The notes under the pieces were generated by a model. It searched no databases. It was not told the origin of the DNA and worked only from the letters and a program-made list of their open reading frames with translations. A stretch of 61,041 nucleotides of DNA from Chitinophagales bacterium (GTDB lineage: Bacteria; Bacteroidota; Bacteroidia; Chitinophagales; Chitinophagaceae): positions 1-61,041 of the forward strand of contig JAATGJ010000066.1 in the NCBI GenBank assembly GCA_015654695.1, read 5' to 3'. This document shows, one piece after another, positions 1-61,041 of this stretch (position 1 is its first letter; every line of letters starts with the position of its first letter). The position numbers were made by a program, and so were the translations under genes.

Positions 1-65
1 AAGTACAAGTGTGCGACGCAACGAAGCTGATAGTAGCAATGCAGCCCGGTACAAAATAAGTTTAG

Positions 66-131
66 AATTAAGAGTTATGAGTTTAGAGTTATTGTGGCAA
101 CTCACAATTCTGAACTCTACACTCTGAACTC
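66..131. repeat. Imperfect inverted repeat at the preA 3' end
   Basis: AT-rich stretch in which the left part (AGAGTTATGAGTTTAGAGTT) roughly mirrors the right part (GAACTCTACACTCTGAACTC). It abuts the preA stop codon and could act as a transcript end. It resembles the other intergenic inverted repeats of this window. I see no gene in bases 1-129. Confidence 0.4.
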
Positions 132-1398
132 AGTGATCATTCAACGGCAATCCTCTCCGTTGAAATTCTTTCCAGTTCAGGTATTCATCGCCTTTGCGGT
201 GTACTTCCATGGTAATGCAATCATCAACGGGGCAAACGATCTTACAGAGATTGCAACCGACACATTCCTGTTCTTTTACCGTGTACGTATTGTAAGGTTT
301 ACCGTAAGCCAGGTTGATGGATTGATGCGACCCATCTTCGCAGGCAATATAACAAAGCCCGCAGTGAATACATTTATCCTGGTTGATCTTTGCAATGACA
401 TGAAAATTGATGTCAAGGTCTTCCCAATGCGTGATAGTGGGAACGGATTTGCCAATAAAATCATTGATAGTGGCAAAACCTTTTTCATCCATCCAGTTGC
501 TCATCCCTTCGCACATATCTTCAATAATGCGGAAACCATATTTCATCGCAGCGGTACACACCTGTACGTTGGAGGCGCCCAGCAACATAAACTCCACCGC
601 GTCCTTCCATGTGCTGATACCGCCAATGCCGGAGATCGGGACTTTATTAGTGGTATCATCCTGCGCAATAGTGGTGAGCATTTTTAATGCAATAGGTTTT
701 ACCGCCGGCCCGCAATAACCACCAAAAACAGATTTGCCTCCCACATTCGGATTGGGAACGAGTGTATCAAGGTCAATGCCCGTGACTGATTGAATGGTAT
801 TGATCAGTGACAAGGCATTAGTGCCTGCTTTGACTACTGATTTTCCTGTTGGCACCACAGAATGTACATTGGGCGTAAGCTTCGTGATGACAGGAATGGT
901 AGCCGCTTCCATCACCCATTCCACTACCATACAGGCGATCTCGGGATCTTGCCCGACGGCTGCGCCCATTCCTCTTTCCGTCATTCCATGCGGGCAACCA
1001 AAATTCAATTCGAGTCCATGCGCCCCGGTATCTTCTACTTTTTTTATTAATTCATGCCAGCTTTTTTTATCATTATCGGCCATCAGTGAAACGATCATCG
1101 CACGATCAGGAAATAGGCGAATACATTCAGCGATCTCTTTGAGATTAATATCCAACGGGCGATCAGAGATCAGTTCAATATTATTAAAACCCATCGCTCT
1201 TGTACCATTAAAGTCCACCGCCGAATATCTTGACGATACATTCTTCACCTGCGAACCAAGTGTTTTCCAAACGACACCGCCCCAGCCGGCTTCAAAGGCA
1301 CGCAGCACATTGTATTTTTTATCAGTAGGAGGGGCGCTCGCCAGCCAGAATGGGTTGGGGGATTTGATACCGAGAAAATTTGCACTGATGTCTGCCAT
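130..1398 (-). CDS. preA: NAD-dependent dihydropyrimidine dehydrogenase subunit PreA
   Basis: Catalytic FMN/Fe-S subunit that, with PreT, reduces uracil or thymine to the 5,6-dihydro form in the cytoplasm. Residues 1-320 form a dihydroorotate-dehydrogenase-like TIM barrel; the active-site loop NFGCPHGMTERGMG carries Cys135, which corresponds to the catalytic cysteine loop of mammalian DPD. The C-terminus holds two [4Fe-4S] motifs, Cys343/346/349/353 and Cys379/382/385/389. At 422 aa it has the normal length for PreA with a fused ferredoxin domain. It is the last gene of the minus-strand pyrimidine degradation block, 225 bp downstream of preT. Assignment is firm; whether it works mainly in the degradative or the reverse direction cannot be read from sequence, but the neighbours favour catabolism. 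Confidence 0.95.
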   Translation of the reverse strand: MADISANFLGIKSPNPFWLASAPPTDKKYNVLRAFEAGWGGVVWKTLGSQVKNVSSRYSAVDFNGTRAMGFNNIELISDRPLDINLKEIAECIRLFPDRAMIVSLMADNDKKSWHELIKKVEDTGAHGLELNFGCPHGMTERGMGAAVGQDPEIACMVVEWVMEAATIPVITKLTPNVHSVVPTGKSVVKAGTNALSLINTIQSVTGIDLDTLVPNPNVGGKSVFGGYCGPAVKPIALKMLTTIAQDDTTNKVPISGIGGISTWKDAVEFMLLGASNVQVCTAAMKYGFRIIEDMCEGMSNWMDEKGFATINDFIGKSVPTITHWEDLDINFHVIAKINQDKCIHCGLCYIACEDGSHQSINLAYGKPYNTYTVKEQECVGCNLCKIVCPVDDCITMEVHRKGDEYLNWKEFQRRGLPLNDH

Positions 1399-1439
1399 GA
1401 TTATTTATTTTATGTTACCAGCTTTGGTAATTCTGTTCA

Positions 1440-1548
1440 GCCTCACCTCCCTTCCTCCTCTCCAAAGGAGAGGAGGCGGTGCTGCATTACTAATCCAAAC
1501 TATATAACTACCACATCCACTTCAATTCTTTACTCAGCACTTTCGGGG
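1440..1548. repeat. Dispersed intergenic repeat, copy A (hairpin plus coding-like tail)
   Basis: Contains a perfect 10-bp stem with AAA loop (CCTCCTCTCC-AAA-GGAGAGGAGG, 1454-1476), then GGTGCTGCAT, then a segment that on the minus strand reads VLSKELKWMW-stop. A related copy with the same order of parts lies at 19358-19458. It separates preT from preA and may attenuate or punctuate the transcript. The peptide-like tail is preceded by an in-frame stop, so it is not an intact gene. Confidence 0.6.
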
Positions 1549-1581
1549 CCTCCGATTAAATGCAGTGTTTCCGAAAAGCGA

Positions 1582-1633
1582 GGGCTTGTGTATTGGCAAG
1601 CCCCCTTCAGAGCTTGTCCCGAATTATTTCGGG
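1582..1633. terminator. Two hairpins at the preT 3' end
   Basis: GGGCTTG (1582-1588) pairs with CAAGCCC (1597-1603), and CCCGAA (1618-1623) pairs with TTCGGG (1628-1633). The second overlaps the preT stop region. There is no long T-tract, so function as a terminator is uncertain; it may only be repeat-derived. Confidence 0.35.
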
Positions 1634-3000
1634 AGGGTTTGAGGGTTTAAATATTCCATTATCGCTTTCGCCCCATCTTTCCCTGCCTGCACGGCGTCTA
1701 CTACTTCCTTACCTCCATTCACTGCATCTCCACCGGCAAAAACACCTTTGATATTAGTAGCACAATTATTATCAATTACAATCTTCCCTTTTGAATTTTT
1801 GATTTGACTGCTATTCACTAACTCTTCAAATGGTACTTGCCCTGCTGCTTTGATCACCATGTCCACATCCAATGAAAATGTTTCTCCCGTATCAACAGGG
1901 GAGCGGCGGCCACTGGCATCGGGTTCACCAAGTTTCATGATGCTGCAAATTAATTGAGATACTTTTCCATTGTCGCCTCTTACTTCTTTAGGAGCAGCCA
2001 GCCAGATGATTTCACAGCCATCTAATTTGGCGATATCCAGTTCAACCTGCGTGCAGGGTTTTTCTTTTTCTGTTCTGCGATACACCAATGTTACTTCTTT
2101 AGCCCCAAGACGTTTCGCCTGTGTAGCGGCATCAATGGCCGTCATACCCATTCCGATCACGGCTACTTTATCACCCACCGGAACAACGGGGTAACCTTTC
2201 GCCCGCAGATCATAGATAAAACTGATGGCATCTACGACTCCTTCTAACTCTTCGCCGGGAATATCCAATTGCCGGGCTACTCCCACGCCGATCCCGAGAT
2301 AAACAGCATCATAATTCTTTTGCAGATCAGTCAATGAGATACCTTGCCTGCCGGCAGGCAGGTTCTTACCTAATTCCTGGTTGTACTTTATTTCAATACC
2401 ACCGATAGAAGTGATGTAGTTCACTTCGTCTTCACAAAACTGCGGTGTCACTTTGTATGCAGCAATACCATAGGTCATCAGGCCGCCGCCTTTGCTTTCT
2501 TTTTCATAAATAGTTACATCAATTCCTTCTCTTGATAGCACATGGGCACAACTTAATCCTGCCGGGCCAGCGCCAACGATCGCCACTTTTTTACCTGTTG
2601 ACGGTTTGCGTTGAAATAACTGCCAGTTATTTTGCATCGCTTTTTCGGTAGAATAGCGTTGCAGTTTCGCGATAGGAATCGCTTCTTCTTCCATCAGGTT
2701 ATACACACAGGCGCCTTCGCATAGTTTTTCTACCGGGCAAACTTTAGAACAACCAGCACCCATGATATTCGAAACAAAAATGGTATGTGCTGAACCCTTG
2801 ATATTATCTGTGGTGATCTGTTTGATAAACTTAGGGACATTAATGCCCGTCGGGCAACTTTTAGTACAGGGCGCATCATAACAAAATAAACAGCGGTTGG
2901 CTTCTACCAGCGCCGCATTATGTGTTTCAAACGGCGGGTGGATATCGCTGAAGTTTTGTTCGTATTGGTCTTTGGATAACCTGTTATTGGTAATTGCCAT
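1624..3000 (-). CDS. preT: NAD-dependent dihydropyrimidine dehydrogenase subunit PreT
   Basis: FAD-containing electron-transfer subunit, related to the glutamate synthase small subunit, which passes electrons from NAD(P)H to PreA. Eight N-terminal cysteines (37, 40, 45, 49 and 84, 88, 94, 98) can bind two [4Fe-4S] clusters. A GxGxxG FAD motif lies at 143-148 (GAGPAG), a second nucleotide-binding motif (VIGMGM) near 280, and a GGDAVNGG FAD motif near the C-terminus. Odd: an LPAGRQG heptapeptide near residue 220 is encoded over a 16-bp perfect palindrome (2345-2360) and looks like an in-frame mini-insertion. The gene lies 225 bp upstream of preA in the same direction. Identity is clear from motifs and partner. 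Confidence 0.93.
   Translation of the reverse strand: MAITNNRLSKDQYEQNFSDIHPPFETHNAALVEANRCLFCYDAPCTKSCPTGINVPKFIKQITTDNIKGSAHTIFVSNIMGAGCSKVCPVEKLCEGACVYNLMEEEAIPIAKLQRYSTEKAMQNNWQLFQRKPSTGKKVAIVGAGPAGLSCAHVLSREGIDVTIYEKESKGGGLMTYGIAAYKVTPQFCEDEVNYITSIGGIEIKYNQELGKNLPAGRQGISLTDLQKNYDAVYLGIGVGVARQLDIPGEELEGVVDAISFIYDLRAKGYPVVPVGDKVAVIGMGMTAIDAATQAKRLGAKEVTLVYRRTEKEKPCTQVELDIAKLDGCEIIWLAAPKEVRGDNGKVSQLICSIMKLGEPDASGRRSPVDTGETFSLDVDMVIKAAGQVPFEELVNSSQIKNSKGKIVIDNNCATNIKGVFAGGDAVNGGKEVVDAVQAGKDGAKAIMEYLNPQTLPK
2345..2360. repeat. TGCCTGCC/GGCAGGCA palindrome inside preT
   Basis: Perfect 16-bp palindrome inside the preT reading frame, encoding part of the LPAGRQG stretch. It keeps the frame open and lies in a surface-type linker (ELGKN...ISLTD), consistent with a tolerated short repeat insertion. 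Confidence 0.7.
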
Positions 3001-3011
3001 ATTATTTTTTT

Positions 3012-3035
3012 GAACACGGATGACACGGATTGGAT
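3012..3035 (+). repeat. Left inverted repeat of GxxExxY cassette 1
   Basis: 24 bp beginning GAACACGGATGACACGG; its exact reverse complement is at 3544-3567. The pair encloses the broken GxxExxY gene, giving a 556-bp unit. Confidence 0.85.
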
Positions 3036-3060
3036 AGATAAAAACGGATTTTATCTCAGG

Positions 3061-3468
3061 CTATCCAACCGATCTCATCCTTGTTGTGTGCCAAACTTTT
3101 TTATCATTATCATATATCTTTCTTCTTATTTCCGGTCGTTTGCCGAAATTCAATAATAAACCTACTTCCATTTCAGTTGCTTTTAAATAATTGACAAGTT
3201 GATGTTCATTTTCTTCTGATAAACTCTCATTGGTTTTTAATTCACAAATGATAATATTTTCTACAATCATATCAGCAACATACTCGCCAACTACATTGCC
3301 TTTATAATGTACGTATATCCTTTTGTTTATTTCTGCCTTAAGACCCATTTCCGTTAACTCAATAAGTAAAGCATTCAGATACACCTTTTCAAGAAATCCA
3401 TACCCCAGTGTATTGTAAACCTTGTAAAATGCTTTTATTATTTATTCTGTTATTTCTTCCTGTTTCAT
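3061..3468 (-). pseudogene. GxxExxY protein, copy 1 (nonsense mutation)
   Basis: Reading from ATG at 3468 the protein starts MKQEEITE, then meets TAA at 3444-3442, then continues in the same frame as IIKAFYKVYNTLGYGFLEKVY and on to residue 135. The paralogue at 7900 has CAA (Gln) at this codon, so a single C-to-T change made the stop. The family (GxxExxY, PDDEXK_3-like) is named for G-x-x-E-x-x-Y, seen here as GYGFLEKVY; a PD-(D/E)xK-like signature follows (VADMIV, then CELKT). The remaining 107-codon open part would have to start at a GTG inside the motif, so it is probably dead. Family function is unproven; nuclease activity is inferred from the fold. Confidence 0.85.
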
Positions 3469-3543
3469 TATAGAATATTAAAGGCACAGCAAAGGGGTTT
3501 CTTTTTAGCGCTAAAACTGTTTAAATAATATCAGTGCAAATCC

Positions 3544-3567
3544 ATCCAATCCGTGTCATCCGTGTTC
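3544..3567 (-). repeat. Right inverted repeat of GxxExxY cassette 1
   Basis: Exact 24-bp reverse complement of 3012-3035 (ends CCGTGTCATCCGTGTTC). It lies just past the stop codon of the downstream-reading amidohydrolase gene. Confidence 0.85.
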
Positions 3568-3572
3568 CATTT

Positions 3573-4439
3573 CTACAGTTCAACTAGCTTTCCATACGTC
3601 TCAGGTCTTCTGTCCCTGAAAAATTGCCAAACATTTCTTACTTCTTCAATCATATCCAGGTTAAATTCTGAAATCAACAGTTCATCATTGTCTTCACTGG
3701 CTTGTGCGAATATTTGCCCCCTGGGATCAACGAAATAGGAAGAGCCATAGAACTTACCGAGGTTCCAGGGTTTTTCTGTCCCTACACGATTGATACAACC
3801 CATAAAGTATCCATTGGCTGCTGCATGGGCAGGTTGCTCCAGTTTCCATAAGTATTGGGAAAGGCCGGCTACAGTAGCCGAAGGATTATAAACGATCTCC
3901 GCTCCGTTCAATCCTAGTATCCTTGCTCCATCAGGGAAGTGACGGTCATAACAAATATAAACTCCAACTTTTGCATACTTGGTTTGGAAAACAGGATAGC
4001 CAAGATTGCCGGGCTTGAAGAAAAACTTTTCCCAGAAACCTGACGTATGCGGGATATGATTCTTACGATACTTTCCTAAGTAAGTTCCGTCAGCATCAAT
4101 TACTGCTGCCGTGTTATATAAAACTCCTGCCTGTTCTTTTTCATACACGGGCACGATCATCACCATATTATATTTCTTAGCATATACCTGCATTCTTTCT
4201 ATTGTCGGGCCGGGTACTGTTTCGGCCGATTCATACCATGCTTTATCCTGGCCGGGACAGAAGTAGGGGGTGTTGAAAATTTCCTGGAAGCAAAGTATCT
4301 GCACGCCTTTCTTGCCTGCTTCCTCTATCAGCGGGAGATGTTTCTGCACCATCGCTTCTTTAATTTCTGCAATAGTTCCTTCGCCTTCTGTTTTTGGAAG
4401 GCTCATTTGAATGAGTCCTGATTTAATAATTCTTGGCAT
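3573..4439 (-). CDS. Beta-ureidopropionase-type carbon-nitrogen hydrolase
   Basis: Nitrilase-superfamily amidohydrolase of 288 aa, expected to convert N-carbamoyl-beta-alanine to beta-alanine, CO2 and ammonia. The catalytic triad is visible: Glu53 (CFQEIF), Lys126 (YRKNHIP) and Cys163 (VYICYDRHFPD). The phrases NPSATVAGLSQ and INRVGTE match the eukaryotic-type beta-alanine synthase group. It lies next to dihydropyrimidinase, PreTA and an NCS1 permease, so it fills the third step of reductive pyrimidine degradation. N-carbamoylputrescine amidase is the main alternative; context makes it less likely. Confidence 0.88.
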   Translation of the reverse strand: MPRIIKSGLIQMSLPKTEGEGTIAEIKEAMVQKHLPLIEEAGKKGVQILCFQEIFNTPYFCPGQDKAWYESAETVPGPTIERMQVYAKKYNMVMIVPVYEKEQAGVLYNTAAVIDADGTYLGKYRKNHIPHTSGFWEKFFFKPGNLGYPVFQTKYAKVGVYICYDRHFPDGARILGLNGAEIVYNPSATVAGLSQYLWKLEQPAHAAANGYFMGCINRVGTEKPWNLGKFYGSSYFVDPRGQIFAQASEDNDELLISEFNLDMIEEVRNVWQFFRDRRPETYGKLVEL

Positions 4440-4455
4440 AGTTTTCTTTTTATTT

Positions 4456-4529
4456 CACGCAAAGAAGCAAAGTTAGCAAAGCCGCTAAGCCTTATTGTAT
4501 TCTTAGCGTTTTCTTTGCGCCTTTGCGTG
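4456..4529. repeat. CACGCAAAG intergenic inverted repeat
   Basis: CACGCAAAG (4456-4464) pairs with CTTTGCGTG (4521-4529), and GCTAAG (4484-4489) with CTTAGC (4502-4507), giving a long imperfect hairpin between the dihydropyrimidinase and ureidopropionase genes. It carries no gene. Confidence 0.7.
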
Positions 4530-4533
4530 GAAA

Positions 4534-5916
4534 TTATATTTTATTATCAACTTTATTTCGTTTTATAAATTGCCCATACCCTTTTTTCAACAGGCATTTA
4601 TTATCATCAATCGCTACCTGTCCTCTTAATAAAACTGTTTTCACTTTTCCCGTTACTTCCCATCCTTCATAGCCGGAGTAGTCAACATTCATGTGATGGG
4701 TTTTAGCGGAAAGAGTATGCTGCTCATCCGGGTCAAAAATTACAATATCGGCGTCACTTCCCACAGCGATGGTGCCTTTTCTTGGAAACATGCCGAATAT
4801 CTTCGCCGGGTTAGTGCAAGCTACTTCTACATATTTATTCAAAGTAATTCTTCCTTTACTTACTCCTTCGCTATATAATAATTCCATCCTGTTCTCAATA
4901 GCCGGATGCCCGTTGGGTATTTTCGCGAAATCATTTTTACCCAATAATTTTTGTTCCCATTTAAAAGGACAATGATCGGTAGCTACGACCTGTACTAATC
5001 CCTGGTTAATTCCCGCCCACAAAGTCGCCTGGTCTTTTTTTTCTCTTAGCGGCGGGCTCATGACCCATTTGGCGCCTTCAAAATCTTTTTCATATAAAGA
5101 TGCATCAAGGATAAGATATTGAATACAGGTTTCGACAAATACCTTTTGGTTTCTTCTGGTTGCATTACGAACCGCATTTAAAGCTCCTTCACAAGTGAGA
5201 TGAACAATATAACCGGGGCAACCCGTATAAAAAGTCATATCAGTAAATCTTTCCGAGGCTTCCGCTTCGGTTATCTCAGGTTGTGATAAATAATGATAAA
5301 GAGGGGAGAGTTTGCCTTCGCCCCTGTGTTTGGCAATTAAGTAATCAATCATATCGCCATTGGTAGCATGAACATTGATCAGGCCGCCACATTTTTTTAC
5401 TTCTTCCATGAGGCCGATCATCTGCCGGTCATCAATCATCAGTGCACCTTTATACGCCATGAAAGTTTTGAAAGAAGTGATCCCTTCATTTTCTACCAGG
5501 TCTCTTATTTCTTTTTTTGTAATGTCATTAAAATCGGTAACCGCCATGTGGAAACTATAATCACCCACGCAATTATTATTGCTTCTTTTTTTCCATTCTT
5601 CCAGTGCTGACCGCAATGGGCTGCCTTGTTTTTGCAAAATGAAATCAATCACCATGGTGGTACCGCCAAATAAAGCGGCCCTGGTGCCTGTTTCGTAACT
5701 ATCGCTGGAATAAGTTCCCATGAACGGCATTTCCAAATGCACATGCGGGTCAATACCACCGGGGAAGACCAGTTTGCCTGCTGCGTCAATTACCCTGCCG
5801 GCCTCTAGCTTAAGATTTTTGCCGATTGCTCTTACTGTTTCACCTTCCGTGAATATATCGGCGACATAATCGTCAGTGGCTGTTATGATCCTTCCATTTT
5901 TAATTAAAATACTCAT
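4534..5916 (-). CDS. hydA: Dihydropyrimidinase
   Basis: Cyclic amidohydrolase that opens dihydrouracil or dihydrothymine to the N-carbamoyl beta-amino acid. All metal ligands of the binuclear centre are present: His58 and His60 (DPHVHLEM), Lys150 as the likely carboxylated bridging lysine (TSFKTFMAYKG), His183 (NVHATNG), His239 (YIVHLTCEGA) and Asp314 (ATDHCPF). The 460-aa length is typical. It lies between the NCS1 permease and the ureidopropionase gene in the same direction. Hydantoinase activity on other rings is possible within this family, but the neighbours point to pyrimidines. Confidence 0.94.
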   Translation of the reverse strand: MSILIKNGRIITATDDYVADIFTEGETVRAIGKNLKLEAGRVIDAAGKLVFPGGIDPHVHLEMPFMGTYSSDSYETGTRAALFGGTTMVIDFILQKQGSPLRSALEEWKKRSNNNCVGDYSFHMAVTDFNDITKKEIRDLVENEGITSFKTFMAYKGALMIDDRQMIGLMEEVKKCGGLINVHATNGDMIDYLIAKHRGEGKLSPLYHYLSQPEITEAEASERFTDMTFYTGCPGYIVHLTCEGALNAVRNATRRNQKVFVETCIQYLILDASLYEKDFEGAKWVMSPPLREKKDQATLWAGINQGLVQVVATDHCPFKWEQKLLGKNDFAKIPNGHPAIENRMELLYSEGVSKGRITLNKYVEVACTNPAKIFGMFPRKGTIAVGSDADIVIFDPDEQHTLSAKTHHMNVDYSGYEGWEVTGKVKTVLLRGQVAIDDNKCLLKKGYGQFIKRNKVDNKI

Positions 5917-5963
5917 ATTTTATTGTTTAGAACAGGGATATGACGGATCAGTTGGATTTACAC

Positions 5964-7448
5964 TCATAAATCCGCAGGCACCCGTTTTACCTGTGTAATC
6001 CGAGTTCTGTATTTGTTCATTAATAAATAATAAATTACTCCGCTTATAAAAAAGCCGACGAACCAGGCATAGTTATATAAATTCGATATCCAGGCAGGGA
6101 ATGTATTTCCTGAAATTAACTTTACCTGTAATAAAAACCCGGGTACATTGGGAAGTATGCCCACTACTAAAGCGATAATTGCTTTTGAATTGAAACCATT
6201 TGCAAAATAGTATTGTCCTGTATGCCGGTATAATTCTTCCACCGCCAATTCTTTTTTGCGGATGAAATAATAATCAGCGATCATAATGCCCCCGATCGGC
6301 CCCAGCAAACTGGAATAAGCAATCAGCCAGGTAAAAATATAACCGTTCGGATCGGCCATCAGTTTCCAGGGGAAGATCAGCACGCCAATGATTCCCGTAA
6401 TATAACCACCCAATTTAAAATTTATTTTTTGTGGTGCAAGGTTGGAGAAATCATTGGCGGGGCTTACAATGTTTGCAGCAATATTCGTCGCCAGGGTGGA
6501 GATGATGATGCCGATCATGGCAAAAGTTACCATTAATTTACTATCAAAGTTGCCGGCCAGTTTTACAGGGTCCCATTGCGGACTGCCATAAATAATAGCG
6601 GACGCTGAAGTGACAACTACTCCAACAAATGCAAACAATGTCATGGAAGGCGGTAATCCAATCGCCTGCCCTTTGATATGTGCTTCCTGGCTTTTTGAAT
6701 ACCGTGTGAAATCAGGGATATTTAATGAAAGGGTTGCCCAGAAACCAACAACAGCCGTTAATGCAGGGAAGAAGAATTTGAAGAAGGATGATGAATCGGT
6801 AAATTTTGAAGGTTCACTCAATATCGGTCCTAAACCCTTTGCGGCCATCACAGCCCAGCAGAACAATGCAATAGCGGCGATGGGCAAAAAAATCGCTTTA
6901 AATACCAGGAGCTTCCGGATACTTTCCACTCCTTTATAAATGATGAACATGTTCAGCAGCCAGAAAAGGGCAAAGCATACCAATGGTAAGGCTTGTGGAA
7001 AAAGTGTTGTGGTATTGATCTCTTCCAGCGATGGATTCCATGCACGTATGAGGTGATACAATGATTCCCCGCCGATCCATGTTTGAATGCCAAACCATCC
7101 GCAGGCGACAATGGCACGTAGCATGGCAGGGATATTTGCTCCTTTTGTTCCAAAGCTTGCTCTTGCAAATACCGGGAAGGGAATTCCATATTTTGCGCCG
7201 GCATGTCCATTTAATAACATAGGAACTAAAACAATGGCATTGCCCAGGAATATCGTGAGTACAGCCTGCCACCAACTCATGCCATTATTGATCATAGAGC
7301 TGGCCATAGTATAGGTAGGAATACAGAGGCTCATGCTGATCCATAAGGCAGCATAATTCCATGTGCCCCATGTTCGTTTGGATAAGGGAACAGGAGCGAG
7401 GTCTTCGTTGATGAGGGAGGAGGCAGGTATAGTTTGGTTTTCGATCAT
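5964..7448 (-). CDS. NCS1 family nucleobase:cation symporter (uracil/hydantoin/allantoin type)
   Basis: Inner-membrane permease of 494 aa with about 12 hydrophobic segments. The stretch CGWFGIQTWIGG places Trp118 and Gln122 where the hydantoin transporter Mhp1 has its substrate-stacking Trp117 and Gln121. An N-terminal TWGTWNYAALW segment is also characteristic of the family. Directly upstream of hydA, it probably imports the pyrimidine degraded by the block. Substrate (uracil, thymine, hydantoin or allantoin) is inference from context. Confidence 0.9.
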   Translation of the reverse strand: MIENQTIPASSLINEDLAPVPLSKRTWGTWNYAALWISMSLCIPTYTMASSMINNGMSWWQAVLTIFLGNAIVLVPMLLNGHAGAKYGIPFPVFARASFGTKGANIPAMLRAIVACGWFGIQTWIGGESLYHLIRAWNPSLEEINTTTLFPQALPLVCFALFWLLNMFIIYKGVESIRKLLVFKAIFLPIAAIALFCWAVMAAKGLGPILSEPSKFTDSSSFFKFFFPALTAVVGFWATLSLNIPDFTRYSKSQEAHIKGQAIGLPPSMTLFAFVGVVVTSASAIIYGSPQWDPVKLAGNFDSKLMVTFAMIGIIISTLATNIAANIVSPANDFSNLAPQKINFKLGGYITGIIGVLIFPWKLMADPNGYIFTWLIAYSSLLGPIGGIMIADYYFIRKKELAVEELYRHTGQYYFANGFNSKAIIALVVGILPNVPGFLLQVKLISGNTFPAWISNLYNYAWFVGFFISGVIYYLLMNKYRTRITQVKRVPADL

Positions 7449-7456
7449 ATTTTTTG

Positions 7457-7480
7457 GAACAGGGATGACACGGATTGGAT
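7457..7480 (+). repeat. Left inverted repeat of GxxExxY cassette 2
   Basis: Same family as 3012-3035 with one change (GAACAGGGATGACACGG). It matches the reverse complement of 7963-7984 at 21 of 22 positions. Confidence 0.8.
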
Positions 7481-7526
7481 GGATTTACACAGATTTAATT
7501 AATAATTGAAAAAATCTGTTCATACA

Positions 7527-7900
7527 TTATACCTGTGTAGTCCGGATAGTGTGCCATGTGTTTTTATCGTTGTCAAATATTTTTCTTCTTAGTTCTGGCT
7601 TTTTACCGAAATTCAAAAGCAGACCAACTTCTATAGCTGTCGCCTTTAAATAATTGACTAATTGATTTTCATTATCCTCCCCTAAACTTTCGCTACCGCC
7701 AGGTCTGCTGAATAATCTCCAACTACATGTTCCTCGTAATATACAAATACTTTCTTTTGCCTGTCAACTCTGAATCCCATTTTAGCCAGCTCAATATACA
7801 TTGCATTCTCATACACTTTTTCCAGGAAGCCATACCCAGGTGTATTATACACTTTATAAAAAGCTTTTATAATTTGTTCAGTTATTTCCTGGTGTTTCAT
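7527..7900 (-). pseudogene. GxxExxY protein, copy 2 (31-nt deletion with frameshift)
   Basis: From ATG at 7900 the frame reads MKHQEITEQIIKAF through the family motif GYGFLEKVY to SADLAVAKV-stop. Just before that stop a second frame picks up the rest of the protein (ESLGEDNENQ to TWHTIRTTQV-stop at 7527). Comparison with copy 1 shows that about 31 nt are missing; they would encode the stretch containing the CELK element, i.e. the E-x-K of the PD-(D/E)xK-like centre. This copy is therefore broken at the presumed active site, while copy 1 is broken by a stop near the N-terminus. It lies between the permease and aminotransferase genes inside its own inverted repeats. Confidence 0.85.
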
Positions 7901-7962
7901 GTGTTATTTTTTGAACAAGAATTTAAGGGATAAAACCGGGAAGCAAAAATCCGTGAAAATCC

Positions 7963-7984
7963 CCAATCCGTGTCATCCGTGTTC
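7963..7984 (-). repeat. Right inverted repeat of GxxExxY cassette 2
   Basis: 22 bp ending CGTGTCATCCGTGTTC, pairing with 7457-7478. A second related half-unit (AAAAATCCGTGAAAATCC) lies just inside it. Confidence 0.8.
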
Positions 7985-9358
7985 TATCTCTCTATCTGCA
8001 ATTTTAATGGCTTCACTGATAATCGCCAGCCCTTCATCAATTTGTTCTTTCGTCACACAGAGCGGAGGCGCTATAAAAATATAACTCCATCTTACAAACG
8101 TGTACATCCCAAGGTCTTTGATCTTCGCCGCTACTTTATTCATGATGGTCATTTCATCGGGCTTCGCATTAAATGGAGCCATGGGTTCTTTAGTCGTTCT
8201 GTTTTTTACCAATTCAATACAACCCAATAGACCTGTAGTTCTGAAATCACCAATGCTGGGATGTTTTTGTTTTAATAATTCAACTTGCTGCTCGACATAC
8301 TTGCCCATCGCTGCTGCATTAGCTATTAAATTATCATCTTCATATATCTTCAGCATTTCCAAAGCTGCGGCGCAACTGACAGGATGAGCAGAGTAGGTGA
8401 GGCCCAGTGCCAAAACAGTATCATCATATTTGGCCGCTATTTTACCCGATACCATCAAACAGCCAAAAGGAAGATAACCGGAAGTAAGCCCTTTGGCCAT
8501 GGCGATCATATCCGGTATGATACCATGATTCTCAAAACCAAACCATTTGCCTGTCCGCCCAAAGCCGCTCATTACCTCATCCATTATTAAGAGGATGCCA
8601 TATTTGTTACAGATTTCTCTTACAGCTTTTAAATAACCAACGGGATATTGTAAACAACCGGATGAACCTGATTCACCTTCCAGTAAAATAGCGGCAATAT
8701 TATTTGGCCCTTCATAAGCGATCATTCTTTCCAGGCTTGCTACAGATTCTTTTAGCAGGTTTTCTTCGCCGTATTCCCAGCGATATAAATAGGGAAGATC
8801 GAAATGAACAAAGTTCGGTGACTGTTGTGCATCCATCGGCAACCGGCGCGGATCACCGCTGGCTGACATAGCTCCATACGAAGCGCCATGATAAGATTGA
8901 TAGCGGCTTAATATTTTATGCCTTCCTGTATATAACCTCGCCAGCTTGATACCGTTCTCAATAGATGTTGCGCCACATAAAGTAAAGAAGGCTTTATTCA
9001 GATCACCGGGACATATCTCTGCCAGTTTCTTTCCCAGTTCACCACGAACTTTAGTCACACAGGAGGGCGTGACATAACTTACCTCCTGCATTTGCCTTAC
9101 CACTGCTTCCGTGACTCTTTGGTTACCATGACCGATATTTACATTCATCAATCCTGATGAAAAGTCAATATAGCGTTTGCCGTCGTAATCGTAGAGGTAA
9201 ACGCCTTCGCCATATTTCACAGCGATAGGATTATGGCCTTTTTGTTTGCTCCAGGAGAATAGGGTGTAGTCAAGATTGTTCTGGATGATTGCGGCCCCCC
9301 CACTCCCCGAAGGGGGGATTTCAGACTCCGATACTTTAGTAATTGTTTTTGTACTCAT
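7973..9358 (-). CDS. Class III aminotransferase, probable beta-alanine/omega-amino acid transaminase
   Basis: PLP enzyme of 461 aa. Lys289 in MAMAKGLTSGYLPFG is the Schiff-base lysine, and Asp260 in LLIMDEVMSGFGRTGKW binds the pyridine nitrogen. The phosphate-binding region reads LCGATSIENGIKLAR. In this pathway context it should transaminate beta-alanine to malonate semialdehyde, handing it to the dehydrogenase at 11338-12795. The N-terminal ESEIPPSGSGGA is encoded over a CCCC-GAA-GGGG hairpin and looks like repeat DNA absorbed into the reading frame; a start further downstream is possible but no nearer ATG fits. Substrate is inferred, the fold is firm. Confidence 0.88.
   Translation of the reverse strand: MSTKTITKVSESEIPPSGSGGAAIIQNNLDYTLFSWSKQKGHNPIAVKYGEGVYLYDYDGKRYIDFSSGLMNVNIGHGNQRVTEAVVRQMQEVSYVTPSCVTKVRGELGKKLAEICPGDLNKAFFTLCGATSIENGIKLARLYTGRHKILSRYQSYHGASYGAMSASGDPRRLPMDAQQSPNFVHFDLPYLYRWEYGEENLLKESVASLERMIAYEGPNNIAAILLEGESGSSGCLQYPVGYLKAVREICNKYGILLIMDEVMSGFGRTGKWFGFENHGIIPDMIAMAKGLTSGYLPFGCLMVSGKIAAKYDDTVLALGLTYSAHPVSCAAALEMLKIYEDDNLIANAAAMGKYVEQQVELLKQKHPSIGDFRTTGLLGCIELVKNRTTKEPMAPFNAKPDEMTIMNKVAAKIKDLGMYTFVRWSYIFIAPPLCVTKEQIDEGLAIISEAIKIADREIEHG
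9293..9322. repeat. C/G-rich hairpin inside the aminotransferase 5' end
   Basis: CCCCCCACTCCCCGAAGGGGGG gives a stable hairpin (stem about 9305-9308 with 9312-9315, loop GAA). It encodes the IPPSGSGG part of the aminotransferase N-terminus and resembles intergenic repeats rather than conserved enzyme sequence. Confidence 0.5.
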
Positions 9359-9366
9359 AAATTATT

Positions 9367-9915
9367 TTATTTAAAACCAATTCTTTTCCTGTTATCCCAG
9401 GTTTTCTGTTCAGCCTTGTCGTCTAATAGGTTTTCTATGGCGTTATAAATCTGATTTAATTGCGCGTCATGTCCCCCTATATGAAGTTTTAATTCTTTAA
9501 TCTGTTCTGCTAATTTGGAATAGTCTAAGATATGTTTTCTGAGCTGTATGAAAGTTTTTACTATGACGATACTCATTTTTACAGCCCTTTCACTTTTCAA
9601 AATATTTGCCAGCATGGCTACGCCATGCTCTGTAAAAGCATAGGGAGTGATATTAATGTTCCTTTTCTTTTGTGATGCGGTCACAAATTGTGACCGCATA
9701 TTCAACCATTCTTTTTTCGTTAGCCGAAAGATAAATTCCCCGGGAAACCTGTCTATATTTCTCTTTACTGCCTGGTTGAGAGCTTTAGTTGTTACTTCAT
9801 ACAAAACAGCCAGGTCAAAGTCCAGCATTACTTTCTGATCACGAATGACATAAATTTTACTGATGATGGTTTCATCAGGGATGAATTTGACTATTTTATT
9901 TTTTGTCCCTGGCAT
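9367..9915 (-). CDS. ORF6N domain protein, copy 1
   Basis: 182 aa with the ORF6N domain (about residues 12-105: IYVIRDQKVMLDFDLAVLYEV, then NIDRFPGEFIFRLTKKEW, then YAFTEHGVAMLANIL), followed by a helical tail to residue 170. ORF6N is a phage-derived DNA-associated domain often fused to other modules; here nothing is fused. The segment MRSQFVTAS is encoded by a perfect 25-bp palindrome (9675-9699), and the same palindrome occurs 20 bp upstream of the start codon. It is about 43% identical by eye to copy 2 at 10748-11290. It is not part of pyrimidine metabolism and probably arrived as a mobile unit. Molecular function unknown. Confidence 0.85.
   Translation of the reverse strand: MPGTKNKIVKFIPDETIISKIYVIRDQKVMLDFDLAVLYEVTTKALNQAVKRNIDRFPGEFIFRLTKKEWLNMRSQFVTASQKKRNINITPYAFTEHGVAMLANILKSERAVKMSIVIVKTFIQLRKHILDYSKLAEQIKELKLHIGGHDAQLNQIYNAIENLLDDKAEQKTWDNRKRIGFK
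9675..9699. repeat. Intragenic palindrome of ORF6N copy 1
   Basis: Perfect 25-bp palindrome, arms ATGCGGTCACAA and TTGTGACCGCAT around a single central base, within the coding sequence for MRSQFVTAS. Identical arms are found upstream of the gene at 9936-9960. Confidence 0.95.
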
Positions 9916-9935
9916 TAATTGTTAAAACATTTTTT

Positions 9936-9960
9936 ATGCGGTCACAATTTGTGACCGCAT
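9936..9960. promoter_or_regulatory. Palindrome upstream of ORF6N copy 1 (possible operator)
   Basis: Perfect 25-bp palindrome with arms ATGCGGTCACAA/TTGTGACCGCAT, ending 20 bp before the ATG of the ORF6N gene. Its position suits an operator or a 5'-leader hairpin. The arms match those of the palindrome inside the gene exactly, except for the strand of the central base. Confidence 0.7.
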
Positions 9961-9988
9961 CGGTTTTCAATCCGGCATTCATGATAAA

Positions 9989-10639
9989 TTATAATTTTCT
10001 GACTACATATACAATAACACCTATTATGAGTAAAAGAGGTATTGCCATTTTCCCGATCATATATCCAATTGATTCTGCATTTGACCCAAATTGTTGTTCT
10101 TTTATTGCAGTTGCATCGAAATGTACACTTTGGACAAACTGATCAATCTCACGTATTCCATAACCTGACAATGAGTTGTCAAGCGTAGCTGCTTGTAAGG
10201 CATACATTTTGTCATTAACAAGAAAAATGTAATTAACTGCTATAGGGATAATCTCGTTTTGGCAAAAAAGTTTTTTACAGGGGATGTTATCAATTACAGT
10301 ATCTACAATCAAACAATTCAACCCTTTTTCAGACATTGCTTTTAAAGCTCCTTTTGCCATTTCTGTAAGAGCTTTTTCCCAGGATACTGAATTATTAACA
10401 TTGATATTTGTTTCATTAGGCGTAATTGACAAAGCAAGTGTTGAATTTTTAGTTTGGGTTTGGAAAATTCTAAATCTCCTGCCTTTTTTATCTTTTTCAA
10501 AAGTTGTGTCGGTCTGAGATACATTGCCCGGTAAAGAAATGGTCAGATTTTCATCAATTTTCATTTTCTTCCAGACAGTATCTTGAGAAAATGAATTTGT
10601 GGCAGATATTAAAGCTAATATGTAAAACACTTTTTTCAC
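9989..10639 (-). CDS. Hypothetical exported protein with C-terminal membrane anchor
   Basis: 216 aa. A signal peptide (MKKVFYILALISATNSFSQ) is followed by a soluble region with DENLTISLPGNV near the start, and the protein ends in one hydrophobic helix (IPLLLIIGVIVYVV) and a basic tail RKL. This predicts an envelope protein anchored by its C-terminus. No enzymatic motif is recognised. It lies between the two ORF6N genes on the same strand, so it may be cargo of that insertion or an older resident of the gap between the aminotransferase and dehydrogenase genes. Confidence 0.7.
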   Translation of the reverse strand: MKKVFYILALISATNSFSQDTVWKKMKIDENLTISLPGNVSQTDTTFEKDKKGRRFRIFQTQTKNSTLALSITPNETNINVNNSVSWEKALTEMAKGALKAMSEKGLNCLIVDTVIDNIPCKKLFCQNEIIPIAVNYIFLVNDKMYALQAATLDNSLSGYGIREIDQFVQSVHFDATAIKEQQFGSNAESIGYMIGKMAIPLLLIIGVIVYVVRKL

Positions 10640-10658
10640 AAAGTATATAGATAAAATT

Positions 10659-10721
10659 CTAACTCATCCCATTCACCCCCGCTTCCGGGTTCCACTTCGT
10701 GGTACTCTTCTTCAGCTTCGT
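10659..10721 (-). pseudogene. Relic 3' end of a semialdehyde dehydrogenase gene
   Basis: Reads TKLKKSTTKWNPEAGVNGMS-stop on the minus strand, against TKLKKSTTKWNPEAGVNWMS-stop at the end of the intact dehydrogenase gene (11338-11400). 54 of 61 aligned bases agree and six of the seven differences are synonymous, which means both copies evolved as coding sequence before being brought together. The rest of the gene is absent upstream, where ORF6N copy 2 stands instead. Confidence 0.85.
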
Positions 10722-10747
10722 TTTCATCTTGAGTAAATTCTTTTTCT

Positions 10748-11290
10748 TCATTCGCCATCCTTCCTGTTAAATCCAATCATTCTTCTTTTTTGCTGTGGCG
10801 GGTTTAGCAATTGTTTCAATGCCTCAAATATCATTGCAATATCCTGCTTATTTTCTTTGACATCTTTTTCCAACATTTCCAATTTTGGCAACATGTCTTT
10901 ATTGTTGATAAGCAATTCTTTCATTTTGGTAAACACACGGATAATCTGGATGTGTACCTGTATTGCAACAGGACTATTTAACACCCCGGAGAGCATTGAA
11001 ACACCCTGTTCCGTAAACGCAAAAGGAAACTTCCGGACTCCGCCCCAACTTGAAGTCACAAATTGTGACTTCAAGTTTTCAAATTCCCTTTTTGCTAATT
11101 GAAACAGGAAATCTTTTGGAAACCGTTCAATATTTCTTCTGACCGCCTGGTTCAGAACTTTAGTCTCCACTCCATACAGTTCAGCAAGATCTTTATCCAG
11201 CATTACTTTTTGGCCACGAATGAAATAAATCCTGTTGATTATTGATTCATCAGGTAAATAAAGTATTTTCTTATTTGTTGATTTAGCCAT
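10748..11290 (-). CDS. ORF6N domain protein, copy 2
   Basis: 180 aa from ATG at 11290 (MAKSTNKKILYLPDES). A longer open frame runs back to 11374 but would overlap the dehydrogenase 3' end out of frame and read through the upstream palindrome, so it is rejected. ORF6N domain at about 12-108 (IYFIRGQKVMLDKDLAELYG, NIERFPKDFLFQLAKREF, FAFTEQGVSMLSGVL), then a coiled helical tail ending in basic residues. NLKSQFVTSSW is encoded over a 31-bp perfect palindrome. The gene is inserted exactly between the dehydrogenase stop and a relic of a second dehydrogenase 3' end. Function unknown. Confidence 0.85.
   Translation of the reverse strand: MAKSTNKKILYLPDESIINRIYFIRGQKVMLDKDLAELYGVETKVLNQAVRRNIERFPKDFLFQLAKREFENLKSQFVTSSWGGVRKFPFAFTEQGVSMLSGVLNSPVAIQVHIQIIRVFTKMKELLINNKDMLPKLEMLEKDVKENKQDIAMIFEALKQLLNPPQQKRRMIGFNRKDGE
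11047..11077. repeat. Intragenic palindrome of ORF6N copy 2
   Basis: Perfect 31-bp palindrome, arms AACTTGAAGTCACAA and TTGTGACTTCAAGTT around one base. It lies at the same codons as the palindrome of ORF6N copy 1 but with different arm sequence outside the shared GTCACAA core. Confidence 0.95.
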
Positions 11291-11302
11291 GCTCTTTACT
11301 TG

Positions 11303-11335
11303 AATCTTGATGTCACAATTTGTGACTTCAAGATT
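11303..11335. promoter_or_regulatory. Palindrome upstream of ORF6N copy 2 (possible operator)
   Basis: 33 bp, arms AATCTTGATGTCACAA and TTGTGACTTCAAGATT, one mismatch. It ends 12 bp upstream of the ATG at 11290 and 3 bp from the dehydrogenase stop. Its arms follow those of the palindrome inside the same gene (CTTGAAGTCACAA), not those of the other ORF6N gene. Confidence 0.7.
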
Positions 11336-11337
11336 TT

Positions 11338-12795
11338 TTAACTCATCCAATTCACTCCCGCCTCCGGATTCCATTTCGTCGTACTCTTCTTCAGCTTTGT
11401 CCAGAATTCAATCGAACTCTTTCCCGTAATATCACCCACACCAAACTTACTTTCATTCCAGCCACCAAAGGAGAATGGTTCTCTTGGTACGGGCACACCC
11501 ACATTTACACCAATCATACCAGCGCTGGCACGGTCAATGATGTAACGGGCCATACCGCCATTTTGTGTAAAGACTGATGCGGCATTGCCGTAAGGATTGG
11601 CATTTTCAATGGCTAATGCTTCATCCACCGTGTTAGTACGCATGATGCTGATAACGGGCCCGAAGATTTCTTCTGTCGCTACACTCATCTCCGGCTTTAC
11701 AAAATCTATCACAGTGGGGCCAACATAGGTTCCCTTTTCTTTTCCTTTTACTTTCGTATTACGTCCGTCCACCAGGATCTTCGCTCCCTGTTGCTCGGCT
11801 TCGGTTATATATTTTTCAATTCGTTCCTGTGATTCTTTACTGATAACAGCGCCTAAGTTTTCTCCCGGAACGATCTTCCTCGCCTCTTCACATATCTTGT
11901 CAATAATGCTGTCAACATTCCCTACGCCGATCATCGCGCTGGCTGCCATACAACGTTGCCCGGCGCAACCACTCATGGATGCAGCCACATTTTGCGCTGT
12001 CATGCCAGGAATAGCGTCGGGCAAAACCATTAAATGATTCTTTGCTCCGCCAAGCGCCAGGCATCTTTTATAATTAGAAGTGGCCCGCTGGTAAACGATC
12101 TTCGCTACTTTGGTAGAACCAACAAACGAAACAGCTTCAATACCGGGATGATCGCATATTGCTGTTACAATTTCACTGTCGCCATGAACGATATTAAAAA
12201 CACCATCCGGCAAACCGGCTTCTTTTAAAAGCATAGCTAAACGTCCGCAACTCAACGGAACTTTCTCCGATGGTTTGATGATCATACAATTTCCCAGCGC
12301 AATAGCATTGGGTAGTGTCCAGTTGGGAACCATACTCGGGAAGTTGAAAGGAACAATAGATGCCACTACACCCAATGCTACATGTTCTGTTCTGCATTCA
12401 ACTCCTTTACTTACTTCCAGCACTTCACCTGTTACTAATTGTGGGAGGGAACAGGCGAATTCGGTCAATTCAATACTTTTTTCAACTTCCGCGACTGCTT
12501 CACCATAGGTCTTGCCATTTTCTTCCTGTACCAGGTCGGCGAGTTCTTTCAAATGTTTTTCCAGCAAATATTTATAGCGGAAGAAAACCTGTACTCTTTC
12601 TTTAATGGGTGTTTTGCTCCAGGCGGGGAAAGCTTTTTTGGCGGCTTTTACGGCAGTATCCAGATCTTTGGCCGTTGACATAGGTACTTCTGAGAGTAAG
12701 TTGCCATCTACCGGGGAAATAACAGGAAGGCTGTGATCAGTGCCTGCATCAACAAAGATTCCGTTAATATAATTTTGGACTTTAGGGTATTTCAT
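11338..12795 (-). CDS. mmsA: CoA-acylating methylmalonate/malonate-semialdehyde dehydrogenase
   Basis: Aldehyde dehydrogenase of 485 aa, expected to convert malonate semialdehyde (from beta-alanine) or methylmalonate semialdehyde to acetyl- or propionyl-CoA with NAD+ and CoA. Catalytic Cys282 lies in GCAGQRCMAAS. The usual general-base glutamate region reads GGAKNHLMV, with Asn in place of Glu, as expected for the CoA-dependent subfamily. NWTLPNAIALGN and FVGSTKVA are cofactor-site motifs. It is the first gene of the minus-strand pyrimidine degradation block and is separated from the aminotransferase by the ORF6N insertions. The last 20 codons may have been replaced during insertion of ORF6N copy 2. 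Confidence 0.92.
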   Translation of the reverse strand: MKYPKVQNYINGIFVDAGTDHSLPVISPVDGNLLSEVPMSTAKDLDTAVKAAKKAFPAWSKTPIKERVQVFFRYKYLLEKHLKELADLVQEENGKTYGEAVAEVEKSIELTEFACSLPQLVTGEVLEVSKGVECRTEHVALGVVASIVPFNFPSMVPNWTLPNAIALGNCMIIKPSEKVPLSCGRLAMLLKEAGLPDGVFNIVHGDSEIVTAICDHPGIEAVSFVGSTKVAKIVYQRATSNYKRCLALGGAKNHLMVLPDAIPGMTAQNVAASMSGCAGQRCMAASAMIGVGNVDSIIDKICEEARKIVPGENLGAVISKESQERIEKYITEAEQQGAKILVDGRNTKVKGKEKGTYVGPTVIDFVKPEMSVATEEIFGPVISIMRTNTVDEALAIENANPYGNAASVFTQNGGMARYIIDRASAGMIGVNVGVPVPREPFSFGGWNESKFGVGDITGKSSIEFWTKLKKSTTKWNPEAGVNWMS

Positions 12796-12889
12796 AAGTT
12801 TTTAGGTTATTCTGTAAAAAGAAAGGCAAACATCAACTATAAATATAAATAAATTAAACAGTTTTGCAAGCTAAACCCATTTCGTTTTT

Positions 12890-13498
12890 ATGACACCCGA
12901 ACGCCAGGAAAGATTGACTAAGGTATTGAATAAAAGACAGGATGATATTACTGTCGTACTTGAAAATGTTTTTGACCCGCATAATATTTCCGCCGTGATG
13001 CGTACCTGCGATGCCGTGGGTGTGCAGGACATTTATATTCTTAATACGAAAATACCACGACATAAAAAATGGGGCGCTAAAAGTTCATCCAGCGCCGCCA
13101 AATGGTTAACGATTCACCAGTTTGAAAATGCAGAAGATTGTTTTTCATCATTGAGAAAACGCTATTCAACCATTTTAACGACGCATTTGAGCAGCGATGC
13201 TGTAGATTTATATGCTGTTGATCTGACCAAAAGCATTGCATTGGTTTTTGGAAATGAACATTCGGGAGTAAGTGAAGAGATAAGAAATATGGCCGATGGT
13301 AATTTCATCATACCACAGGCAGGTATCATCCGATCGCTGAACATTAGTGTCGCCTGTGCCGTTACGATGTATGAAGCATTCCGTCAAAAAACAAACGCGG
13401 GTCATTACAACCAGCAAAAGCTGGGCGACGTTCATTATAACGAATTGTTTAAAGAATGGAGTTTTGGTCCGGCTAAAGAAGAACAGGATTCTAAATAA
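12890..13498 (+). CDS. trmH: TrmH-family tRNA (guanosine-2'-O)-methyltransferase
   Basis: SpoU/TrmH methyltransferase of 202 aa that should methylate the ribose of G18 in tRNA. The three SPOUT motifs are visible: NVFDPHNISAVMRTCDAVG (residues 26-44), ALVFGNEHSGVSEE (about 117-130) and IPQAGIIRSLNISVACAV (about 141-158), which form the knotted SAM site. It is divergent from mmsA across a 94-bp gap that must carry both promoters. Length and motif spacing fit TrmH rather than RlmB, which has an extra N-terminal domain. Confidence 0.88.
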   Translation: MTPERQERLTKVLNKRQDDITVVLENVFDPHNISAVMRTCDAVGVQDIYILNTKIPRHKKWGAKSSSSAAKWLTIHQFENAEDCFSSLRKRYSTILTTHLSSDAVDLYAVDLTKSIALVFGNEHSGVSEEIRNMADGNFIIPQAGIIRSLNISVACAVTMYEAFRQKTNAGHYNQQKLGDVHYNELFKEWSFGPAKEEQDSK

Positions 13499-13504
13499 TC
13501 GTTA

Positions 13505-13987
13505 ATGAAGAAAATATTTTCAATAGTACTCTTTTTTGTTTTAACCTCTGATCTTTCCGCACAGCAGGTAAAAAAGGTTAAGATCACAGAACTGGAGAAA
13601 ACAATTGCAGAAAGCAAAACACCTTTGATCGTAAACTTCTGGGCTACTTTCTGTATTCCCTGTATTGAAGAGATACCCTATTTTCAAAAACTGGTAAAGA
13701 AACATGAAAAGGATAGCATAAAACTGTTACTGGTCAGTCTTGACCTGCAGGAAGATTATACAAAGGTGAAACCCTTTGCCGCAAAAAGAAAATTCACAGC
13801 CCCTATTGCCTGGCTGGATGAAACGAATGCGGATTACTTTTGTCCGAAAATAGATAGTTCATGGTCGGGTGCTATACCCGCCACGCTTTTTATTAATAAT
13901 AAAAAAGGGTACAGAAAGTTTTACGAAGAGCAGATACCGGAAGCAAAGCTGGAAAAAGAGATCATGGCTATACTTGGGGAAAATTAA
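13505..13987 (+). CDS. Exported TlpA-like thioredoxin-fold protein
   Basis: 160 aa with an N-terminal signal peptide (cleavage near LSAQ, residue 20) and a thioredoxin active site CIPC (Cys50, Cys53) in FWATFCIPCIEEIPYF. The end of the fold, AIPATLFIN, carries the expected cis-proline. It is a probable periplasmic disulfide reductase or membrane-tethered redox partner. It starts 6 bp after trmH and ends 4 bp inside the convergent small membrane gene. Confidence 0.85.
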   Translation: MKKIFSIVLFFVLTSDLSAQQVKKVKITELEKTIAESKTPLIVNFWATFCIPCIEEIPYFQKLVKKHEKDSIKLLLVSLDLQEDYTKVKPFAAKRKFTAPIAWLDETNADYFCPKIDSSWSGAIPATLFINNKKGYRKFYEEQIPEAKLEKEIMAILGEN

Positions 13988-14181
13988 GCCGCTTCTTCCT
14001 GCTCCTGATCCTGGTTGGCTTTTGCCAGTAAATACAAAAAATAAATTCCCGCCCCAAGGCTGACGACGGCCAGGATGATACCAATTACACTTTGGGACTG
14101 GATGGCTTTGGCTATGGAAAATCCTACCAATGCCATAAAAGAAAGAATGACGATTCGGTTGATGAATGCGCGGGGAATCAT
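13984..14181 (-). CDS. Small hypothetical membrane protein
   Basis: 65 aa from ATG at 14181 (MIPRAFINRIVILSFM), two hydrophobic segments and an acidic tail DQEQEEAA. An upstream extension exists but runs into repeat DNA, so the internal ATG is preferred. It converges with and overlaps the thioredoxin-like gene by 4 bp. No family recognised. Confidence 0.6.
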   Translation of the reverse strand: MIPRAFINRIVILSFMALVGFSIAKAIQSQSVIGIILAVVSLGAGIYFLYLLAKANQDQEQEEAA

Positions 14182-14319
14182 AAGCCGGGGTTTTAGTTTA
14201 AGAAATGGAGTGTTGGCAAAAATGGGATGCCACGATTTTTGATTTCCATAAACTTGGTATAAAAAAATCCAGTCCAGTTTGAGGCCTACCGGGTATTCAC
14301 ATCTTAAATTTATTTTTTT

Positions 14320-14543
14320 GCACACGGATGACACTGATTAGACGGATTTTTTGGGGATTTATATAGTATAAAGTATAAAATGGTCTTATAAAAGACTATT
14401 TGTTTATACAGATGAACACAGATTATCCTGCTTCGCAGAATTTGGATGCAATATTTCTGCAAATTTTCCAAAATAGCAACTCTTCTTTCTGCGAAGCAGA
14501 AAGAAATCCGTGTTTATCCGTTTAATTCGTGTCATCCGTGTGC
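14320..14543. repeat. Gene-less inverted-repeat unit of the CACACGGATGACAC family
   Basis: Arms of 28 bp (14320-14347 and 14516-14543) share an exact 15-bp end, GCACACGGATGACAC, and 25 of 28 positions overall. Nested inside is an 11-bp pair CTGCTTCGCAG / CTGCGAAGCAG (near 14430 and 14490). The outer arms belong to the same family that encloses the two GxxExxY genes, but there is no gene here. The rest of the gap 14182-14617 holds nothing recognisable. Confidence 0.75.
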
Positions 14544-14617
14544 TTGTATTACTTGTGGGCACACAGTAAGTCTGAGGCAGTACCGGATAGTCTGAAAGGA
14601 ATATTGAGAGAGGGTTA

Positions 14618-15226
14618 TTAATTCCGCCTTTTAATGCCACAGCCAACAGAACGGGTCTCTTTGGTGGAAACATCTTTTCCGCCTGTTAGTTCATCCATAG
14701 CAATAGACAGGTGTTTACGGGTTACTTCATCAGGACCATTGGAGTTGTCGTCAATAGCGCCATGGTAAACCAGTTTGCCTGATTTGTCGAATAAAAATAC
14801 CTCAGGGGTTCTTACCGCGCCGAAAGCATCGGCCATGACAGAATTTTCATCCACTACATAATTCCAGTTGTATCCTAGTTTGCCCGCATACGCTTTCATA
14901 TCGCTGTAGGAATCGCCTTTTTCCCGGTACGCTTCGTTTGAATTGAGCAGGATCACCCCGATTTTTTTATCCAGCGCTTTTTTACATGATTCAACTGTTC
15001 TTGATTCGTATTTATGAACAACAGGGCAGGTGTTGCAACTAAACATTACTAGCAGGCCATTTTCTTTCATGGCATCTTTGAAGGATACTTCCTTGCCGGA
15101 AATATCTTTCATTTTTACTTCTGATTTGGGAAGAGATGATCCAATGGGCAGGGGGTCGTTGATTGGGCTTACTGCCATTATTGCCATAGCGGCAATGGGT
15201 AAAGCTGCAAGGAGTATGTTTTTCAT
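14618..15226 (-). CDS. Exported redoxin (AhpC/TSA-thioredoxin type)
   Basis: 202 aa from ATG at 15226 (MKNILLAALPIAAMAIMAVS), chosen because it opens a clear signal peptide. The redoxin domain spans roughly 25-190, with the redox pair CNTC (Cys64, Cys67) in LLVMFSCNTCPVVHKYE. RTPEVFLFDKSGKLVYHG is the typical end of the fold, and the C-terminal SVGCGIKR has a further cysteine. Probable periplasmic thiol-disulfide protein or peroxiredoxin-like reductase. It lies downstream of the brkB-like gene. Confidence 0.85.
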   Translation of the reverse strand: MKNILLAALPIAAMAIMAVSPINDPLPIGSSLPKSEVKMKDISGKEVSFKDAMKENGLLVMFSCNTCPVVHKYESRTVESCKKALDKKIGVILLNSNEAYREKGDSYSDMKAYAGKLGYNWNYVVDENSVMADAFGAVRTPEVFLFDKSGKLVYHGAIDDNSNGPDEVTRKHLSIAMDELTGGKDVSTKETRSVGCGIKRRN

Positions 15227-15266
15227 ATTCAAAGTTTTTAGGTTTCCTCTCAAAGTTCAGAAAAAA

Positions 15267-16232
15267 TCAAACAGGATGGTTGCCGCCGGCAAGATTTTTC
15301 TTCCTTTCATCCACCTCGTGTTTTAAGGAATTGATACTTACGTTGAGTTCAAATCCTATCAGCAATACGAGGGAATTAAAATAGATCAACAGCATGATTA
15401 TTAGTACAGTGCTGATAGAGCCGTATAATTCATTGTAATTAGAAAAGTTGCTCACATAGTAGGAAAAGCCTGCGGTAAAAACGATCATCAGGAAGGTAGC
15501 CAATATAGAACCGGGACTGATGATCTTCCATTTTTTATGAACAGCCGGGGCATAACGGTAGATAAAGGAAATGGAAAAAAAGAAAAGCAATATGACGACG
15601 AGCCAGCGGAAGTCATTAATGATGGCAATCAGCAATTTGCTTTTTACCCCAAACCAGCGCAACACCTCTCCCTGCATGATCAGGGCACTGATACACAGGA
15701 AGAAAATAATAAAAATGATAAAGGTCAGGCGGAGCGCTACCCATCGCTTGTGCAGGTCGTTTCTTTTGGTAAACCCGATGTATTGTTTGTCAAAGGAACG
15801 CATGATTCCGAGTATGGCGTTGGAAGAGAAAAGCATGGCCAGGAAAAAACCGGTAGAAAGAAGGCCGCTTCTTGGTTTGAGAAGAATGTCCCTGAGAAAA
15901 TTGATTAACCCGGCATTATTTTTCTCGCCCGGTACCACATCTTTTATTAATAAAAACAATTGAGCGATAAAATCCTTTGAAATAGGTAAATAGGGTAGTA
16001 AGGTAAAAAGAAAGATGACAGCAGGAGGGATGGTCATGGTGAAATTGAAGGCGATAGCCGAAGCCCGTTCGGTGAACCCTGTTTTTTTCGCCTGTAAAAA
16101 GAAAAAACGGATGACATCAAAAAGCGGTATGCCCTGGAAACCCGGAAGAAATATTTTTTTGCTTTTCCTGATCAGGAAACTGACGGGGGCGGAAACAATG
16201 ATTCTTCGTCTTATGCGTGTGAGCAGGTGCAT
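15267..16232 (-). CDS. YihY/BrkB family inner-membrane protein
   Basis: 321 aa with six or so hydrophobic segments and the family hallmark ERASAIAFNFTMTIPPAVIFLF near residue 55. Members were once called ribonuclease BN, which is not supported; the true role is unknown (possibly a transporter). It starts 6 bp after mltG stops, so the two are probably co-transcribed. A basic C-terminal tail (HEVDERKKN) is cytoplasmic. Confidence 0.88.
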   Translation of the reverse strand: MHLLTRIRRRIIVSAPVSFLIRKSKKIFLPGFQGIPLFDVIRFFFLQAKKTGFTERASAIAFNFTMTIPPAVIFLFTLLPYLPISKDFIAQLFLLIKDVVPGEKNNAGLINFLRDILLKPRSGLLSTGFFLAMLFSSNAILGIMRSFDKQYIGFTKRNDLHKRWVALRLTFIIFIIFFLCISALIMQGEVLRWFGVKSKLLIAIINDFRWLVVILLFFFSISFIYRYAPAVHKKWKIISPGSILATFLMIVFTAGFSYYVSNFSNYNELYGSISTVLIIMLLIYFNSLVLLIGFELNVSINSLKHEVDERKKNLAGGNHPV

Positions 16233-16237
16233 GAAGA

Positions 16238-17248
16238 TTATTTGATATTGCGTTTGTTGAGTTCTGCCTGGTACAACCGTGCATATTTCATGTGATCTTC
16301 ATAATTAGTAGTAAAAATATGCGTACCGCTAAAATCGCTATTGGCAACAAAGTACAAATAATCTGTTTTAGGGGAATTTAATACTGCATCAATGGTGATT
16401 GTTTGCGGCGTACATATTGGTCCAGGGGGCAGCCCTTTATTGATATAAGTATTGTAGGGTGAAATAGTTTCTTTATGAATATTCAGCACTCTTTTCAGCG
16501 CGAAATTTTTCAATGCAAACTTTAGGGTGGGGTCGGCCTGCAGTGGCATCCCTTTGTTAATGCGGTTGAGATATACACTGGCGATATTGGGCATGTCACT
16601 AACAGCATTGGTTTCTTCATCAATAATAGAAGCCAGGGTAGAAACCTCAATGGGTGTAATATGGAGACTATCCGCTTTTTGTTTCCGTTCCGGTGTCCAG
16701 AAAACTTTCCAGGCGGTATAGAATTGCTGGAATATTTTTCCTGCTGTGGTATTCCATTTAAGCGTATAGGTGAATGGCATTGCCACCGCCATCGCTGTAT
16801 TGGTATCTAATCCGTAAGGCCGTAATGAATCCGGGCTATTTAAAAAATTAATCATCTGCAGCGAATCACATTCAAAGGCAGCGCCTGTTCTTTTGGCCAG
16901 CACTTCCCTGATACGTATTTTGGTAATGGAAAAATTCACCGCCGACTGCTGCCCGTTTTTCAGCATACGAACAAGACTCATAATGCTCATTCCATCTTTT
17001 AGCTGGTACCGGCCGGGTTTTATATTTTCGTATCCAACAATTTTTGAGACCAGGTTAAGCCATGTACTCCCACCGATAAATTCATTTTTTACCAATTCAT
17101 CCTGCACATCATGATAAGCAGCGCCGGTTTTGATATAGAGGTAACTGTCTTTTTTTGCGGAAACGGCGGCTCCAAAAATTTTCCATGCAAAGAAACCAGC
17201 AAGGAGAATAATAATGGCAACAACGCTGAGTATGATTTTCTTTTTCAT
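16238..17248 (-). CDS. mltG: Endolytic murein transglycosylase MltG
   Basis: 336 aa from ATG at 17248 (MKKKIILSVVAIIILLAGFF, an N-terminal anchor). It is a YceG-like domain enzyme that cuts nascent glycan strands in the periplasm. A LysM-like part is followed by the catalytic region STLASIIDEETNAVSDMPN (Glu211/Glu212) and NRINKGMPLQADPT, and the C-terminus LYFVANSDFSGTHIF is typical. In many homologues the motif reads IVEKET; here it is IIDEET, so which residue acts as the general acid should be checked by alignment. It lies downstream of the secG terminator and upstream of brkB. Confidence 0.9.
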   Translation of the reverse strand: MKKKIILSVVAIIILLAGFFAWKIFGAAVSAKKDSYLYIKTGAAYHDVQDELVKNEFIGGSTWLNLVSKIVGYENIKPGRYQLKDGMSIMSLVRMLKNGQQSAVNFSITKIRIREVLAKRTGAAFECDSLQMINFLNSPDSLRPYGLDTNTAMAVAMPFTYTLKWNTTAGKIFQQFYTAWKVFWTPERKQKADSLHITPIEVSTLASIIDEETNAVSDMPNIASVYLNRINKGMPLQADPTLKFALKNFALKRVLNIHKETISPYNTYINKGLPPGPICTPQTITIDAVLNSPKTDYLYFVANSDFSGTHIFTTNYEDHMKYARLYQAELNKRNIK

Positions 17249-17270
17249 AGTTATTGATAACAAAATAAAC

Positions 17271-17296
17271 AAAAAACCCTGTCGGCAACGACAGGG
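17271..17296 (-). terminator. Rho-independent terminator after secG
   Basis: CCCTGTCG (17277-17284) pairs perfectly with CGACAGGG (17289-17296) with a GCAA loop. On the minus strand it is followed by TTTTTTG, the expected U-tract. It separates secG (ends 17324) from mltG (starts 17248). Confidence 0.9.
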
Positions 17297-17323
17297 AATA
17301 TAAATTTATAATAAGCTTGTTAT

Positions 17324-17686
17324 TTAATTATTTGGAACCGGGGCAGGAGGCGTTGTTTGCAGCGGAACTGTGGTATTAGGGTTTGGTACTGCCTGTTGCT
17401 GGGCAGGAACAGTAGCATCTGTAGCATTCGTATTGCTGGGGCTGGCGACAGTAGCACTACCTGAAGGGATAAAAAACGTAGAGGCCAGGCATAAAACTCC
17501 GATCACAGCGGCAAATATCCAGGTGCCTTTTTCCAGTACATCGGTTGTCTGTTTTACGCCCATAAACTGGTTGCTGATACCGGCAAAACTTCCTGCCAGG
17601 CCGCCACCTTTTGGGTTTTGTACCAATACGATAAAACCCAGAACTACAGAGGCTAAAATGATAAGGATAACAAATAAAATAGTCAT
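17324..17686 (-). CDS. secG: Preprotein translocase subunit SecG
   Basis: 120 aa. It has the two-helix SecG fold: ILFVILIILASVVLGFIVLVQ, then NPKGGGLAGSF and a second membrane segment (IFAAVIGVLCLAS), followed by a long Pro/Thr/Gln-rich tail typical of Bacteroidota SecG. It aids SecYEG protein export. Its ATG follows the stop of the upstream 341-aa gene with a 1-bp gap, which implies translational coupling, and a strong terminator follows it. Confidence 0.9.
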   Translation of the reverse strand: MTILFVILIILASVVLGFIVLVQNPKGGGLAGSFAGISNQFMGVKQTTDVLEKGTWIFAAVIGVLCLASTFFIPSGSATVASPSNTNATDATVPAQQQAVPNPNTTVPLQTTPPAPVPNN

Positions 17687-17687
17687 A

Positions 17688-18713
17688 TCAACTCAGTTTC
17701 TTTAATGCTTCAATTTTCGATGCAAAATAAGCTGTTTTCAGGGGATCGAGCAAACTTAATTTGCGGTATATCTCCTCCGCTTTGGCATTGTTGCCCTGTT
17801 TTTCCCACACCTCGGCCATAGCTTCTGTTATCACATGCCTTTCCGCCAGTGAATGTTCGGCCATTTGTTCCACTTTCTTTTCTACGCTGGCCTCTGCGGC
17901 AGTTGGAGTTTCTGATACGGGTATCCGCTTCATCGTCTTTAGCCAATCTGTAAAACTTTTTAATTGCTGGCCAAATTGATCTTTCGGTTTTTGCTCTTCT
18001 TTAAATTTAATTCCCAGTGAAGCGAAATAATCAACAGTATGGTAAGGTTCAAATACCAGTCTTGCATCCGGGTCGAGTGGCTCTATCTTTAGCTGTGGTA
18101 TTGCCATAGCGGGTTCTGTTTCGGCTGGTTCTGGCTGTTCTTCATTTATGGGTATAAACGGTTCGGCTTCCCGTTGTTCTGCCAGCTCTTCAATTGTTGC
18201 AACAGCAGTTTCGGCTTCGGTTTCTATTCCCGCTTCTTCATTGATTGATACTGCTAAGGTTTCTATTTCTTCCATTTCATTCAATCCGGGCTCAACTGTT
18301 GTTCCTGGTTGCTCCTGCGCCACGGGTTCTTCAATTTCCGGTTCAGCTATTCGTTCCGTTTGATTGGAAATATCCAAAACAGGTTCTGTCCAACTCGTAG
18401 TTATCTCTTGTACTGAATTTACTTCAACAGGTGTTTCTTTTGCCAGGGGTGGATTATTGGCGATGATCCCCTGTGTGCCGGCGTCATTTAATAAATGATG
18501 CAGCCATAAGCGATTTTGAAAATAAAGGGAAGTTTTTTGAACCTGTTCTTCATATAACGAAGAACCGCCTGCCTGTATTTTTTTTGCTAATAATAACTGG
18601 CCGGGTCCAAACCAGGGATATTGATGCGTCATTTGCCGTATTTCATCCGCACTGCATTCATCCAGGGGTTTTTTAAAAACAGATATGGCCAGTTGATCCA
18701 TGGCGGTATTCAT
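17688..18713 (-). CDS. Hypothetical protein with acidic linker and C-terminal TPR-like helices
   Basis: 341 aa without signal peptide. Residues 1-85 are helical (DEIRQMTHQYPWFGPGQLLL), 90-210 are a very acidic Glu/Pro/Thr-rich linker, and the end carries a TPR-like pair (AMAEVWEKQGNNAKAEEIYRKL) closing with KIEALKKLS. It is tightly coupled to secG, and this arrangement suggests a cytoplasmic partner in envelope or secretion work, but no function is assigned. Confidence 0.8.
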   Translation of the reverse strand: MNTAMDQLAISVFKKPLDECSADEIRQMTHQYPWFGPGQLLLAKKIQAGGSSLYEEQVQKTSLYFQNRLWLHHLLNDAGTQGIIANNPPLAKETPVEVNSVQEITTSWTEPVLDISNQTERIAEPEIEEPVAQEQPGTTVEPGLNEMEEIETLAVSINEEAGIETEAETAVATIEELAEQREAEPFIPINEEQPEPAETEPAMAIPQLKIEPLDPDARLVFEPYHTVDYFASLGIKFKEEQKPKDQFGQQLKSFTDWLKTMKRIPVSETPTAAEASVEKKVEQMAEHSLAERHVITEAMAEVWEKQGNNAKAEEIYRKLSLLDPLKTAYFASKIEALKKLS

Positions 18714-18778
18714 GGCTGCAAGTTAAAATAATACGGTAAAAAACTACGATAGTCTTTTAATTTTGATGGTGTATCAAC

Positions 18779-19300
18779 TTACCAGTTGGAAAAAATGCGG
18801 TTGAAGATATCATCCGTCAGGCCGCGAATCATTTCCGTTAATAAACCTGCCTCTGCCTGTTGCAGGGTTTGGCTGGCGGGAAAATCGAAATTCCGGCTTA
18901 CATCATATTCATCCATCTGGCCATCTTTTAGCCTGTTAAGTACTATATGCACGGCCACGTTGATCCTGTTGGTACTGGTTTGCTGATTGGAGATCCCTGA
19001 AGTGCTGAATGAATAATCAGTGATGGTGGCATTGATCTCCCAGTCCGCATCGTCGCCATTTGTTTGTTTCAGCCTTGTCTGGCTTACTATTTTCTGGCGC
19101 AGTTTATCTGTAAGCTGCGGGCTTAACTGCGGGTTAATGTAAGTTGCCCTGTTCTCAATGAAATTTACTTTGACTGTTTTAATGGAGTCAGGAACAGTGG
19201 CCTCATTAAACTTGTAAATATTACAGCCCGTATTTGTAAAGGCTGCTACTACCAGCAGGATTGGTACAAAAAGAATGGATATTTTTTTTATTGCGGTCAT
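18779..19300 (-). CDS. lptE: LptE-like lipoprotein (LPS assembly)
   Basis: 173 aa from ATG at 19300, chosen because it gives a lipoprotein signal ending FTNTGC (Cys26). The mature part NIYKFNEATVPDSIKTVKVN, then LTDKLRQKIVSQTRLK and the DWEINATITDYSFS stretch match the Bacteroidota LptE family, which plugs the LptD outer-membrane LPS translocon. It lies between the sigma-54 activator and the secG pair on the same strand. Confidence 0.8.
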   Translation of the reverse strand: MTAIKKISILFVPILLVVAAFTNTGCNIYKFNEATVPDSIKTVKVNFIENRATYINPQLSPQLTDKLRQKIVSQTRLKQTNGDDADWEINATITDYSFSTSGISNQQTSTNRINVAVHIVLNRLKDGQMDEYDVSRNFDFPASQTLQQAEAGLLTEMIRGLTDDIFNRIFSNW

Positions 19301-19357
19301 GTGTAATGCTATTGGGCTTTTGTTTCGCACTCTTGTACTTTCTGTTCTTTATTCGGC

Positions 19358-19458
19358 CTCATCCTCTTATCCTTCTCCAAAGGAGAAGGACGGTGCTGCA
19401 TCTCTTTAATAAACTTCATATCTACCACATCATCTTTAGTTCTTTACTCAGCACTTTC
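19358..19458. repeat. Dispersed intergenic repeat, copy B
   Basis: Same layout as 1440-1548: a hairpin TCCTTCTCC-AAA-GGAGAAGGA (19370-19390), GGTGCTGCAT, then a tail that on the minus strand reads KVLSKELKMMW-stop. In this copy the open stretch is longer (DISLSSHEYGLLSTDS precedes it) before a TAG. It may be the decayed 3' end of a gene carried with the hairpin. It fills most of the gap 19301-19596. Confidence 0.6.
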
Positions 19459-19567
19459 GAATCGGTTGATAATAAGCCATATTCATGAGAACTTAGACTT
19501 ATATCGGGCTATTGAACATCTCCTTTTCCAAATCAATAATAAATCTCCAAAAATTAAGATTCTAAAG

Positions 19568-19584
19568 CCCCTCCTTTGGAGGGG
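19568..19584. terminator. Hairpin after the sigma-54 activator gene
   Basis: CCCCTCC-TTT-GGAGGGG, a perfect 7-bp stem 13 bp beyond the stop codon, with AAAGC and GTTTGGGG flanks. It is a common Bacteroidota intergenic hairpin and may end the transcript; no clear U-tract. Confidence 0.5.
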
Positions 19585-19596
19585 TTTGGGGAGGCT

Positions 19597-20832
19597 TCAC
19601 TCTTCAATATCATACTCTTTCAATTTCCTGTACAGCGTTCTTTCACTTATTCCAAGATCCAGCGATGCATCTTTTCTTTTCCCCCTGTGTTTTTTCAGCG
19701 CTTTTATGATGAGTTCTTTTTCCTTATCCATGATGTTGAGGCTTTCCTCTACTTCCACATGATCATGTATATCGTTATTCATAATAACGGGCTGCATAGA
19801 TGGTGTCGCAGGTTGCTGCATCAGTACGGGTTGCATATTTATATTATCACTTTTCAGTTCTTTCAAATCATTGATAAAAGACGGGTTTTGCGAAACCATG
19901 TTAGGATTTTGCAATACTTCCAGAAACATACGTTTCAGTTCTGTTACATCTTTCTTCATGTCGAAGAAAAGTTTGTACAGGATCTCGCGTTCATTGGAAA
20001 AATCCTGCGGCGAACCATTTGGATGCGCCAATACCGGCAACCGGTTACTGGAGTATGGCTGCAGGAACCTGGATAATACTTTGGCCGTTATATTTTTATC
20101 CTGGGAAAGAACTGATATTTGTTCTGCAATATTCTTTAATTCCCTCACATTGCCCGGCCATGGATAATTTATTAACAGTTGTTTTGCTTCATCATCCAGT
20201 TGTACGGAAGCTGTTTTGTATTTATCAGCGAAGTCTGCTGCGAACTTGCGGAAAAGAATATGAATATCTTCCTGGCGGTCATGCAATGCAGGCACGCGAA
20301 TAGGCACTGTGCTCAACCTGTAATACAGATCTTCCCGGAACTTACCCTGCTGTACTAATTGCAGCAGGTCTTTATTGGTGGCAGCAATCACTCTTACATC
20401 TGTCTTTTGCACTTTGGAAGAACCGACACGGATATATTCCCCGGCCTCCAGTACTCGAAGCAATCTTGCCTGTGTACCAAGCGGTAGTTCACCAATTTCA
20501 TCTAAGAAAATAGTCCCGCCATTGACTGTTTCAAAATATCCTTTTCTTGAATCAACAGCGCCGGTGAAAGAACCTTTTTCATGGCCGAATAATTCCGAAT
20601 CAATTGTTCCTTCCGGTATGGCGCCGCAGTTAACGGCGATAAACGGGTTATGTTTGCGGTTGGAAAGGGAATGAATGATAATGGAAAATGCTTCTTTACC
20701 CACACCACTTTCACCCATGATCAGCACGGTAAGATCAGTAGCCGCCACCTGAACGGCGACCTGCAATGCATAGTTTAGAGCAGGGGAGTTGCCAATGATA
20801 CCGAAGCGGTTTTTTATTGATTGAATGTCCAT
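19597..20832 (-). CDS. Sigma-54-dependent transcriptional activator (AAA+ and Fis-type HTH)
   Basis: 411 aa from ATG at 20832. The AAA+ domain fills residues 12-240: Walker A GESGVGKE (40-47), the sigma-54 contact loop GSFTGA (87-92), Walker B GGTIFLDEIGE (105-115) and a conserved RVIAATNKDL. The C-terminus has a Fis-type helix-turn-helix (KGKRKDASLDLGISERTLYRKL-like segment near 380-405). There is no N-terminal receiver or sensor domain, so control must come through expression or a partner. It starts 8 bp after the HepT stop, so it is in one operon with HepT, MntA and possibly miaB. Confidence 0.93.
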   Translation of the reverse strand: MDIQSIKNRFGIIGNSPALNYALQVAVQVAATDLTVLIMGESGVGKEAFSIIIHSLSNRKHNPFIAVNCGAIPEGTIDSELFGHEKGSFTGAVDSRKGYFETVNGGTIFLDEIGELPLGTQARLLRVLEAGEYIRVGSSKVQKTDVRVIAATNKDLLQLVQQGKFREDLYYRLSTVPIRVPALHDRQEDIHILFRKFAADFADKYKTASVQLDDEAKQLLINYPWPGNVRELKNIAEQISVLSQDKNITAKVLSRFLQPYSSNRLPVLAHPNGSPQDFSNEREILYKLFFDMKKDVTELKRMFLEVLQNPNMVSQNPSFINDLKELKSDNINMQPVLMQQPATPSMQPVIMNNDIHDHVEVEESLNIMDKEKELIIKALKKHRGKRKDASLDLGISERTLYRKLKEYDIEE

Positions 20833-20839
20833 ATAATAT

Positions 20840-21190
20840 TCACTGCTGTTCGCCAACAATTTTTAATAAAGCGAGTACTTCTGCTTTCAGTAAAGAAAGA
20901 TTTTTTTGAATTACAATAAACAAATCCACGGCTCTTACAATGTCGTAATCGTGGACAATAATATGGCGTAGTCCTTTTATCTTATTTTTATCAGTAATAA
21001 TAATCGAAGGATCAATTTTATCTGCCTGAAATACAGCTTCGCCTATTATTGCAAACCTCCGGCACAACGCATCGAATAACATCTGGTTATTTTCAATATC
21101 GGCCGGGCTGCTTACATTCAGGGTATAATTCTCAATATCCTCAATGGAAAGCCGCACATCTTCAAGATATTTTGCTATACTATGCTTCAT
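20840..21190 (-). CDS. HepT-like toxin (DUF86)
   Basis: 116 aa, all-helical HepT fold. The RX4-6H active motif is visible as RHIIVHDYD near residue 75, preceded by LCRRFAIIGEAVFQA. HepT proteins act as RNases or tRNA-targeting toxins that are neutralised by AMP transfer from the MntA partner to the tyrosine in this motif region. The start overlaps the end of the MntA gene by 11 bp, as usual for these pairs. The signature residues appear intact. Confidence 0.85.
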   Translation of the reverse strand: MKHSIAKYLEDVRLSIEDIENYTLNVSSPADIENNQMLFDALCRRFAIIGEAVFQADKIDPSIIITDKNKIKGLRHIIVHDYDIVRAVDLFIVIQKNLSLLKAEVLALLKIVGEQQ

Positions 21191-21494
21191 AAATCTTTTG
21201 CCTGTCTTCCATAACCGATTTAAGAAAATATTTATTTCTTATGCCTTTTTCAGCAATAAGATCAACCTTTTTACCTGTAATTTCTTCCAGTTTAAATAAC
21301 AGATCAAAATAATCATAGTGGCCGGATGGTAAACCATTTTCTCCGGTAAACATAGTGTAGAGAAAATCCAGGTCACTTTCTTTTTTATAATCGCCGCCTC
21401 TTGAACCAGAGCCAAAAACATAAAGGCTCTTGACCTGCATTTTTTTGCAGGTCTCTATTATTTTATCAAGGTTGCTTTTTATCTCGGGTGCCAT
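21180..21494 (-). CDS. MntA-like nucleotidyltransferase antitoxin
   Basis: 104 aa minimal nucleotidyltransferase. The motif FGSGSRGGDYKKESDLDFLY supplies the GS and DxD residues (Asp41, Asp43), and a later VDLIAEKGI gives the third acidic residue. With HepT it forms a type VII-like toxin-antitoxin pair in which the antitoxin AMPylates the toxin. It lies 7 bp downstream of the miaB stop. Confidence 0.85.
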   Translation of the reverse strand: MAPEIKSNLDKIIETCKKMQVKSLYVFGSGSRGGDYKKESDLDFLYTMFTGENGLPSGHYDYFDLLFKLEEITGKKVDLIAEKGIRNKYFLKSVMEDRQKIYEA

Positions 21495-21500
21495 AATGGT

Positions 21501-22934
21501 TTAAACTATTTTTCCAAGTAATGTTCCCTGCGTACAGCCCGTTGCGTTTACCATAACATAATCGCCTTTCTTTAGTTCATAATTCCCCTTTGGAAAAACG
21601 AATACTTTATTATGCGAACTTCTTCCCATCCAGTCAGCATCGCTTTTTTTGCTTTCACCTTCTATGAGTATTTTAAATGTCCTGCCAAGGTCTTTTTGAT
21701 TGCTTGCCAGTGATAACCTGTTTTGCATATCCACTATTTCCTGCAGCCTTCTTTTTTTTATATCAAGTGTTATATCATCTTTGTATCTTCTTTCCGCCAG
21801 TGTGCCCGGTCTTTCGCTGTAGAAAAACATATAACTGTAATCATACTGGCTGTATTCCATGATGCTGAGTGTATCCTGGTGATCTTTTTCTTCCTCAGTA
21901 CAAAAACCGGCAATGATATCTGAACTGATGCCACAGTCCGGCATTATTTCCCGGATACGGTCCACTTTGGCCATATACCATTCCCGGGTATAAGTCCTGT
22001 TCATCAGTTGTAAAACTCTTGTTGAGCCGCTTTGCACAGGCAGGTGAATGTATTTGCAAATGTTCTCATACTTTGCCATGGTATGCAACACTTCATCTGT
22101 AATGTCTTTCGGATGAGACGTGGAGAAGCGGACTCTCATATCCGGTGAAATTTTTGCTACTGACTCCAGCAATGCCGCGAATGTTACAGTAGCCCTTGTG
22201 GCTCCATTTTCACCAGGTGGAGGAGTATAATAATAGCTATCTACGTTTTGCCCCAGCAAAGTGACTTCTTTATATCCTTGTTCCAGCAGGTCTTTACATT
22301 CATTGATAATACTTTCCGCATCGCGGCTTCTTTCTCTTCCTCTCGTAAAAGGTACGACGCAGAATGAACACATATTATTACATCCACGCATAATGCTAAC
22401 GAATGCGGAGATGCCATTACTGTTTAACCGGACCGGGGAAATGTCTGAGTAAGTTTCATCACGGCTTAATAGAACGTTGACCGCTTTCTGGCCTGTTTCA
22501 GCTTCTTCTACCAGCAGGGGCAAAGAACGATAGGCATCGGGGTCTACTACCATATCCACTAATTTCTCTTCTTCTAAAAAATTAGACTCTAATCTCTCCG
22601 CCATACAGCCTAATACGCCGACCAATGTACCGGGCTTTCTTTTTTTGAGTTTCCGGAATTCGGTTAACCGCTTACGGACGGTTTGTTCCGCCTTTTCCCG
22701 GATGGAACAGGTATTGAGGAATATCAGGTCAGCGTCTTCCACATTCCTTGTCGCCCCGAACCCTTCTTTATTTAATATAGAGGCCACTACTTCGCTGTCA
22801 GCAAAGTTCATCTGGCAGCCATAGCTCTCAATATAGAAACGTTTTTTATAAACGTTAGGATCGTTGGCAAAAGGGGCAAAAGCCTCGCCCTGCCTTGTTT
22901 CGTCCTGCACTTTATCTGTCACGTAATCAAGCAT
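21501..22934 (-). CDS. miaB: tRNA-2-methylthio-N6-dimethylallyladenosine synthase MiaB
   Basis: Radical-SAM methylthiotransferase of 477 aa acting on i6A37 of tRNA. The N-terminal UPF0004 cluster ligands are Cys40 (ESYGCQMN), Cys76 (LNTCSIRE) and Cys110 (VLGCMAE); the radical-SAM cluster is Cys185/189/192 ([18 protein letters not shown]). The C-terminal TRAM domain spans about 405-477. Conserved LGQNVDSYY and STSHPKD support MiaB over RimO or MtaB. It heads the apparent operon miaB-mntA-hepT-sigma-54 activator. Confidence 0.95.
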
Positions 22935-23086
22935 TCAATAATCAGTTTGTCCCGAAAAATACCGGGAGGCAAATATACCCAAATCCCGGAAGATTGTGAC
23001 AGGATGACAGGAAAGTATGAGGGACTGGCCAGAATCGGGTGGAAACGATTACAGGGTTTGCCCTTGGCGCAAAAGAATGCCTCAGG

Positions 23087-23549
23087 TTATTCTAACGGTT
23101 TGAAAATATATTTTTCGTTGTATTCGATTTCGAATTTTTTTAAGAATTGCCTGTATTCATCAAGGAATGTTATTTTTTTATGATGGGCTTCCTGGTTCTC
23201 AATATATGTCGCTACCTGGGGAATTTGCGATTTGGAATAGGAAAAAGCGCCATATCCTTCCTGCCAGCGAAACAAAGAATGCGTGAGCTTTTGGTTATTT
23301 ATCCATTCTGAGGAAATCCCCTTTGACTATTTGCATCATATCTGATAATGATTGAGCTACCCGCAATCCAACAAACAGGTGCAAATGATCGGGCATAGTA
23401 TTTATGGCGATCATTTTGTGTTTATGGTGTTGAACGATGCCGGTTATATATTGGTGCAGCCGTTCTTTCCATTCTTTTGTAATCTGTGCTTTTCGGTATT
23501 TGACAGCAAAAATGCAATGGATATTTATTTGAGTGTAGGTGTTTGACAT
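23087..23549 (-). pseudogene. tnpA: IS200/IS605-type Y1 transposase TnpA, frameshifted
   Basis: The first part (23549-23295) reads MSNTYTQINIHCIFAVKYRK and contains the HUH motif (PDHLHLFVG), stopping after KGDFLRMDK. Removing one base in the AAA run near 23313-23315 restores KGDSSEWINN and joins the second part (to 23087), which carries the catalytic tyrosine (QVATYIENQEAHH) and the end YIFKPLE. A single-base insertion therefore separates the metal site from the tyrosine and inactivates the enzyme. Total length about 152 aa, normal for the family. Dense hairpins follow on its upstream side. Confidence 0.9.
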
Positions 23550-23624
23550 TGGTTAAGGTTTTATTCAATTAATTGTTTTGCCTCTACGAGGCAAGTTTCA
23601 TCATTTCGTTATTATTCTACTAAC

Positions 23625-23845
23625 CTGTTGTCTCTATGGGCAATGTTATTAAGTTAAGCTCCGTTAGGAGCTTCGTGTTTATAGTTATGCATTATTTAAG
23701 TAATCGCCAAGCTCCGTAGGAGCCACGTAAACGACGCGGCTCCTACGGAGCCGAAGACCTATATACCAATATTTCTATAAACACGATGCCCCGATGGGGC
23801 AAAGCCTCTTAACTTAATGACATTGCTCTATGGGACAGGGAACAG
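23625..23845. repeat. Nested REP-like inverted repeats
   Basis: The inner pair GCTCCGTAGGAGCC (23711-23724) and GGCTCCTACGGAGC (23738-23751) is perfect over 14 bp. Around it, CGTGTTTATAG mirrors CTATAAACACG, and outermost AATGTTATTAAGTTAAG mirrors CTTAACTTAATGACATT. Extra single hairpins of the same type occur at 23578-23593 and 23894-23910 (GCTCCGTAGGAGC). No gene is present in 23550-23990; this gap is repeat DNA. Confidence 0.8.
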
Positions 23846-23990
23846 ACTGTCAATAATATAGAGCATAGTTCTGTTTAATTGCTTTCATAAAGTTTTTTTC
23901 AGCTCCGTAGGAGCAAAAGGTGGTAGCTATAATCAATGAGGTGGATTTTGTTGCCCGTAGGTCAAAACATCTTAGGTTGCTAATTAAGAG

Positions 23991-24063
23991 AGCGGAAGAC
24001 CGGACTCGAACCGGCTACCTACAGCTTGGGAAGCTGTCGCTCTACCAGGTGAGCTACTTCCGC
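23991..24063 (-). tRNA. tRNA-Gly (anticodon CCC)
   Basis: The minus strand folds as a cloverleaf: acceptor GCGGAAG with CTTCCGC, D-stem GCTC/GAGC, anticodon stem ACAGC/GCTGT with loop TTCCCAA (anticodon CCC), and T-arm GCCGG-TTCGAGT-CCGGT. The discriminator is U73, usual for bacterial tRNA-Gly. CCA is not encoded. Confidence 0.96.
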
Positions 24064-24093
24064 TTTTGTATCCCAATAACTATCGGTACTAAT

Positions 24094-24612
24094 TTACGAA
24101 ACAGATTTTGAAAAGGATATTTTTTTGCTCAGCCAGCTATCTTTAACAGGAATGATCCATTTACTTTCCAATTCCTCTTTTGTCTGGACAAGATTATTAA
24201 AATACAAAGTATCACTATTAATAAATCCATTGTCAACCGCATACTGCAATTGCGACATGGGGAGCAACTGAATTTTATCTTTTACGATAAATGCCAATGT
24301 TGTCCTGTCAAACATATTTACACTAAACTTTTGTTCTATATCTTTTATCAGCCTGACTGAACTATCGGTACTGCATCCGCTGACGCCGGTTGCTGTTTCA
24401 TCTGCAATAAGAACGATGAACTGTCCAAAGAACAAATAGGCAGATCCTTTTACAGGCGTGCCATGGCTTTTCCATTGCAGGGTAAACTCTGTTAACAGCT
24501 CATCAATTTCCAGCGCCTCATCCAGGGTAAACAGGCGATTGCATTGATATACCCATACCCGGGAGCCACTATGAAAACTACCGTCAAGAAGGTATTTATA
24601 TTCCCAATTCAT
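24094..24612 (-). CDS. Conserved hypothetical protein (often mislabelled ABC transporter ATPase)
   Basis: 172 aa, no signal peptide and no Walker motifs, so a transporter ATPase label would be wrong. It begins MNWEYKYLLDGSFHSGSRVW and contains a conserved GVSGCSTDSSVRLIKDIEQKF block near residue 90. It is divergent from the gene at 24644, sharing a 31-bp intergenic region. Function unknown. Confidence 0.75.
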   Translation of the reverse strand: MNWEYKYLLDGSFHSGSRVWVYQCNRLFTLDEALEIDELLTEFTLQWKSHGTPVKGSAYLFFGQFIVLIADETATGVSGCSTDSSVRLIKDIEQKFSVNMFDRTTLAFIVKDKIQLLPMSQLQYAVDNGFINSDTLYFNNLVQTKEELESKWIIPVKDSWLSKKISFSKSVS

Positions 24613-24643
24613 GCAGCTAAATTACGTCAGAAAAAAACATCGG

Positions 24644-25039
24644 ATGACTGATACCCAAAAACAAGATGAAACGTCCCCGCTGGCTCACTGGATTTACTCC
24701 CGTGATGAATGGAGAAGGTTTATCCGCTGGCAGAAACTGAAGAAAGGTTTAGTACATTATCTTATTCATTTTTTTTCATTGGGAAAGAAAGTCCCCACGC
24801 CGGAAGTCAGGATCACGGCGGAACAAGTATGGGTGGGAGGAGCTTACCGGCAATTCAGGAGCGATGATCATCAATTGAAAAAAATTGATATACGCAGTGA
24901 AGGGAAAATGAATGTGATGGAAATTACCTATGTATGGAAAGGAAGCAAGGCGCCGGGATTCTCTGAGATACGCATCCTCGTACCTAAAGGAAAATTACGG
25001 GAAGCCATCAGCGTGCAGGACCGCCTTCAAAAAAACTGA
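24644..25039 (+). CDS. Hypothetical cytoplasmic protein
   Basis: 131 aa from ATG at 24644 (MTDTQKQDETSPLAHWIYSR). It has a Trp/Arg-rich N-terminal half (DEWRRFIRWQKLKKGLVHYL) and a beta-rich second half (EMNVMEITYVWKG-like). It is transcribed divergently from the 172-aa gene. No recognised domain. Confidence 0.7.
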   Translation: MTDTQKQDETSPLAHWIYSRDEWRRFIRWQKLKKGLVHYLIHFFSLGKKVPTPEVRITAEQVWVGGAYRQFRSDDHQLKKIDIRSEGKMNVMEITYVWKGSKAPGFSEIRILVPKGKLREAISVQDRLQKN

Positions 25040-25046
25040 ACCATCA

Positions 25047-25078
25047 GGGTCTTATTTTTTTATTCATTATAGACCCCT
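25047..25078. terminator. Possible bidirectional terminator between convergent genes
   Basis: GGGTCT and AGACCC flank a T-rich loop between two converging genes (stops at 25039 and 25086). The large loop makes it only a moderate candidate. Confidence 0.4.
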
Positions 25079-25085
25079 ACCGCCT

Positions 25086-25865
25086 TTAATCCATTGATTG
25101 TGCTATTAACTCGGCTACGTCCATCACTTTGACGCTATCTTCTTTCTCTGCCAACTTAACACCGTCTGTCATCATGGTATTACAGAAGGGACAGGCTGAA
25201 GCGATCACTTCCGCTCCTGTGCCCATCGCTTCAGCACTGCGGTCAATATTGATCCGGCTTGTTCCTTTTTCTTCTTCTTTAAACATTTGCGCACCACCTG
25301 CTCCGCAGCATAACCCATTGCTCCGGCAACGTTTCATTTCTACCAGTTCTGCATCCAATGCTTCCAATACTTTTCGCGGTGCTTCGTAGATGCCATTGGC
25401 ACGACCCAGGTAACAGCTATCATGGTACGTAATACGTTTGCCTTTGAACGAGCCGCCTTCTTTCAGTTTTATTTTTCCTTCATCCATCAGTTGCTGCAGG
25501 AATGTCGTATGATGAATGACCTCGTAAGTGCCGCCGAGTTGCGGATATTCATTTTTAATGGTATTAAAACAATGCGGGCAGGCGGTTACTATTTTTTTAA
25601 TACCGTAGTTATTCAGCACCTGTATATTCTGGTACGCCATCATCTGGAACATGAATTCATTACCTGCACGGCGAACAGGGTCACCCGTACACATTTCTTC
25701 TTTTCCCAATATGGCGTAATTGATATTTAATTTATTCAATATGGTGACAAATGCTTTGGTGATCTTTTGCGCCCGCTGATCAAAACTGCCGGCACAGCCC
25801 ACCCAGAATAATACTTCCGGGCTTTTTCCATCGGCAAATAATTCAGCTACGGTGGGGACGTTCAT
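25086..25865 (-). CDS. CCG-domain Fe-S protein (heterodisulfide reductase subunit B/GlcF type)
   Basis: 259 aa with two cysteine-rich CCG repeats: the first around ACPHCFNTIKNEYP with Cys23 (WVGCAGSFD), the second around SNGLCCGAGGAQMF and ACPFCNTMM. These bind a [4Fe-4S] cluster in electron-transfer subunits such as HdrB, LutA and GlpC. The natural partner in Bacteroidota is a membrane ferredoxin protein like the one at 30440-31774, which here lies 4.6 kb away. The electron donor and acceptor are unknown. Confidence 0.85.
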   Translation of the reverse strand: MNVPTVAELFADGKSPEVLFWVGCAGSFDQRAQKITKAFVTILNKLNINYAILGKEEMCTGDPVRRAGNEFMFQMMAYQNIQVLNNYGIKKIVTACPHCFNTIKNEYPQLGGTYEVIHHTTFLQQLMDEGKIKLKEGGSFKGKRITYHDSCYLGRANGIYEAPRKVLEALDAELVEMKRCRSNGLCCGAGGAQMFKEEEKGTSRINIDRSAEAMGTGAEVIASACPFCNTMMTDGVKLAEKEDSVKVMDVAELIAQSMD

Positions 25866-26039
25866 GCAATGAAATTTATATCAAATCTAAGAAAGGACTT
25901 TAAGATATATAAATGTATTTGGGATGCGTTATTTTATACAATCAGCCATCGTTCTTCCGGGATGAACAGTTGTCCTTTGAAACTAAATGACAATTGATAC
26001 CTGTACTGGCGATCTTTGCTTTATTTTTGCGAACCTGTA

Positions 26040-27083
26040 ATGCGGATAAAAAAAATTTTTCAAAAGATGACCAATTGGGAACTATGGAATTTCTATGTTC
26101 TTTATTTTCCTATCAGCCCGGTATGGTTCTGGTATTGTTTACGAAGCAGGTCTTTCTGGTTTTTCAGTTCATCTAATCCAAGTATTGCATTCGGCGGTTT
26201 TCATGGAGAAGGGAAAAAAGAAATGTATGATCAGTTGCCTCCCCACCTGGTACCCCGCACCATTTATATCATGCACGACTGGTCTTTTGAAGAAGTAAAG
26301 AAAAAGATCACTGAAGCGGGTTTCAGGTATCCTTTTATTGTAAAGCCCGACATTGGTATGAAGGGCATCTTATTCCGTAAGATAGACAGCGAAGACCAAT
26401 TGCATAAATACCATGAAAAAGTACCTGTTGAATATATCGTGCAGGATCTTGTGGAAATGCCGGTGGAAGTGAGTGTATTTTATTACCGTTACCCGGCGGA
26501 GCAAAAAGGAGTTGTCAGCGGTTTTATCCATAAAGAATTATTACAGGTAAAAGGGGATGGTAAACTGACATTAAAACAACTGGTAGAAAAACATCCCCGT
26601 GCTAAATTCCGTATGGAAGAAATGGAGCATCGTCACGGGCATCGCTTCGACAGGATATTGCATGAAGAAGAAATATTTTATTTATCGTATGCAGGTAACC
26701 ATAACCGCGGGGCGCATTTTACCAACCTGCACAAAGAAATAGATGAGGATATTCATACAGTATTTGATAAGCTTAGTCATTATAACGGTAAATTTTTTTA
26801 TGGACGTTATGATATTAAAACAAATTCTATCGAAGACCTGAAGCAGGGAAAGAATTTTTTAATTCTTGAGTTCAACGGATCAGGCGCTGAGCCTAATCAT
26901 ATCTACGATTGCAACATGGGTCTGTGGAAAGCGTATGGTATTTTACTACAGCACTGGAAAGCGCTTTACCGCATCAGCCGTTACAATCATAAGAACGGTA
27001 CGCCCTACTGGTCATTCAAAAAGGGGATGAGATTTCTCCGGGAAGCGGATAAGCATTTTAAATTACTGGAGAAGTTTGATTGA
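26040..27083 (+). CDS. ATP-grasp family protein
   Basis: 347 aa from ATG at 26040 (MRIKKIFQKMTNWELWNFYV). ATP-grasp elements are visible: FIVKPDIGMKGILF (nucleotide-binding lysine, about residue 105), VEYIVQDLVEMPVE (hinge) and FLILEFNGSGAEP (metal-binding Glu and Asn, about 285). The N-terminus is unusually hydrophobic and aromatic, suggesting membrane association. Such proteins are sometimes labelled D-Ala-D-Ala ligase-like, but the true substrate cannot be told. Confidence 0.75.
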   Translation: MRIKKIFQKMTNWELWNFYVLYFPISPVWFWYCLRSRSFWFFSSSNPSIAFGGFHGEGKKEMYDQLPPHLVPRTIYIMHDWSFEEVKKKITEAGFRYPFIVKPDIGMKGILFRKIDSEDQLHKYHEKVPVEYIVQDLVEMPVEVSVFYYRYPAEQKGVVSGFIHKELLQVKGDGKLTLKQLVEKHPRAKFRMEEMEHRHGHRFDRILHEEEIFYLSYAGNHNRGAHFTNLHKEIDEDIHTVFDKLSHYNGKFFYGRYDIKTNSIEDLKQGKNFLILEFNGSGAEPNHIYDCNMGLWKAYGILLQHWKALYRISRYNHKNGTPYWSFKKGMRFLREADKHFKLLEKFD

Positions 27084-27099
27084 GTGGAGCATGGGGTCA

Positions 27100-27167
27100 G
27101 AGGTCAGAAGTATGAGGGGCTACTTAATTTAAATGACTCTTCTTTCAGACCTCCGGCTTCTGACCTC
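27100..27167. repeat. GAGGTCAGAAG inverted repeat
   Basis: GAGGTCAGAAG (27100-27110) and CTTCTGACCTC (27157-27167) are exact complements and fill the gap between the ATP-grasp and LysE genes. It is another gene-less intergenic inverted-repeat family. Confidence 0.8.
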
Positions 27168-27187
27168 TTTCTTCGTATTTTCGTTGT

Positions 27188-27907
27188 ATGCTGTATTTGC
27201 GAAAGATCTTTTTTACAGGCATGCTTGTCAGTTTTCTCGGATCATTACCCCTTGGAACACTGAATGTGGCTGCCATGCAGATATCTATCTCGGATGGTGT
27301 AGTGGCTGCCATTTTATTTTCACTTGGTTCATTGCTGGCTGAAGTAATATATGTACGGCTTTCGCTGGTAGCTATGGACTGGATCAGGAAACAGGAAAAG
27401 ATATTCAGGATATTAGAATGGGTTACACTGGCTATCGTGTTAGCCCTGGCTGTTTCCAGTTTTTATGCTGCTTTACATCCATCGGTAGAAAAGAATGTTA
27501 TATTAGACAGCCAGTTACCTAAATTCTTTCTTGGTTTTATTATGAGCGCTGTTAACCCGGTGCAGATACCCTTCTGGTTTGGATGGAGTACGGTATTGTT
27601 TACCAAAAAAATATTGCTGCCACGCAAGGATCATTATAATGCGTATATCGTTGGGATTGGCCTGGGGACACTTTTCGGAAATTGTGTTTTTATTTTTGGG
27701 GGCCTGCTGATCGCCAACAGTATTAACAACAACCAGCATATACTGAACTGGGTCATTGGGGGCATTTTTGCTGTTACGGCTTTAATACAAATATGGAAAA
27801 TGGTAAGAAAGAAAAATACGGTTCATCAACTGGAACACCCGGAGGAAGTAACACAAGGGATGGAGGATACGATCATTGAGCTGGCGGAACATGAAAAAAA
27901 GAAATAA
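27188..27907 (+). CDS. LysE/RhtB family amino-acid exporter
   Basis: 239 aa, about six membrane segments. The N-terminal MLVSFLGSLPLGTLNVAAMQ matches the conserved LysE start (PGP-like turn replaced by LPLGTLN). A second conserved stretch is FIMSAVNPVQIPFWFGWS near residue 118. The C-terminal tail is charged and cytoplasmic. Substrate unknown. Confidence 0.85.
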   Translation: MLYLRKIFFTGMLVSFLGSLPLGTLNVAAMQISISDGVVAAILFSLGSLLAEVIYVRLSLVAMDWIRKQEKIFRILEWVTLAIVLALAVSSFYAALHPSVEKNVILDSQLPKFFLGFIMSAVNPVQIPFWFGWSTVLFTKKILLPRKDHYNAYIVGIGLGTLFGNCVFIFGGLLIANSINNNQHILNWVIGGIFAVTALIQIWKMVRKKNTVHQLEHPEEVTQGMEDTIIELAEHEKKK

Positions 27908-27941
27908 GTCATATTCTGTTTGAATAATATAAAAAATCATT

Positions 27942-28439
27942 ATGGCCATCAAAGATGCATTTATCGCGGAATTAAAACACGAAGCCTCATTAACAAAGAA
28001 GATGCTGGAAAGAGTACCCATGGATAAGAAAGACTGGAAGCCGCATGAAAAATCCATGACTATCGGCAGGGTGGCCACCCATTTGGCTGAAAATATAAGA
28101 TGGATAGCCGACATCCGGCATATTGATGATTTTGATTTTATGAAGAACTACAATTTCAAACCACATACGGCCACCACGCAGGAAGAATTGCAGCAGATAT
28201 TTCAAACCCATCTTGACAATGCTATCAATGATTTGTCGGCAATGAGCGATGAGGATTTTAATAATAACTGGACTGTAAGAAGGGGAGAGCAGGTAATGTT
28301 CAGCACTCCAAAGAAAGTAGCTATACGCGGATGGGCGTTTAGTCATCATATCCATCATCGTGGCCAGTTATCAGTTTATTTACGTTTGCTGGATGTGCCG
28401 GTTCCGGGTATGTATGGGCCAAGTGCTGATGAAAGATGA
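27942..28439 (+). CDS. DinB family protein
   Basis: 165 aa four-helix DinB/DfsB fold. Likely metal-binding histidines are in RVATHLAENIRWI (about residue 46) and in AFSHHIHHRGQLSVYLR (about 132-136). Members bind metal and some act as thiol-dependent S-transferases. It follows the LysE gene by 34 bp on the same strand and converges on the cupin gene. Confidence 0.85.
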   Translation: MAIKDAFIAELKHEASLTKKMLERVPMDKKDWKPHEKSMTIGRVATHLAENIRWIADIRHIDDFDFMKNYNFKPHTATTQEELQQIFQTHLDNAINDLSAMSDEDFNNNWTVRRGEQVMFSTPKKVAIRGWAFSHHIHHRGQLSVYLRLLDVPVPGMYGPSADER

Positions 28440-28440
28440 T

Positions 28441-28770
28441 CTAATCTACAATGAACAGCTTACAGCCCGCTGAAGTCGAACTTTGGTGGGCTTCATTATT
28501 ATCGCCTACAAAATACGTCATACCTGCGGTTAGTTGCATGATCCGCCCATCTTCCAGTTTAGTTTCCATTTCGCCTTCGATGCAGTGAAGAACATGGCCT
28601 TTTTTACACCAATGACCGGCTTTGTACCCCGGTGAATATTCCACCATTCTCACACGTATATCATTCATCATTTTTATTTGCCAGTAGGCAATACCTGTTT
28701 CGCCCTGGTGCTCTTCCTTAGGTATGGAAGACCAGTCAAGTGTTTGAAAAGAAAAAGATGCGATATTCAT
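28441..28770 (-). CDS. Small cupin-fold protein (DHCW-motif type)
   Basis: 109 aa single cupin barrel with GYKAGHWCKKGHVLHCIEGE (metal-binding histidines) and AGMTYFVGDNNEAHQ as the second cupin motif. Here the usual DHCW box reads GHWC/LHCIEG. Enzymatic role unknown. It starts 15 bp upstream of the SulP gene end. Confidence 0.8.
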   Translation of the reverse strand: MNIASFSFQTLDWSSIPKEEHQGETGIAYWQIKMMNDIRVRMVEYSPGYKAGHWCKKGHVLHCIEGEMETKLEDGRIMQLTAGMTYFVGDNNEAHQSSTSAGCKLFIVD

Positions 28771-28785
28771 TTTGTCTTTTTTATA

Positions 28786-30351
28786 TTAATGCGTTCCGAT
28801 AGTTTCCACATCAGGGATGCCTTTCAACTGTAGCCCGATATGTTTATGGTGCGCCTTAACTTTAAATTCGTTGATCACTTCTATCACGTCATAGTCAATA
28901 TAGACGCTATGGCTGCCGTCTATATCTACCATTGAATAGTCGGGTATCTTTTCCAGTTCATCTTTTAGTTTTTTCTTATTGATAAAACTGACATTGATCG
29001 CCAGCCGGAAATAATAATGACGAATCTGCCCTTCATTTTTCGTGTCAAGTATAAAGCCCGCCCTGTACGTATTCTTAAAAATAAAATAAGCGGAATAAGC
29101 GACACCAATGACAACGCCGATCAAAAGATCAGTAAATAGAATGGCAATGACCGTTACGATAAATGGTATAAACTGTTCTCTTCCCAGTTTATACACCGAA
29201 CGGATCATCTTGGGTTTAGCAAGATTATAGCCGGTTCGTACCAGGATGACCGCCAGTACACAGTAAGGGACCAGGTTCCGTATGAACGCAGCAAAGAAGA
29301 TGAATCAAAAAAGCCAAAGGCCATGAAATATACCTGATAACCTCGTTCTTGCGCCTGCCTCTGCATTGGCGGAGCTGCGGACGATCACTGCCGTGATGGG
29401 CAAGCCACCGAGTAAGCCGCTGATGAAATTACCGGTTCCCTGTGCTACCAGTTCACGGTTTTGTGGTGTAATACGGTTATAAGGATCTATTTTATCCACC
29501 GCTTCAATGCTTAATAATGTTTCAAGCGAAGCCACAATGCAAATGACCACAGCGGTTTTCCAGATAGCCACATTGGAAAAAAGAGATTGAAACCCGGGCA
29601 ATTTAATTTCTGCAAACAGGTCGGACGATACATTCACAAATTGCGAGGGCTTTAAAGCAAGAACGGGTATATAATGCTTAAATAATAAAGCCATCAGTAC
29701 ACCAAACACTACAACAATAAAAGAAGTGGGCAGGAAGGAAAGTTTTTTGGCAACAGTTCCTTTCCAGATAATGAGCAGGCCCAGGGATAGTGCAGCAATG
29801 ATAACCGCCCCGGCCGAACTATTATTGTAGATATTTTTTATGTGTCCGAATGAATGATCAGGTGAAAGAACATTAAATAATTCTTTTGTCCAGAAACCAG
29901 CTTTATCATAACCCAGTAATAAAGGGATCTGTTTGGAAATAAGAATAATGCCTATAGCGGCGAGCATTCCTTTGATCACAGTGGAAGGAATGAAATGGGT
30001 AAACCCACCTAATTTAAAAATACCCAGCAATACCTGGATAAGCCCCGCTATAGTTACTGACAGAAAAAATAGTTCAATACTTCCCATACCTGTAATAGCC
30101 GATGCACAGATGGCGGTAAGGCCCGCTGCCGGCCCGCTGACACTGATATGCGATTTGCTGATAAACCCAACCACAAGCCCGGCGACTATGCCGGCCATCA
30201 AACCGGAATAAAGGGGAGCATTGGATGCTAAAGAAATACCGAGACAAAGTGGCAATGCTACAAAGAATACCGTGATACTGGCTTTGAAGTCATGTTTCAG
30301 AAAGGAGAGAAAGTAAAAGCGGGTTTTCCGGTTGATAATACTCATGATCAA
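28786..30351 (-). pseudogene. SulP family anion transporter interrupted by an in-frame TGA
   Basis: The transmembrane part runs from 30351 to a TGA at 29307-29305 after SGIFHGLWLF. The same frame continues without shift through FIFFAAFIRNLVPYCVLAVI to the C-terminal STAS domain and the stop at 28786. Full length would be about 521 codons, normal for SulP. Conserved SulP segments are present (APLYSGLMAGIVAGLVVG, SVSGPAAGLTA, LGGLPITAVIVRSSAN). A one-base change, for example TTA or GGA to TGA, would explain the stop. It could be a true recent null, a sequencing error, or a read-through site; substrate may be sulfate or bicarbonate. Confidence 0.85.
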
Positions 30352-30439
30352 TTGCTGCCATGCCCTTAAGCATACCAGTGCGGCGAATGTACAAATCTCT
30401 TTACTGATTATCTATGATTTGAAATAACGGGCCCTGGTT

Positions 30440-31774
30440 TCAAACTTCTTCCACCCATTTATCCCTTTCATCAGGCGAGAACTTCCAGGGAGCGAAATTA
30501 TTCTCTACGTTGCTGAACCTGGCATTCCATTCCTGCGGGGCATTGCTTTCTTCCATTACCAGGTAGCGGCGCAATTGTAAAATAATATCGAGAGGATTGA
30601 TGCTGACAGGGCATTCCTGCACACAGGCATTGCAGGTAGTGCAGGCCCTTAATTCTTCCACAGAAATATAATCATGCAACAAGCTCTTTCCATCGTTGAT
30701 TAAACTTTCATTACTCCCCTTTAAGGGTCGGAGGTTCTTCTTTCCCACTTCTTCCATACGGTCCCTTGTATCCATCATGATCTTACGGGGTGATAATAGT
30801 TTGCCGGTGATATTGGCGGGGCAGGCGGCGGAGCATCTGCCACATTCTGTACAACTATAAGCATCGAGTAAATTCTTCCAGCTCAGATCCTGTATATCTT
30901 TTGCGCCGAATTTTTTGGGTGGTTCGGCTTCACCAGCAGGAACCATTTCAGGTTGCATGGCATATAGCACTTCTTTCTGAACTGAAGGCATGTTTTCCAT
31001 TTCACCCATGGGTTCCAGTCTTGCATAATACGCATTGGGAAAGGCCAGAAGGATATGAAGATGTTTGGAATAAGGAAGATAATTTAGGAAAGCGAAAATG
31101 CCAACGATATGCAGCCACCAGCATGATCTTTCCAGTATTTGCAGGCCTTCATTGCTTATGCCATTCAAAACAGGATGCAGGTGCTGTGATAAGATAAAAT
31201 TACCTGTCGGATGTGCCGCATAATGTTCAACGCCCCTTGTTTGCAGCAGCGTATCACTGGCATTGAGGAAAAGGAACAATGACATCAGTACGATCTCTGT
31301 GATCAGTATATAGTTCGCATCGCTGCGGGGCCAGCCATCCAGGTCGTGGCTGATGAAACGTTTGAGTTTGATAGCATTCCTGCGTATCAGAAAGATAGCA
31401 CAGGCCGCCAATACTAAAAAAGCGAGGATCTCAAACGAATTAATGAGAAAGGTATATAACGATCCTAAGGATGCGGCAAACAAACGATGGGTGCCGGCTA
31501 TTCCATCCAATACAATTTCCAGTACTTCTATATTAATGATAATAAACCCTGCATACACAAAGAAGTGCATGACAGCCACCAGGGGGTTACGGAACATTTT
31601 CTTTTGCCCAAAAGCCAGCAGCAATACATTTTTCCAGCGCAGCCCGGAATTGTTATTGAGGTTCTCATCTCTGCCCAGGTTGATATTGCGGATGATCTCT
31701 TTTGTTTTTTTTGCAAAAAGCAGGATAGCAATACCACTGGTAAGAATGAAAAGGATCTGTTGTGCAAGCTGCAT
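30440..31774 (-). CDS. Membrane-anchored [4Fe-4S] ferredoxin protein (HdrC/HdrE-like fusion)
   Basis: 444 aa. The N-terminal 240 residues have about six membrane helices with histidines (AVMHFFVYAGF, WWLHIVGIFAF) that could bind heme b, as in nitrate-reductase gamma-type subunits. The C-terminus has two ferredoxin motifs, Cys308/311/314/318 (CTECGRCSAACP) and Cys378/381/384/388 (CTTCNACVQECP). It probably passes electrons between quinone and the CCG protein at 25086-25865. In related genomes the two are adjacent; here they are separated. Confidence 0.88.
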   Translation of the reverse strand: MQLAQQILFILTSGIAILLFAKKTKEIIRNINLGRDENLNNNSGLRWKNVLLLAFGQKKMFRNPLVAVMHFFVYAGFIIINIEVLEIVLDGIAGTHRLFAASLGSLYTFLINSFEILAFLVLAACAIFLIRRNAIKLKRFISHDLDGWPRSDANYILITEIVLMSLFLFLNASDTLLQTRGVEHYAAHPTGNFILSQHLHPVLNGISNEGLQILERSCWWLHIVGIFAFLNYLPYSKHLHILLAFPNAYYARLEPMGEMENMPSVQKEVLYAMQPEMVPAGEAEPPKKFGAKDIQDLSWKNLLDAYSCTECGRCSAACPANITGKLLSPRKIMMDTRDRMEEVGKKNLRPLKGSNESLINDGKSLLHDYISVEELRACTTCNACVQECPVSINPLDIILQLRRYLVMEESNAPQEWNARFSNVENNFAPWKFSPDERDKWVEEV

Positions 31775-31887
31775 ATCAAAAATTGATACTGCTAAGATAA
31801 GCGTTTTGCTTTCTTTGCCCGCCGCGGACTTAATACTTCTAAAGCCTGTAAAAGTTTCTTATTTTCGAAAAATAATCATCATTACAA

Positions 31888-32385
31888 ATGCCGGGAAAGA
31901 AATATATACTTGATGAGCCAGTGGCCGGGAAGAAATTAAGACGCATGGCGCTGGAGATAATAGAAAATAATGCTGACGAACAGCAGATCATCCTGGCGGG
32001 TATCCGGGAAAGCGGGAGTGTGGTAGCAAAATGTATGCAGCAATACCTTTCTGAAATAAGTGACCTTACAACGGAAGTTATCAGTATTTCATTAGATAAA
32101 AAGGAGCCCAAAGAAGTAACGCTGAGTAAGGAAATGGATTTTACAAATAAAGTGATCATACTGGTGGATGATGTAGCGAATAGCGGTAAAACTCTGTTGT
32201 ATGCGTTAAAACCTTTTCTTGATTACCAGGCTAAAAAAATACAAATGCTGGTGCTGGTAGAACGCAGTCATAATAATTTTCCAGTTCGACCGGATTATGT
32301 CGGGCTTTCTATTTCCACCACCCTGCAGGAACATATCTATGTAGAGGTAAGCGGTGATAAAGTGCTGGGGGCGTATTTGAAATAA
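31888..32385 (+). CDS. PRTase-domain protein (PyrR-like)
   Basis: 165 aa type I phosphoribosyltransferase fold with the PRPP motif VIILVDDVANSGKTLL (about residues 89-104) and a hood region MALEIIENNADEQQIILAGI. It resembles PyrR or uracil/hypoxanthine PRTases; a clearer PyrR is encoded at 50813-51337. The last 67 bp, including the stop, are repeated at 33490-33556 beyond an inserted segment. Confidence 0.8.
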   Translation: MPGKKYILDEPVAGKKLRRMALEIIENNADEQQIILAGIRESGSVVAKCMQQYLSEISDLTTEVISISLDKKEPKEVTLSKEMDFTNKVIILVDDVANSGKTLLYALKPFLDYQAKKIQMLVLVERSHNNFPVRPDYVGLSISTTLQEHIYVEVSGDKVLGAYLK

Positions 32386-32393
32386 TTATAGTT
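32327..32393 (+). repeat. 67-bp direct repeat, copy 1 (PRTase 3' end)
   Basis: Spans the last codons and stop of the PRTase gene plus GAAATAATTATAGTT. It is identical to 33490-33556 at 66 of 67 positions (G32346 versus A33509). Confidence 0.95.
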
Positions 32394-32422
32394 ATTCAGG
32401 TTTGAAAGAGGTCACTAATATC

Positions 32423-32959
32423 ATGGGAGAAAACACAGTAATTGAAACCTTTAAAACTTCCTTAATAGTTAACATTTGGATGCAAAGAAATAGTTTCATA
32501 GGTTATCTGATAGCGGGCATTATTGCCGTTTTGGCACACTTCAGTTTAATACAGTTTTTTGAATTATTGCTTGGGGTCTTTTTATTTATAGGAATAGCGT
32601 TATTGGGCTTTGTAGGAATTTATGCACATATACTATACTATTTTCGTTTTGAGAGAAACAGGAAGGTAGAACTATATACAGATAGGATAGTAACACGCAA
32701 GAATGATCAAATAGTGCAGCAGATGTTTAAAAATGAAATCACCAGAATAATATTGTGCGATAACATAAGATCATCTGGCATTACTTCATGGTCGACATAT
32801 GCGGATAGTTATTATTATTTGATTGTTATTGGCAAAAATCAGGAGAGGATCATTCTTACCTGCCTTTTGAATATCAGCTTGAAGAAGAAGATTGATGTGT
32901 GGTATGGTCAGGAAATTGAACATAAGTATCAGTTTTTCCCCTTCCCCCGGTTATCCTGA
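32423..32959 (+). CDS. Hypothetical YcxB-like membrane protein
   Basis: 178 aa from ATG at 32423 (MGENTVIETFKTSLIVNIWM). Two hydrophobic helices around residues 32-75 (GYLIAGIIAVLAHFSLIQFF, then LFLFIGIALLGFVGIYAHIL) are followed by a soluble C-terminus with ITSWSTYADSYYYLIVIGKN, as in the YcxB-like C-terminal domain. It lies inside the segment bracketed by the 67-bp direct repeats, so it may be an insertion passenger. Confidence 0.65.
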   Translation: MGENTVIETFKTSLIVNIWMQRNSFIGYLIAGIIAVLAHFSLIQFFELLLGVFLFIGIALLGFVGIYAHILYYFRFERNRKVELYTDRIVTRKNDQIVQQMFKNEITRIILCDNIRSSGITSWSTYADSYYYLIVIGKNQERIILTCLLNISLKKKIDVWYGQEIEHKYQFFPFPRLS

Positions 32960-33127
32960 GAATGCTGAATAAATAAAAAGAAGATGGCAATTCCTTCTTT
33001 GCCGGCAGTCCTTTCCTTTTCTCAGGCGATATGTAAGATGGCCTTGTGTGTAGCTATGTGGCACTCACCGTACTACGAACCAAAGCAAAATATTCTGTAA
33101 TTTACCGGATACCTGTCAAAAGAAAGA

Positions 33128-33373
33128 TTGCAGAACCGGATGGTGTTTATCATGCCAAATCATGTACATGCGTTGTTAGCATCCAGGAATACCGGTCAAT
33201 CAATTAATACAATAGCAGGCGATGGGAAAAGGTTTATCGCGTATGAAATAATCAAACGGTTAGAAGAACAACAAGGAAATAAATTATTGCACCACCTATA
33301 CTTATCTGTAGAAACTAAAGACCGGAAAAGAAATAAGAAGCATGAAGTGTGGGAAGATTCATTATTGATTTGA
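33128..33373 (+). pseudogene. REP-associated tyrosine transposase (RAYT) fragment
   Basis: Middle piece of a Y1 transposase: VFIMPNHVHALLASRNTGQS carries the HUH site (HVH), then INTIAGDGKRFIAYEIIKRL and DRKRNKKHEVWEDS. The N-terminal strand and the C-terminal catalytic tyrosine region are missing; the frame ends soon after WEDS. Upstream bases still hint at the lost part (GYLSKERLQN). It is a relic within the segment between the 67-bp direct repeats. Confidence 0.8.
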
Positions 33374-33489
33374 CGAAATCAGTGGTGGATTGACGGCGAG
33401 TCCGGCCGCCAGATTTATTTTGTTGGTAGTGCGTGCTGGCCGAGACATCGCCTGTGAAAGGATTATATTGGACACTCGTTTGGGAAGAA

Positions 33490-33556
33490 AGGAACATATC
33501 TATGTAGAAGTAAGCGGTGATAAAGTGCTGGGGGCGTATTTGAAATAATTATAGTT
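33490..33556 (+). repeat. 67-bp direct repeat, copy 2
   Basis: Copy of the PRTase 3' end (HIYVEVSGDKVLGAYLK-stop) without the rest of the gene, 1163 bp downstream of copy 1, 66/67 identical. Confidence 0.95.
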
Positions 33557-33607
33557 GATTGGGAAGCTGGTCAGGTACAAATAGCTTTTTATAAATAAGC
33601 CCTATTA

Positions 33608-33970
33608 ATGAGAAATAGTTATGTAATTTTATTAGGCATGTTGCTAATGGCAAATGGCTGCGGCTCCAAAAAGGCAATCAAGTTTGAACAAAAAAAATGG
33701 AATGAAACCATCAACCGCTCTAGCCCATCACCTAACAGAGAGAGGATGTTAAATGATCTATTGGAAAATCACAAACTTGTTGGCCTAACTTGCAATGAGT
33801 TAATATCGCTACTGGGAGATCCTAATTGGAATGATAGTGCATCACTCACCTACAAAATCGTAGTCGATTTTAGGGGAGATATTGATCCGGTGTATACAAA
33901 AAGTTTAGAATTTTATTTTTCAAAAGATTCTGTCATAACTGCTTTTGATATTATTGAGTTAGCCAATTAG
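33608..33970 (+). CDS. Hypothetical lipoprotein
   Basis: 120 aa with a lipobox MANGC (Cys18). The mature part is soluble with NHKLVGLTCNELISLLGDPN, reminiscent of SmpA/OmlA-like small lipoproteins, which share a conserved G-x-P turn, but the match is too weak to assign. It lies right after the 67-bp repeat copy. Confidence 0.65.
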   Translation: MRNSYVILLGMLLMANGCGSKKAIKFEQKKWNETINRSSPSPNRERMLNDLLENHKLVGLTCNELISLLGDPNWNDSASLTYKIVVDFRGDIDPVYTKSLEFYFSKDSVITAFDIIELAN

Positions 33971-34304
33971 GGTAAAAGAAATCGGTCTCCTTCCCCTTGC
34001 CTTTAAAAACACACGCCAGCAGAATACAACCACTGCAATGAATGAGGAAAAGAAACTGATCATTAATGCAGTCCTTGTATTGCCCTAAAATGGCTTCTTG
34101 CCTTGCTTTGCAAGACAGAGAACCCCTTTACGGTTACATGCTGTCATGGTTTTTGCTGCGGTCAGTCGCCTTCATCCGGTGCTCACAGTCCGTATAGGAT
34201 ATTCGTTTCGCTCATACTTACCTGAAATAGATCATTCGCCACTCATCCCAATTATACTTACAGGCTGGCTCTTTTTTCAGAATTTGAAAGAGAAATTACC
34301 GGTC
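33971..34304. other. Gene-poor stretch upstream of the AraC regulator
   Basis: No supported gene. It contains a short fragment reading MNEEKKLIINAVLVLP-stop from 34038 and a long open extension of the regulator frame (from 34098) that lacks homology-like features. A regulatory role for the following gene is possible but nothing specific is visible. Confidence 0.4.
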
Positions 34305-35471
34305 ATGCCTGCTCAACTGAATATTTTTCTGCTGCTTTTCGGCGCATTACAGGGTTTATTATTATCACTTTTCCTGGTTAAGAAAAAATTACACCGTAAC
34401 GGTTATGTTTTTCTGCTGCTGTATTTCGGTGTAATGCTGTTGCAGATCACACTAAAAGTAATGAGTAAATCATGGCTATGGGAATACTGGCATTTCCTTT
34501 ACAGCATTTCTTACTTTCTGCCACTCCTGTATGGCCCGCTTATCTTTCTTTTTACCCGTCAGTTATTATTGAATAAGAAAAATGACGTAAAATATCTGCT
34601 GCATTTTTTGCCTTTTGCTTTCTTGTCTCTTTATTTATTGATGACAAGTATGTACCCGTTGTCCCATCAATGGATAAGCTTTTTTTACAGCAGGGATACC
34701 GGGTTAACCATACAGATACTCAGCTTGCTTTTCTATCACATGCTTGCACTGCAATGCTGGAAACATCATAAACTTTCATTGAAAAATCATTATTCTGAAA
34801 CACAGCAATTACAGGCAAGCTGGATCAGGCAATTCATCATTGTTTCATTGATTGTTTGTACCGTAATTGCCGCCGCCATTTACCTTCTTTATATCCATTA
34901 TCCGCGGGGCGCTGAATACCGCTATGGCTTTGCTGCGTTGACTATTTTTATTTACTGGGTAAGTTATACTGCATTGACACAACCATCTGTTTTTTCTGTT
35001 ATAAAAGGACAGGTAAAGCCGGAAGATACCGTCATTCCTTTTCCACCAAAACTGGAAATACATCGTCCGGTAAAAAAATATTCCAATTCAGGTTTAAGCC
35101 AGGACGAAATATCAGCTATTTGCATAGCGCTTCAAAAAGTAATGGAAGAACAAAAGCCTTACCTGGATTCAGCGCTTACGATCAATGACCTGGCTGCTTT
35201 GGTAAAATGTAACCGGCATAGCCTTTCACAGGCGCTCAATGACTCTTTAAAGCAATCTTTTTATGATTATATAAATCATTACCGGGTGGAGGAGGCAAAA
35301 CAACTATTGCTTGAACCCGCAAATGGGGGCTTTAAGATCGCTTCTATCGCTTATGATGCCGGTTTCAACTCGTTATCAACTTTTAATGACGTATTTAAAA
35401 AACTAACCGGGCTCACTCCCACCCAATTTAAAAAGCAAGTACAGGAAGAACCCCGGCAACAAAGGGGCTGA
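34305..35471 (+). CDS. Membrane-embedded AraC-family transcriptional regulator
   Basis: 388 aa from ATG at 34305 (MPAQLNIFLLLFGALQGLLL). The N-terminal 225 residues form about seven hydrophobic helices, and the C-terminal 110 hold an AraC helix-turn-helix pair (LTINDLAALVKCNRHSLSQ, then FKIASIAYDAGFNSLSTFND and GLTPTQFKKQ). This layout fits one-component regulators that sense a signal in the membrane. It heads the plus-strand cluster of secreted proteins and may control it. Confidence 0.88.
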   Translation: MPAQLNIFLLLFGALQGLLLSLFLVKKKLHRNGYVFLLLYFGVMLLQITLKVMSKSWLWEYWHFLYSISYFLPLLYGPLIFLFTRQLLLNKKNDVKYLLHFLPFAFLSLYLLMTSMYPLSHQWISFFYSRDTGLTIQILSLLFYHMLALQCWKHHKLSLKNHYSETQQLQASWIRQFIIVSLIVCTVIAAAIYLLYIHYPRGAEYRYGFAALTIFIYWVSYTALTQPSVFSVIKGQVKPEDTVIPFPPKLEIHRPVKKYSNSGLSQDEISAICIALQKVMEEQKPYLDSALTINDLAALVKCNRHSLSQALNDSLKQSFYDYINHYRVEEAKQLLLEPANGGFKIASIAYDAGFNSLSTFNDVFKKLTGLTPTQFKKQVQEEPRQQRG

Positions 35472-35953
35472 TCAGTTTTTAAAGAAGCGGTTTTCGAAAA
35501 ATCGTTCATTTACTTTTAACAAAACAGGGTACAAATGATTGCCGGACTTATCGGTTCGGCAGGAATGGGGCAGTGAGTTGACTTACTTTAACTCAATAAC
35601 CCAACTGCCATGTTCCGTAATTTTATTTTGATTACTCTCTACAATTTTCGACGCCAGGAACTTTTTTCTTTTTGCTTCGCGGCAAGTTTTGCAAAAACAT
35701 TTTTTGAAATATTTTCCTTATTCATTGATGATAAGGTGGATGATCGTTTAAGTAAACCATTTAAAGTTCCTTTGTCAATAACTGCTTTTTTTACCGGGGG
35801 AAGAAAACGGCAGTTGAAGTATATACAGTTGACCGATACTGCCATTCATACAAATTCTCCTGTAGTGCAAACTGGTTTTCTCAAATTTGAAATATAGTCT
35901 CAGGGTGTTTCAGACCTGGATACTTTCAACATTTACTTAAAACTACTTGCACA
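35472..35953. other. Gap with one doubtful ORF (35610-35897)
   Basis: The only sizeable open frame starts MFRNFILITLYNFRRQELFSF, which looks like the N-terminus of an FtsX-type ABC permease (M-F-x-N-x-L-x-x-x-x-R-x-x-R), but then loses resemblance. It may be a decayed permease fragment fused to unrelated sequence. GCCGGACTTATCGGTTCGG at 35543-35561 is similar to CTGTCGGTTCGGTAGG at 38140-38155, a small shared intergenic sequence. Confidence 0.3.
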
Positions 35954-37069
35954 ATGAAATCATTATTTTTTTCTGTTATTATGTTCTTGTTCATGGTATC
36001 TGTTTCCTTTTCACAGATCATGCCATTGACACTTGAACCGGACGGGGGTAATAAAAAAGCAGGCATATCCGAACAAATCGGTATCGTGAAAATAGCCATT
36101 GCTTACAGCCGCCCCGGTGTAAAAGGACGTGAGGGAAAGATATGGGGTACTCCTGTCGCTCATTATGGATTCGCTGACCAGGGCCATGGCACCAGTTACG
36201 CTGCGCCATGGAGAGCCGGTGCTAATGAAAACACAACGATGTCATTTTCTCATCCTGTAAGAATAGAAGGAAAAGATATTCCGGCAGGTGTTTATGGTTT
36301 CTTTATCGCATTGGGAGAAACAGAAAGCACATTGATCTTTTCCAAAGTGAACAATTCATGGGGAAGTTTTTATTATGATTCCACCGAAGATGCATTGCGG
36401 GTAAGAGTGAAAAATGAAATACTGGATAAAAGCGTGGAATGGCTGAAGTATGAGTTTACTGACGAAACCCCGAATTCCGCCGTCATTGCCCTAACATGGG
36501 AAAAACGAAGGATACCTTTCAAAATAGAAGCGGATGTACAAAAACTACAGATAGCTTCTTTTAAAAGCGAGTTGAAAACTACAAGACCATTTTATGATTT
36601 TATGTCGGCTGCCAATTATTGTGTCAGGAACAATATTGAACTGGAACAGGCATTGGCATGGATAGACAGGGGCATCTATTTCCGTATCATGGGGGTAAAG
36701 AATTTTCAAACACTAAGCACCAAAGCCGCTGTTTTATTAAAAATGAACAGGATTGATGAAGCAAAAAAAATAATGGAAGAAGCTATCCCTTTTGGCACAG
36801 TACAAGAGGTACATTTTTATGCAAGAACATTGCTGAATCAAAAACAAGTGCAGGAAGCAGTGAAAGTATTTAAAATGAATTATGAAAAATTCCCCAATGT
36901 ATATACAACCAATGTTGGATTAGGAAGAGCTTATTCGGCTACCGGCGATTTTAAAAAAGCGCTGGTATATATTAAAGCGGCTTTGCGGCTGGCGCCGGAT
37001 GAAGGAAATAAATCCAGTGTATCCGCTATGATAAAAAAGCTGGAAGGAGGCACAGATATCAATCAATGA
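35954..37069 (+). CDS. Exported DUF2911 protein with TPR tail
   Basis: 371 aa. Signal peptide (cleaved near SFSQ, residue 21), DUF2911 domain about 22-190 (IAYSRPGVKGREGKIWG, APWRAGANENTTMSF, IPAGVYGFFIALG), then TPR helices 235-371 (ALAWIDRGIYFRI, NVGLGRAYSATGDFKKAL). The DUF2911 role is unknown; the family is abundant in secreted Bacteroidota proteins. Follows the AraC regulator in the same direction. Confidence 0.88.
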   Translation: MKSLFFSVIMFLFMVSVSFSQIMPLTLEPDGGNKKAGISEQIGIVKIAIAYSRPGVKGREGKIWGTPVAHYGFADQGHGTSYAAPWRAGANENTTMSFSHPVRIEGKDIPAGVYGFFIALGETESTLIFSKVNNSWGSFYYDSTEDALRVRVKNEILDKSVEWLKYEFTDETPNSAVIALTWEKRRIPFKIEADVQKLQIASFKSELKTTRPFYDFMSAANYCVRNNIELEQALAWIDRGIYFRIMGVKNFQTLSTKAAVLLKMNRIDEAKKIMEEAIPFGTVQEVHFYARTLLNQKQVQEAVKVFKMNYEKFPNVYTTNVGLGRAYSATGDFKKALVYIKAALRLAPDEGNKSSVSAMIKKLEGGTDINQ

Positions 37070-37124
37070 ACCAGGCGGGGAAAATGAGGAAAAGTTAAAA
37101 TAAAGAGTAAAAAAAATTTATTCA

Positions 37125-38078
37125 ATGAGAGCGATTATCAAAATTTCAATAGCAGTAAGCCTGCTTATGTTGTTTAGCTGCCAAACAAAAAAAGCTGTTG
37201 AAATAGATTACATGGGCCAGGAGCCTCCCGGATTGAAGGCGGAACTTTTTGCACCGGGAATCATAAGCACCCATTTAAACGAACATAGTTCGCTTGCTTT
37301 TTCCCCGGATGGAACGGTAGTACTCTGGGCTGTAATGGACAGCAATTACAAAGGCCGCCTGTTTGAAATGAAATATGCAAATGGAGCATGGTCAAAACCA
37401 TCAAGCCCATCCTTTGCGGATACAACTACTGATGACTACTGTCCTTCTTTTTTAGTGGATGGCAATAAATTAATATTCAGTTCACGCAGAAAGGCGATGG
37501 GCTATCCTGAAGGCAGGGGCAACAGGATATGGTCGGTAGAGAGGATGGCTGATGGCTGGGGCACCCCTTCACCCTTTGATACAACAGTTTCAAAGGCGCA
37601 GGAATTTTCACATTCCATAGCTAAAAACGGGACATTGTATTTTTCATCCGCGCTTGACGGTGGAACGAATTTGGATATCTGCATGGCAGAAAAGACAAAT
37701 GCCGGCTATGCAAAACCAGTTTTGCTTCCGGAAGGCATCAATGCTATGGGTTATGAAGACGGGCCTTATATAGCCCCCGATGAAGATTTCTTGATTTTCG
37801 AGTCAACACGGCCTGGAGGAATCGACGGCAGTCATGATCTGTATATTTCTTTTAAAAATAAAAAGGGGGATTGGGGGATGCCGGTAAACATGGGGTCTAA
37901 AATTAATTCCGGAAGTATGGAGAGATTTCCCCGTTTATCGCCCGATGGCAAATACTTGTTCTTCGGCAGTAACAGGGATCAGTCTGCAGGAAAAAAAGGT
38001 TTTGACATTTACTGGATTGATGCGAAGGTGATAGATGAACTGAGAAATGATGCAACAGCTAAAACGGCAATTGACTAA
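37125..38078 (+). CDS. PD40/TolB-like beta-propeller lipoprotein
   Basis: 317 aa with lipobox LMLFSC (Cys19). At least five PD40-type repeats are visible, e.g. SLAFSPDGTVVLWAV, PSFLVDGNKLIFSSR, PYIAPDEDFLIFEST and PRLSPDGKYLFFGSN. It is an outer-membrane or periplasmic propeller, likely a binding module. It is 55 bp from the DUF2911 gene. Confidence 0.88.
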   Translation: MRAIIKISIAVSLLMLFSCQTKKAVEIDYMGQEPPGLKAELFAPGIISTHLNEHSSLAFSPDGTVVLWAVMDSNYKGRLFEMKYANGAWSKPSSPSFADTTTDDYCPSFLVDGNKLIFSSRRKAMGYPEGRGNRIWSVERMADGWGTPSPFDTTVSKAQEFSHSIAKNGTLYFSSALDGGTNLDICMAEKTNAGYAKPVLLPEGINAMGYEDGPYIAPDEDFLIFESTRPGGIDGSHDLYISFKNKKGDWGMPVNMGSKINSGSMERFPRLSPDGKYLFFGSNRDQSAGKKGFDIYWIDAKVIDELRNDATAKTAID

Positions 38079-38199
38079 AACAGCAACGCAGCATAAGACC
38101 CCAAAAACAACACCGGAATTACCGGAATCGCTTCCGGATCTGTCGGTTCGGTAGGAGCAGCGTCTTCAACTGTCTATTTTTAAAATAAAAGGCATTGCT

Positions 38200-39177
38200 A
38201 TGCGACTATTGTGTTCTATTGTTTTAATTCTCTTTTTTGCAACAACCGTTTTTTCACAGCCAAATCCCCGTCATTTGGAAGAAGTAGCCTATGATAAAAT
38301 AAGAAACAGGCTGATCCTTTTCGGAGGGGCGGAACTTGTTAACGGACGACCGGAAGAACCATCCATGGTATATGAATGGGATGGAACAAACTGGAAACGA
38401 TTGGAATCACCAGGTCCGCAAGGGCGCAGGGGACATGGATGGATATATGATGAAAACAGAAAAGAAACAATATTGATAGGAGGAGTAACTGAAGGGAAAG
38501 TACTGAAAGACTCAGTGGTGTTTGATGTATGGAGCTGGAATGGCAGTAGTTGGAAATTGCATACTACTAATTGTCCTGTAAAAGAACCAGAAACTGTTTA
38601 TGATCCGGTGAACAAAAGAATACTGGTGTACGGTGATGCCAATAATAAGACAGCTATCAATTATAATGCAGCAACGGCTTTTGAGTTGTGGGAATACAAA
38701 TCCGGTAAATGGAAAAAACTTTCTGACGCGGGGCCTTCTATAATCAGTTCACGGATGATCGCTTTTGATAGTGAGAGAAACAGGTTGGTAATACCCGTGT
38801 TTGATCAACAGCAAATGATAGTTTGGGAATGGACGGGCCAGGTATGGGAAAAAATAGTTTGTGAAAACAACTGCCCGGTTTATCGTACGCGGTTTGCACT
38901 GGCTTATGATCAGGTTGAAAAAGAAACATTTCTTTTTGGTGGCTTAACACAGGAAAGGTCGCAATCAGGCGATTTCTGGAAATGGAATGGAAAGAGATGG
39001 GATAGTATAGAAACCAAAGAACGTCCCTCTGTAAGAAACTCAGCACATTTTGCTTTCTGCAAGGAACAATTAGTTCTATACGGCGGTTCAGTACCCGAAA
39101 CTCCTCCCGCAAAAGGAATTAAAGCCTGTAATGAAATATGGAGCTGGAAAAACGGTAACTGGAAATTAGTAAAATGA
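38200..39177 (+). CDS. Exported kelch-type beta-propeller protein
   Basis: 325 aa with signal peptide (MRLLCSIVLILFFATTVFSQ). Kelch-like blades recur: RLILFGGAEL, YEWDGTNWKRLESPGPQGRR, TILIGGV, VWSWNGSSWKLH, TFLFGGLTQE and VLYGGSVPE. It is a secreted propeller of unknown ligand. It is followed after 6 bp by the esterase gene, so they are co-transcribed. Confidence 0.85.
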   Translation: MRLLCSIVLILFFATTVFSQPNPRHLEEVAYDKIRNRLILFGGAELVNGRPEEPSMVYEWDGTNWKRLESPGPQGRRGHGWIYDENRKETILIGGVTEGKVLKDSVVFDVWSWNGSSWKLHTTNCPVKEPETVYDPVNKRILVYGDANNKTAINYNAATAFELWEYKSGKWKKLSDAGPSIISSRMIAFDSERNRLVIPVFDQQQMIVWEWTGQVWEKIVCENNCPVYRTRFALAYDQVEKETFLFGGLTQERSQSGDFWKWNGKRWDSIETKERPSVRNSAHFAFCKEQLVLYGGSVPETPPAKGIKACNEIWSWKNGNWKLVK

Positions 39178-39183
39178 AAAAGT

Positions 39184-40752
39184 ATGAAAACAAACCGTAG
39201 TTTATTTCAAATGGTGACCGCGATCAGCTTTTTTCTATTATTTACAATGGTTGTCTCCGGGCAAAAAAATCGCATCTATGAAAATTTACCGGTTGGTAAA
39301 TATGCAGTAGGATTCAGGATCATAACAATTACTGATAGTTCAAGAATTACAAAACCGGAGTATAATTACCTGGGAGAAAAGAATACAGGCGACCGGTATA
39401 AAAAGATCACTATCCATCTTTGGTACCCTGCCAAAGCCAACCCGGCAAAAAGAGTACTTACTTTTGGTGATTATTGCTATAATCATTTGCTCAAAAGAAC
39501 AACCGAAACAATCAGCGATGATCAGAAAGATGTACAGTTTGGCGGAAGGAGAAGATCGGTAGAGGGATGGTTTGGAAAAACAACAGGTGACGCGTGGAAG
39601 AAATTGTTAGAAACATCTATGCTTGCGGCGGCGGATGCAGAACCGCTGAAAGAAAGATTTCCTTTACTGGTAGGTATGCTGCGTCCATTGTCCACCTCTG
39701 TTACCAATGAAACGCTGGCAAGCAATGGTTACGTGATAGCCATGATACAACAGGATAATTTTTCTTCATTTGCATTGTCAACTTTAGAAGCCATCCCCGA
39801 TATGCGGTTTGCAATTGCCTTCCTGGGAAAAAATGCAAACATTGATAATAACAAGACCGGCACATTCGGTTTCAGTGGTTCTGGTTTCAGCCAGGTGCTG
39901 TTTGCCATGAATGATTACCGTATCAGGGCTGTCGCAGATATTGAAAGTGGTATTTATATGGATAATTTATTCCAGGATTTTTCCGCTTCCAATTATTATA
40001 CACCTTCTAAACTCCGTGCCCCTTTCCTGCACATCTTCAGTCGTGATCTGTCCAAACAGGAAAAGTTCATTGATGAGTTCGGGAATAAGACAAAGTTTGC
40101 GAAACGTTACCGGCTCTTATTAAACCAACCTGCATTACATCACTGGGATTTTGCCGCCGAAGGCTACACGGCATCCCTGTTTTTAAACAACAGGGGTGAA
40201 CAAAGTAAGAATATCCGTCAATCATTTGAAATAGCATCTCTTTATTTGCTCAACTTCTTTAATGCGGAATTGAAAAAAGAGACAAAGGCGGTGGTGTTTT
40301 TATCCGGCAAGCCTGCTCTCCAACAAATACAGGACTCTCTCTGGGATATATCCGTTTTGAATGCTGTAAAACCGGCACCGGACAGGGAGGAGTTTGAGTA
40401 TATTATCAGAACAAGAGGAATTGAACAGGCCATCACTATTGTAAGGAGCGCTGTCAAAGATGATACGCTCAGCAATATCATGCAATGGTTTAACCTGAAC
40501 GGGCTGGGCTATACTTTCCTGAATGAACAAAAGTTTAATGAGGCTATTGAAGTTTTTAAACTGAATACCGAATTGCATCCCGGCGATGCTAACTTATTTG
40601 ACAGTCTTGCTGAAGGTTATGAGGTTTCTGGTGATAAAGAGCGTATGAAGAAGGTATCAGGAATAATAATGGATATGCTCAATAACAAAACGACTTTAAC
40701 GGATGGTGAAAGATCTTTAAAAGAAACGGCTGAAAAGAGATTGAAAAATTAG
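39184..40752 (+). CDS. Exported alpha/beta hydrolase with C-terminal TPR
   Basis: 522 aa. Signal sequence, then a hydrolase of the PAF-acetylhydrolase/dienelactone type (ITIHLWYPAKANP near 78; nucleophile elbow FGFSGSGFSQ near residue 230; possible catalytic His in LHHWDF near 320), then a helical TPR-type tail from about 430 (LNGLGYTFLNEQKFNEAIEV). Substrate unknown. It lies 6 bp downstream of the kelch protein gene. Confidence 0.8.
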   Translation: MKTNRSLFQMVTAISFFLLFTMVVSGQKNRIYENLPVGKYAVGFRIITITDSSRITKPEYNYLGEKNTGDRYKKITIHLWYPAKANPAKRVLTFGDYCYNHLLKRTTETISDDQKDVQFGGRRRSVEGWFGKTTGDAWKKLLETSMLAAADAEPLKERFPLLVGMLRPLSTSVTNETLASNGYVIAMIQQDNFSSFALSTLEAIPDMRFAIAFLGKNANIDNNKTGTFGFSGSGFSQVLFAMNDYRIRAVADIESGIYMDNLFQDFSASNYYTPSKLRAPFLHIFSRDLSKQEKFIDEFGNKTKFAKRYRLLLNQPALHHWDFAAEGYTASLFLNNRGEQSKNIRQSFEIASLYLLNFFNAELKKETKAVVFLSGKPALQQIQDSLWDISVLNAVKPAPDREEFEYIIRTRGIEQAITIVRSAVKDDTLSNIMQWFNLNGLGYTFLNEQKFNEAIEVFKLNTELHPGDANLFDSLAEGYEVSGDKERMKKVSGIIMDMLNNKTTLTDGERSLKETAEKRLKN

Positions 40753-40829
40753 GCAACCGCCGGATGGATCATCTTTGTAAATAAAATCGTATGCGTGGAA
40801 GGAAATAAAGTAACTGAATTTATTTTTTA

Positions 40830-41534
40830 ATGAGTAATACTATTAGCACGGGTAATTTAATAAAAGGAAAACGCTATTTAATGTTTTCGGCTGTTTGTGC
40901 GCTTATAACAGTTTTCACAACCATTGCTATTCATAACATTCATGTTCCTGCTGCCAATTTTGAGGAAAGGGTTCTCCTCTATAAGAACAGCCTGTTTTTA
41001 TTATTGAACTGGATTATTATGTTTCATTGCCTGATGGTTTTGTTTTCTATGCTGGGTGTAGCGCTTGTTATTGAAAAACATTCAAGGGCATTGGCCATCC
41101 TGGGTTTCCTGTTCTTTTCATTGTTTGTTTTTTCAGAATGGCAAAGAACGCTGAATACGCTCTGGCATATCAACGGCCTGCGCCGGCAATATACCGTGAC
41201 TGCGGATGAGAATACCCTGCAATTGATCCGCTTTGAAATTCAAAACAGGCTATCGCAATCAAATGTTTATTTCTTAGTATTTATTCTCGGGTTCTCTTTA
41301 GGAAATGCCTGCTATGGATTAGCTATCATTAAAGGCAAAGGGTCAGATCGTTTACTGGGAGCGGGTTTACTCCTTTGGTTTTGCTGTACGTCCTGTGCTT
41401 TTATGTATGATTTTGTTCACGCCCAATGGCTTCGGAAAATTGTTGATGTATGCAATAACTATTATCAGCCCTTTATCAGGCTCGTCATTGCCTGCTGGCT
41501 TTTTCAAAAAGCAAAACAGTTGGGAAAAAATTAG
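40830..41534 (+). CDS. Hypothetical polytopic membrane protein
   Basis: 234 aa with about six hydrophobic helices (VCALITVFTTIAI, LLLNWIIMFHCLMVLFSMLG, LAILGFLFFSLFVFSEW). No recognised family motif. It is in the same direction as the surrounding secreted-protein genes. Confidence 0.75.
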   Translation: MSNTISTGNLIKGKRYLMFSAVCALITVFTTIAIHNIHVPAANFEERVLLYKNSLFLLLNWIIMFHCLMVLFSMLGVALVIEKHSRALAILGFLFFSLFVFSEWQRTLNTLWHINGLRRQYTVTADENTLQLIRFEIQNRLSQSNVYFLVFILGFSLGNACYGLAIIKGKGSDRLLGAGLLLWFCCTSCAFMYDFVHAQWLRKIVDVCNNYYQPFIRLVIACWLFQKAKQLGKN

Positions 41535-41662
41535 CAGTTGGATAGCGGAAGCCGGAAACAGGTGAATAGGGATGTATGTAGGTACAAAAGATTAACAGGT
41601 TCAAAAAAAGATTAACTTAATTTGCCTTGTTAATTAATTTTATTTCATAGTAAATACCATGT

Positions 41663-42382
41663 ATGAAATTGCGTAACCTGTTTTTGCTATCCCTTATCGT
41701 TTTCTGTTCTTCGGCATTTTCAGGAGGTAAGACAGATAAAATCCTGCGGATATTATTTGTGGGAAACAGTCTCACTTATACCAACGATCTTCCCGCCCTG
41801 GTCACAGAAATAGGAAAGCTGGATGGAACGACTATTACTTATACCTCGTTTCTTCTCCCTGATTATTCATTAGAAGATCATTGGAATGATGGAAAAGCAA
41901 AAGCAGAAATTGACAAAGGTGGTTACGATTATGTAGTAGCGCAGCAGGGGCCATCTGCTTTAGCTGAGTCACAGTCATTATTGCTTGAATATGCTAAGAA
42001 GTTTGCGGATGTATGTAAAAAGAATAAATCGAAATTGGCGTTATTCATGGTCTGGCCTTCCAAAGCAAGATCGGTTGACCATGATAACGTGATCATTTCT
42101 TATACAAATGCTGCGGATAAAACATCATCAATACTTTGCCCGGCAGGTTTGGCATGGAAGTATGCCTGGCAATTACAACCTGAACTTCCTCTTTATTCCC
42201 CGGATAATTTTCACCCCGGAGTAGCAGGAAGCGTATTAGCTGCATTCATCATTTATGGAGCGCTGGCCGAAAAGAAGGATTTTGATTTTGTAAAGTATGA
42301 TAATTGTTCATGGAAGAATGAAATTACCAATGAACGGCTGAATATCCTGGAGCAAGCCGCTTTAAAAGCATTGAATAAATAA
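41663..42382 (+). CDS. Exported SGNH hydrolase (DUF4886-like)
   Basis: 239 aa with signal peptide (to about residue 21). The SGNH block I reads ILFVGNSLTYTNDLP (Ser36), with block III near YVVAQQGPSALAES and the Asp/His pair in SPDNFHPGVAGSVLAAF (about 190). Likely esterase or acylhydrolase acting on a secreted substrate. Confidence 0.85.
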   Translation: MKLRNLFLLSLIVFCSSAFSGGKTDKILRILFVGNSLTYTNDLPALVTEIGKLDGTTITYTSFLLPDYSLEDHWNDGKAKAEIDKGGYDYVVAQQGPSALAESQSLLLEYAKKFADVCKKNKSKLALFMVWPSKARSVDHDNVIISYTNAADKTSSILCPAGLAWKYAWQLQPELPLYSPDNFHPGVAGSVLAAFIIYGALAEKKDFDFVKYDNCSWKNEITNERLNILEQAALKALNK

Positions 42383-42542
42383 CCTCATTATTTTTTCTTC
42401 ATGTAAAAATCAGACAGGCTGTCTTATGATAAATGGGCTACGGTAAGGATATGCGGGTAGCTTAATTTGTCATTTCATGCTAATTTCAATGGGGAGCCGG
42501 ATATGCTTGTTGGTGGGCGTAATTTTCTTTTAAATAAATAAT

Positions 42543-42983
42543 ATGAGATCAGTATTCATACCGGTAGTATTCATTTTTTTGGTCAGCACGGGACATGCAC
42601 AAACTGAGGAGGACAAAACCGCAGTCCGGCGTGCCATGCTTGATTATATCGAAGGCTTCTATGAAGGTGATAGCATGAAAATAACCAGGAGCATTTCACC
42701 GGAAGTGGTGAAATATGGTTACTGGAAAGACAATAAAACAGGTTTGTATGGCGGTGAAGGCATGTCCTATAAAGAGATGATAGCTTTCGCTGTTCGTGTT
42801 AAAACCAACAATCGCCAGCAACCCGCCACGGCTGTTAAAAAAATTGAAGTATATGAAGTGCAGGACCAGACAGCCAGTGGTAAAGTAACGGCCTGGTGGG
42901 GTACTGATTATATTTTACTGGCTAAGGTCAGCAATCAATGGATGATAAGGGCCGTATTATGGCAGGGGCCGTTGAAAAAGTAG
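42543..42983 (+). CDS. Exported NTF2-like (SnoaL-type) protein
   Basis: 146 aa with signal peptide (cleavage near GHAQ, residue 20). NTF2/SnoaL-like cone fold: AVRRAMLDYIEGFYEGDSMK, then a beta-rich half ending IRAVLWQGP. It is similar to putative lumazine-binding or ketosteroid-isomerase-like proteins; catalytic role not evident. Confidence 0.8.
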   Translation: MRSVFIPVVFIFLVSTGHAQTEEDKTAVRRAMLDYIEGFYEGDSMKITRSISPEVVKYGYWKDNKTGLYGGEGMSYKEMIAFAVRVKTNNRQQPATAVKKIEVYEVQDQTASGKVTAWWGTDYILLAKVSNQWMIRAVLWQGPLKK

Positions 42984-43083
42984 ATACCGGATGCGCTTGT
43001 CAGATCCTGCTAATTTTACCAAAACAGTGCGTCAGCTATACCAGCGGCGATGTCTTTCAGTTAAAGTAATATAGCTTGAGTAT

Positions 43084-43986
43084 ATGAAACCGTACTTTCA
43101 TACCATCACTGAGGAAAACAAATTTTCTCTTAATAAGCCTTCCGGCTCGGATGTTGTTTATTATTCCGAATTAAATGAATGGTTTACCGGTAATGCTTTT
43201 CGCAGTTTCAGCCTGAAGTATGTAATAGACCGTTGTATTTATTATAAAACCGGGAATAAAGAACATGCCGTGAACGCCGGGAATTTCTTACTGGCCTGCC
43301 AGCAACCTTATGTCAATGCTTATTTTGGTTCGAAAGAAAAGGTAAAAAGTATTTGCATTGATATTTGCCCGGCCACTGTTGCAGAAGCTTTTACCGTGCT
43401 GACGGCACAAAATAGCCATGATCTTGATAATTATCTCGCCGGTTATTTTAAAACCCCGGAGTTCTTTGAAGCGGTATGCCCTGTGAATACAGCAACGTTC
43501 GGTAATAAACTGAATGAGCTGGTAACAGCCATTAAGCAGGGCCAGGCAAACGATCACATTGATAAAGAATGGTTCCTTGACCTGGTAGAAAAGATCATTT
43601 TTCATGAGTACGGAAATTACCTGTCGTTGAATGGTATCCGTTCGGTAAAACTGGAAACAAGAAAAGAAATATTGCGGCGGTTGAAAGCCGCCAAACAATA
43701 TATGGATGATGAGTACCTGCATATTGATGAAATAAGCCAGGCAGCTATAGCCGGTAATATGTCCGAATTTCATTTCTTTCGTTCATTTAAGCAGGCATTT
43801 GGCAACACTCCTTACCAATACCTGTTGAATAAACGGCTTGAACTGGCAAAAGAACTTATCGTGACAGGCAACATGACTATCACAGATATTGCCATTCATT
43901 GTAATTTCCCTGATGTATTCACTTTCAGCAAAGCGTTTAAGCGCCGGTTCGCAGTAGCCCCTTCACATATTACGGGCAAGGCCTGA
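43084..43986 (+). CDS. AraC-family transcriptional regulator
   Basis: 300 aa, cytoplasmic. The N-terminal 190 residues are a variable cupin-like sensor (YYSELNEWFTGNAFRSFSLK), and the C-terminal 100 are the paired AraC helix-turn-helix domains (HIDEISQAAIAGNMSEFHFF, GNTPYQYLLNKRL, ITDIAIHCNFPDVFTFSKAF). It is the second AraC regulator of the cluster. Confidence 0.9.
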   Translation: MKPYFHTITEENKFSLNKPSGSDVVYYSELNEWFTGNAFRSFSLKYVIDRCIYYKTGNKEHAVNAGNFLLACQQPYVNAYFGSKEKVKSICIDICPATVAEAFTVLTAQNSHDLDNYLAGYFKTPEFFEAVCPVNTATFGNKLNELVTAIKQGQANDHIDKEWFLDLVEKIIFHEYGNYLSLNGIRSVKLETRKEILRRLKAAKQYMDDEYLHIDEISQAAIAGNMSEFHFFRSFKQAFGNTPYQYLLNKRLELAKELIVTGNMTITDIAIHCNFPDVFTFSKAFKRRFAVAPSHITGKA

Positions 43987-44127
43987 TCCTTCTATTCGCC
44001 GTTTATCTTCATTTAAGTTCGTTCACCCAACAAGCAGGTTATGACAAAGTGATAAACGGTTATGTAATTACTTTTACCGGGGCATCAACAGGGTATAAAC
44101 TGTTTATGTAACCAAAACCCGCTTACC

Positions 44128-44877
44128 ATGATAAAAGCAATAATTATCGAAGATGAACGAATGATTGCCGATGAATTTAAAAGAATGCTGAACGAGGTCT
44201 CGGGCGAAACAGCCATCATGGGTACGTTTTCTACGGTCAGGGACAGCGTGGAATACCTCTTACACAGCGAAGCGCCTGATCTTATTTTTTCCGACGTACA
44301 ATTACCTGATGGCCTTTCGTTTGACATTTTCAACAAGGTCAATATTCAAAGCCCGGTCATTTTTGTGACGGCCTACGACCAGTTCATAGTAAATGCATTT
44401 GAGCATAATGGTATAGACTACCTGCTCAAGCCGGTGGATGCAAGGGACCTTGTTAAAGCCCTTACTAAGTATAAAGCATTGGAAAAGCATTTTACCGGTC
44501 ATTCTTCTTTTTTCAACCTGTTCAGCCAAAAGACCCGTTCAAGGCTGATGGTAAAGAAAGGCATAGAAAATATATCACTGCGGACAGATGATATAGTGAT
44601 CATTTATGCTGAAGATAAACTGTTTTTTATAATAGACAGGGAAGGAAAGAAATACCGGGTAGATAAAAACCTGGCAGAGCTGGGGCAGGAATTAGATAAT
44701 ACGATTTTTTTCAGGGCTAACCGCCAGTATATCGTCAATATCGGTTTTATAAAAAGCTATAAAACGTATGAAAAAGTGAAACTGCAGGTGGACCTGATGA
44801 TGCCCACACTTAATCATCATATCGTAGTGAGCCAGGAAATGGCGCCTTTTTTCCGAAAGTGGATCAGCGAACTTTAA
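44128..44877 (+). CDS. LytTR response regulator
   Basis: 249 aa. Receiver domain 1-120 with phospho-acceptor Asp56 (LIFSDVQLPDG), acidic pair Glu8-Asp9 and Lys104-type residue (LLKPVD). The C-terminal LytTR DNA-binding domain begins near residue 140 (FLVKKG-like start LMVKKGIENISLR). No histidine kinase is in the window, so it is an orphan here. The PQQ propeller gene begins 11 bp later and is probably co-transcribed. Confidence 0.92.
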   Translation: MIKAIIIEDERMIADEFKRMLNEVSGETAIMGTFSTVRDSVEYLLHSEAPDLIFSDVQLPDGLSFDIFNKVNIQSPVIFVTAYDQFIVNAFEHNGIDYLLKPVDARDLVKALTKYKALEKHFTGHSSFFNLFSQKTRSRLMVKKGIENISLRTDDIVIIYAEDKLFFIIDREGKKYRVDKNLAELGQELDNTIFFRANRQYIVNIGFIKSYKTYEKVKLQVDLMMPTLNHHIVVSQEMAPFFRKWISEL

Positions 44878-44888
44878 TGTAAACATAT

Positions 44889-46712
44889 ATGCACAGCCGG
44901 CTACTTACGATCTTTTTTTTATTCCTCTCTTATAACTGTTTTTCCCAGGTAAATACCGGGATAAAGATGTTCAGGGATAATGCTGCCCATAACAGTTATG
45001 TATCCACCGGCCCTGATCTTGTTTACGATACAAAAGCCTGGCAATTCAATGCAGGATCACCGGTACGTTCGACGCCCTTGGTCAGCAATAACAGCGTTTA
45101 TTTTGGTACGGCGGCAGGAGTCTTTTTTGCCATTGATAAAAAAACATCGCAGGTAAAATGGAAATACAATACGGGCCGGGCGATTCATTCATCGGCCGCT
45201 TGCGGGGATGGCAAGATATATTTTTCCGATAACCGACAAACAGTCTTTTGTTTAAAGGAGACGAACGGGCAATTGTTATGGAAAATAAATATGGGAGAGA
45301 AGGCAGCCTACCCGTGGCGCTATGATTACTATTATTCGTCACCGGTTTTGCATGATGGTAAATTGCTTATCGGCGGGGAAGATGGGTTTTTCTATGCATT
45401 GAACCCACAGACAGGTAAAGAGATCTGGAAATATAAATGCAAAGGGATCATCAGAAGTACAGCAGCTGTTTATAAGAATACCGTTCTGTTTGGAGATACA
45501 GAAGCGTCACTGTATGCACTCGATCTAAAAAATGGTAAAGAACATTGGCAATATAAGATCAACGGTGATACGATGAATAACGAGGATTATGGGTTTGATC
45601 GCAGGGCTATTACTTCCAGCCCCGTTGTCGTGGGCAACAAAATAATAGTTGGGGCAAGGGATGGATGGTTGTATTGCATCAATGCAGACAATGGTCAGAA
45701 TATTTGGAAAACGGATCATCGTGTGTCATGGGTTATTTCAACGGTGGCTGTTAAAGATTCGTTTGTAGTAACCGGCACTTCAGATGGGCGTTTTGTACAG
45801 GCAGTTAATATTGAAACAGGTAAAGAGATATGGAAATACAGAACAGGGCTGGCTGTTTGGTCTTCACCACTGATCATCAATGACAAAGTTTATGCGGGCT
45901 CTTTTGACGGGCAATTGTATTGCATTGATCTAAAAACAGGCAAACGTATTTCGCAGTTTAAGATAAACGGAAAGATCATGTCATCTCCCGTATGGAGTGA
46001 TGATCTGTTATATTTTGGTTCTGATGATGGTTATTTATATGCGTTAAGCGGGCATACAGACAAACGGCAGCATAAAGCAGGGCTCGATCGTTATGTATAT
46101 TATGAAACCGGGATGAATGTATATTTCCGGGGCAACAGCGATATAGTGATCAGGAATTATCTCCGTAGCAACGGATATAAACTGATTGGAACAGATTCAC
46201 TGGCTTTTTATATGTCAAAAGAATCAGCTACTCCGTCTGTATTTGTTTTTGCCAGTTTGTATTTTCCACCGGCTGTTATTGCTAATGGAAAGAACAGCAT
46301 TATCCGTAAATACCTGGATCGTGGCGGAAAGATCGTAATGACCGGTATCAACCCAATAGTTTATGAGATAGATGAAAAAACAAAACAGCCGGTCGCGTTC
46401 AGACCTTATGCAGCCGATACGCTATTAAATCTTGATTATGGTAAAGGCGATACCCGCACATTCATGGGTGACTTTCCCAGTTTCCCAACGGAGCAGGGAA
46501 AACAATTAGGGTTACCTGAGTTCTGGAGCACATCTCTTTTTATCCATGAGAAAAATGTGGATGTGGTATTAGGGAAAAGTGAGAACGGTGACGTATCAGC
46601 TTTTGCCAAAAACTATTTGAACGGGGGGCAGTTTGTGCAATTATGGATGGATGCAGATAAGCCTGACTGTCTGGATGCTATCATTAAAGCGGCGGAGTGG
46701 AAACTGGAATAA
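44889..46712 (+). CDS. Exported PQQ-like beta-propeller fused to a GATase-like domain
   Basis: 607 aa. Signal peptide, then about seven PQQ-type blades over residues 30-390, each with a W-x-Y/F pattern (TSQVKWKYNTG, TGKEIWKYKCKG, NGKEHWQYKING, GQNIWKTDHRV, TGKEIWKYRTG, TGKRISQFKING). The C-terminal 200 residues differ (VIRNYLRSNGYKLI, KYLDRGGKIVMTGINP, FMGDFPSFPTEQG) and resemble a ThuA/GATase-1-like fold. Directly follows the LytTR regulator. Confidence 0.85.
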   Translation: MHSRLLTIFFLFLSYNCFSQVNTGIKMFRDNAAHNSYVSTGPDLVYDTKAWQFNAGSPVRSTPLVSNNSVYFGTAAGVFFAIDKKTSQVKWKYNTGRAIHSSAACGDGKIYFSDNRQTVFCLKETNGQLLWKINMGEKAAYPWRYDYYYSSPVLHDGKLLIGGEDGFFYALNPQTGKEIWKYKCKGIIRSTAAVYKNTVLFGDTEASLYALDLKNGKEHWQYKINGDTMNNEDYGFDRRAITSSPVVVGNKIIVGARDGWLYCINADNGQNIWKTDHRVSWVISTVAVKDSFVVTGTSDGRFVQAVNIETGKEIWKYRTGLAVWSSPLIINDKVYAGSFDGQLYCIDLKTGKRISQFKINGKIMSSPVWSDDLLYFGSDDGYLYALSGHTDKRQHKAGLDRYVYYETGMNVYFRGNSDIVIRNYLRSNGYKLIGTDSLAFYMSKESATPSVFVFASLYFPPAVIANGKNSIIRKYLDRGGKIVMTGINPIVYEIDEKTKQPVAFRPYAADTLLNLDYGKGDTRTFMGDFPSFPTEQGKQLGLPEFWSTSLFIHEKNVDVVLGKSENGDVSAFAKNYLNGGQFVQLWMDADKPDCLDAIIKAAEWKLE

Positions 46713-46715
46713 CTA

Positions 46716-47825
46716 TTAAAAATAAAGAGCATAAGCTTTGAACTTCCCTTTGCTGTCTATCATTAATGCAGGAGCAGGACATTTAAATGCATTGAGGAAA
46801 GTAAATACTGTTCTCAGCCACTTCTTATTGGTTTTTATTTTTGTAAAATCTACATCAGGAGCTAAATAAAATTGTCTCCTCCTGGGAATATCAGAACGAG
46901 TTACTGCATTACCCAGTTGATCCAGCCATTTATTTTCAAAACCACCATACATCCCATCAGCGCCATAACCAACAGATACATTCAGCCATGCTGGTAATTT
47001 ACTTTGGGGTAAAAATAATTTTAAGTTGGCGCTGAACCAATAGGTCTGTGCATTATAATCTTTCAGCATTCTTTCATACCAGGGTTTGCCAAACAGGTTA
47101 TCGGCCCTTTGTTCCAATACCGGATCATCATAATTATTTTTATGAAATGAGAATTTGAACTGGATGCGTTGTTCACTCCATAAATATTCCTGTCCTACGA
47201 AAAGACCCGCCCCAACAAAATTAGCAGCAATATCGCTCCAGCTCCATCCCCATTTCGCAGAGTGTGCATCCATGAATTCAATACCGGTTAAATAAGCGGT
47301 ACTGCTCAATGCGCCGATCAATGCGGCTTTTTTTGACGGCACACCTGCCCATCTCCACATAGCGGCTGATGTTTTACCTGCATTATAAGCTCCCCATCCA
47401 TGACCGATCTTATCCATCTGCAGCCATTCTTTGCTGTCATTGAATGTTTGAAAGCCGGTTCTTGCATAACCTTTATACCATGTACTGTTTAACAAAATCA
47501 ATGAGCCACCATAGCCGGCTATATTGATGCCTGCGATAAACCATTGTCGCTTTTTCTTTTCTTCTTTGTTTAGGTATCCAGAAGGAGGTAATACCTGCGG
47601 ATTTAAAGGACGGGTCAGCAACCGGGTCGTGATCATTTTTTTTGAACTATCACTTATGAAAACAGAATCTGTTTGAGAAAAAGAAATAGCCGGACTTGCA
47701 AGGAATAAAATTAATAGGCTGAGGTTTGTACGAAATATAGGTGGGCGGTCTTTGCCATATTTAGGATGAACTACAACGGACGATAATACTTCGTAAACTC
47801 TGGACAGTAATGCCAAGGGGTTCAT
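46716..47825 (-). CDS. DUF2279 domain protein
   Basis: 369 aa. Contains DKIGHGWGAYNAGKTSAAMW, SSTAYLTGIEFMDAHSAKWG and WSWSDIAANFVGAGLFVGQE, characteristic of DUF2279, an envelope family of Bacteroidota. A hydrophobic stretch near residue 35-50 may be the true signal, so the start could be downstream of 47825. It converges with the PQQ propeller gene and is divergent from the phosphosugar mutase. Confidence 0.85.
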   Translation of the reverse strand: MNPLALLSRVYEVLSSVVVHPKYGKDRPPIFRTNLSLLILFLASPAISFSQTDSVFISDSSKKMITTRLLTRPLNPQVLPPSGYLNKEEKKKRQWFIAGINIAGYGGSLILLNSTWYKGYARTGFQTFNDSKEWLQMDKIGHGWGAYNAGKTSAAMWRWAGVPSKKAALIGALSSTAYLTGIEFMDAHSAKWGWSWSDIAANFVGAGLFVGQEYLWSEQRIQFKFSFHKNNYDDPVLEQRADNLFGKPWYERMLKDYNAQTYWFSANLKLFLPQSKLPAWLNVSVGYGADGMYGGFENKWLDQLGNAVTRSDIPRRRQFYLAPDVDFTKIKTNKKWLRTVFTFLNAFKCPAPALMIDSKGKFKAYALYF

Positions 47826-47907
47826 ATTAACAAAAATACGTTTTACAAGGCTTTTCAGTTTGAAATAATAAAAATCAATAACTTCAAACCAAATTTAAAC
47901 CTGCTAT

Positions 47908-49632
47908 ATGGATACTGCAATACAAGCGAAAGTAAATACATGGCTGGAAGGTAGTTTTGACCAGCCTATCAAAGATGAGATCAATAAACTGCTGAAAGAA
48001 AATCCCAATGAACTGGCGGATGCTTTTTACCGTAACCTCGAGTTTGGTACCGGAGGTCTCCGTGGTATCATGGGCGTGGGTACTAACCGGATGAATAAAT
48101 ATACTGTGGGTATGGCTACGCAGGGTTATGCCAATTACCTGAAACTATCTTTTCCCAATGAACAGGTAAAAGTAGCCATAGCGCATGACAGCCGTAATAA
48201 CAGCCGTTTCTTTGCGGAAACGGTGGCGAATGTTTTTGGTGCAAATGGAATTAAAGTTTTTTTATTTGAAGCATTGCGTCCTACACCGGAGCTTTCTTTT
48301 GCTATCCGTCATCTTGGTTGCAAGGGTGGGGTGGTCTGCACGGCCTCTCACAATCCGAAAGAATATAATGGTTATAAAGCTTATTGGGATGACGGAGGGC
48401 AACTGGTTCCGCCGCATGATAAGAATGTGATCAAAGAAGTGGAAAAGATCGGCAGCGTGGATGAAGTAAAATGGAGTGGCGGCGAAAAGAATATTACGAT
48501 CATCGGTAAAGAAATAGATGAAGCATATATCAGTATGGTAAAGGGGCTGAGTGTATATCCCGATGTGATCGCCAAACATAAAGACCTGAAAATAGTTTAT
48601 ACACCTATTCATGGAACGGGAATAACACTGGTGCCGGAAGTATTAAAGCAGTTCGGTTTTGCCAATGTCAGTATTGTGGATGAGCAAAGCAAACTGGATG
48701 GAAATTTTCCAACGGTGGTTTATCCTAATCCTGAAGAAAAAGAAACCATGAGTTTTGGTTTGAAAAAAGCCAAGGAACTGGATGCGGATATTTTACTGGG
48801 TACCGATCCCGATGCAGACCGTGTGGGTATTGGTGTAAAGGATAATCATGGGGAATGGGTGCTGATGAATGGCAACCAGACTGCTGTGCTGGCTTTTAAT
48901 TATATGATAGAAGCCAGGAAAACAAAAGGCATCGCCCAAGCAAATGATATGGCGATCACTACTATTGTAACAACAGGGATGATCAACCGCATTGCTGAAA
49001 AATATGGAGTAGCCTGTTATAATGTATTGACAGGATTTAAGTGGATAGCCGCGATGATACTGGAAAAAGAAGGCAAAGAAAATTATGTGATCGGAGGTGA
49101 GGAAAGTTTTGGGCTAATGATCGGCGACAAGATCAGGGATAAAGATGCGGTAAGCGCCGTCGCATTGCTTTGTGAAATGGCAGCCTATGAAAAAGAAAAA
49201 GGAAGAACATTATTTGCTAAGCTGCTTGATCTGTATGTAGAGTATGGTTTTTATAAAGAAGACCTGATCTCTATTACTAAAAAAGGAATGGACGGGCAGC
49301 AGCAGATAGCGGCTATGATGGAAGGCTATCGTAATGCACCGCCTGCATCTATTAATGGTTCGGATGTGGTAGAGTTGCTGGATTATGAATTGCAGAAAGG
49401 GAAAAATCCTAAAACAGGGAAGGAGTGGGCCATCCAATTACCTAAATCAAATGTGCTGCAGTTTATATTAGCTGATGGCAGTAAAATATCAGCAAGACCA
49501 TCGGGTACGGAACCAAAGATCAAATTCTACTTTAGTGTGAATACAAAACTGAACAGCGCTGCTGAGTTTGATAAAGTGAATAAAGAACTGGATGAAAAGA
49601 TAAAAGCCATCATAAAGGATATGAAACTCTAA
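47908..49632 (+). CDS. Phosphoglucomutase/phosphomannomutase family phosphosugar mutase
   Basis: 574 aa of the alpha-D-phosphohexomutase family. The phospho-serine is Ser147 in VVCTASHNPKEYNGYK; the metal loop is TDPDADRVGIG (about 296); sugar-binding GGEESFG is near 397; the phosphate-binding loop RPSGTEPKIKFY is at the C-terminus. It interconverts glucose- or mannose-6-phosphate and the 1-phosphate. Confidence 0.93.
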   Translation: MDTAIQAKVNTWLEGSFDQPIKDEINKLLKENPNELADAFYRNLEFGTGGLRGIMGVGTNRMNKYTVGMATQGYANYLKLSFPNEQVKVAIAHDSRNNSRFFAETVANVFGANGIKVFLFEALRPTPELSFAIRHLGCKGGVVCTASHNPKEYNGYKAYWDDGGQLVPPHDKNVIKEVEKIGSVDEVKWSGGEKNITIIGKEIDEAYISMVKGLSVYPDVIAKHKDLKIVYTPIHGTGITLVPEVLKQFGFANVSIVDEQSKLDGNFPTVVYPNPEEKETMSFGLKKAKELDADILLGTDPDADRVGIGVKDNHGEWVLMNGNQTAVLAFNYMIEARKTKGIAQANDMAITTIVTTGMINRIAEKYGVACYNVLTGFKWIAAMILEKEGKENYVIGGEESFGLMIGDKIRDKDAVSAVALLCEMAAYEKEKGRTLFAKLLDLYVEYGFYKEDLISITKKGMDGQQQIAAMMEGYRNAPPASINGSDVVELLDYELQKGKNPKTGKEWAIQLPKSNVLQFILADGSKISARPSGTEPKIKFYFSVNTKLNSAAEFDKVNKELDEKIKAIIKDMKL

Positions 49633-49638
49633 GCGGCC

Positions 49639-49974
49639 ATGTTAAAAATCACTTTATCCCTTTTAAGTATTATGCTCCTTTCCTGTCATAATGATTTTCA
49701 TTCTCCAACGGAAAAAGAAATTGAGAAGGCTGTCACTGTCATGTATGAAAAAAGAAATGAAGCTGCCGGTGGCGGTGGATGGGTAATAAAAGAAGTAACG
49801 GTATTGAGAAGCTGGAAAGGAGACGATGAGCGGCATTATAATGCTGAAGTTGCAGTAAAAGGAGTACATACATCGCCTCCTTTAGCCAACCGCAGACCGG
49901 ATGAGGCTATTGATGAGACAAGAGAAATACATCTTATCTGGCGGGATGGGGGATGGATAGGTATTGATGAGTAA
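49639..49974 (+). CDS. Small hypothetical lipoprotein
   Basis: 111 aa with lipobox SIMLLSC (Cys16). Mature part has KEIEKAVTVMYEKRNEAAGG and ends in a short acidic tail. It begins 6 bp after the mutase stop, so the two are co-transcribed, and it ends before a strong terminator. Function unknown. Confidence 0.7.
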   Translation: MLKITLSLLSIMLLSCHNDFHSPTEKEIEKAVTVMYEKRNEAAGGGGWVIKEVTVLRSWKGDDERHYNAEVAVKGVHTSPPLANRRPDEAIDETREIHLIWRDGGWIGIDE

Positions 49975-50004
49975 AGATGCCAGCTAATAAATGATCTGAT
50001 TTTT

Positions 50005-50040
50005 AAAATGCCGGGTTAGTGATCCGGCATTTTATTTTAT
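50005..50040 (+). terminator. Rho-independent terminator
   Basis: AAAATGCCGG (50005-50014) pairs with CCGGCATTTT (50024-50033), followed by ATTTTAT. It lies between the lipoprotein gene and pcm. A reverse U-tract is also present, so it may serve both directions. Confidence 0.88.
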
Positions 50041-50060
50041 ACATATCTTGCGCCCTGCTT

Positions 50061-50717
50061 ATGAGACCTAATGAAGATACATACCGCCACAAAGGACTAA
50101 GAAGAAAATTAGTGGATACTATCCGCTCCAAGGGCATTACAGATGAAAAAGTGCTGGAAGCCATTGGCAATATCCCACGTCATTTTTTTCTTGATTCCGC
50201 TTTTGATGAAAAAGCCTACGAAGACCGTGCTTTCCCCATCGGTGAGGGACAAACTATTTCACAACCATACACAGTAGCTTACCAGACACAATTGCTGGAA
50301 GTAAAGAACTTTGATAAAGTACTGGAGATAGGAACAGGCAGCGCCTACCAGGCTACTGTACTGGCGACAGTCGGCGCCCAGGTTTATACCATTGAGCGGC
50401 AAAAGAAATTATTTGATCATAATAAGGTATTCGCCTTTCTTAAAAAATTTCATACGATCAAGTTCTTTTACGGCGATGGTTTTGAAGGATTACCTACTTA
50501 TGCCCCGTTTGATAAAGTGATCATCACGGCAGCGGCGCCACATGTGCCTGAAAAACTCATTCAGCAATTAAAACCCGGGGGCATGATGGTGATCCCGTTA
50601 GGAGCGGGTGAGGTGCAGCAAATGAAGCGGATCACAAAACTGGAGAATGATGTGTTGAAAGAAGAAGTGTTTGACAATTTTTCTTTCGTGCCCATGAAGG
50701 AAGGAAAGAAAGGATGA
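50061..50717 (+). CDS. pcm: Protein-L-isoaspartate O-methyltransferase
   Basis: 218 aa from ATG at 50061 (MRPNEDTYRHKGLRRKLVDT); the longer frame would start inside the terminator. SAM-binding motif I is VLEIGTGSAYQATVLA, the PIMT signature AFPIGEGQTISQPYTVA, and post-I VYTIERQK. Repairs isoaspartyl residues in damaged proteins. Confidence 0.93.
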   Translation: MRPNEDTYRHKGLRRKLVDTIRSKGITDEKVLEAIGNIPRHFFLDSAFDEKAYEDRAFPIGEGQTISQPYTVAYQTQLLEVKNFDKVLEIGTGSAYQATVLATVGAQVYTIERQKKLFDHNKVFAFLKKFHTIKFFYGDGFEGLPTYAPFDKVIITAAAPHVPEKLIQQLKPGGMMVIPLGAGEVQQMKRITKLENDVLKEEVFDNFSFVPMKEGKKG

Positions 50718-50812
50718 TCTCGCCCAACAGAAGCAACATCAAAAAATAAGCAGTACAAAAGGGTTTGCTATTTATATACCGGGCTTTATTATTTTTACAC
50801 AAAATCCGCTTC

Positions 50813-51337
50813 TTGAAATTAATTCTTACAGAACCGCAATTAGCTATTACCATTAAAAGACTGGCGCACCAGGTGCTGGAAAATAATATCAACCTGGACA
50901 ATACTGTACTGATAGGGCTACAACCCAGGGGTATCTTTTTTTCTGATCAGTTAGTTACCGAGATAAAAAAAGAATTGCCATCCGGCAACGTTCACTATGG
51001 TAAACTGGACATCACGTTTTACAGGGATGATATAAGGAAGGGTTTGCATGTAGCCAACCATACCAATATCCCTTTTTCTATTGAAGGAAAGAAAGTGATA
51101 TTGATTGATGATGTATTATATACCGGGCGCACTATCCGGGCGGCATTAGATGCATTGCTTGATTTTGGCCGACCGGAAAAGGTAGAACTATGTGTATTAA
51201 TAGACCGCCGATACAGCCGCCAGTTCCCCATACAGCCTGATTATACAGGTAAAACTATTGACTCTATCATTTCTCAAAAGGTAAGAGTGTATTGGAAAGA
51301 AAAGGACGGAAAGGAAGAAGTCACTATTTTGGATTGA
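50813..51337 (+). CDS. pyrR: PyrR bifunctional pyrimidine regulator/uracil PRTase
   Basis: 174 aa using a TTG start at 50813 (LKLILTEPQLAITIKRLAHQ), which gives the normal PyrR length; an in-frame TTG at 50765 would add 16 unlikely residues. The PRPP motif is VILIDDVLYTGRTIRAAL, followed by LIDRRYSRQFPIQPDYTG. PyrR controls pyr genes by RNA binding and has weak UPRTase activity. pyrB follows after a four-helix-bundle insertion. Confidence 0.88.
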   Translation: MKLILTEPQLAITIKRLAHQVLENNINLDNTVLIGLQPRGIFFSDQLVTEIKKELPSGNVHYGKLDITFYRDDIRKGLHVANHTNIPFSIEGKKVILIDDVLYTGRTIRAALDALLDFGRPEKVELCVLIDRRYSRQFPIQPDYTGKTIDSIISQKVRVYWKEKDGKEEVTILD

Positions 51338-51346
51338 GATAAGGAG

Positions 51347-51372
51347 CAAGGCACAAGGAACAAGATTCAAGG
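51347..51372 (+). repeat. Left inverted repeat of the four-helix-bundle cassette
   Basis: CAAGGCACAAG (51347-51357) and ATTCAAGG (51365-51372) are complementary to CTTGTGCCTTG (51786-51796) and CCTTGAAT (51778-51785). It starts 9 bp after the pyrR stop. Confidence 0.85.
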
Positions 51373-51417
51373 AACAAGGTGCACGAATGGAACCTTCCTG
51401 TGTATAATAATTTTCTT

Positions 51418-51765
51418 ATGTCAAAAGAATTAGAGGATAGATTTCATAATTATGCAAGGGTTGTAAGGGATTACTGTGGTAGATTGAAATGGGATGTTAT
51501 CAACAAAGAATATATTAAGCAATTAATCAGGTCAAGTGGATCAACAGGAGCGAACTACATTGAAGCCTCTGATGATTTAGGCAAGGCCGATGAGAAAATG
51601 AAACTGAAGATAGCAAGACGTGAAGCAAAGGAAACATTGCATTGGATAGATCTAAGTTTAACGTACGAAGATCCGGCACCGGGGCAGGAAAAATTGAAAT
51701 TGATGGATGAAGGCGAACAAATCAGGAAAATACTTTCCGCGATTATTATTAAGTTAGGCGGGTAG
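51418..51765 (+). CDS. Four-helix-bundle protein (S23/23S-IVP-like)
   Basis: 115 aa from ATG at 51418 (MSKELEDRFHNYARVVRDYC); an in-frame GTG at 51379 would extend it. The family hallmarks are LIRSSGSTGANYIEASDDLG and ARREAKETLHWIDL. Related proteins are encoded in intervening sequences of some 23S rRNAs, which are also bounded by inverted repeats, and belong to the same fold as Avd of diversity-generating retroelements. There is no reverse transcriptase here. It is inserted between pyrR and pyrB, within its own inverted repeats. Confidence 0.9.
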   Translation: MSKELEDRFHNYARVVRDYCGRLKWDVINKEYIKQLIRSSGSTGANYIEASDDLGKADEKMKLKIARREAKETLHWIDLSLTYEDPAPGQEKLKLMDEGEQIRKILSAIIIKLGG

Positions 51766-51777
51766 GGTACTCTTGCC

Positions 51778-51796
51778 CCTTGAATCTTGTGCCTTG
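51778..51796 (-). repeat. Right inverted repeat of the four-helix-bundle cassette
   Basis: CCTTGAATCTTGTGCCTTG, complementary to the left repeat except for seven extra bases (GAACAAG) on the left. It lies 34 bp upstream of the pyrB start. Confidence 0.85.
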
Positions 51797-51829
51797 TATC
51801 TTCTTTCTTTCCCCTAACTTCGCTTTTTA

Positions 51830-52756
51830 ATGAGCCTTTCTACCAAACATCTTCTCGGTATCAGAGACCTCAATAAGGAAGACATCTCTCTTTTTCTGCA
51901 AACAGCAGAGCAATTCAAAGAAGTTTTACAAAGACCGGTCAAAAAAGTTCCATCGCTGCGTGATGTGACCATCGTCAACCTGTTTTTTGAAAATTCCACC
52001 CGCACCAGGATTTCTTTTGAACTGGCAGAAAAAAGATTAAGCGCCGATACCATTAACTTCACAGCCTCTGCTTCTTCTGTTTCAAAAGGTGAGACTTTGC
52101 TCGATACCGTCAATAATATCTTATCCATGAAAGTGGATATGGTGGTGATGCGGCATAGCGCCAGCGGCGCTCCGCATTTTTTGTCCAAACACATTCCCGC
52201 TGCTATTGTCAATGCCGGTGATGGCATCAATGAACATCCTACACAGGCATTGCTCGATGCTCTGTCCATCAAAGAAAAAACAGGAAAGCTGGAGGGAACT
52301 AAGATTGCGATCATCGGGGATATCATGCACAGCCGGGTAGCGCAAAGCAATATTTACCTGTTGAAAAAAATGGGAGCGGAGGTAACTGTTTGCGGACCGC
52401 CTACACTCATCCCCAAATACATCAGCGAGGCACTAGGCGTACAGGTCAATTACAACCTGAAAGAAACACTGGAATGGTGTGATGTGGCCAACGTATTGCG
52501 CATACAATTAGAAAGACAGAACCAGGTTCTTTTTTCATCTTTGCGGGAATATAACCTTACCTACGGCATTAGCCGGAAACTGCTGGATGGTCTGCATAAG
52601 GAAATAGTGATCATGCACCCAGGCCCGATCAACAGGGGTGTAGAACTGGATAGTGATGTGGCCGATAGCAAACAATCCATAATTTTACAGCAGGTGGAAA
52701 ATGGAGTGGCGGTGAGAATGGCGGTTCTATATTTGCTTTCAAATCCTAATAATTAA
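51830..52756 (+). CDS. pyrB: Aspartate carbamoyltransferase catalytic subunit
   Basis: 308 aa. Carbamoyl-phosphate loop FFENSTRTRISFELAEKRL, then HPTQALLDA and the C-terminal MHPGPINRGVE are all present. First committed step of pyrimidine synthesis. No pyrI is seen here. Likely in one transcript with pyrR apart from the inserted cassette. Confidence 0.95.
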   Translation: MSLSTKHLLGIRDLNKEDISLFLQTAEQFKEVLQRPVKKVPSLRDVTIVNLFFENSTRTRISFELAEKRLSADTINFTASASSVSKGETLLDTVNNILSMKVDMVVMRHSASGAPHFLSKHIPAAIVNAGDGINEHPTQALLDALSIKEKTGKLEGTKIAIIGDIMHSRVAQSNIYLLKKMGAEVTVCGPPTLIPKYISEALGVQVNYNLKETLEWCDVANVLRIQLERQNQVLFSSLREYNLTYGISRKLLDGLHKEIVIMHPGPINRGVELDSDVADSKQSIILQQVENGVAVRMAVLYLLSNPNN

Positions 52757-52840
52757 TTTAACCAGGAACTGCGAAGTTTGAACTACGTTTGGAGCTTCGG
52801 ATTTTATTTTCCTATTTCGGACTTATAACTTCTACTTGCT

Positions 52841-53314
52841 ATGGCTATGCGTATCTGTCTTTTTCCCGGCACATTTGATCCTGTTACTCTTGGGCACGTT
52901 GACATCATTGACAGGTCGTTGCCCTTGTTTGATAAGGTAATTGTCGGGATTGGCTTAAATACAGCCAAGAGTCCTATGTTTTCGCCGGAGCAACGTCTTC
53001 AATGGATACAGGAGATATATAAAGATAAGCCCCAGGTAGAAGGAGCAGTATACGAAGGATTGACAATTGAATACTGTAAAATCATCGGGGCGAAGTTCAT
53101 TCTCAGGGGTATCCGCTACGTGAGTGATTTTGAATATGAGAAAACGATCGCTGATGCCAACCGTACACTGGATAAATCTATTGAAACCGTTTTCCTTACC
53201 GGCGAGCCGAAATACACGTCGGTCGCATCAACTATTGTAAGGGATATTATCCGGAATGGCGGCAATGCCAGTCCTTTTTTACCTGACGAAGTTTATCAAT
53301 CTTTGAAAAAATAA
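52841..53314 (+). CDS. coaD: Phosphopantetheine adenylyltransferase
   Basis: 157 aa. The nucleotidyltransferase TLGHVDIID (H-x-G-H-like T-x-G-H) and YTSVASTIVRD (ISSTxVR-type) motifs are clear, and ILRGIRYVSDFEYE is conserved. Fourth step of CoA synthesis. Start chosen at the first ATG; the second (MRICLFPG) is equally possible. Confidence 0.94.
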   Translation: MAMRICLFPGTFDPVTLGHVDIIDRSLPLFDKVIVGIGLNTAKSPMFSPEQRLQWIQEIYKDKPQVEGAVYEGLTIEYCKIIGAKFILRGIRYVSDFEYEKTIADANRTLDKSIETVFLTGEPKYTSVASTIVRDIIRNGGNASPFLPDEVYQSLKK

Positions 53315-53320
53315 ATCACC

Positions 53321-53773
53321 ATGCCAATCTGGTCAAACAAAGAATTATCTATTGAAGATATCAAGTCCCTGGGTAAGGAAACGATGGGAGAATACATTGG
53401 TATCGAATGGACAGAAGTAGGGAATAATTTTATAAAAGCAAAAATGCCGGTGGATCACCGTACCCGCCAACCGTATGGATTATTACATGGTGGCGCTTCC
53501 TGCGTATTGGCGGAAACAATTGGCAGTATAGCCTCTGCCATGGTAGTTGATCATACAAAATTTATTTGTGTGGGATTAGAGATAAACGCTAACCATGTCA
53601 GGAGTGCTACATCAGGCTTTGTTACCGGTGTGGCAACACCGCTTCATTTAGGCGCTAATACCCATGTATGGGATATTAAGATATATGATGAAATAGAAAA
53701 GCTGGTTTGTGTCAGCCGGCTGACGGTGGCTGTTATTCCAAGAAAAGAATCATTCCGGCAGACAAGCCTTTAA
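53321..53773 (+). CDS. PaaI-type hotdog thioesterase
   Basis: 150 aa single hotdog domain: RQPYGLLHGGASCVLAETIG near 48-66 with the active-site Asn/His-Gly turn, then VGLEINANHVRSATSG. Probably hydrolyses an acyl-CoA. It starts 6 bp after coaD and overlaps the convergent Nudix gene by 24 bp. Confidence 0.88.
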   Translation: MPIWSNKELSIEDIKSLGKETMGEYIGIEWTEVGNNFIKAKMPVDHRTRQPYGLLHGGASCVLAETIGSIASAMVVDHTKFICVGLEINANHVRSATSGFVTGVATPLHLGANTHVWDIKIYDEIEKLVCVSRLTVAVIPRKESFRQTSL

Positions 53774-54376
53774 TACATCCACTACGGAAGGGAACGAATT
53801 TTTCATATACGGCTGCAGTTCTTTTGGGCTTACCCATTTTATTTCATGTATTTCTTCTTCTAACTGGGGAATGAGTTTTTGTTCACCGCTTACTTTCATA
53901 TTGTACCAGTGGGATTCTTTCAATATGAATTTAGAACCTTCATGGTAAGTATGGTAAGTGATCATAAGCGGGGAGAGAAGTGTAATGTTTCTTAACCCTG
54001 TTTCTTCTTCTACTTCACGAACGGCGCATTCTTCCAGGTTTTCGCCTTCGTCCAGTTTCCCCTTTGGCAGGTCCCATTTACCCCGGCGGAATATCAATAA
54101 TACTTCATCGTTTTGATTGGTCACCAATCCACCCGCAGCTTGTATTATTGTAAACTTTTTGAATACTGCTTTTTTCAATTCATCCAGGTCAGTATGAAAG
54201 AATACGCCGGCGTGTACCTGCGGCTGCTGCATTTCATGGATCATCGTTTTGACCGTGTGTGTATCCAGTTCGTCAATGAATACCGCGTCATCATGATGAA
54301 CAAAGGGTTCAACCGTTTTATCAACAGCATCACAAAGAAAAAGCGGTTTATTGCCAAAGTAGATTTTAATGAACAT
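53750..54376 (-). CDS. Nudix hydrolase
   Basis: 208 aa. The Nudix box GKLDEGENLEECAVREVEEETGL spans residues 106-128 with all catalytic Glu present. The N-terminal 75 residues are an extra domain (MFIKIYFGNKPLFLCDAVDK). Substrate unknown. It converges with the thioesterase gene and is divergent from pyrE. Confidence 0.9.
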   Translation of the reverse strand: MFIKIYFGNKPLFLCDAVDKTVEPFVHHDDAVFIDELDTHTVKTMIHEMQQPQVHAGVFFHTDLDELKKAVFKKFTIIQAAGGLVTNQNDEVLLIFRRGKWDLPKGKLDEGENLEECAVREVEEETGLRNITLLSPLMITYHTYHEGSKFILKESHWYNMKVSGEQKLIPQLEEEIHEIKWVSPKELQPYMKNSFPSVVDVLKACLPE

Positions 54377-54405
54377 AGGGCTAAGATAAGAAAGATACCA
54401 GCTAT

Positions 54406-54508
54406 AAGATACAAGGCACAGGGTACAAGGCGCAAGTAAGAAAACTCTGGAATAAAACGTATTCCTATGTCCTGAGTCTTACCCCTTGTACCTTGAGCCT
54501 TGTATCTT
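54406..54508. repeat. Gene-less inverted repeat of the CAAGG family
   Basis: Left arm AAGATACAAGGCACAGGGTA... (54406-54436) and right arm (54478-54508) are complementary at 27 of 31 positions. Same family as the repeats around the four-helix-bundle gene, but empty. It lies in the divergent Nudix/pyrE promoter region. Confidence 0.85.
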
Positions 54509-54549
54509 GTTCCTTGCGCCTTGTTCCTTTGAGTGCTTATCTTCGCTTC

Positions 54550-55185
54550 ATGACAGATGCCAAAGTTGTTGCTGAAAAATTGTTGCAGGTAAACGCTGTA
54601 AAATTGAATATTAAAGAGCCCTTTACCTGGGCAAGCGGATGGAAAAGCCCTATCTATTGTGATAACCGCAGGGTGTTATCCTTTCCTTTTATCCGGGATT
54701 TTATCAAATCAGAGTTATGTAATGTGGTGTTTGAGAAATTTCCGGGAGCGGACATGCTTGCCGGAGTCGCCACAGCCGGTATAGCCTGGGGAGCTATGGT
54801 GGCCGACCAGTTGAAGCTGCCTTATATTTATGTGCGGCCCAAACCAAAGGAACATGGACTTGGCAACCAGATAGAAGGATATTACGAAAAAGGTCAAAAG
54901 ACCGTAGTGATCGAAGACCTTGTATCCACTGGCAAAAGCAGTTTACAGGTAGTGGATGTATTAAAAAATGCCGGGTTAGAAGCTGTGGGAATGGTATCCA
55001 TCTTCACGTATGGCTTCCCTGTCGCCGCTGAAGCATTGTCCAAAGCCGGAATAGAATATTACTCTATTACTGATTATCCATCCCTGATAGAACTGGCAAA
55101 AGAAAGAGGGACTGTTTCGGAAACGGAGCAGGAAATTTTGTTAAAATGGAGAGTTGATCCCGCTAATTGGAAAGGAGTTTTGTAA
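54550..55185 (+). CDS. pyrE: Orotate phosphoribosyltransferase
   Basis: 211 aa from ATG at 54550 (MTDAKVVAEKLLQVNAVKLN); the upstream extension reads through the inverted repeat. PRPP motif VVIEDLVSTGKSSLQVVDVL. Converts orotate to OMP. Second pyrimidine synthesis gene in this region after pyrB. Confidence 0.94.
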   Translation: MTDAKVVAEKLLQVNAVKLNIKEPFTWASGWKSPIYCDNRRVLSFPFIRDFIKSELCNVVFEKFPGADMLAGVATAGIAWGAMVADQLKLPYIYVRPKPKEHGLGNQIEGYYEKGQKTVVIEDLVSTGKSSLQVVDVLKNAGLEAVGMVSIFTYGFPVAAEALSKAGIEYYSITDYPSLIELAKERGTVSETEQEILLKWRVDPANWKGVL

Positions 55186-55207
55186 TTTGGTTTTCAAATC
55201 TTTACTG

Positions 55208-55597
55208 ATGAAAAAACTTTTAGTAACAATAACAGCTATCACAGCCTTTGCCATTACCTCTTTTTCCCAGACAAAAGCCTTGCAAATGGCCAGGATCAAG
55301 ACCCCCAATGTGCTTTGCGAAGAGTGCAAGAAGAGGCTGACCACCTATCTTGACCGCTATGATGGCATACAGTATCTTAATATAAACTTTCGTAAAGGCG
55401 AGGTACAGGTAAAATACCTGACTGACCGTATAGATATTGAGCAGATCAAAACGGCTATCGCCAATGCTGGCTATGATGCAGATGATGTTACCGCCAATGA
55501 GGACGCTTATAAGCGTTTGCCTAAAAGCTGTAAGAAATTTGAAGATGGCGGCGGGCATCCTAAGCCAAAGGCCCCGGTCACCCAGCCTGATCAATAA
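55208..55597 (+). CDS. Exported HMA-domain protein
   Basis: 129 aa from ATG at 55208, giving a signal peptide (MKKLLVTITAITAFAITSFS). The mature domain has a metal-binding CEEC in TPNVLCEECKKRL and a beta-alpha-beta fold (GIQYLNINFRKGEVQVKYLT). A Pro/Lys-rich tail follows. Likely copper or other soft-metal binding in the periplasm. It follows pyrE by 22 bp. Confidence 0.82.
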   Translation: MKKLLVTITAITAFAITSFSQTKALQMARIKTPNVLCEECKKRLTTYLDRYDGIQYLNINFRKGEVQVKYLTDRIDIEQIKTAIANAGYDADDVTANEDAYKRLPKSCKKFEDGGGHPKPKAPVTQPDQ

Positions 55598-55635
55598 GAC
55601 TTTTGATTATTTTCTCTTTCCAGGGAGGGAATTTT

Positions 55636-56097
55636 TCATTTAAACAGTTCCTGCATGTTTTGCTTTCCTTCATAATGCAGCGGAATATTTTTGTAAATAC
55701 CGCTTTTACCCACTTTTGCTATTCCCTTTATCGTTATTAATACCTGCTCATTCAATAATGCCGACAGGGAATGCCTGAGTATATGTTTCATTTCTACATC
55801 CAGCTTAACGGGGATAATAAAATTGGAATTAGCCGGAATAGTTACAGCGGAGTCCACATAGAAATGTCCTAAATAGCTACTATCCATCCATGCTTCCCCA
55901 TCAGCTTCCTTAAGCCGGGCCTTCATATCATTAGGATTAAAATAGGCCAGGTCGAGGGTCATCAATGATTTGCCCGCGTTCAGTTTATTTATCCGCATAT
56001 TTTGGATGCCCTGGAAGACAGGTTCTTTTATTTTTTTACAGGAAGAAAAAGCCAGGATAGTAAGACCGGTAATGGCAATAAGAAGGTGGTAACGCAT
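55636..56097 (-). CDS. LEA type 2 family lipoprotein
   Basis: 153 aa from ATG at 56097, lipobox LAFSSC (Cys20). The LEA-2 like fold is suggested by DLAYFNPNDMKARLKEADGE and VPANSNF-type turns (TIPANSNFIIPVKLDVEM). Envelope lipoprotein of unknown role, converging with the HMA gene. Confidence 0.75.
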   Translation of the reverse strand: MRYHLLIAITGLTILAFSSCKKIKEPVFQGIQNMRINKLNAGKSLMTLDLAYFNPNDMKARLKEADGEAWMDSSYLGHFYVDSAVTIPANSNFIIPVKLDVEMKHILRHSLSALLNEQVLITIKGIAKVGKSGIYKNIPLHYEGKQNMQELFK

Positions 56098-56293
56098 AGC
56101 CCGCAAATTAGCTAATTGTGTTCCCCTGATTCACTTTTTGATGTTAAAGTGATGTAATCTCAGATAACCTTAGTAAAATGGATAAGGGGCAGAACTCTTC
56201 TTTTTTCATTTGCGGATGAAATTAGGAGGCGTAATTCTGTCCCAACCCGCCGTAAAAATTTCAAACAGGAGCTTCATTTGGCGTTGGAATTTT

Positions 56294-56452
56294 TCAAACC
56301 AATTTCTTCAATTGCGGTTTTTTGCTTTCTCCAATTTCATTAACAAACCCTCCCGCTGACGTTTCCCCCGGCTTTGTGAATTGCTTTTTTTCTGTGAATT
56401 CTTCGCTAACCATTTTTACATCATCCGGTGAAATCTGGGATGTAGTGGCCAT
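56294..56452 (-). CDS. Possible small ORF or relic (52 aa)
   Basis: ATG at 56452 opens MATTSQISPDDVKMVSEEFT and runs to TGA at 56296-56294. The stretch KKQFTKPGETSAGGFVNEIG looks protein-like. In-frame codons also extend upstream without a stop for a while (FLTRLVQKNLQV), and a second frame continues the other side (KKLANESSRFPN), suggesting a decayed longer gene with a frameshift. Weak evidence. Confidence 0.35.
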   Translation of the reverse strand: MATTSQISPDDVKMVSEEFTEKKQFTKPGETSAGGFVNEIGESKKPQLKKLV

Positions 56453-56913
56453 GACTTGTAAATTTTTTTGTACTAACCGGGTTAGGAAATCGGGAACTTT
56501 CGTTTGCCAACTTCTTAGCTAAAAAAAAAGGTTCACATTTTTTATAATAATTAAACATTGTCAGCTTGTTATAAGCCCTATTTAATAAATAATAGCTGAA
56601 TATACAGAGGTAGAACAAGGGTTAAAAGGTTGTTTTTTATCTATGGTTGCCCAAAATAGCAAATTCGATACATTATACTTGATTAGTATCTGTTTATGTA
56701 TGATGCCGGATATTTCATTTTACAAACTAAAAAATATACTTTTATAATTCAATTTGATATCCCCTCAAGAGCCGCAGTTTTTCCCACGTTCATAGATCTC
56801 CACTACCCCTCTGAAGACCAATCATCAATATGGAGAAGGCGTTATTCCTGATGCTGAATTTTGGCAAAAGGATTTCAGTAGATTCGTTTCATCTAAAATT
56901 GGCTCTGCACTCA
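56453..56913. other. Non-coding upstream region of the PKD protein gene
   Basis: AT-rich, no supported gene. It should contain the promoter of the secreted PKD protein. I could not pick a reliable Bacteroidota -33/-7 pair. The remainder of the gap (56107-56293) also shows no gene. Confidence 0.4.
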
Positions 56914-59900
56914 ATGAGAAAGTTTTGCTTATTAAGTACCCTGGTACTTACATTATTGGCGGGCGGTACAGCCAGCGCCCAGGATTTTTCTAATAAGGGA
57001 AAAGAATTTTGGTTAGCTTATAGTTATCATGTGGGTATGCTTGGCGGCGGCGCCCCGGTTATGACACTATACATTACCTCTGATGTGGCGACTTCCTATA
57101 ATGTCGAGATCTTTGGTGCGGCAACAATTGCATCCGGGAATTTAATTGCCGGCCAGGTGATACCAGTTGTTATCCCGAATAATTATTTTATTGACAGAGA
57201 GGGAACTTTTACCAACAAAGCTATACGGGTAACGGCGCCAAAGCCGATAGTCGTGTATTCCTATATTACACGGAGTACAGCGAGCGCAGCCACCCTTTGC
57301 CTGCCTACCAATGTACTGGGCAAGGAATATTATTCAATGAATTTTACCCAGGTTTCCAACGAAAATAATTCCAATTCATATTTTACGATAGTGGCAGTAG
57401 AAGATAACACTGCAGTAGAAATTACGCCTTCCGCCAATACAAAAAACGGATGGGTAGCCAATACTACTTATACGGTTAACCTGAATAAGGGACAGATTTA
57501 CCAGGTATTGGGCACTACAGCCGGCTTTGATGGTACTGACCTGACAGGCTCAAAGATCAGATCGGTGGCATCCGCAACCGGCGGATGCAGAAAAATAGCT
57601 GTGTTTTCCGGTAGTGGCAAGATCAGGATACCAGCCAGCGGTTGCGGTTCAAACAGCTCCGATAACCTATACCAGCAATTATATCCTACAGGTTCCTGGG
57701 GCAAAAAATACCTGACCGCTCCCAGTTTGAATAACCCCAACAACTATTACCGCATTACGAAGAGCAATCCCGCTACCAATGTTTATCTCAACGGGGTATT
57801 GATACCGGCAGCTTCTTTTATCAATAATTATTACCAGTTCTTCAACAATATTCCCAATTCAATAGTATCGGATTTTCCTGTTTCAGTAGCACAGTATTTC
57901 ACTACCCAGGGTTGCGATGGTAATTCGGCCAATGTCCCGAACGATCCGGATATGATCATGCTGAACCCGGTAGAACAAAATATTGACAAGGTGACGCTGG
58001 TCAGTTCAAATTTATTGGCGGCGGCGACTGTGCAATATCCTCATCAGCATCATATCCATGCTATCATGCGAAACGGCGGTACTGGTATATCTTCTTTTAA
58101 GTTAGATGGCAATGCTATCTCACCCGCTTCATGGGTGGTGCATCCGGCTGATCCTGCTTATTCCTACTTATATATGAGGAATGTGGCCCAGGGATATCAT
58201 ACACTTTCTTCAGATTCCGGTTTTAATGCTACTGCGTATGGCTATGCTAATGCGGAATCCTATGGCTATTCTGCAGGGTCTAATGTGAAAGATCTTTACC
58301 AGTTTATATCCGTTACAAACGATTATACCACTGTTAATTTCCCTGCTGCGTGCAAAGGCGCACCATTTTCTTTCTCTATGACATTTCCTTACCAGCCGAC
58401 ACAGATCATCTGGGAGTTCAATGGTCTTTTTCCTGATGTAACTATCAACAGCCCTGTGTTTAATTCATCCAGCGTTGTCAATGGAAGAACATTGTATAAA
58501 TATAACCTGGCTGGCACTTATACAGTACCGGCACAGGGTAATTATCCTATCAGGATAGTAGCGCAAAACCCGACAGCAGACGGATGCAGTGGCGTACAAG
58601 AGATAGATTATGAATTGCAGGTATTTAATCCACCGGCAGCGGATTTTAATTTTACTACCAATGGTTGTGTATCCAGTCCGGTAAGTTTTACTGATAATAC
58701 GGTTAACAGCAGCGGGCGGCCCATTACGCACTGGCATTGGAATTTCGGTGATAATACTACCATCAACGATGTAGCTCCAACAAGTCATACTTATGCAGGA
58801 CCCGGATCTTATACGGTAAAATATACGGTGATCACAGATGTGGGATGTAAATCAGATACCATGCCTCATACGGTGGTACTCAATAATCCGCCGGTAGCCC
58901 AGTTCGCACCGGTGACACCTTTTTGTGCAGGCAAGACCATTACTTTTACAGACAATTCTACTGTTGCTGCCGGGTCTATTGTAAAATGGTACTGGAATTT
59001 TGGGGATGGCCCGGAGACAATGTTTACATCCGGTACGCAAACACATACTTACGCCAATGCAGGCCCATATACGGTTACATTGCGGGTGGAATCAGCTTCT
59101 GGTTGTGTCAGTACGATAACCAGCATACCGATAACAGTGAACCCTAACCCGGTAGTGGCATTTAATTTACCCAATGTTTGTTTACCGGTGGGTGCTGCAC
59201 AATTCACCAGCACATCAACTATCAGTGATGGTACGGAGAACCTGTTTACGTATGTATGGAATTTTGGAGATGCTATTCCAACAGCAGTTGCACAGAACCC
59301 ATTGCATAATTACACGGCAGCGGGTCCCTATAATGTATCGCTTACGGTAACATCTAATAATGGATGCGCCACTACGAATAGCCAGAACCTGGCCACTATT
59401 TATACTGAGCCCAAAGCTATATTTCCCCAACCGGCGGAAGTCTGTCTTGGAGCCGCGATTAATTTTACTGATCAAAGCACAGCAGCCGGTAGTTCGGTCA
59501 CTCAATGGTTATGGAATTTTGGAGATGCTACTACATCAACCGATCAAAACCCCGCAAAGACATATACAGCACCGGGAACTTATACTGTTACACTTTCAGT
59601 TACTTCCGCAATAGGATGCCAGTCGGTGAGCCCGGCTAATATTGCTACCCGGCAGGTAGTAGTAAATGCTTTGCCTACTGCTAATTTCAATACATCATTG
59701 CCCGGTTGCGTGGGACAAGGTGTTACTTTTACAAATGCATCTGTCGCTAACTCAGGAAATATTACAAAATGGACATGGAACTACGGTGATGCATCAAATG
59801 CCGTACTGGCAAATGGTAATTCTTTTGTTCACACGTATGCGGCTGTATCAGCTACTCCTTATACTGCTACATTACAGGTAGAAACAGATAAAGGATGTAT

Positions 59901-61041
59901 TAGTACGATTGTATCAAAAGATATTGTTATCAATCCTGTGCCGGTAGCTGGTTTTATATCTCCTGAAATTTGTGTCAGCGATAATTTTGCACCTTTTACC
60001 GATACCTCCAGGGTGATAGCCGGCAGTGTGACAGCATGGGAATGGAATTTTGACGATGCCAATGCAACAGCCGCTAATCCTAATACATCCAATCTTCAGA
60101 ACCCCACACATCATTATACTCAAGCCAATAATTACACAGCACAACTTATTGTTACCAGCAATACCGGGTGTAAGGATACAATAACTAATACAGTTAAGGT
60201 GAACGGTGCTGTGATCACTCCCCGCATCACCATAGAAAATACAACGGCGCTTTGTAGTAATAAGAGCATTACAATAAAGGATGCTTCTGCAATAGATGCG
60301 GGTAATATATTACGAATAGAAATCTACTGGGATGCTGCGGATCTTACCAGCAGAACAACAGACAATACTCCAACTGCGGGTGAAACCTACACACATACTT
60401 ACCCTGAATTCGGAACACCTGCTTCCAGGACGTATACGATAAGGTATGAAGTATGGTCTGGTCTTACCTGCGTTAACAGTACAACACAGGATATCACCAT
60501 GCTGGCTACGCCACAGCTTGCATTCAGCGCTGTTCTTCCGGTTTGCAGTAACGCACCTGCTTTTCCGCTTTCGCAGGTGCAATTGGGTAATGTTCTTCCG
60601 GGAGCAGGCATATTTACAGGCAGGGGTGTTTTAGCAAATGGCAGTTTTGATCCTTCAGTTGCAGGAGCCGGGCCACATTCCATTACATACACCTATACAG
60701 CAACGAATACCTGCTCTAATTCCGTTAACCAGACCATCTTTGTGGATCCAACCCCGGTAGCTGACGCAGGACCGGATAAGTTTGTACTGGAAGGCGGCTT
60801 TATCACGCTCACACCCGTACAGGTAAATAATATACCGGTTACCTATGAATGGACGCCGGCCAACTATCTTAATAATCCATCTATTGCTAATGCACAGGCA
60901 TCACCGCCAACTGATTTTACCTATACGCTTACTGTAATATCAGATAAAGGTTGCAGGGATGATGACCAGGTATTTGTTACGTTGCTGAAGTCACTGGTGA
61001 TACCAAATATATTTAGTCCGAACGGTGATGGCATCAATGAC
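56914..61041 (+). CDS. Giant secreted PKD-repeat protein, partial (no stop in window)
   Basis: 1376 codons open to the window edge. Signal peptide MRKFCLLSTLVLTLLAGGTA; residues 24-470 resemble the IgGFc-binding N-terminal domain (NKGKEFWLAYSYH). Then come six PKD domains, recognised by WHWNFGD (about 606), WYWNFGDG (692), YVWNFGDA (780), WLWNFGDA (864), WTWNYGDA (952) and WEWNFDDA (1042). Further Ig-like units with SerCys pairs follow, and the end IPNIFSPNGDGIND is the start of the gliding-motility C-terminal (CHU_C) type IX signal. A surface adhesin or matrix protein. The C-terminus lies outside the window. Confidence 0.9.
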   Translation, partial: MRKFCLLSTLVLTLLAGGTASAQDFSNKGKEFWLAYSYHVGMLGGGAPVMTLYITSDVATSYNVEIFGAATIASGNLIAGQVIPVVIPNNYFIDREGTFTNKAIRVTAPKPIVVYSYITRSTASAATLCLPTNVLGKEYYSMNFTQVSNENNSNSYFTIVAVEDNTAVEITPSANTKNGWVANTTYTVNLNKGQIYQVLGTTAGFDGTDLTGSKIRSVASATGGCRKIAVFSGSGKIRIPASGCGSNSSDNLYQQLYPTGSWGKKYLTAPSLNNPNNYYRITKSNPATNVYLNGVLIPAASFINNYYQFFNNIPNSIVSDFPVSVAQYFTTQGCDGNSANVPNDPDMIMLNPVEQNIDKVTLVSSNLLAAATVQYPHQHHIHAIMRNGGTGISSFKLDGNAISPASWVVHPADPAYSYLYMRNVAQGYHTLSSDSGFNATAYGYANAESYGYSAGSNVKDLYQFISVTNDYTTVNFPAACKGAPFSFSMTFPYQPTQIIWEFNGLFPDVTINSPVFNSSSVVNGRTLYKYNLAGTYTVPAQGNYPIRIVAQNPTADGCSGVQEIDYELQVFNPPAADFNFTTNGCVSSPVSFTDNTVNSSGRPITHWHWNFGDNTTINDVAPTSHTYAGPGSYTVKYTVITDVGCKSDTMPHTVVLNNPPVAQFAPVTPFCAGKTITFTDNSTVAAGSIVKWYWNFGDGPETMFTSGTQTHTYANAGPYTVTLRVESASGCVSTITSIPITVNPNPVVAFNLPNVCLPVGAAQFTSTSTISDGTENLFTYVWNFGDAIPTAVAQNPLHNYTAAGPYNVSLTVTSNNGCATTNSQNLATIYTEPKAIFPQPAEVCLGAAINFTDQSTAAGSSVTQWLWNFGDATTSTDQNPAKTYTAPGTYTVTLSVTSAIGCQSVSPANIATRQVVVNALPTANFNTSLPGCVGQGVTFTNASVANSGNITKWTWNYGDASNAVLANGNSFVHTYAAVSATPYTATLQVETDKGCISTIVSKDIVINPVPVAGFISPEICVSDNFAPFTDTSRVIAGSVTAWEWNFDDANATAANPNTSNLQNPTHHYTQANNYTAQLIVTSNTGCKDTITNTVKVNGAVITPRITIENTTALCSNKSITIKDASAIDAGNILRIEIYWDAADLTSRTTDNTPTAGETYTHTYPEFGTPASRTYTIRYEVWSGLTCVNSTTQDITMLATPQLAFSAVLPVCSNAPAFPLSQVQLGNVLPGAGIFTGRGVLANGSFDPSVAGAGPHSITYTYTATNTCSNSVNQTIFVDPTPVADAGPDKFVLEGGFITLTPVQVNNIPVTYEWTPANYLNNPSIANAQASPPTDFTYTLTVISDKGCRDDDQVFVTLLKSLVIPNIFSPNGDGIND

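Follow-up and report, generated by a model that had tools for sequence, protein, structure and literature searches.

Why each of two neighbouring ORF6N genes should carry a long palindrome within its coding sequence, and a second, matching one just ahead of its start codon, is the question raised by the 61,041-nt stretch of Chitinophagales DNA analyzed here (the window). Bacteria and phages commonly encode ORF6N, KilA-N and Bro-N domains. To our knowledge, no binding site is known for the ORF6N family, and the targets of bacterial ORF6N, KilA-N and Bro-N proteins had been unknown; a literature search on ORF6N, judged by titles, returned no paper on its target sites.

The two ORF6N genes of the window

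Both window proteins exceed the curated cut-off of PF10543 (114.7 and 122.5 bits vs. 27.8), and their profile match to pRha is weak; the Phage_pRha profile (PF09669) matched in none of 148 Bacteroidota genomes. The core GTCACAA-N-TTGTGAC, which the sequence-only reading had described as common to four palindromes, has exactly four mismatch-free occurrences in the window, at positions 9680, 9941, 11055 and 11312. The same reading had held that the arms flanking this core match within a gene and differ between genes (ATGCG vs. CTTGAA), and this is the case. Its description of the palindromes themselves stands for the internal pair (25 and 31 bp, both perfect) and for the placing of the upstream pair 12–20 bp before the ATG; the upstream palindrome of copy 2 has one mismatched pair. 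The features are collected in Table 1.

Table 1. Coordinates of the ORF6N genes, their palindromes and associated features in the window.
Feature	Position	Strand	Remarks
ORF6N gene copy 1, 182 aa, Pfam PF10543	9367..9915	-	profile match E 2.4e-33
Copy 1 internal palindrome, ATGCGGTCACAA + centre base + TTGTGACCGCAT, codons 73-81 (predicted wing)	9675..9699	.	25 bp, perfect
Copy 1 upstream palindrome, arms as in the internal one, 20 bp 5' of ATG	9936..9960	.	25 bp, perfect
Copy 1 predicted recognition helix codons, residues 43-52, code residues K44/A45/Q48	9760..9789	-	covariation and AlphaFold2 helix 43-52
Copy 1 wing codons N86-I89 (alignment columns 76-79), covarying with outer arms	9649..9660	-	covariation and AlphaFold2
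ORF6N gene copy 2, likely start ATG 11290 (our choice; open frame from 11374)	10748..11290	-	E 9.1e-36
Copy 2 internal palindrome, AACTTGAAGTCACAA + centre base + TTGTGACTTCAAGTT	11047..11077	.	31 bp, perfect
Copy 2 upstream palindrome, 12 bp 5' of ATG	11303..11335	.	33 bp, one mismatched pair
Copy 2 predicted recognition helix codons TKVLNQAVRR, K/V/Q at code positions	11135..11164	-	placed by alignment to copy 1
Second copy of aldehyde dehydrogenase gene 3' end, 88% identical, past the 3' end of copy 2	10657..10721	.	direct repeat
Aldehyde dehydrogenase gene 3' end, other member of the direct repeat	11336..11400	.	direct repeat

Internal palindromes in ORF6N genes

An internal palindrome with a score of at least 9 is present in 160 of 209 Bacteroidota ORF6N genes, a set from which about 30 listed ORF6N matches (counted by eye) were left out. 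Synonymous-codon shuffles reached this score in only 10 of 630 cases; this comparison was made on 210 rows (161/210 scoring at least 9), before removal of a duplicate row. The duplicate (L046, identical to L001) is present in the shuffle, covariation and tree analyses, and was removed for the 209-gene counts and those of family-type upstream sites. The scan of named genomes used the best 80 of 587 matches. No internal palindrome scoring at least 7 is present in 18 of the 209 discovery genes, nor in 28 of another 118 genes, and among the 191 discovery genes with an internal site are a few whose palindromes are weak and not of the family type (e.g. L130). Two tandem internal palindromes occur in eleven genes, and in 15 genes the same palindrome DNA is translated in a different frame (VVANCDHL, LVTICDQF, LITICDNL). 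This second reading frame, together with the loss of the palindrome in synonymous shuffles, upholds the earlier proposal that the palindrome constrains amino acids beyond what protein conservation requires. The internal palindromes are under selection at the DNA level. Analogous palindromes are borne by KilA-N (PF04383) and Bro-N (PF02498) gene sets; several of the 36 KilA-N rows are near-identical, so these are not 36 independent cases.

The palindromes are strongly associated with ORF6N genes. In the genome from which the window derives (5.42 Mb) the core TCRCAANTTGYGA is found at 10 places, seven of them in or just upstream of ORF6N genes, while the other three lie in unrelated coding genes and their arms are not extended; the reversed control pattern has no occurrence in this genome. 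For the longer pattern GGTCRCAANTTGYGACC, 39 of 47 sites in 198 genomes of the order lie inside an ORF6N match or no more than about 140 bp ahead of one, a count that includes one site at the 3' terminus of a disrupted ORF6N gene, and eight are distant from every ORF6N gene, with no occurrence of its reversed control in the same genomes. A pattern scan of viral contigs returned at least 120 stretches, with four sites near an ORF6N gene among the matches listed, and this set is ambiguous. Several of the other viral stretches resemble terminators, and tens of chance matches are expected by our own estimate. Paralogues within one genome seldom share a site (identical in 1 of 120 pairs vs. 5.7 ± 2.3 expected, P 0.012), and at one locus the ORF6N gene turns over between species, as seen in a comparison of 6 of the 7 genomes of the genus (all but G006).

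Upstream palindromes

Both window genes have a matching site near the start codon. Across the family, a close upstream match to the gene's own internal site is found in 24 of 186 genes, compared to 9.4 ± 2.5 expected (maximum 18 in 2000 permutations), so that the within-gene agreement of arms noted at this locus is significant family-wide but confined to a minority of genes. Most ORF6N genes are without an upstream palindrome, contrary to what the sequence-only reading would require: one of family type lies within 300 bp upstream of the domain in 45 of 209 genes. Where an internal site is present as well, 21 of the 53 upstream sites are cognate. Upstream pairing as a general rule is rejected on these counts; the internal palindrome comes first, with the upstream match as an enriched addition. 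Eight genes have a family-type upstream palindrome and no internal site, and in seven of them the nearest one fits the k4 rule given below, the violation being in L241. Non-cognate upstream sites correspond to a different ORF6N gene in their genome no more often than chance (8/22; 7.2 expected).

Genes with an internal site only follow a same-strand ORF at 80 bp or less in 61 of 142 cases, compared to 7 of 41 for genes that have an upstream palindrome (p 0.003), an excess for which lack of upstream room accounts as well as a portable operator does. Some genes are adjoined by tandem arrays of differing palindromes, such as L213, where the spacing is 34 bp.

Covariation between protein residues and palindrome bases

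The bases of the palindrome covary with residues of the predicted recognition helix, which is encoded some 90 bp from it. Over 192 rows (one duplicate), base k4 shares 1.52 bits with alignment column 40 and 1.23 bits with column 37, and at most 0.27 bits with any other column that is not encoded by the palindrome. The pairing with residue 40 is simple (Q with A, E with G, R or K with C, L with T) and extends to the neighbouring base: k5k4 is CA with Q40 (82/84), CG with R37E40 (65/66), GC with R40 (13/13), TC with K40 (11/11) and TT with L40 (6/6). The k4 rule is correct in 181 of 182 resolved discovery genes.

The rules were then applied to 84 held-out genes with less than 80% identity to the discovery set (identity among the held-out genes themselves was unfiltered), drawn from viral contigs and from records labelled with 13 phyla, these labels being mostly those of metagenome bins. 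Predictions were correct for k4 in 82 of 83 resolved genes, for k5 in 80 of 81, for k7 in 56 of 61 and for k9k10 in 70 of 71. With shuffled residues the mean accuracies were 0.41, 0.58, 0.54 and 0.70, respectively, which makes k4 the main part of the proof and k9k10 a lesser one. Tree-controlled independent pairs gave no contrary supported pair in 200 pairings for five of six traits; for k7 and residue 36, one contrary supported pair appeared in 2 of 200 pairings.

Wing residues also covary with the outer arms of the palindrome. Their codons adjoin the palindrome, and column 62, just ahead of it, gives a signal as well (at most 0.44 bits, for k9), so linkage may contribute to the outer-arm signal. 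Beside the centre, k2 and k3 are symmetric and nearly invariant (191/192 and 187/192 rows).

Predicted fold and binding of the palindrome

The AlphaFold2 model of copy 1 (pLDDT 83.6) has helices at residues 32–39 and 43–52 and a loop at 73–91. It predicts the ORF6N domain to be a helix-turn-helix whose second helix bears the code residues, and the segment encoded by the palindrome falls in the loop that follows. A Foldseek search against solved structures gave no match at E ≤ 0.001, so the geometry of DNA contact is drawn from a DNA-free monomer model, and a sequence search of solved structures gave 18 weak matches, the best (E 0.0021) apparently a designed coiled coil.

From the covariation, we consider the palindrome in each ORF6N gene very probably to be the double-stranded DNA target of that gene's own protein. 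Covariation of both helix and wing gives strong support to the proposal, made in the sequence-only reading, of an ORF6N domain that binds its own site; actual DNA binding by these proteins is inferred from it. The predicted helix-turn-helix and wing protein would dock on the palindrome, presumably as a dimer. Within the recognition helix, residues 36, 37 and 40 of the alignment would contact bases k7, k5 and k4 of the inner half-site, and residues 76–79 of the wing would contact the outer bases k8–k12. Since the DNA that encodes the wing would itself be the target, transfer or duplication could not separate gene from target. The non-cognate tandem arrays, as at L213, are left unaccounted for by self-binding. 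Also counting against this reading are the genes that have no internal palindrome, the rule-breaking upstream palindrome of L241 and the eight longer-pattern sites distant from any ORF6N gene.

Autoregulation, self-immunity and other explanations

As the purpose of such self-binding, we give negative autoregulation via a portable intragenic operator about an even chance; in some genes the internal operator would be assisted by another, located at the start codon some 250 bp off. An operator +200 bp inside a gene is in an unusual place for an autoregulator, and the minority of cognate sites among upstream family palindromes (21/53) also speaks against this purpose.

Next likeliest is a self-immunity function of the kind described for the prophage defence protein BstA, a possibility that we regard as serious if somewhat doubtful. 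The ORF6N protein would then serve in defence or exclusion by targeting DNA, and the palindrome within the gene that encodes it would label the carrier DNA as self and inactivate the protein. In the cited sections of Owen et al. 2021 (PMC8585504), the BstA protein combines a KilA-N-like domain with a cognate element, aba, lying across the start of its own gene; aba acts as DNA and differs between homologues, and the mechanism of self-immunity is left open. Both window proteins match the PADLOC family PDC-S05 (best E 1.6e-54 and 1.7e-61), although this is a candidate defence family only. The rarity of shared sites among paralogues fits self-immunity, but independent autoregulators would also give such repulsion; the turnover of the ORF6N gene at one locus and the internal palindromes of KilA-N genes point the same way. 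Against it, aba as described in those sections spans 63 bp and is marked by direct repeats of CCCGCC at the start codon rather than being a palindrome inside the domain, and CCCGCC is found in none of the four window palindromes. A wider form of the idea, which we hold to be rather unlikely, is that ORF6N, KilA-N and Bro-N proteins make up a self-recognition superfamily. The domain codons of each gene would then contain the one strong target of the encoded protein, under a simple code that has parallel rules in KilA-N. Members of the superfamily would be mobile elements of the BstA/aba type that mark themselves and are mutually orthogonal, and the tandem arrays of foreign palindromes next to some genes would be immunity tokens collected against other members.

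It is very improbable that the palindromes act as RNA hairpins, one in the leader and one in the coding region, that set translation or stability. Palindromes of 25–33 bp could fold as stems, and the upstream one is near the start codon, but mismatches between the arms show no G.U strand bias (A.C 30 vs. G.T 25, p 0.59), which indicates that the site acts as double-stranded DNA and leads us to reject the hairpin hypothesis of the sequence-only reading. A hairpin loop would have no need of the near-invariant, symmetric k2 and k3, nor would an RNA hairpin predict covariation with a recognition helix.

REP and Rickettsia palindromic elements are known mobile palindromic repeats, and insertion of a similar repeat into ORF6N genes would be in keeping with the tandem internal pairs and with the arrays of differing palindromes beside genes such as L213. 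We think this equally improbable: the sites are not spread genome-wide, most core and longer sites belonging to ORF6N genes, their position within the domain is constant, and their sequence accords with the helix of the protein that the gene encodes. A dispersed repeat was rejected because the REP-like spread outside one gene family is not seen (10 core sites in 5.42 Mb, seven at ORF6N genes). For the related suggestion of a copying site of a mobile unit we found no direct evidence, although ORF6N genes do turn over at one locus. That conservation of the SQFVT protein sequence by itself yields the palindrome is scarcely conceivable, common as the SQ.(V/A)T motif is across the ORF6N family, and is excluded by the synonymous shuffles, the second-frame genes and the non-coding upstream copies.

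Comparison with known systems

Operators within transcribed genes include the internal operator of GalR, LacI O2 and the roadblock sites of CcpA and CodY. As a putative palindromic operator in a transcribed gene, the ORF6N palindrome would resemble these, some of which are paired with an operator near the promoter a few hundred bp off. Unlike them, where the operator lies in the regulated gene, it occupies codons of the putative regulator's own DNA-binding domain, and it is found in records of 13 labelled phyla, its sequence changing along with that of the protein.

With BstA and aba, as the cited sections present them, there is a shared arrangement in which the gene of a protein with a DNA-binding domain (KilA-N-like in BstA, ORF6N here) holds a short, protein-specific DNA element, on the ORF6N side by covariation. 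The ORF6N element differs in being a 25–33 bp palindrome in the wing codons, about 200 bp into the domain and sometimes also at the start codon, and while defence was seen for BstA, self-immunity is here a sequence-based candidate. The ORF6N palindrome may be a general form of the BstA self-immunity element.

For the LacI family, a residue–base recognition code has been sought from regulators and the sites assigned to them by local regulation (PMC2978694, cited in part). The rules described here are likewise between residues and bases, but the target lies inside the gene and the regulated genes need no guessing. If each gene contains its own target, then genomes supply pairs of protein and DNA site from which the recognition code is directly readable and testable, what ORF6N, KilA-N and Bro-N proteins bind becomes an immediately testable question, and a compact code for winged-helix DNA recognition is on offer.

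Palindromes of the window and host genome

Both ORF6N genes of the window, copy 1 and copy 2, match the family profile, and re-scanning bore out the positions at which the sequence-only reading had placed an internal and an upstream palindrome for each. Three of the four are perfect; in the 33-bp upstream site of copy 2 a single pair is mismatched. In the two genes the paired sites are separated by 257 and 261 bp. Five ORF6N matches were found by scanning the host genome; the internal palindrome is present in each, at a constant position but with differing arms (TGCGGTCACAA, TGAAGTCACAA, GGAGGTCGCAA, GAGGTTTCAA and TTATCACAA), that of the fifth gene (L005) being read in another frame. The four window sites share GTCACAA-N-TTGTGAC, and the core occurs at 10 places in this genome, seven of them at ORF6N genes and three, without extended arms, inside unrelated genes. 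With up to three mismatches allowed, the site type of the fetched gene L004 was found there at its own gene only, and the reversed control at two places.

Coordinates of the window features and of tandem palindrome arrays at other fetched loci
Sequence	Feature	Position	Remarks
Window	PDDEXK_3 gene	3061-3384	
Window	PDDEXK_3 gene	7682-7900	
Window	ORF6N gene, copy 1	9367-9915 (-)	
Window	Internal palindrome, copy 1	9675-9699	
Window	Upstream palindrome, copy 1	9936-9960	
Window	Direct repeat	10657-10721	65 nt, 88%
Window	ORF6N gene, copy 2	10748-11290 (-)	likely ATG; open frame from 11374
Window	Internal palindrome, copy 2	11047-11077	
Window	Upstream palindrome, copy 2	11303-11335	
Window	Direct repeat	11336-11400	65 nt, 88%
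L213	Tandem array	608-710	spacing exactly 34 bp three times
L275	Tandem array	4550-4694	one 60 bp gap
L292	Tandem array	363-427	
L260	Tandem array	3967-4035	
L366	Tandem array	1293-1367	

The internal palindrome across Bacteroidota

Among 209 distinct Bacteroidota ORF6N genes (the discovery set; 123 genomes, 75 genera, 33 families), 160 have an internal palindrome scoring at least 9, all odd-centred, and 191 have one at the lower threshold of 7. Synonymous-codon shuffles retained it in 10/630 cases, compared with 161/210 real rows (one duplicate row included). Codon phase was 0 in 144 of the 160 palindromes, 1 in 15 and 2 in one, and because the phase-1 genes encode other peptides (VVANCDHL-, LVTICDQF- or LITICDNL-like) from the same core DNA, the feature that is kept is the DNA, not the peptide. 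The earlier claim that protein conservation alone fails to explain the palindrome is upheld by its loss on shuffling and by the 15 genes using frame 1.

Covariation of protein residues with palindrome bases

Half-site positions were numbered from the centre outwards (k1, k2, etc.) and compared with alignment columns in 192 rows, one a duplicate. Mutual information with k4 reached 1.52 bits for column 40 and 1.23 bits for column 37, both within the segment ETK(36)R(37)LNQ(40)AVKRN, and was at most 0.27 bits for all other columns outside those encoded by the palindrome, which score trivially. Residue 36 pairs with k7, and residues 76-79, directly after the palindrome-coded segment, pair with k8-k12; column 62, directly before it, scores too (up to 0.44 bits for k9). 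In direct readout, Q prefers A, R or K prefers G on the other strand, and E or D prefers C on the other strand, preferences with which we take the observed ORF6N pairings to agree.

Residue-base pairings, with mean concordance of independent pairs on the tree
Bases	Residue	Cases	Concordant pairs
k5k4 CA	Q40	82/84	
k5k4 CG	R37E40	65/66	
k5k4 GC	R40	13/13	
k5k4 TC	K40	11/11	
k5k4 TT	L40	6/6	
k4 G	E40		11.7 of 12
k4 G	R37		11.8 of 13
k4 A	Q40		9.4 of 10
k7 G	K36	123/135	10.8 of 13
k7 A	R36	29/36	
k10k9 GA	R78	95/103	8.4 of 12
k10k9 AA	K78	38/38	10.2 of 13
k10k9 GG	G78	10/10	

The covariation is not explained by descent. On a tree of the 192 rows, built with the trait columns left out, k4 changed at least 58 times, and independent pairs on supported branches were averaged over 200 random pairings; no opposing pair was seen for the six traits, apart from one in 2/200 pairings for k7/K36, and the leftover pairs showed no difference in site.

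An AlphaFold2 model of copy 1 (with 75 relatives; monomer without DNA; pLDDT 83.6, pTM 0.70) has two helices, 32-39 and 43-52, separated by a short turn, followed by a helix at 67-72 and a less confident loop at 73-91. The second of these helices (43-52) is predicted to bear the code residues K44, A45 and Q48 of copy 1, whereas the codons spanned by the palindrome (73-81) fall in the loop. Sequence and Foldseek searches of solved structures gave no good match to the ORF6N protein.

Prediction in held-out genes

A further 118 genes came from viral contigs and from the best 80 of 587 matches in named GTDB genomes; with the GTDB part so limited, 46 were labelled Bacteroidota, 35 viral contigs and 37 other lineages, and 90 had an internal palindrome scoring at least 7. 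Rules fixed on the first set were applied to 84 of these 90, with less than 80% identity to every discovery gene. Shuffled residues still gave 0.70 for k9k10, so the baseline of that rule is high. The one held-out gene in which k4 failed is L237 (Nitrospirota), whose palindrome is weak and of a different type. The k4 rule was right in 26/26 viral-contig genes and, again with the best 80 of 587 as the GTDB part, holds in genes labelled with 13 phyla and one unassigned deltaproteobacterium.

Performance of the residue-base rules
Rule and gene set	Right	Wrong	Asymmetric	Without rule	Mean accuracy, residues shuffled
k4, discovery	181	1	8	1	
k4, held-out (84)	82	1	1		0.41
k5, held-out (84)	80	1	3		0.58
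k7, held-out (84)	56	5	11	12	0.54
k9k10, held-out (84)	70	1	3	10	0.70

Sites upstream and away from the gene

Mere linkage between the codons and the palindrome is an unlikely source of the covariation, because the rule also holds upstream of genes lacking an internal site and at the wing-nearer of two sites. Genes lacking an internal site number 46 (18 discovery, 28 further). In eight of them a family-type palindrome lies no more than 300 bp upstream, and the closest one fits the k4 rule in seven (L115, L128, L129, L268, L271, L277 and L296) and violates it in L241; at L128 another, foreign palindrome lies further away. Eleven genes have two internal palindromes, and in the 10 having a rule the wing-nearer site fits k4 in 10/10, while the other violates it in four (rows by eye).

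The matching of upstream and internal arms within a gene, proposed from the window, is real but not a general rule, being confined to a minority of genes: the internal site is repeated upstream in 24/186 genes, against 9.4 ± 2.5 (maximum 18) in 2000 permutations of the internal sites. The 58 family-type upstream palindromes, in 45/209 genes, comprise 21 cognate sites (arms matching those of the gene's own internal palindrome), 32 non-cognate and five from genes without an internal site, a cognate share above the 0.21 expected by chance (p 0.0017).

Across 198 genomes of the order, 39/47 longer sites belong to ORF6N genes (positions compared by hand), and a reversed control pattern was not found in them. 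The eight other sites were fetched and no ORF6N gene lay within the stretch; a few appear terminator-like by eye. Among the matches listed, viral contigs (L439, L496, L531, L545, L546 and others) carry solitary ORF6N-type palindromes with no ORF6N gene near the site, some of which may be terminators. Beside some ORF6N or KilA-N genes, palindromes stand in tandem in groups of three or four (five such arrays), differing in specificity, mostly foreign, and mostly spaced at 28-44 bp.

The locus and its variants

Aldehyde dehydrogenase and aminotransferase genes (names by eye) flank the two window ORF6N genes. At this locus a different ORF6N gene, bearing two palindromes, is present in one congener and an R37/E40-class ORF6N gene in another, while two have neither an ORF6N nor a PDDEXK_3-like gene. 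In a further congener (L351), a PDDEXK_3-like gene (by eye) follows the aldehyde dehydrogenase stop between long inverted repeats, and looks like a small mobile unit; the window itself has two PDDEXK_3 genes. Copy 2 is flanked by a direct repeat derived from the aldehyde dehydrogenase 3' end, which suggests insertion, or exchange with the locus of a related species.

KilA-N and Bro-N relatives

KilA-N genes (L358-L382, L392-L405) have an even-centred in-domain palindrome around CGAATTCG with variable arms, scoring at least 7 in 33/36 genes and at least 9 in 28/36, against 6/180 shuffles. Here k5 pairs with column 35, which lies in a helix (1.01 bits; several other columns are similar in this small set), N going with T, D with G, and K or R with C (rows by eye). 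Bro-N genes (L406-L435; 18 genes from 30 loci, the seed giving no gene at 12) also contain palindromes, for example GGGGTACAA-N-TTGTACCCC, within the gene, scoring at least 9 in 10/18 against 2/54 shuffles, one of the 10 (L421) lying elsewhere in the gene. These palindromes are so far a lead rather than a code.

Putative binding and its use

Binding of the ORF6N protein to the palindrome of its own gene is strongly supported as a putative activity, on sequence grounds. In the literature searched, which lay mostly outside subscription journals, no prior report of internal palindromes in ORF6N or KilA-N genes was found. We give even chances to autoregulation as the use of self-binding, which would fit because sites lie near start codons and are paired in both window genes. 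Both window proteins (9367-9915 and 10748-11374) also match PADLOC family PDC-S05, a candidate for phage defence, mentioned once, on tree building, in the accessible part of PMC12988326. A possible use, to which we give less credence, is self-immunity, which would fit the constant intragenic position of the palindromes, their diversity and the repulsion between paralogues (1/120 same-genome pairs share a site; 5.7 ± 2.3 expected, P 0.012). Its precedent, in the part of PMC8585504 available, is BstA/aba: BstA has a KilA-N-like domain, and a cognate DNA element within its own gene turns the protein off, sparing the carrier.
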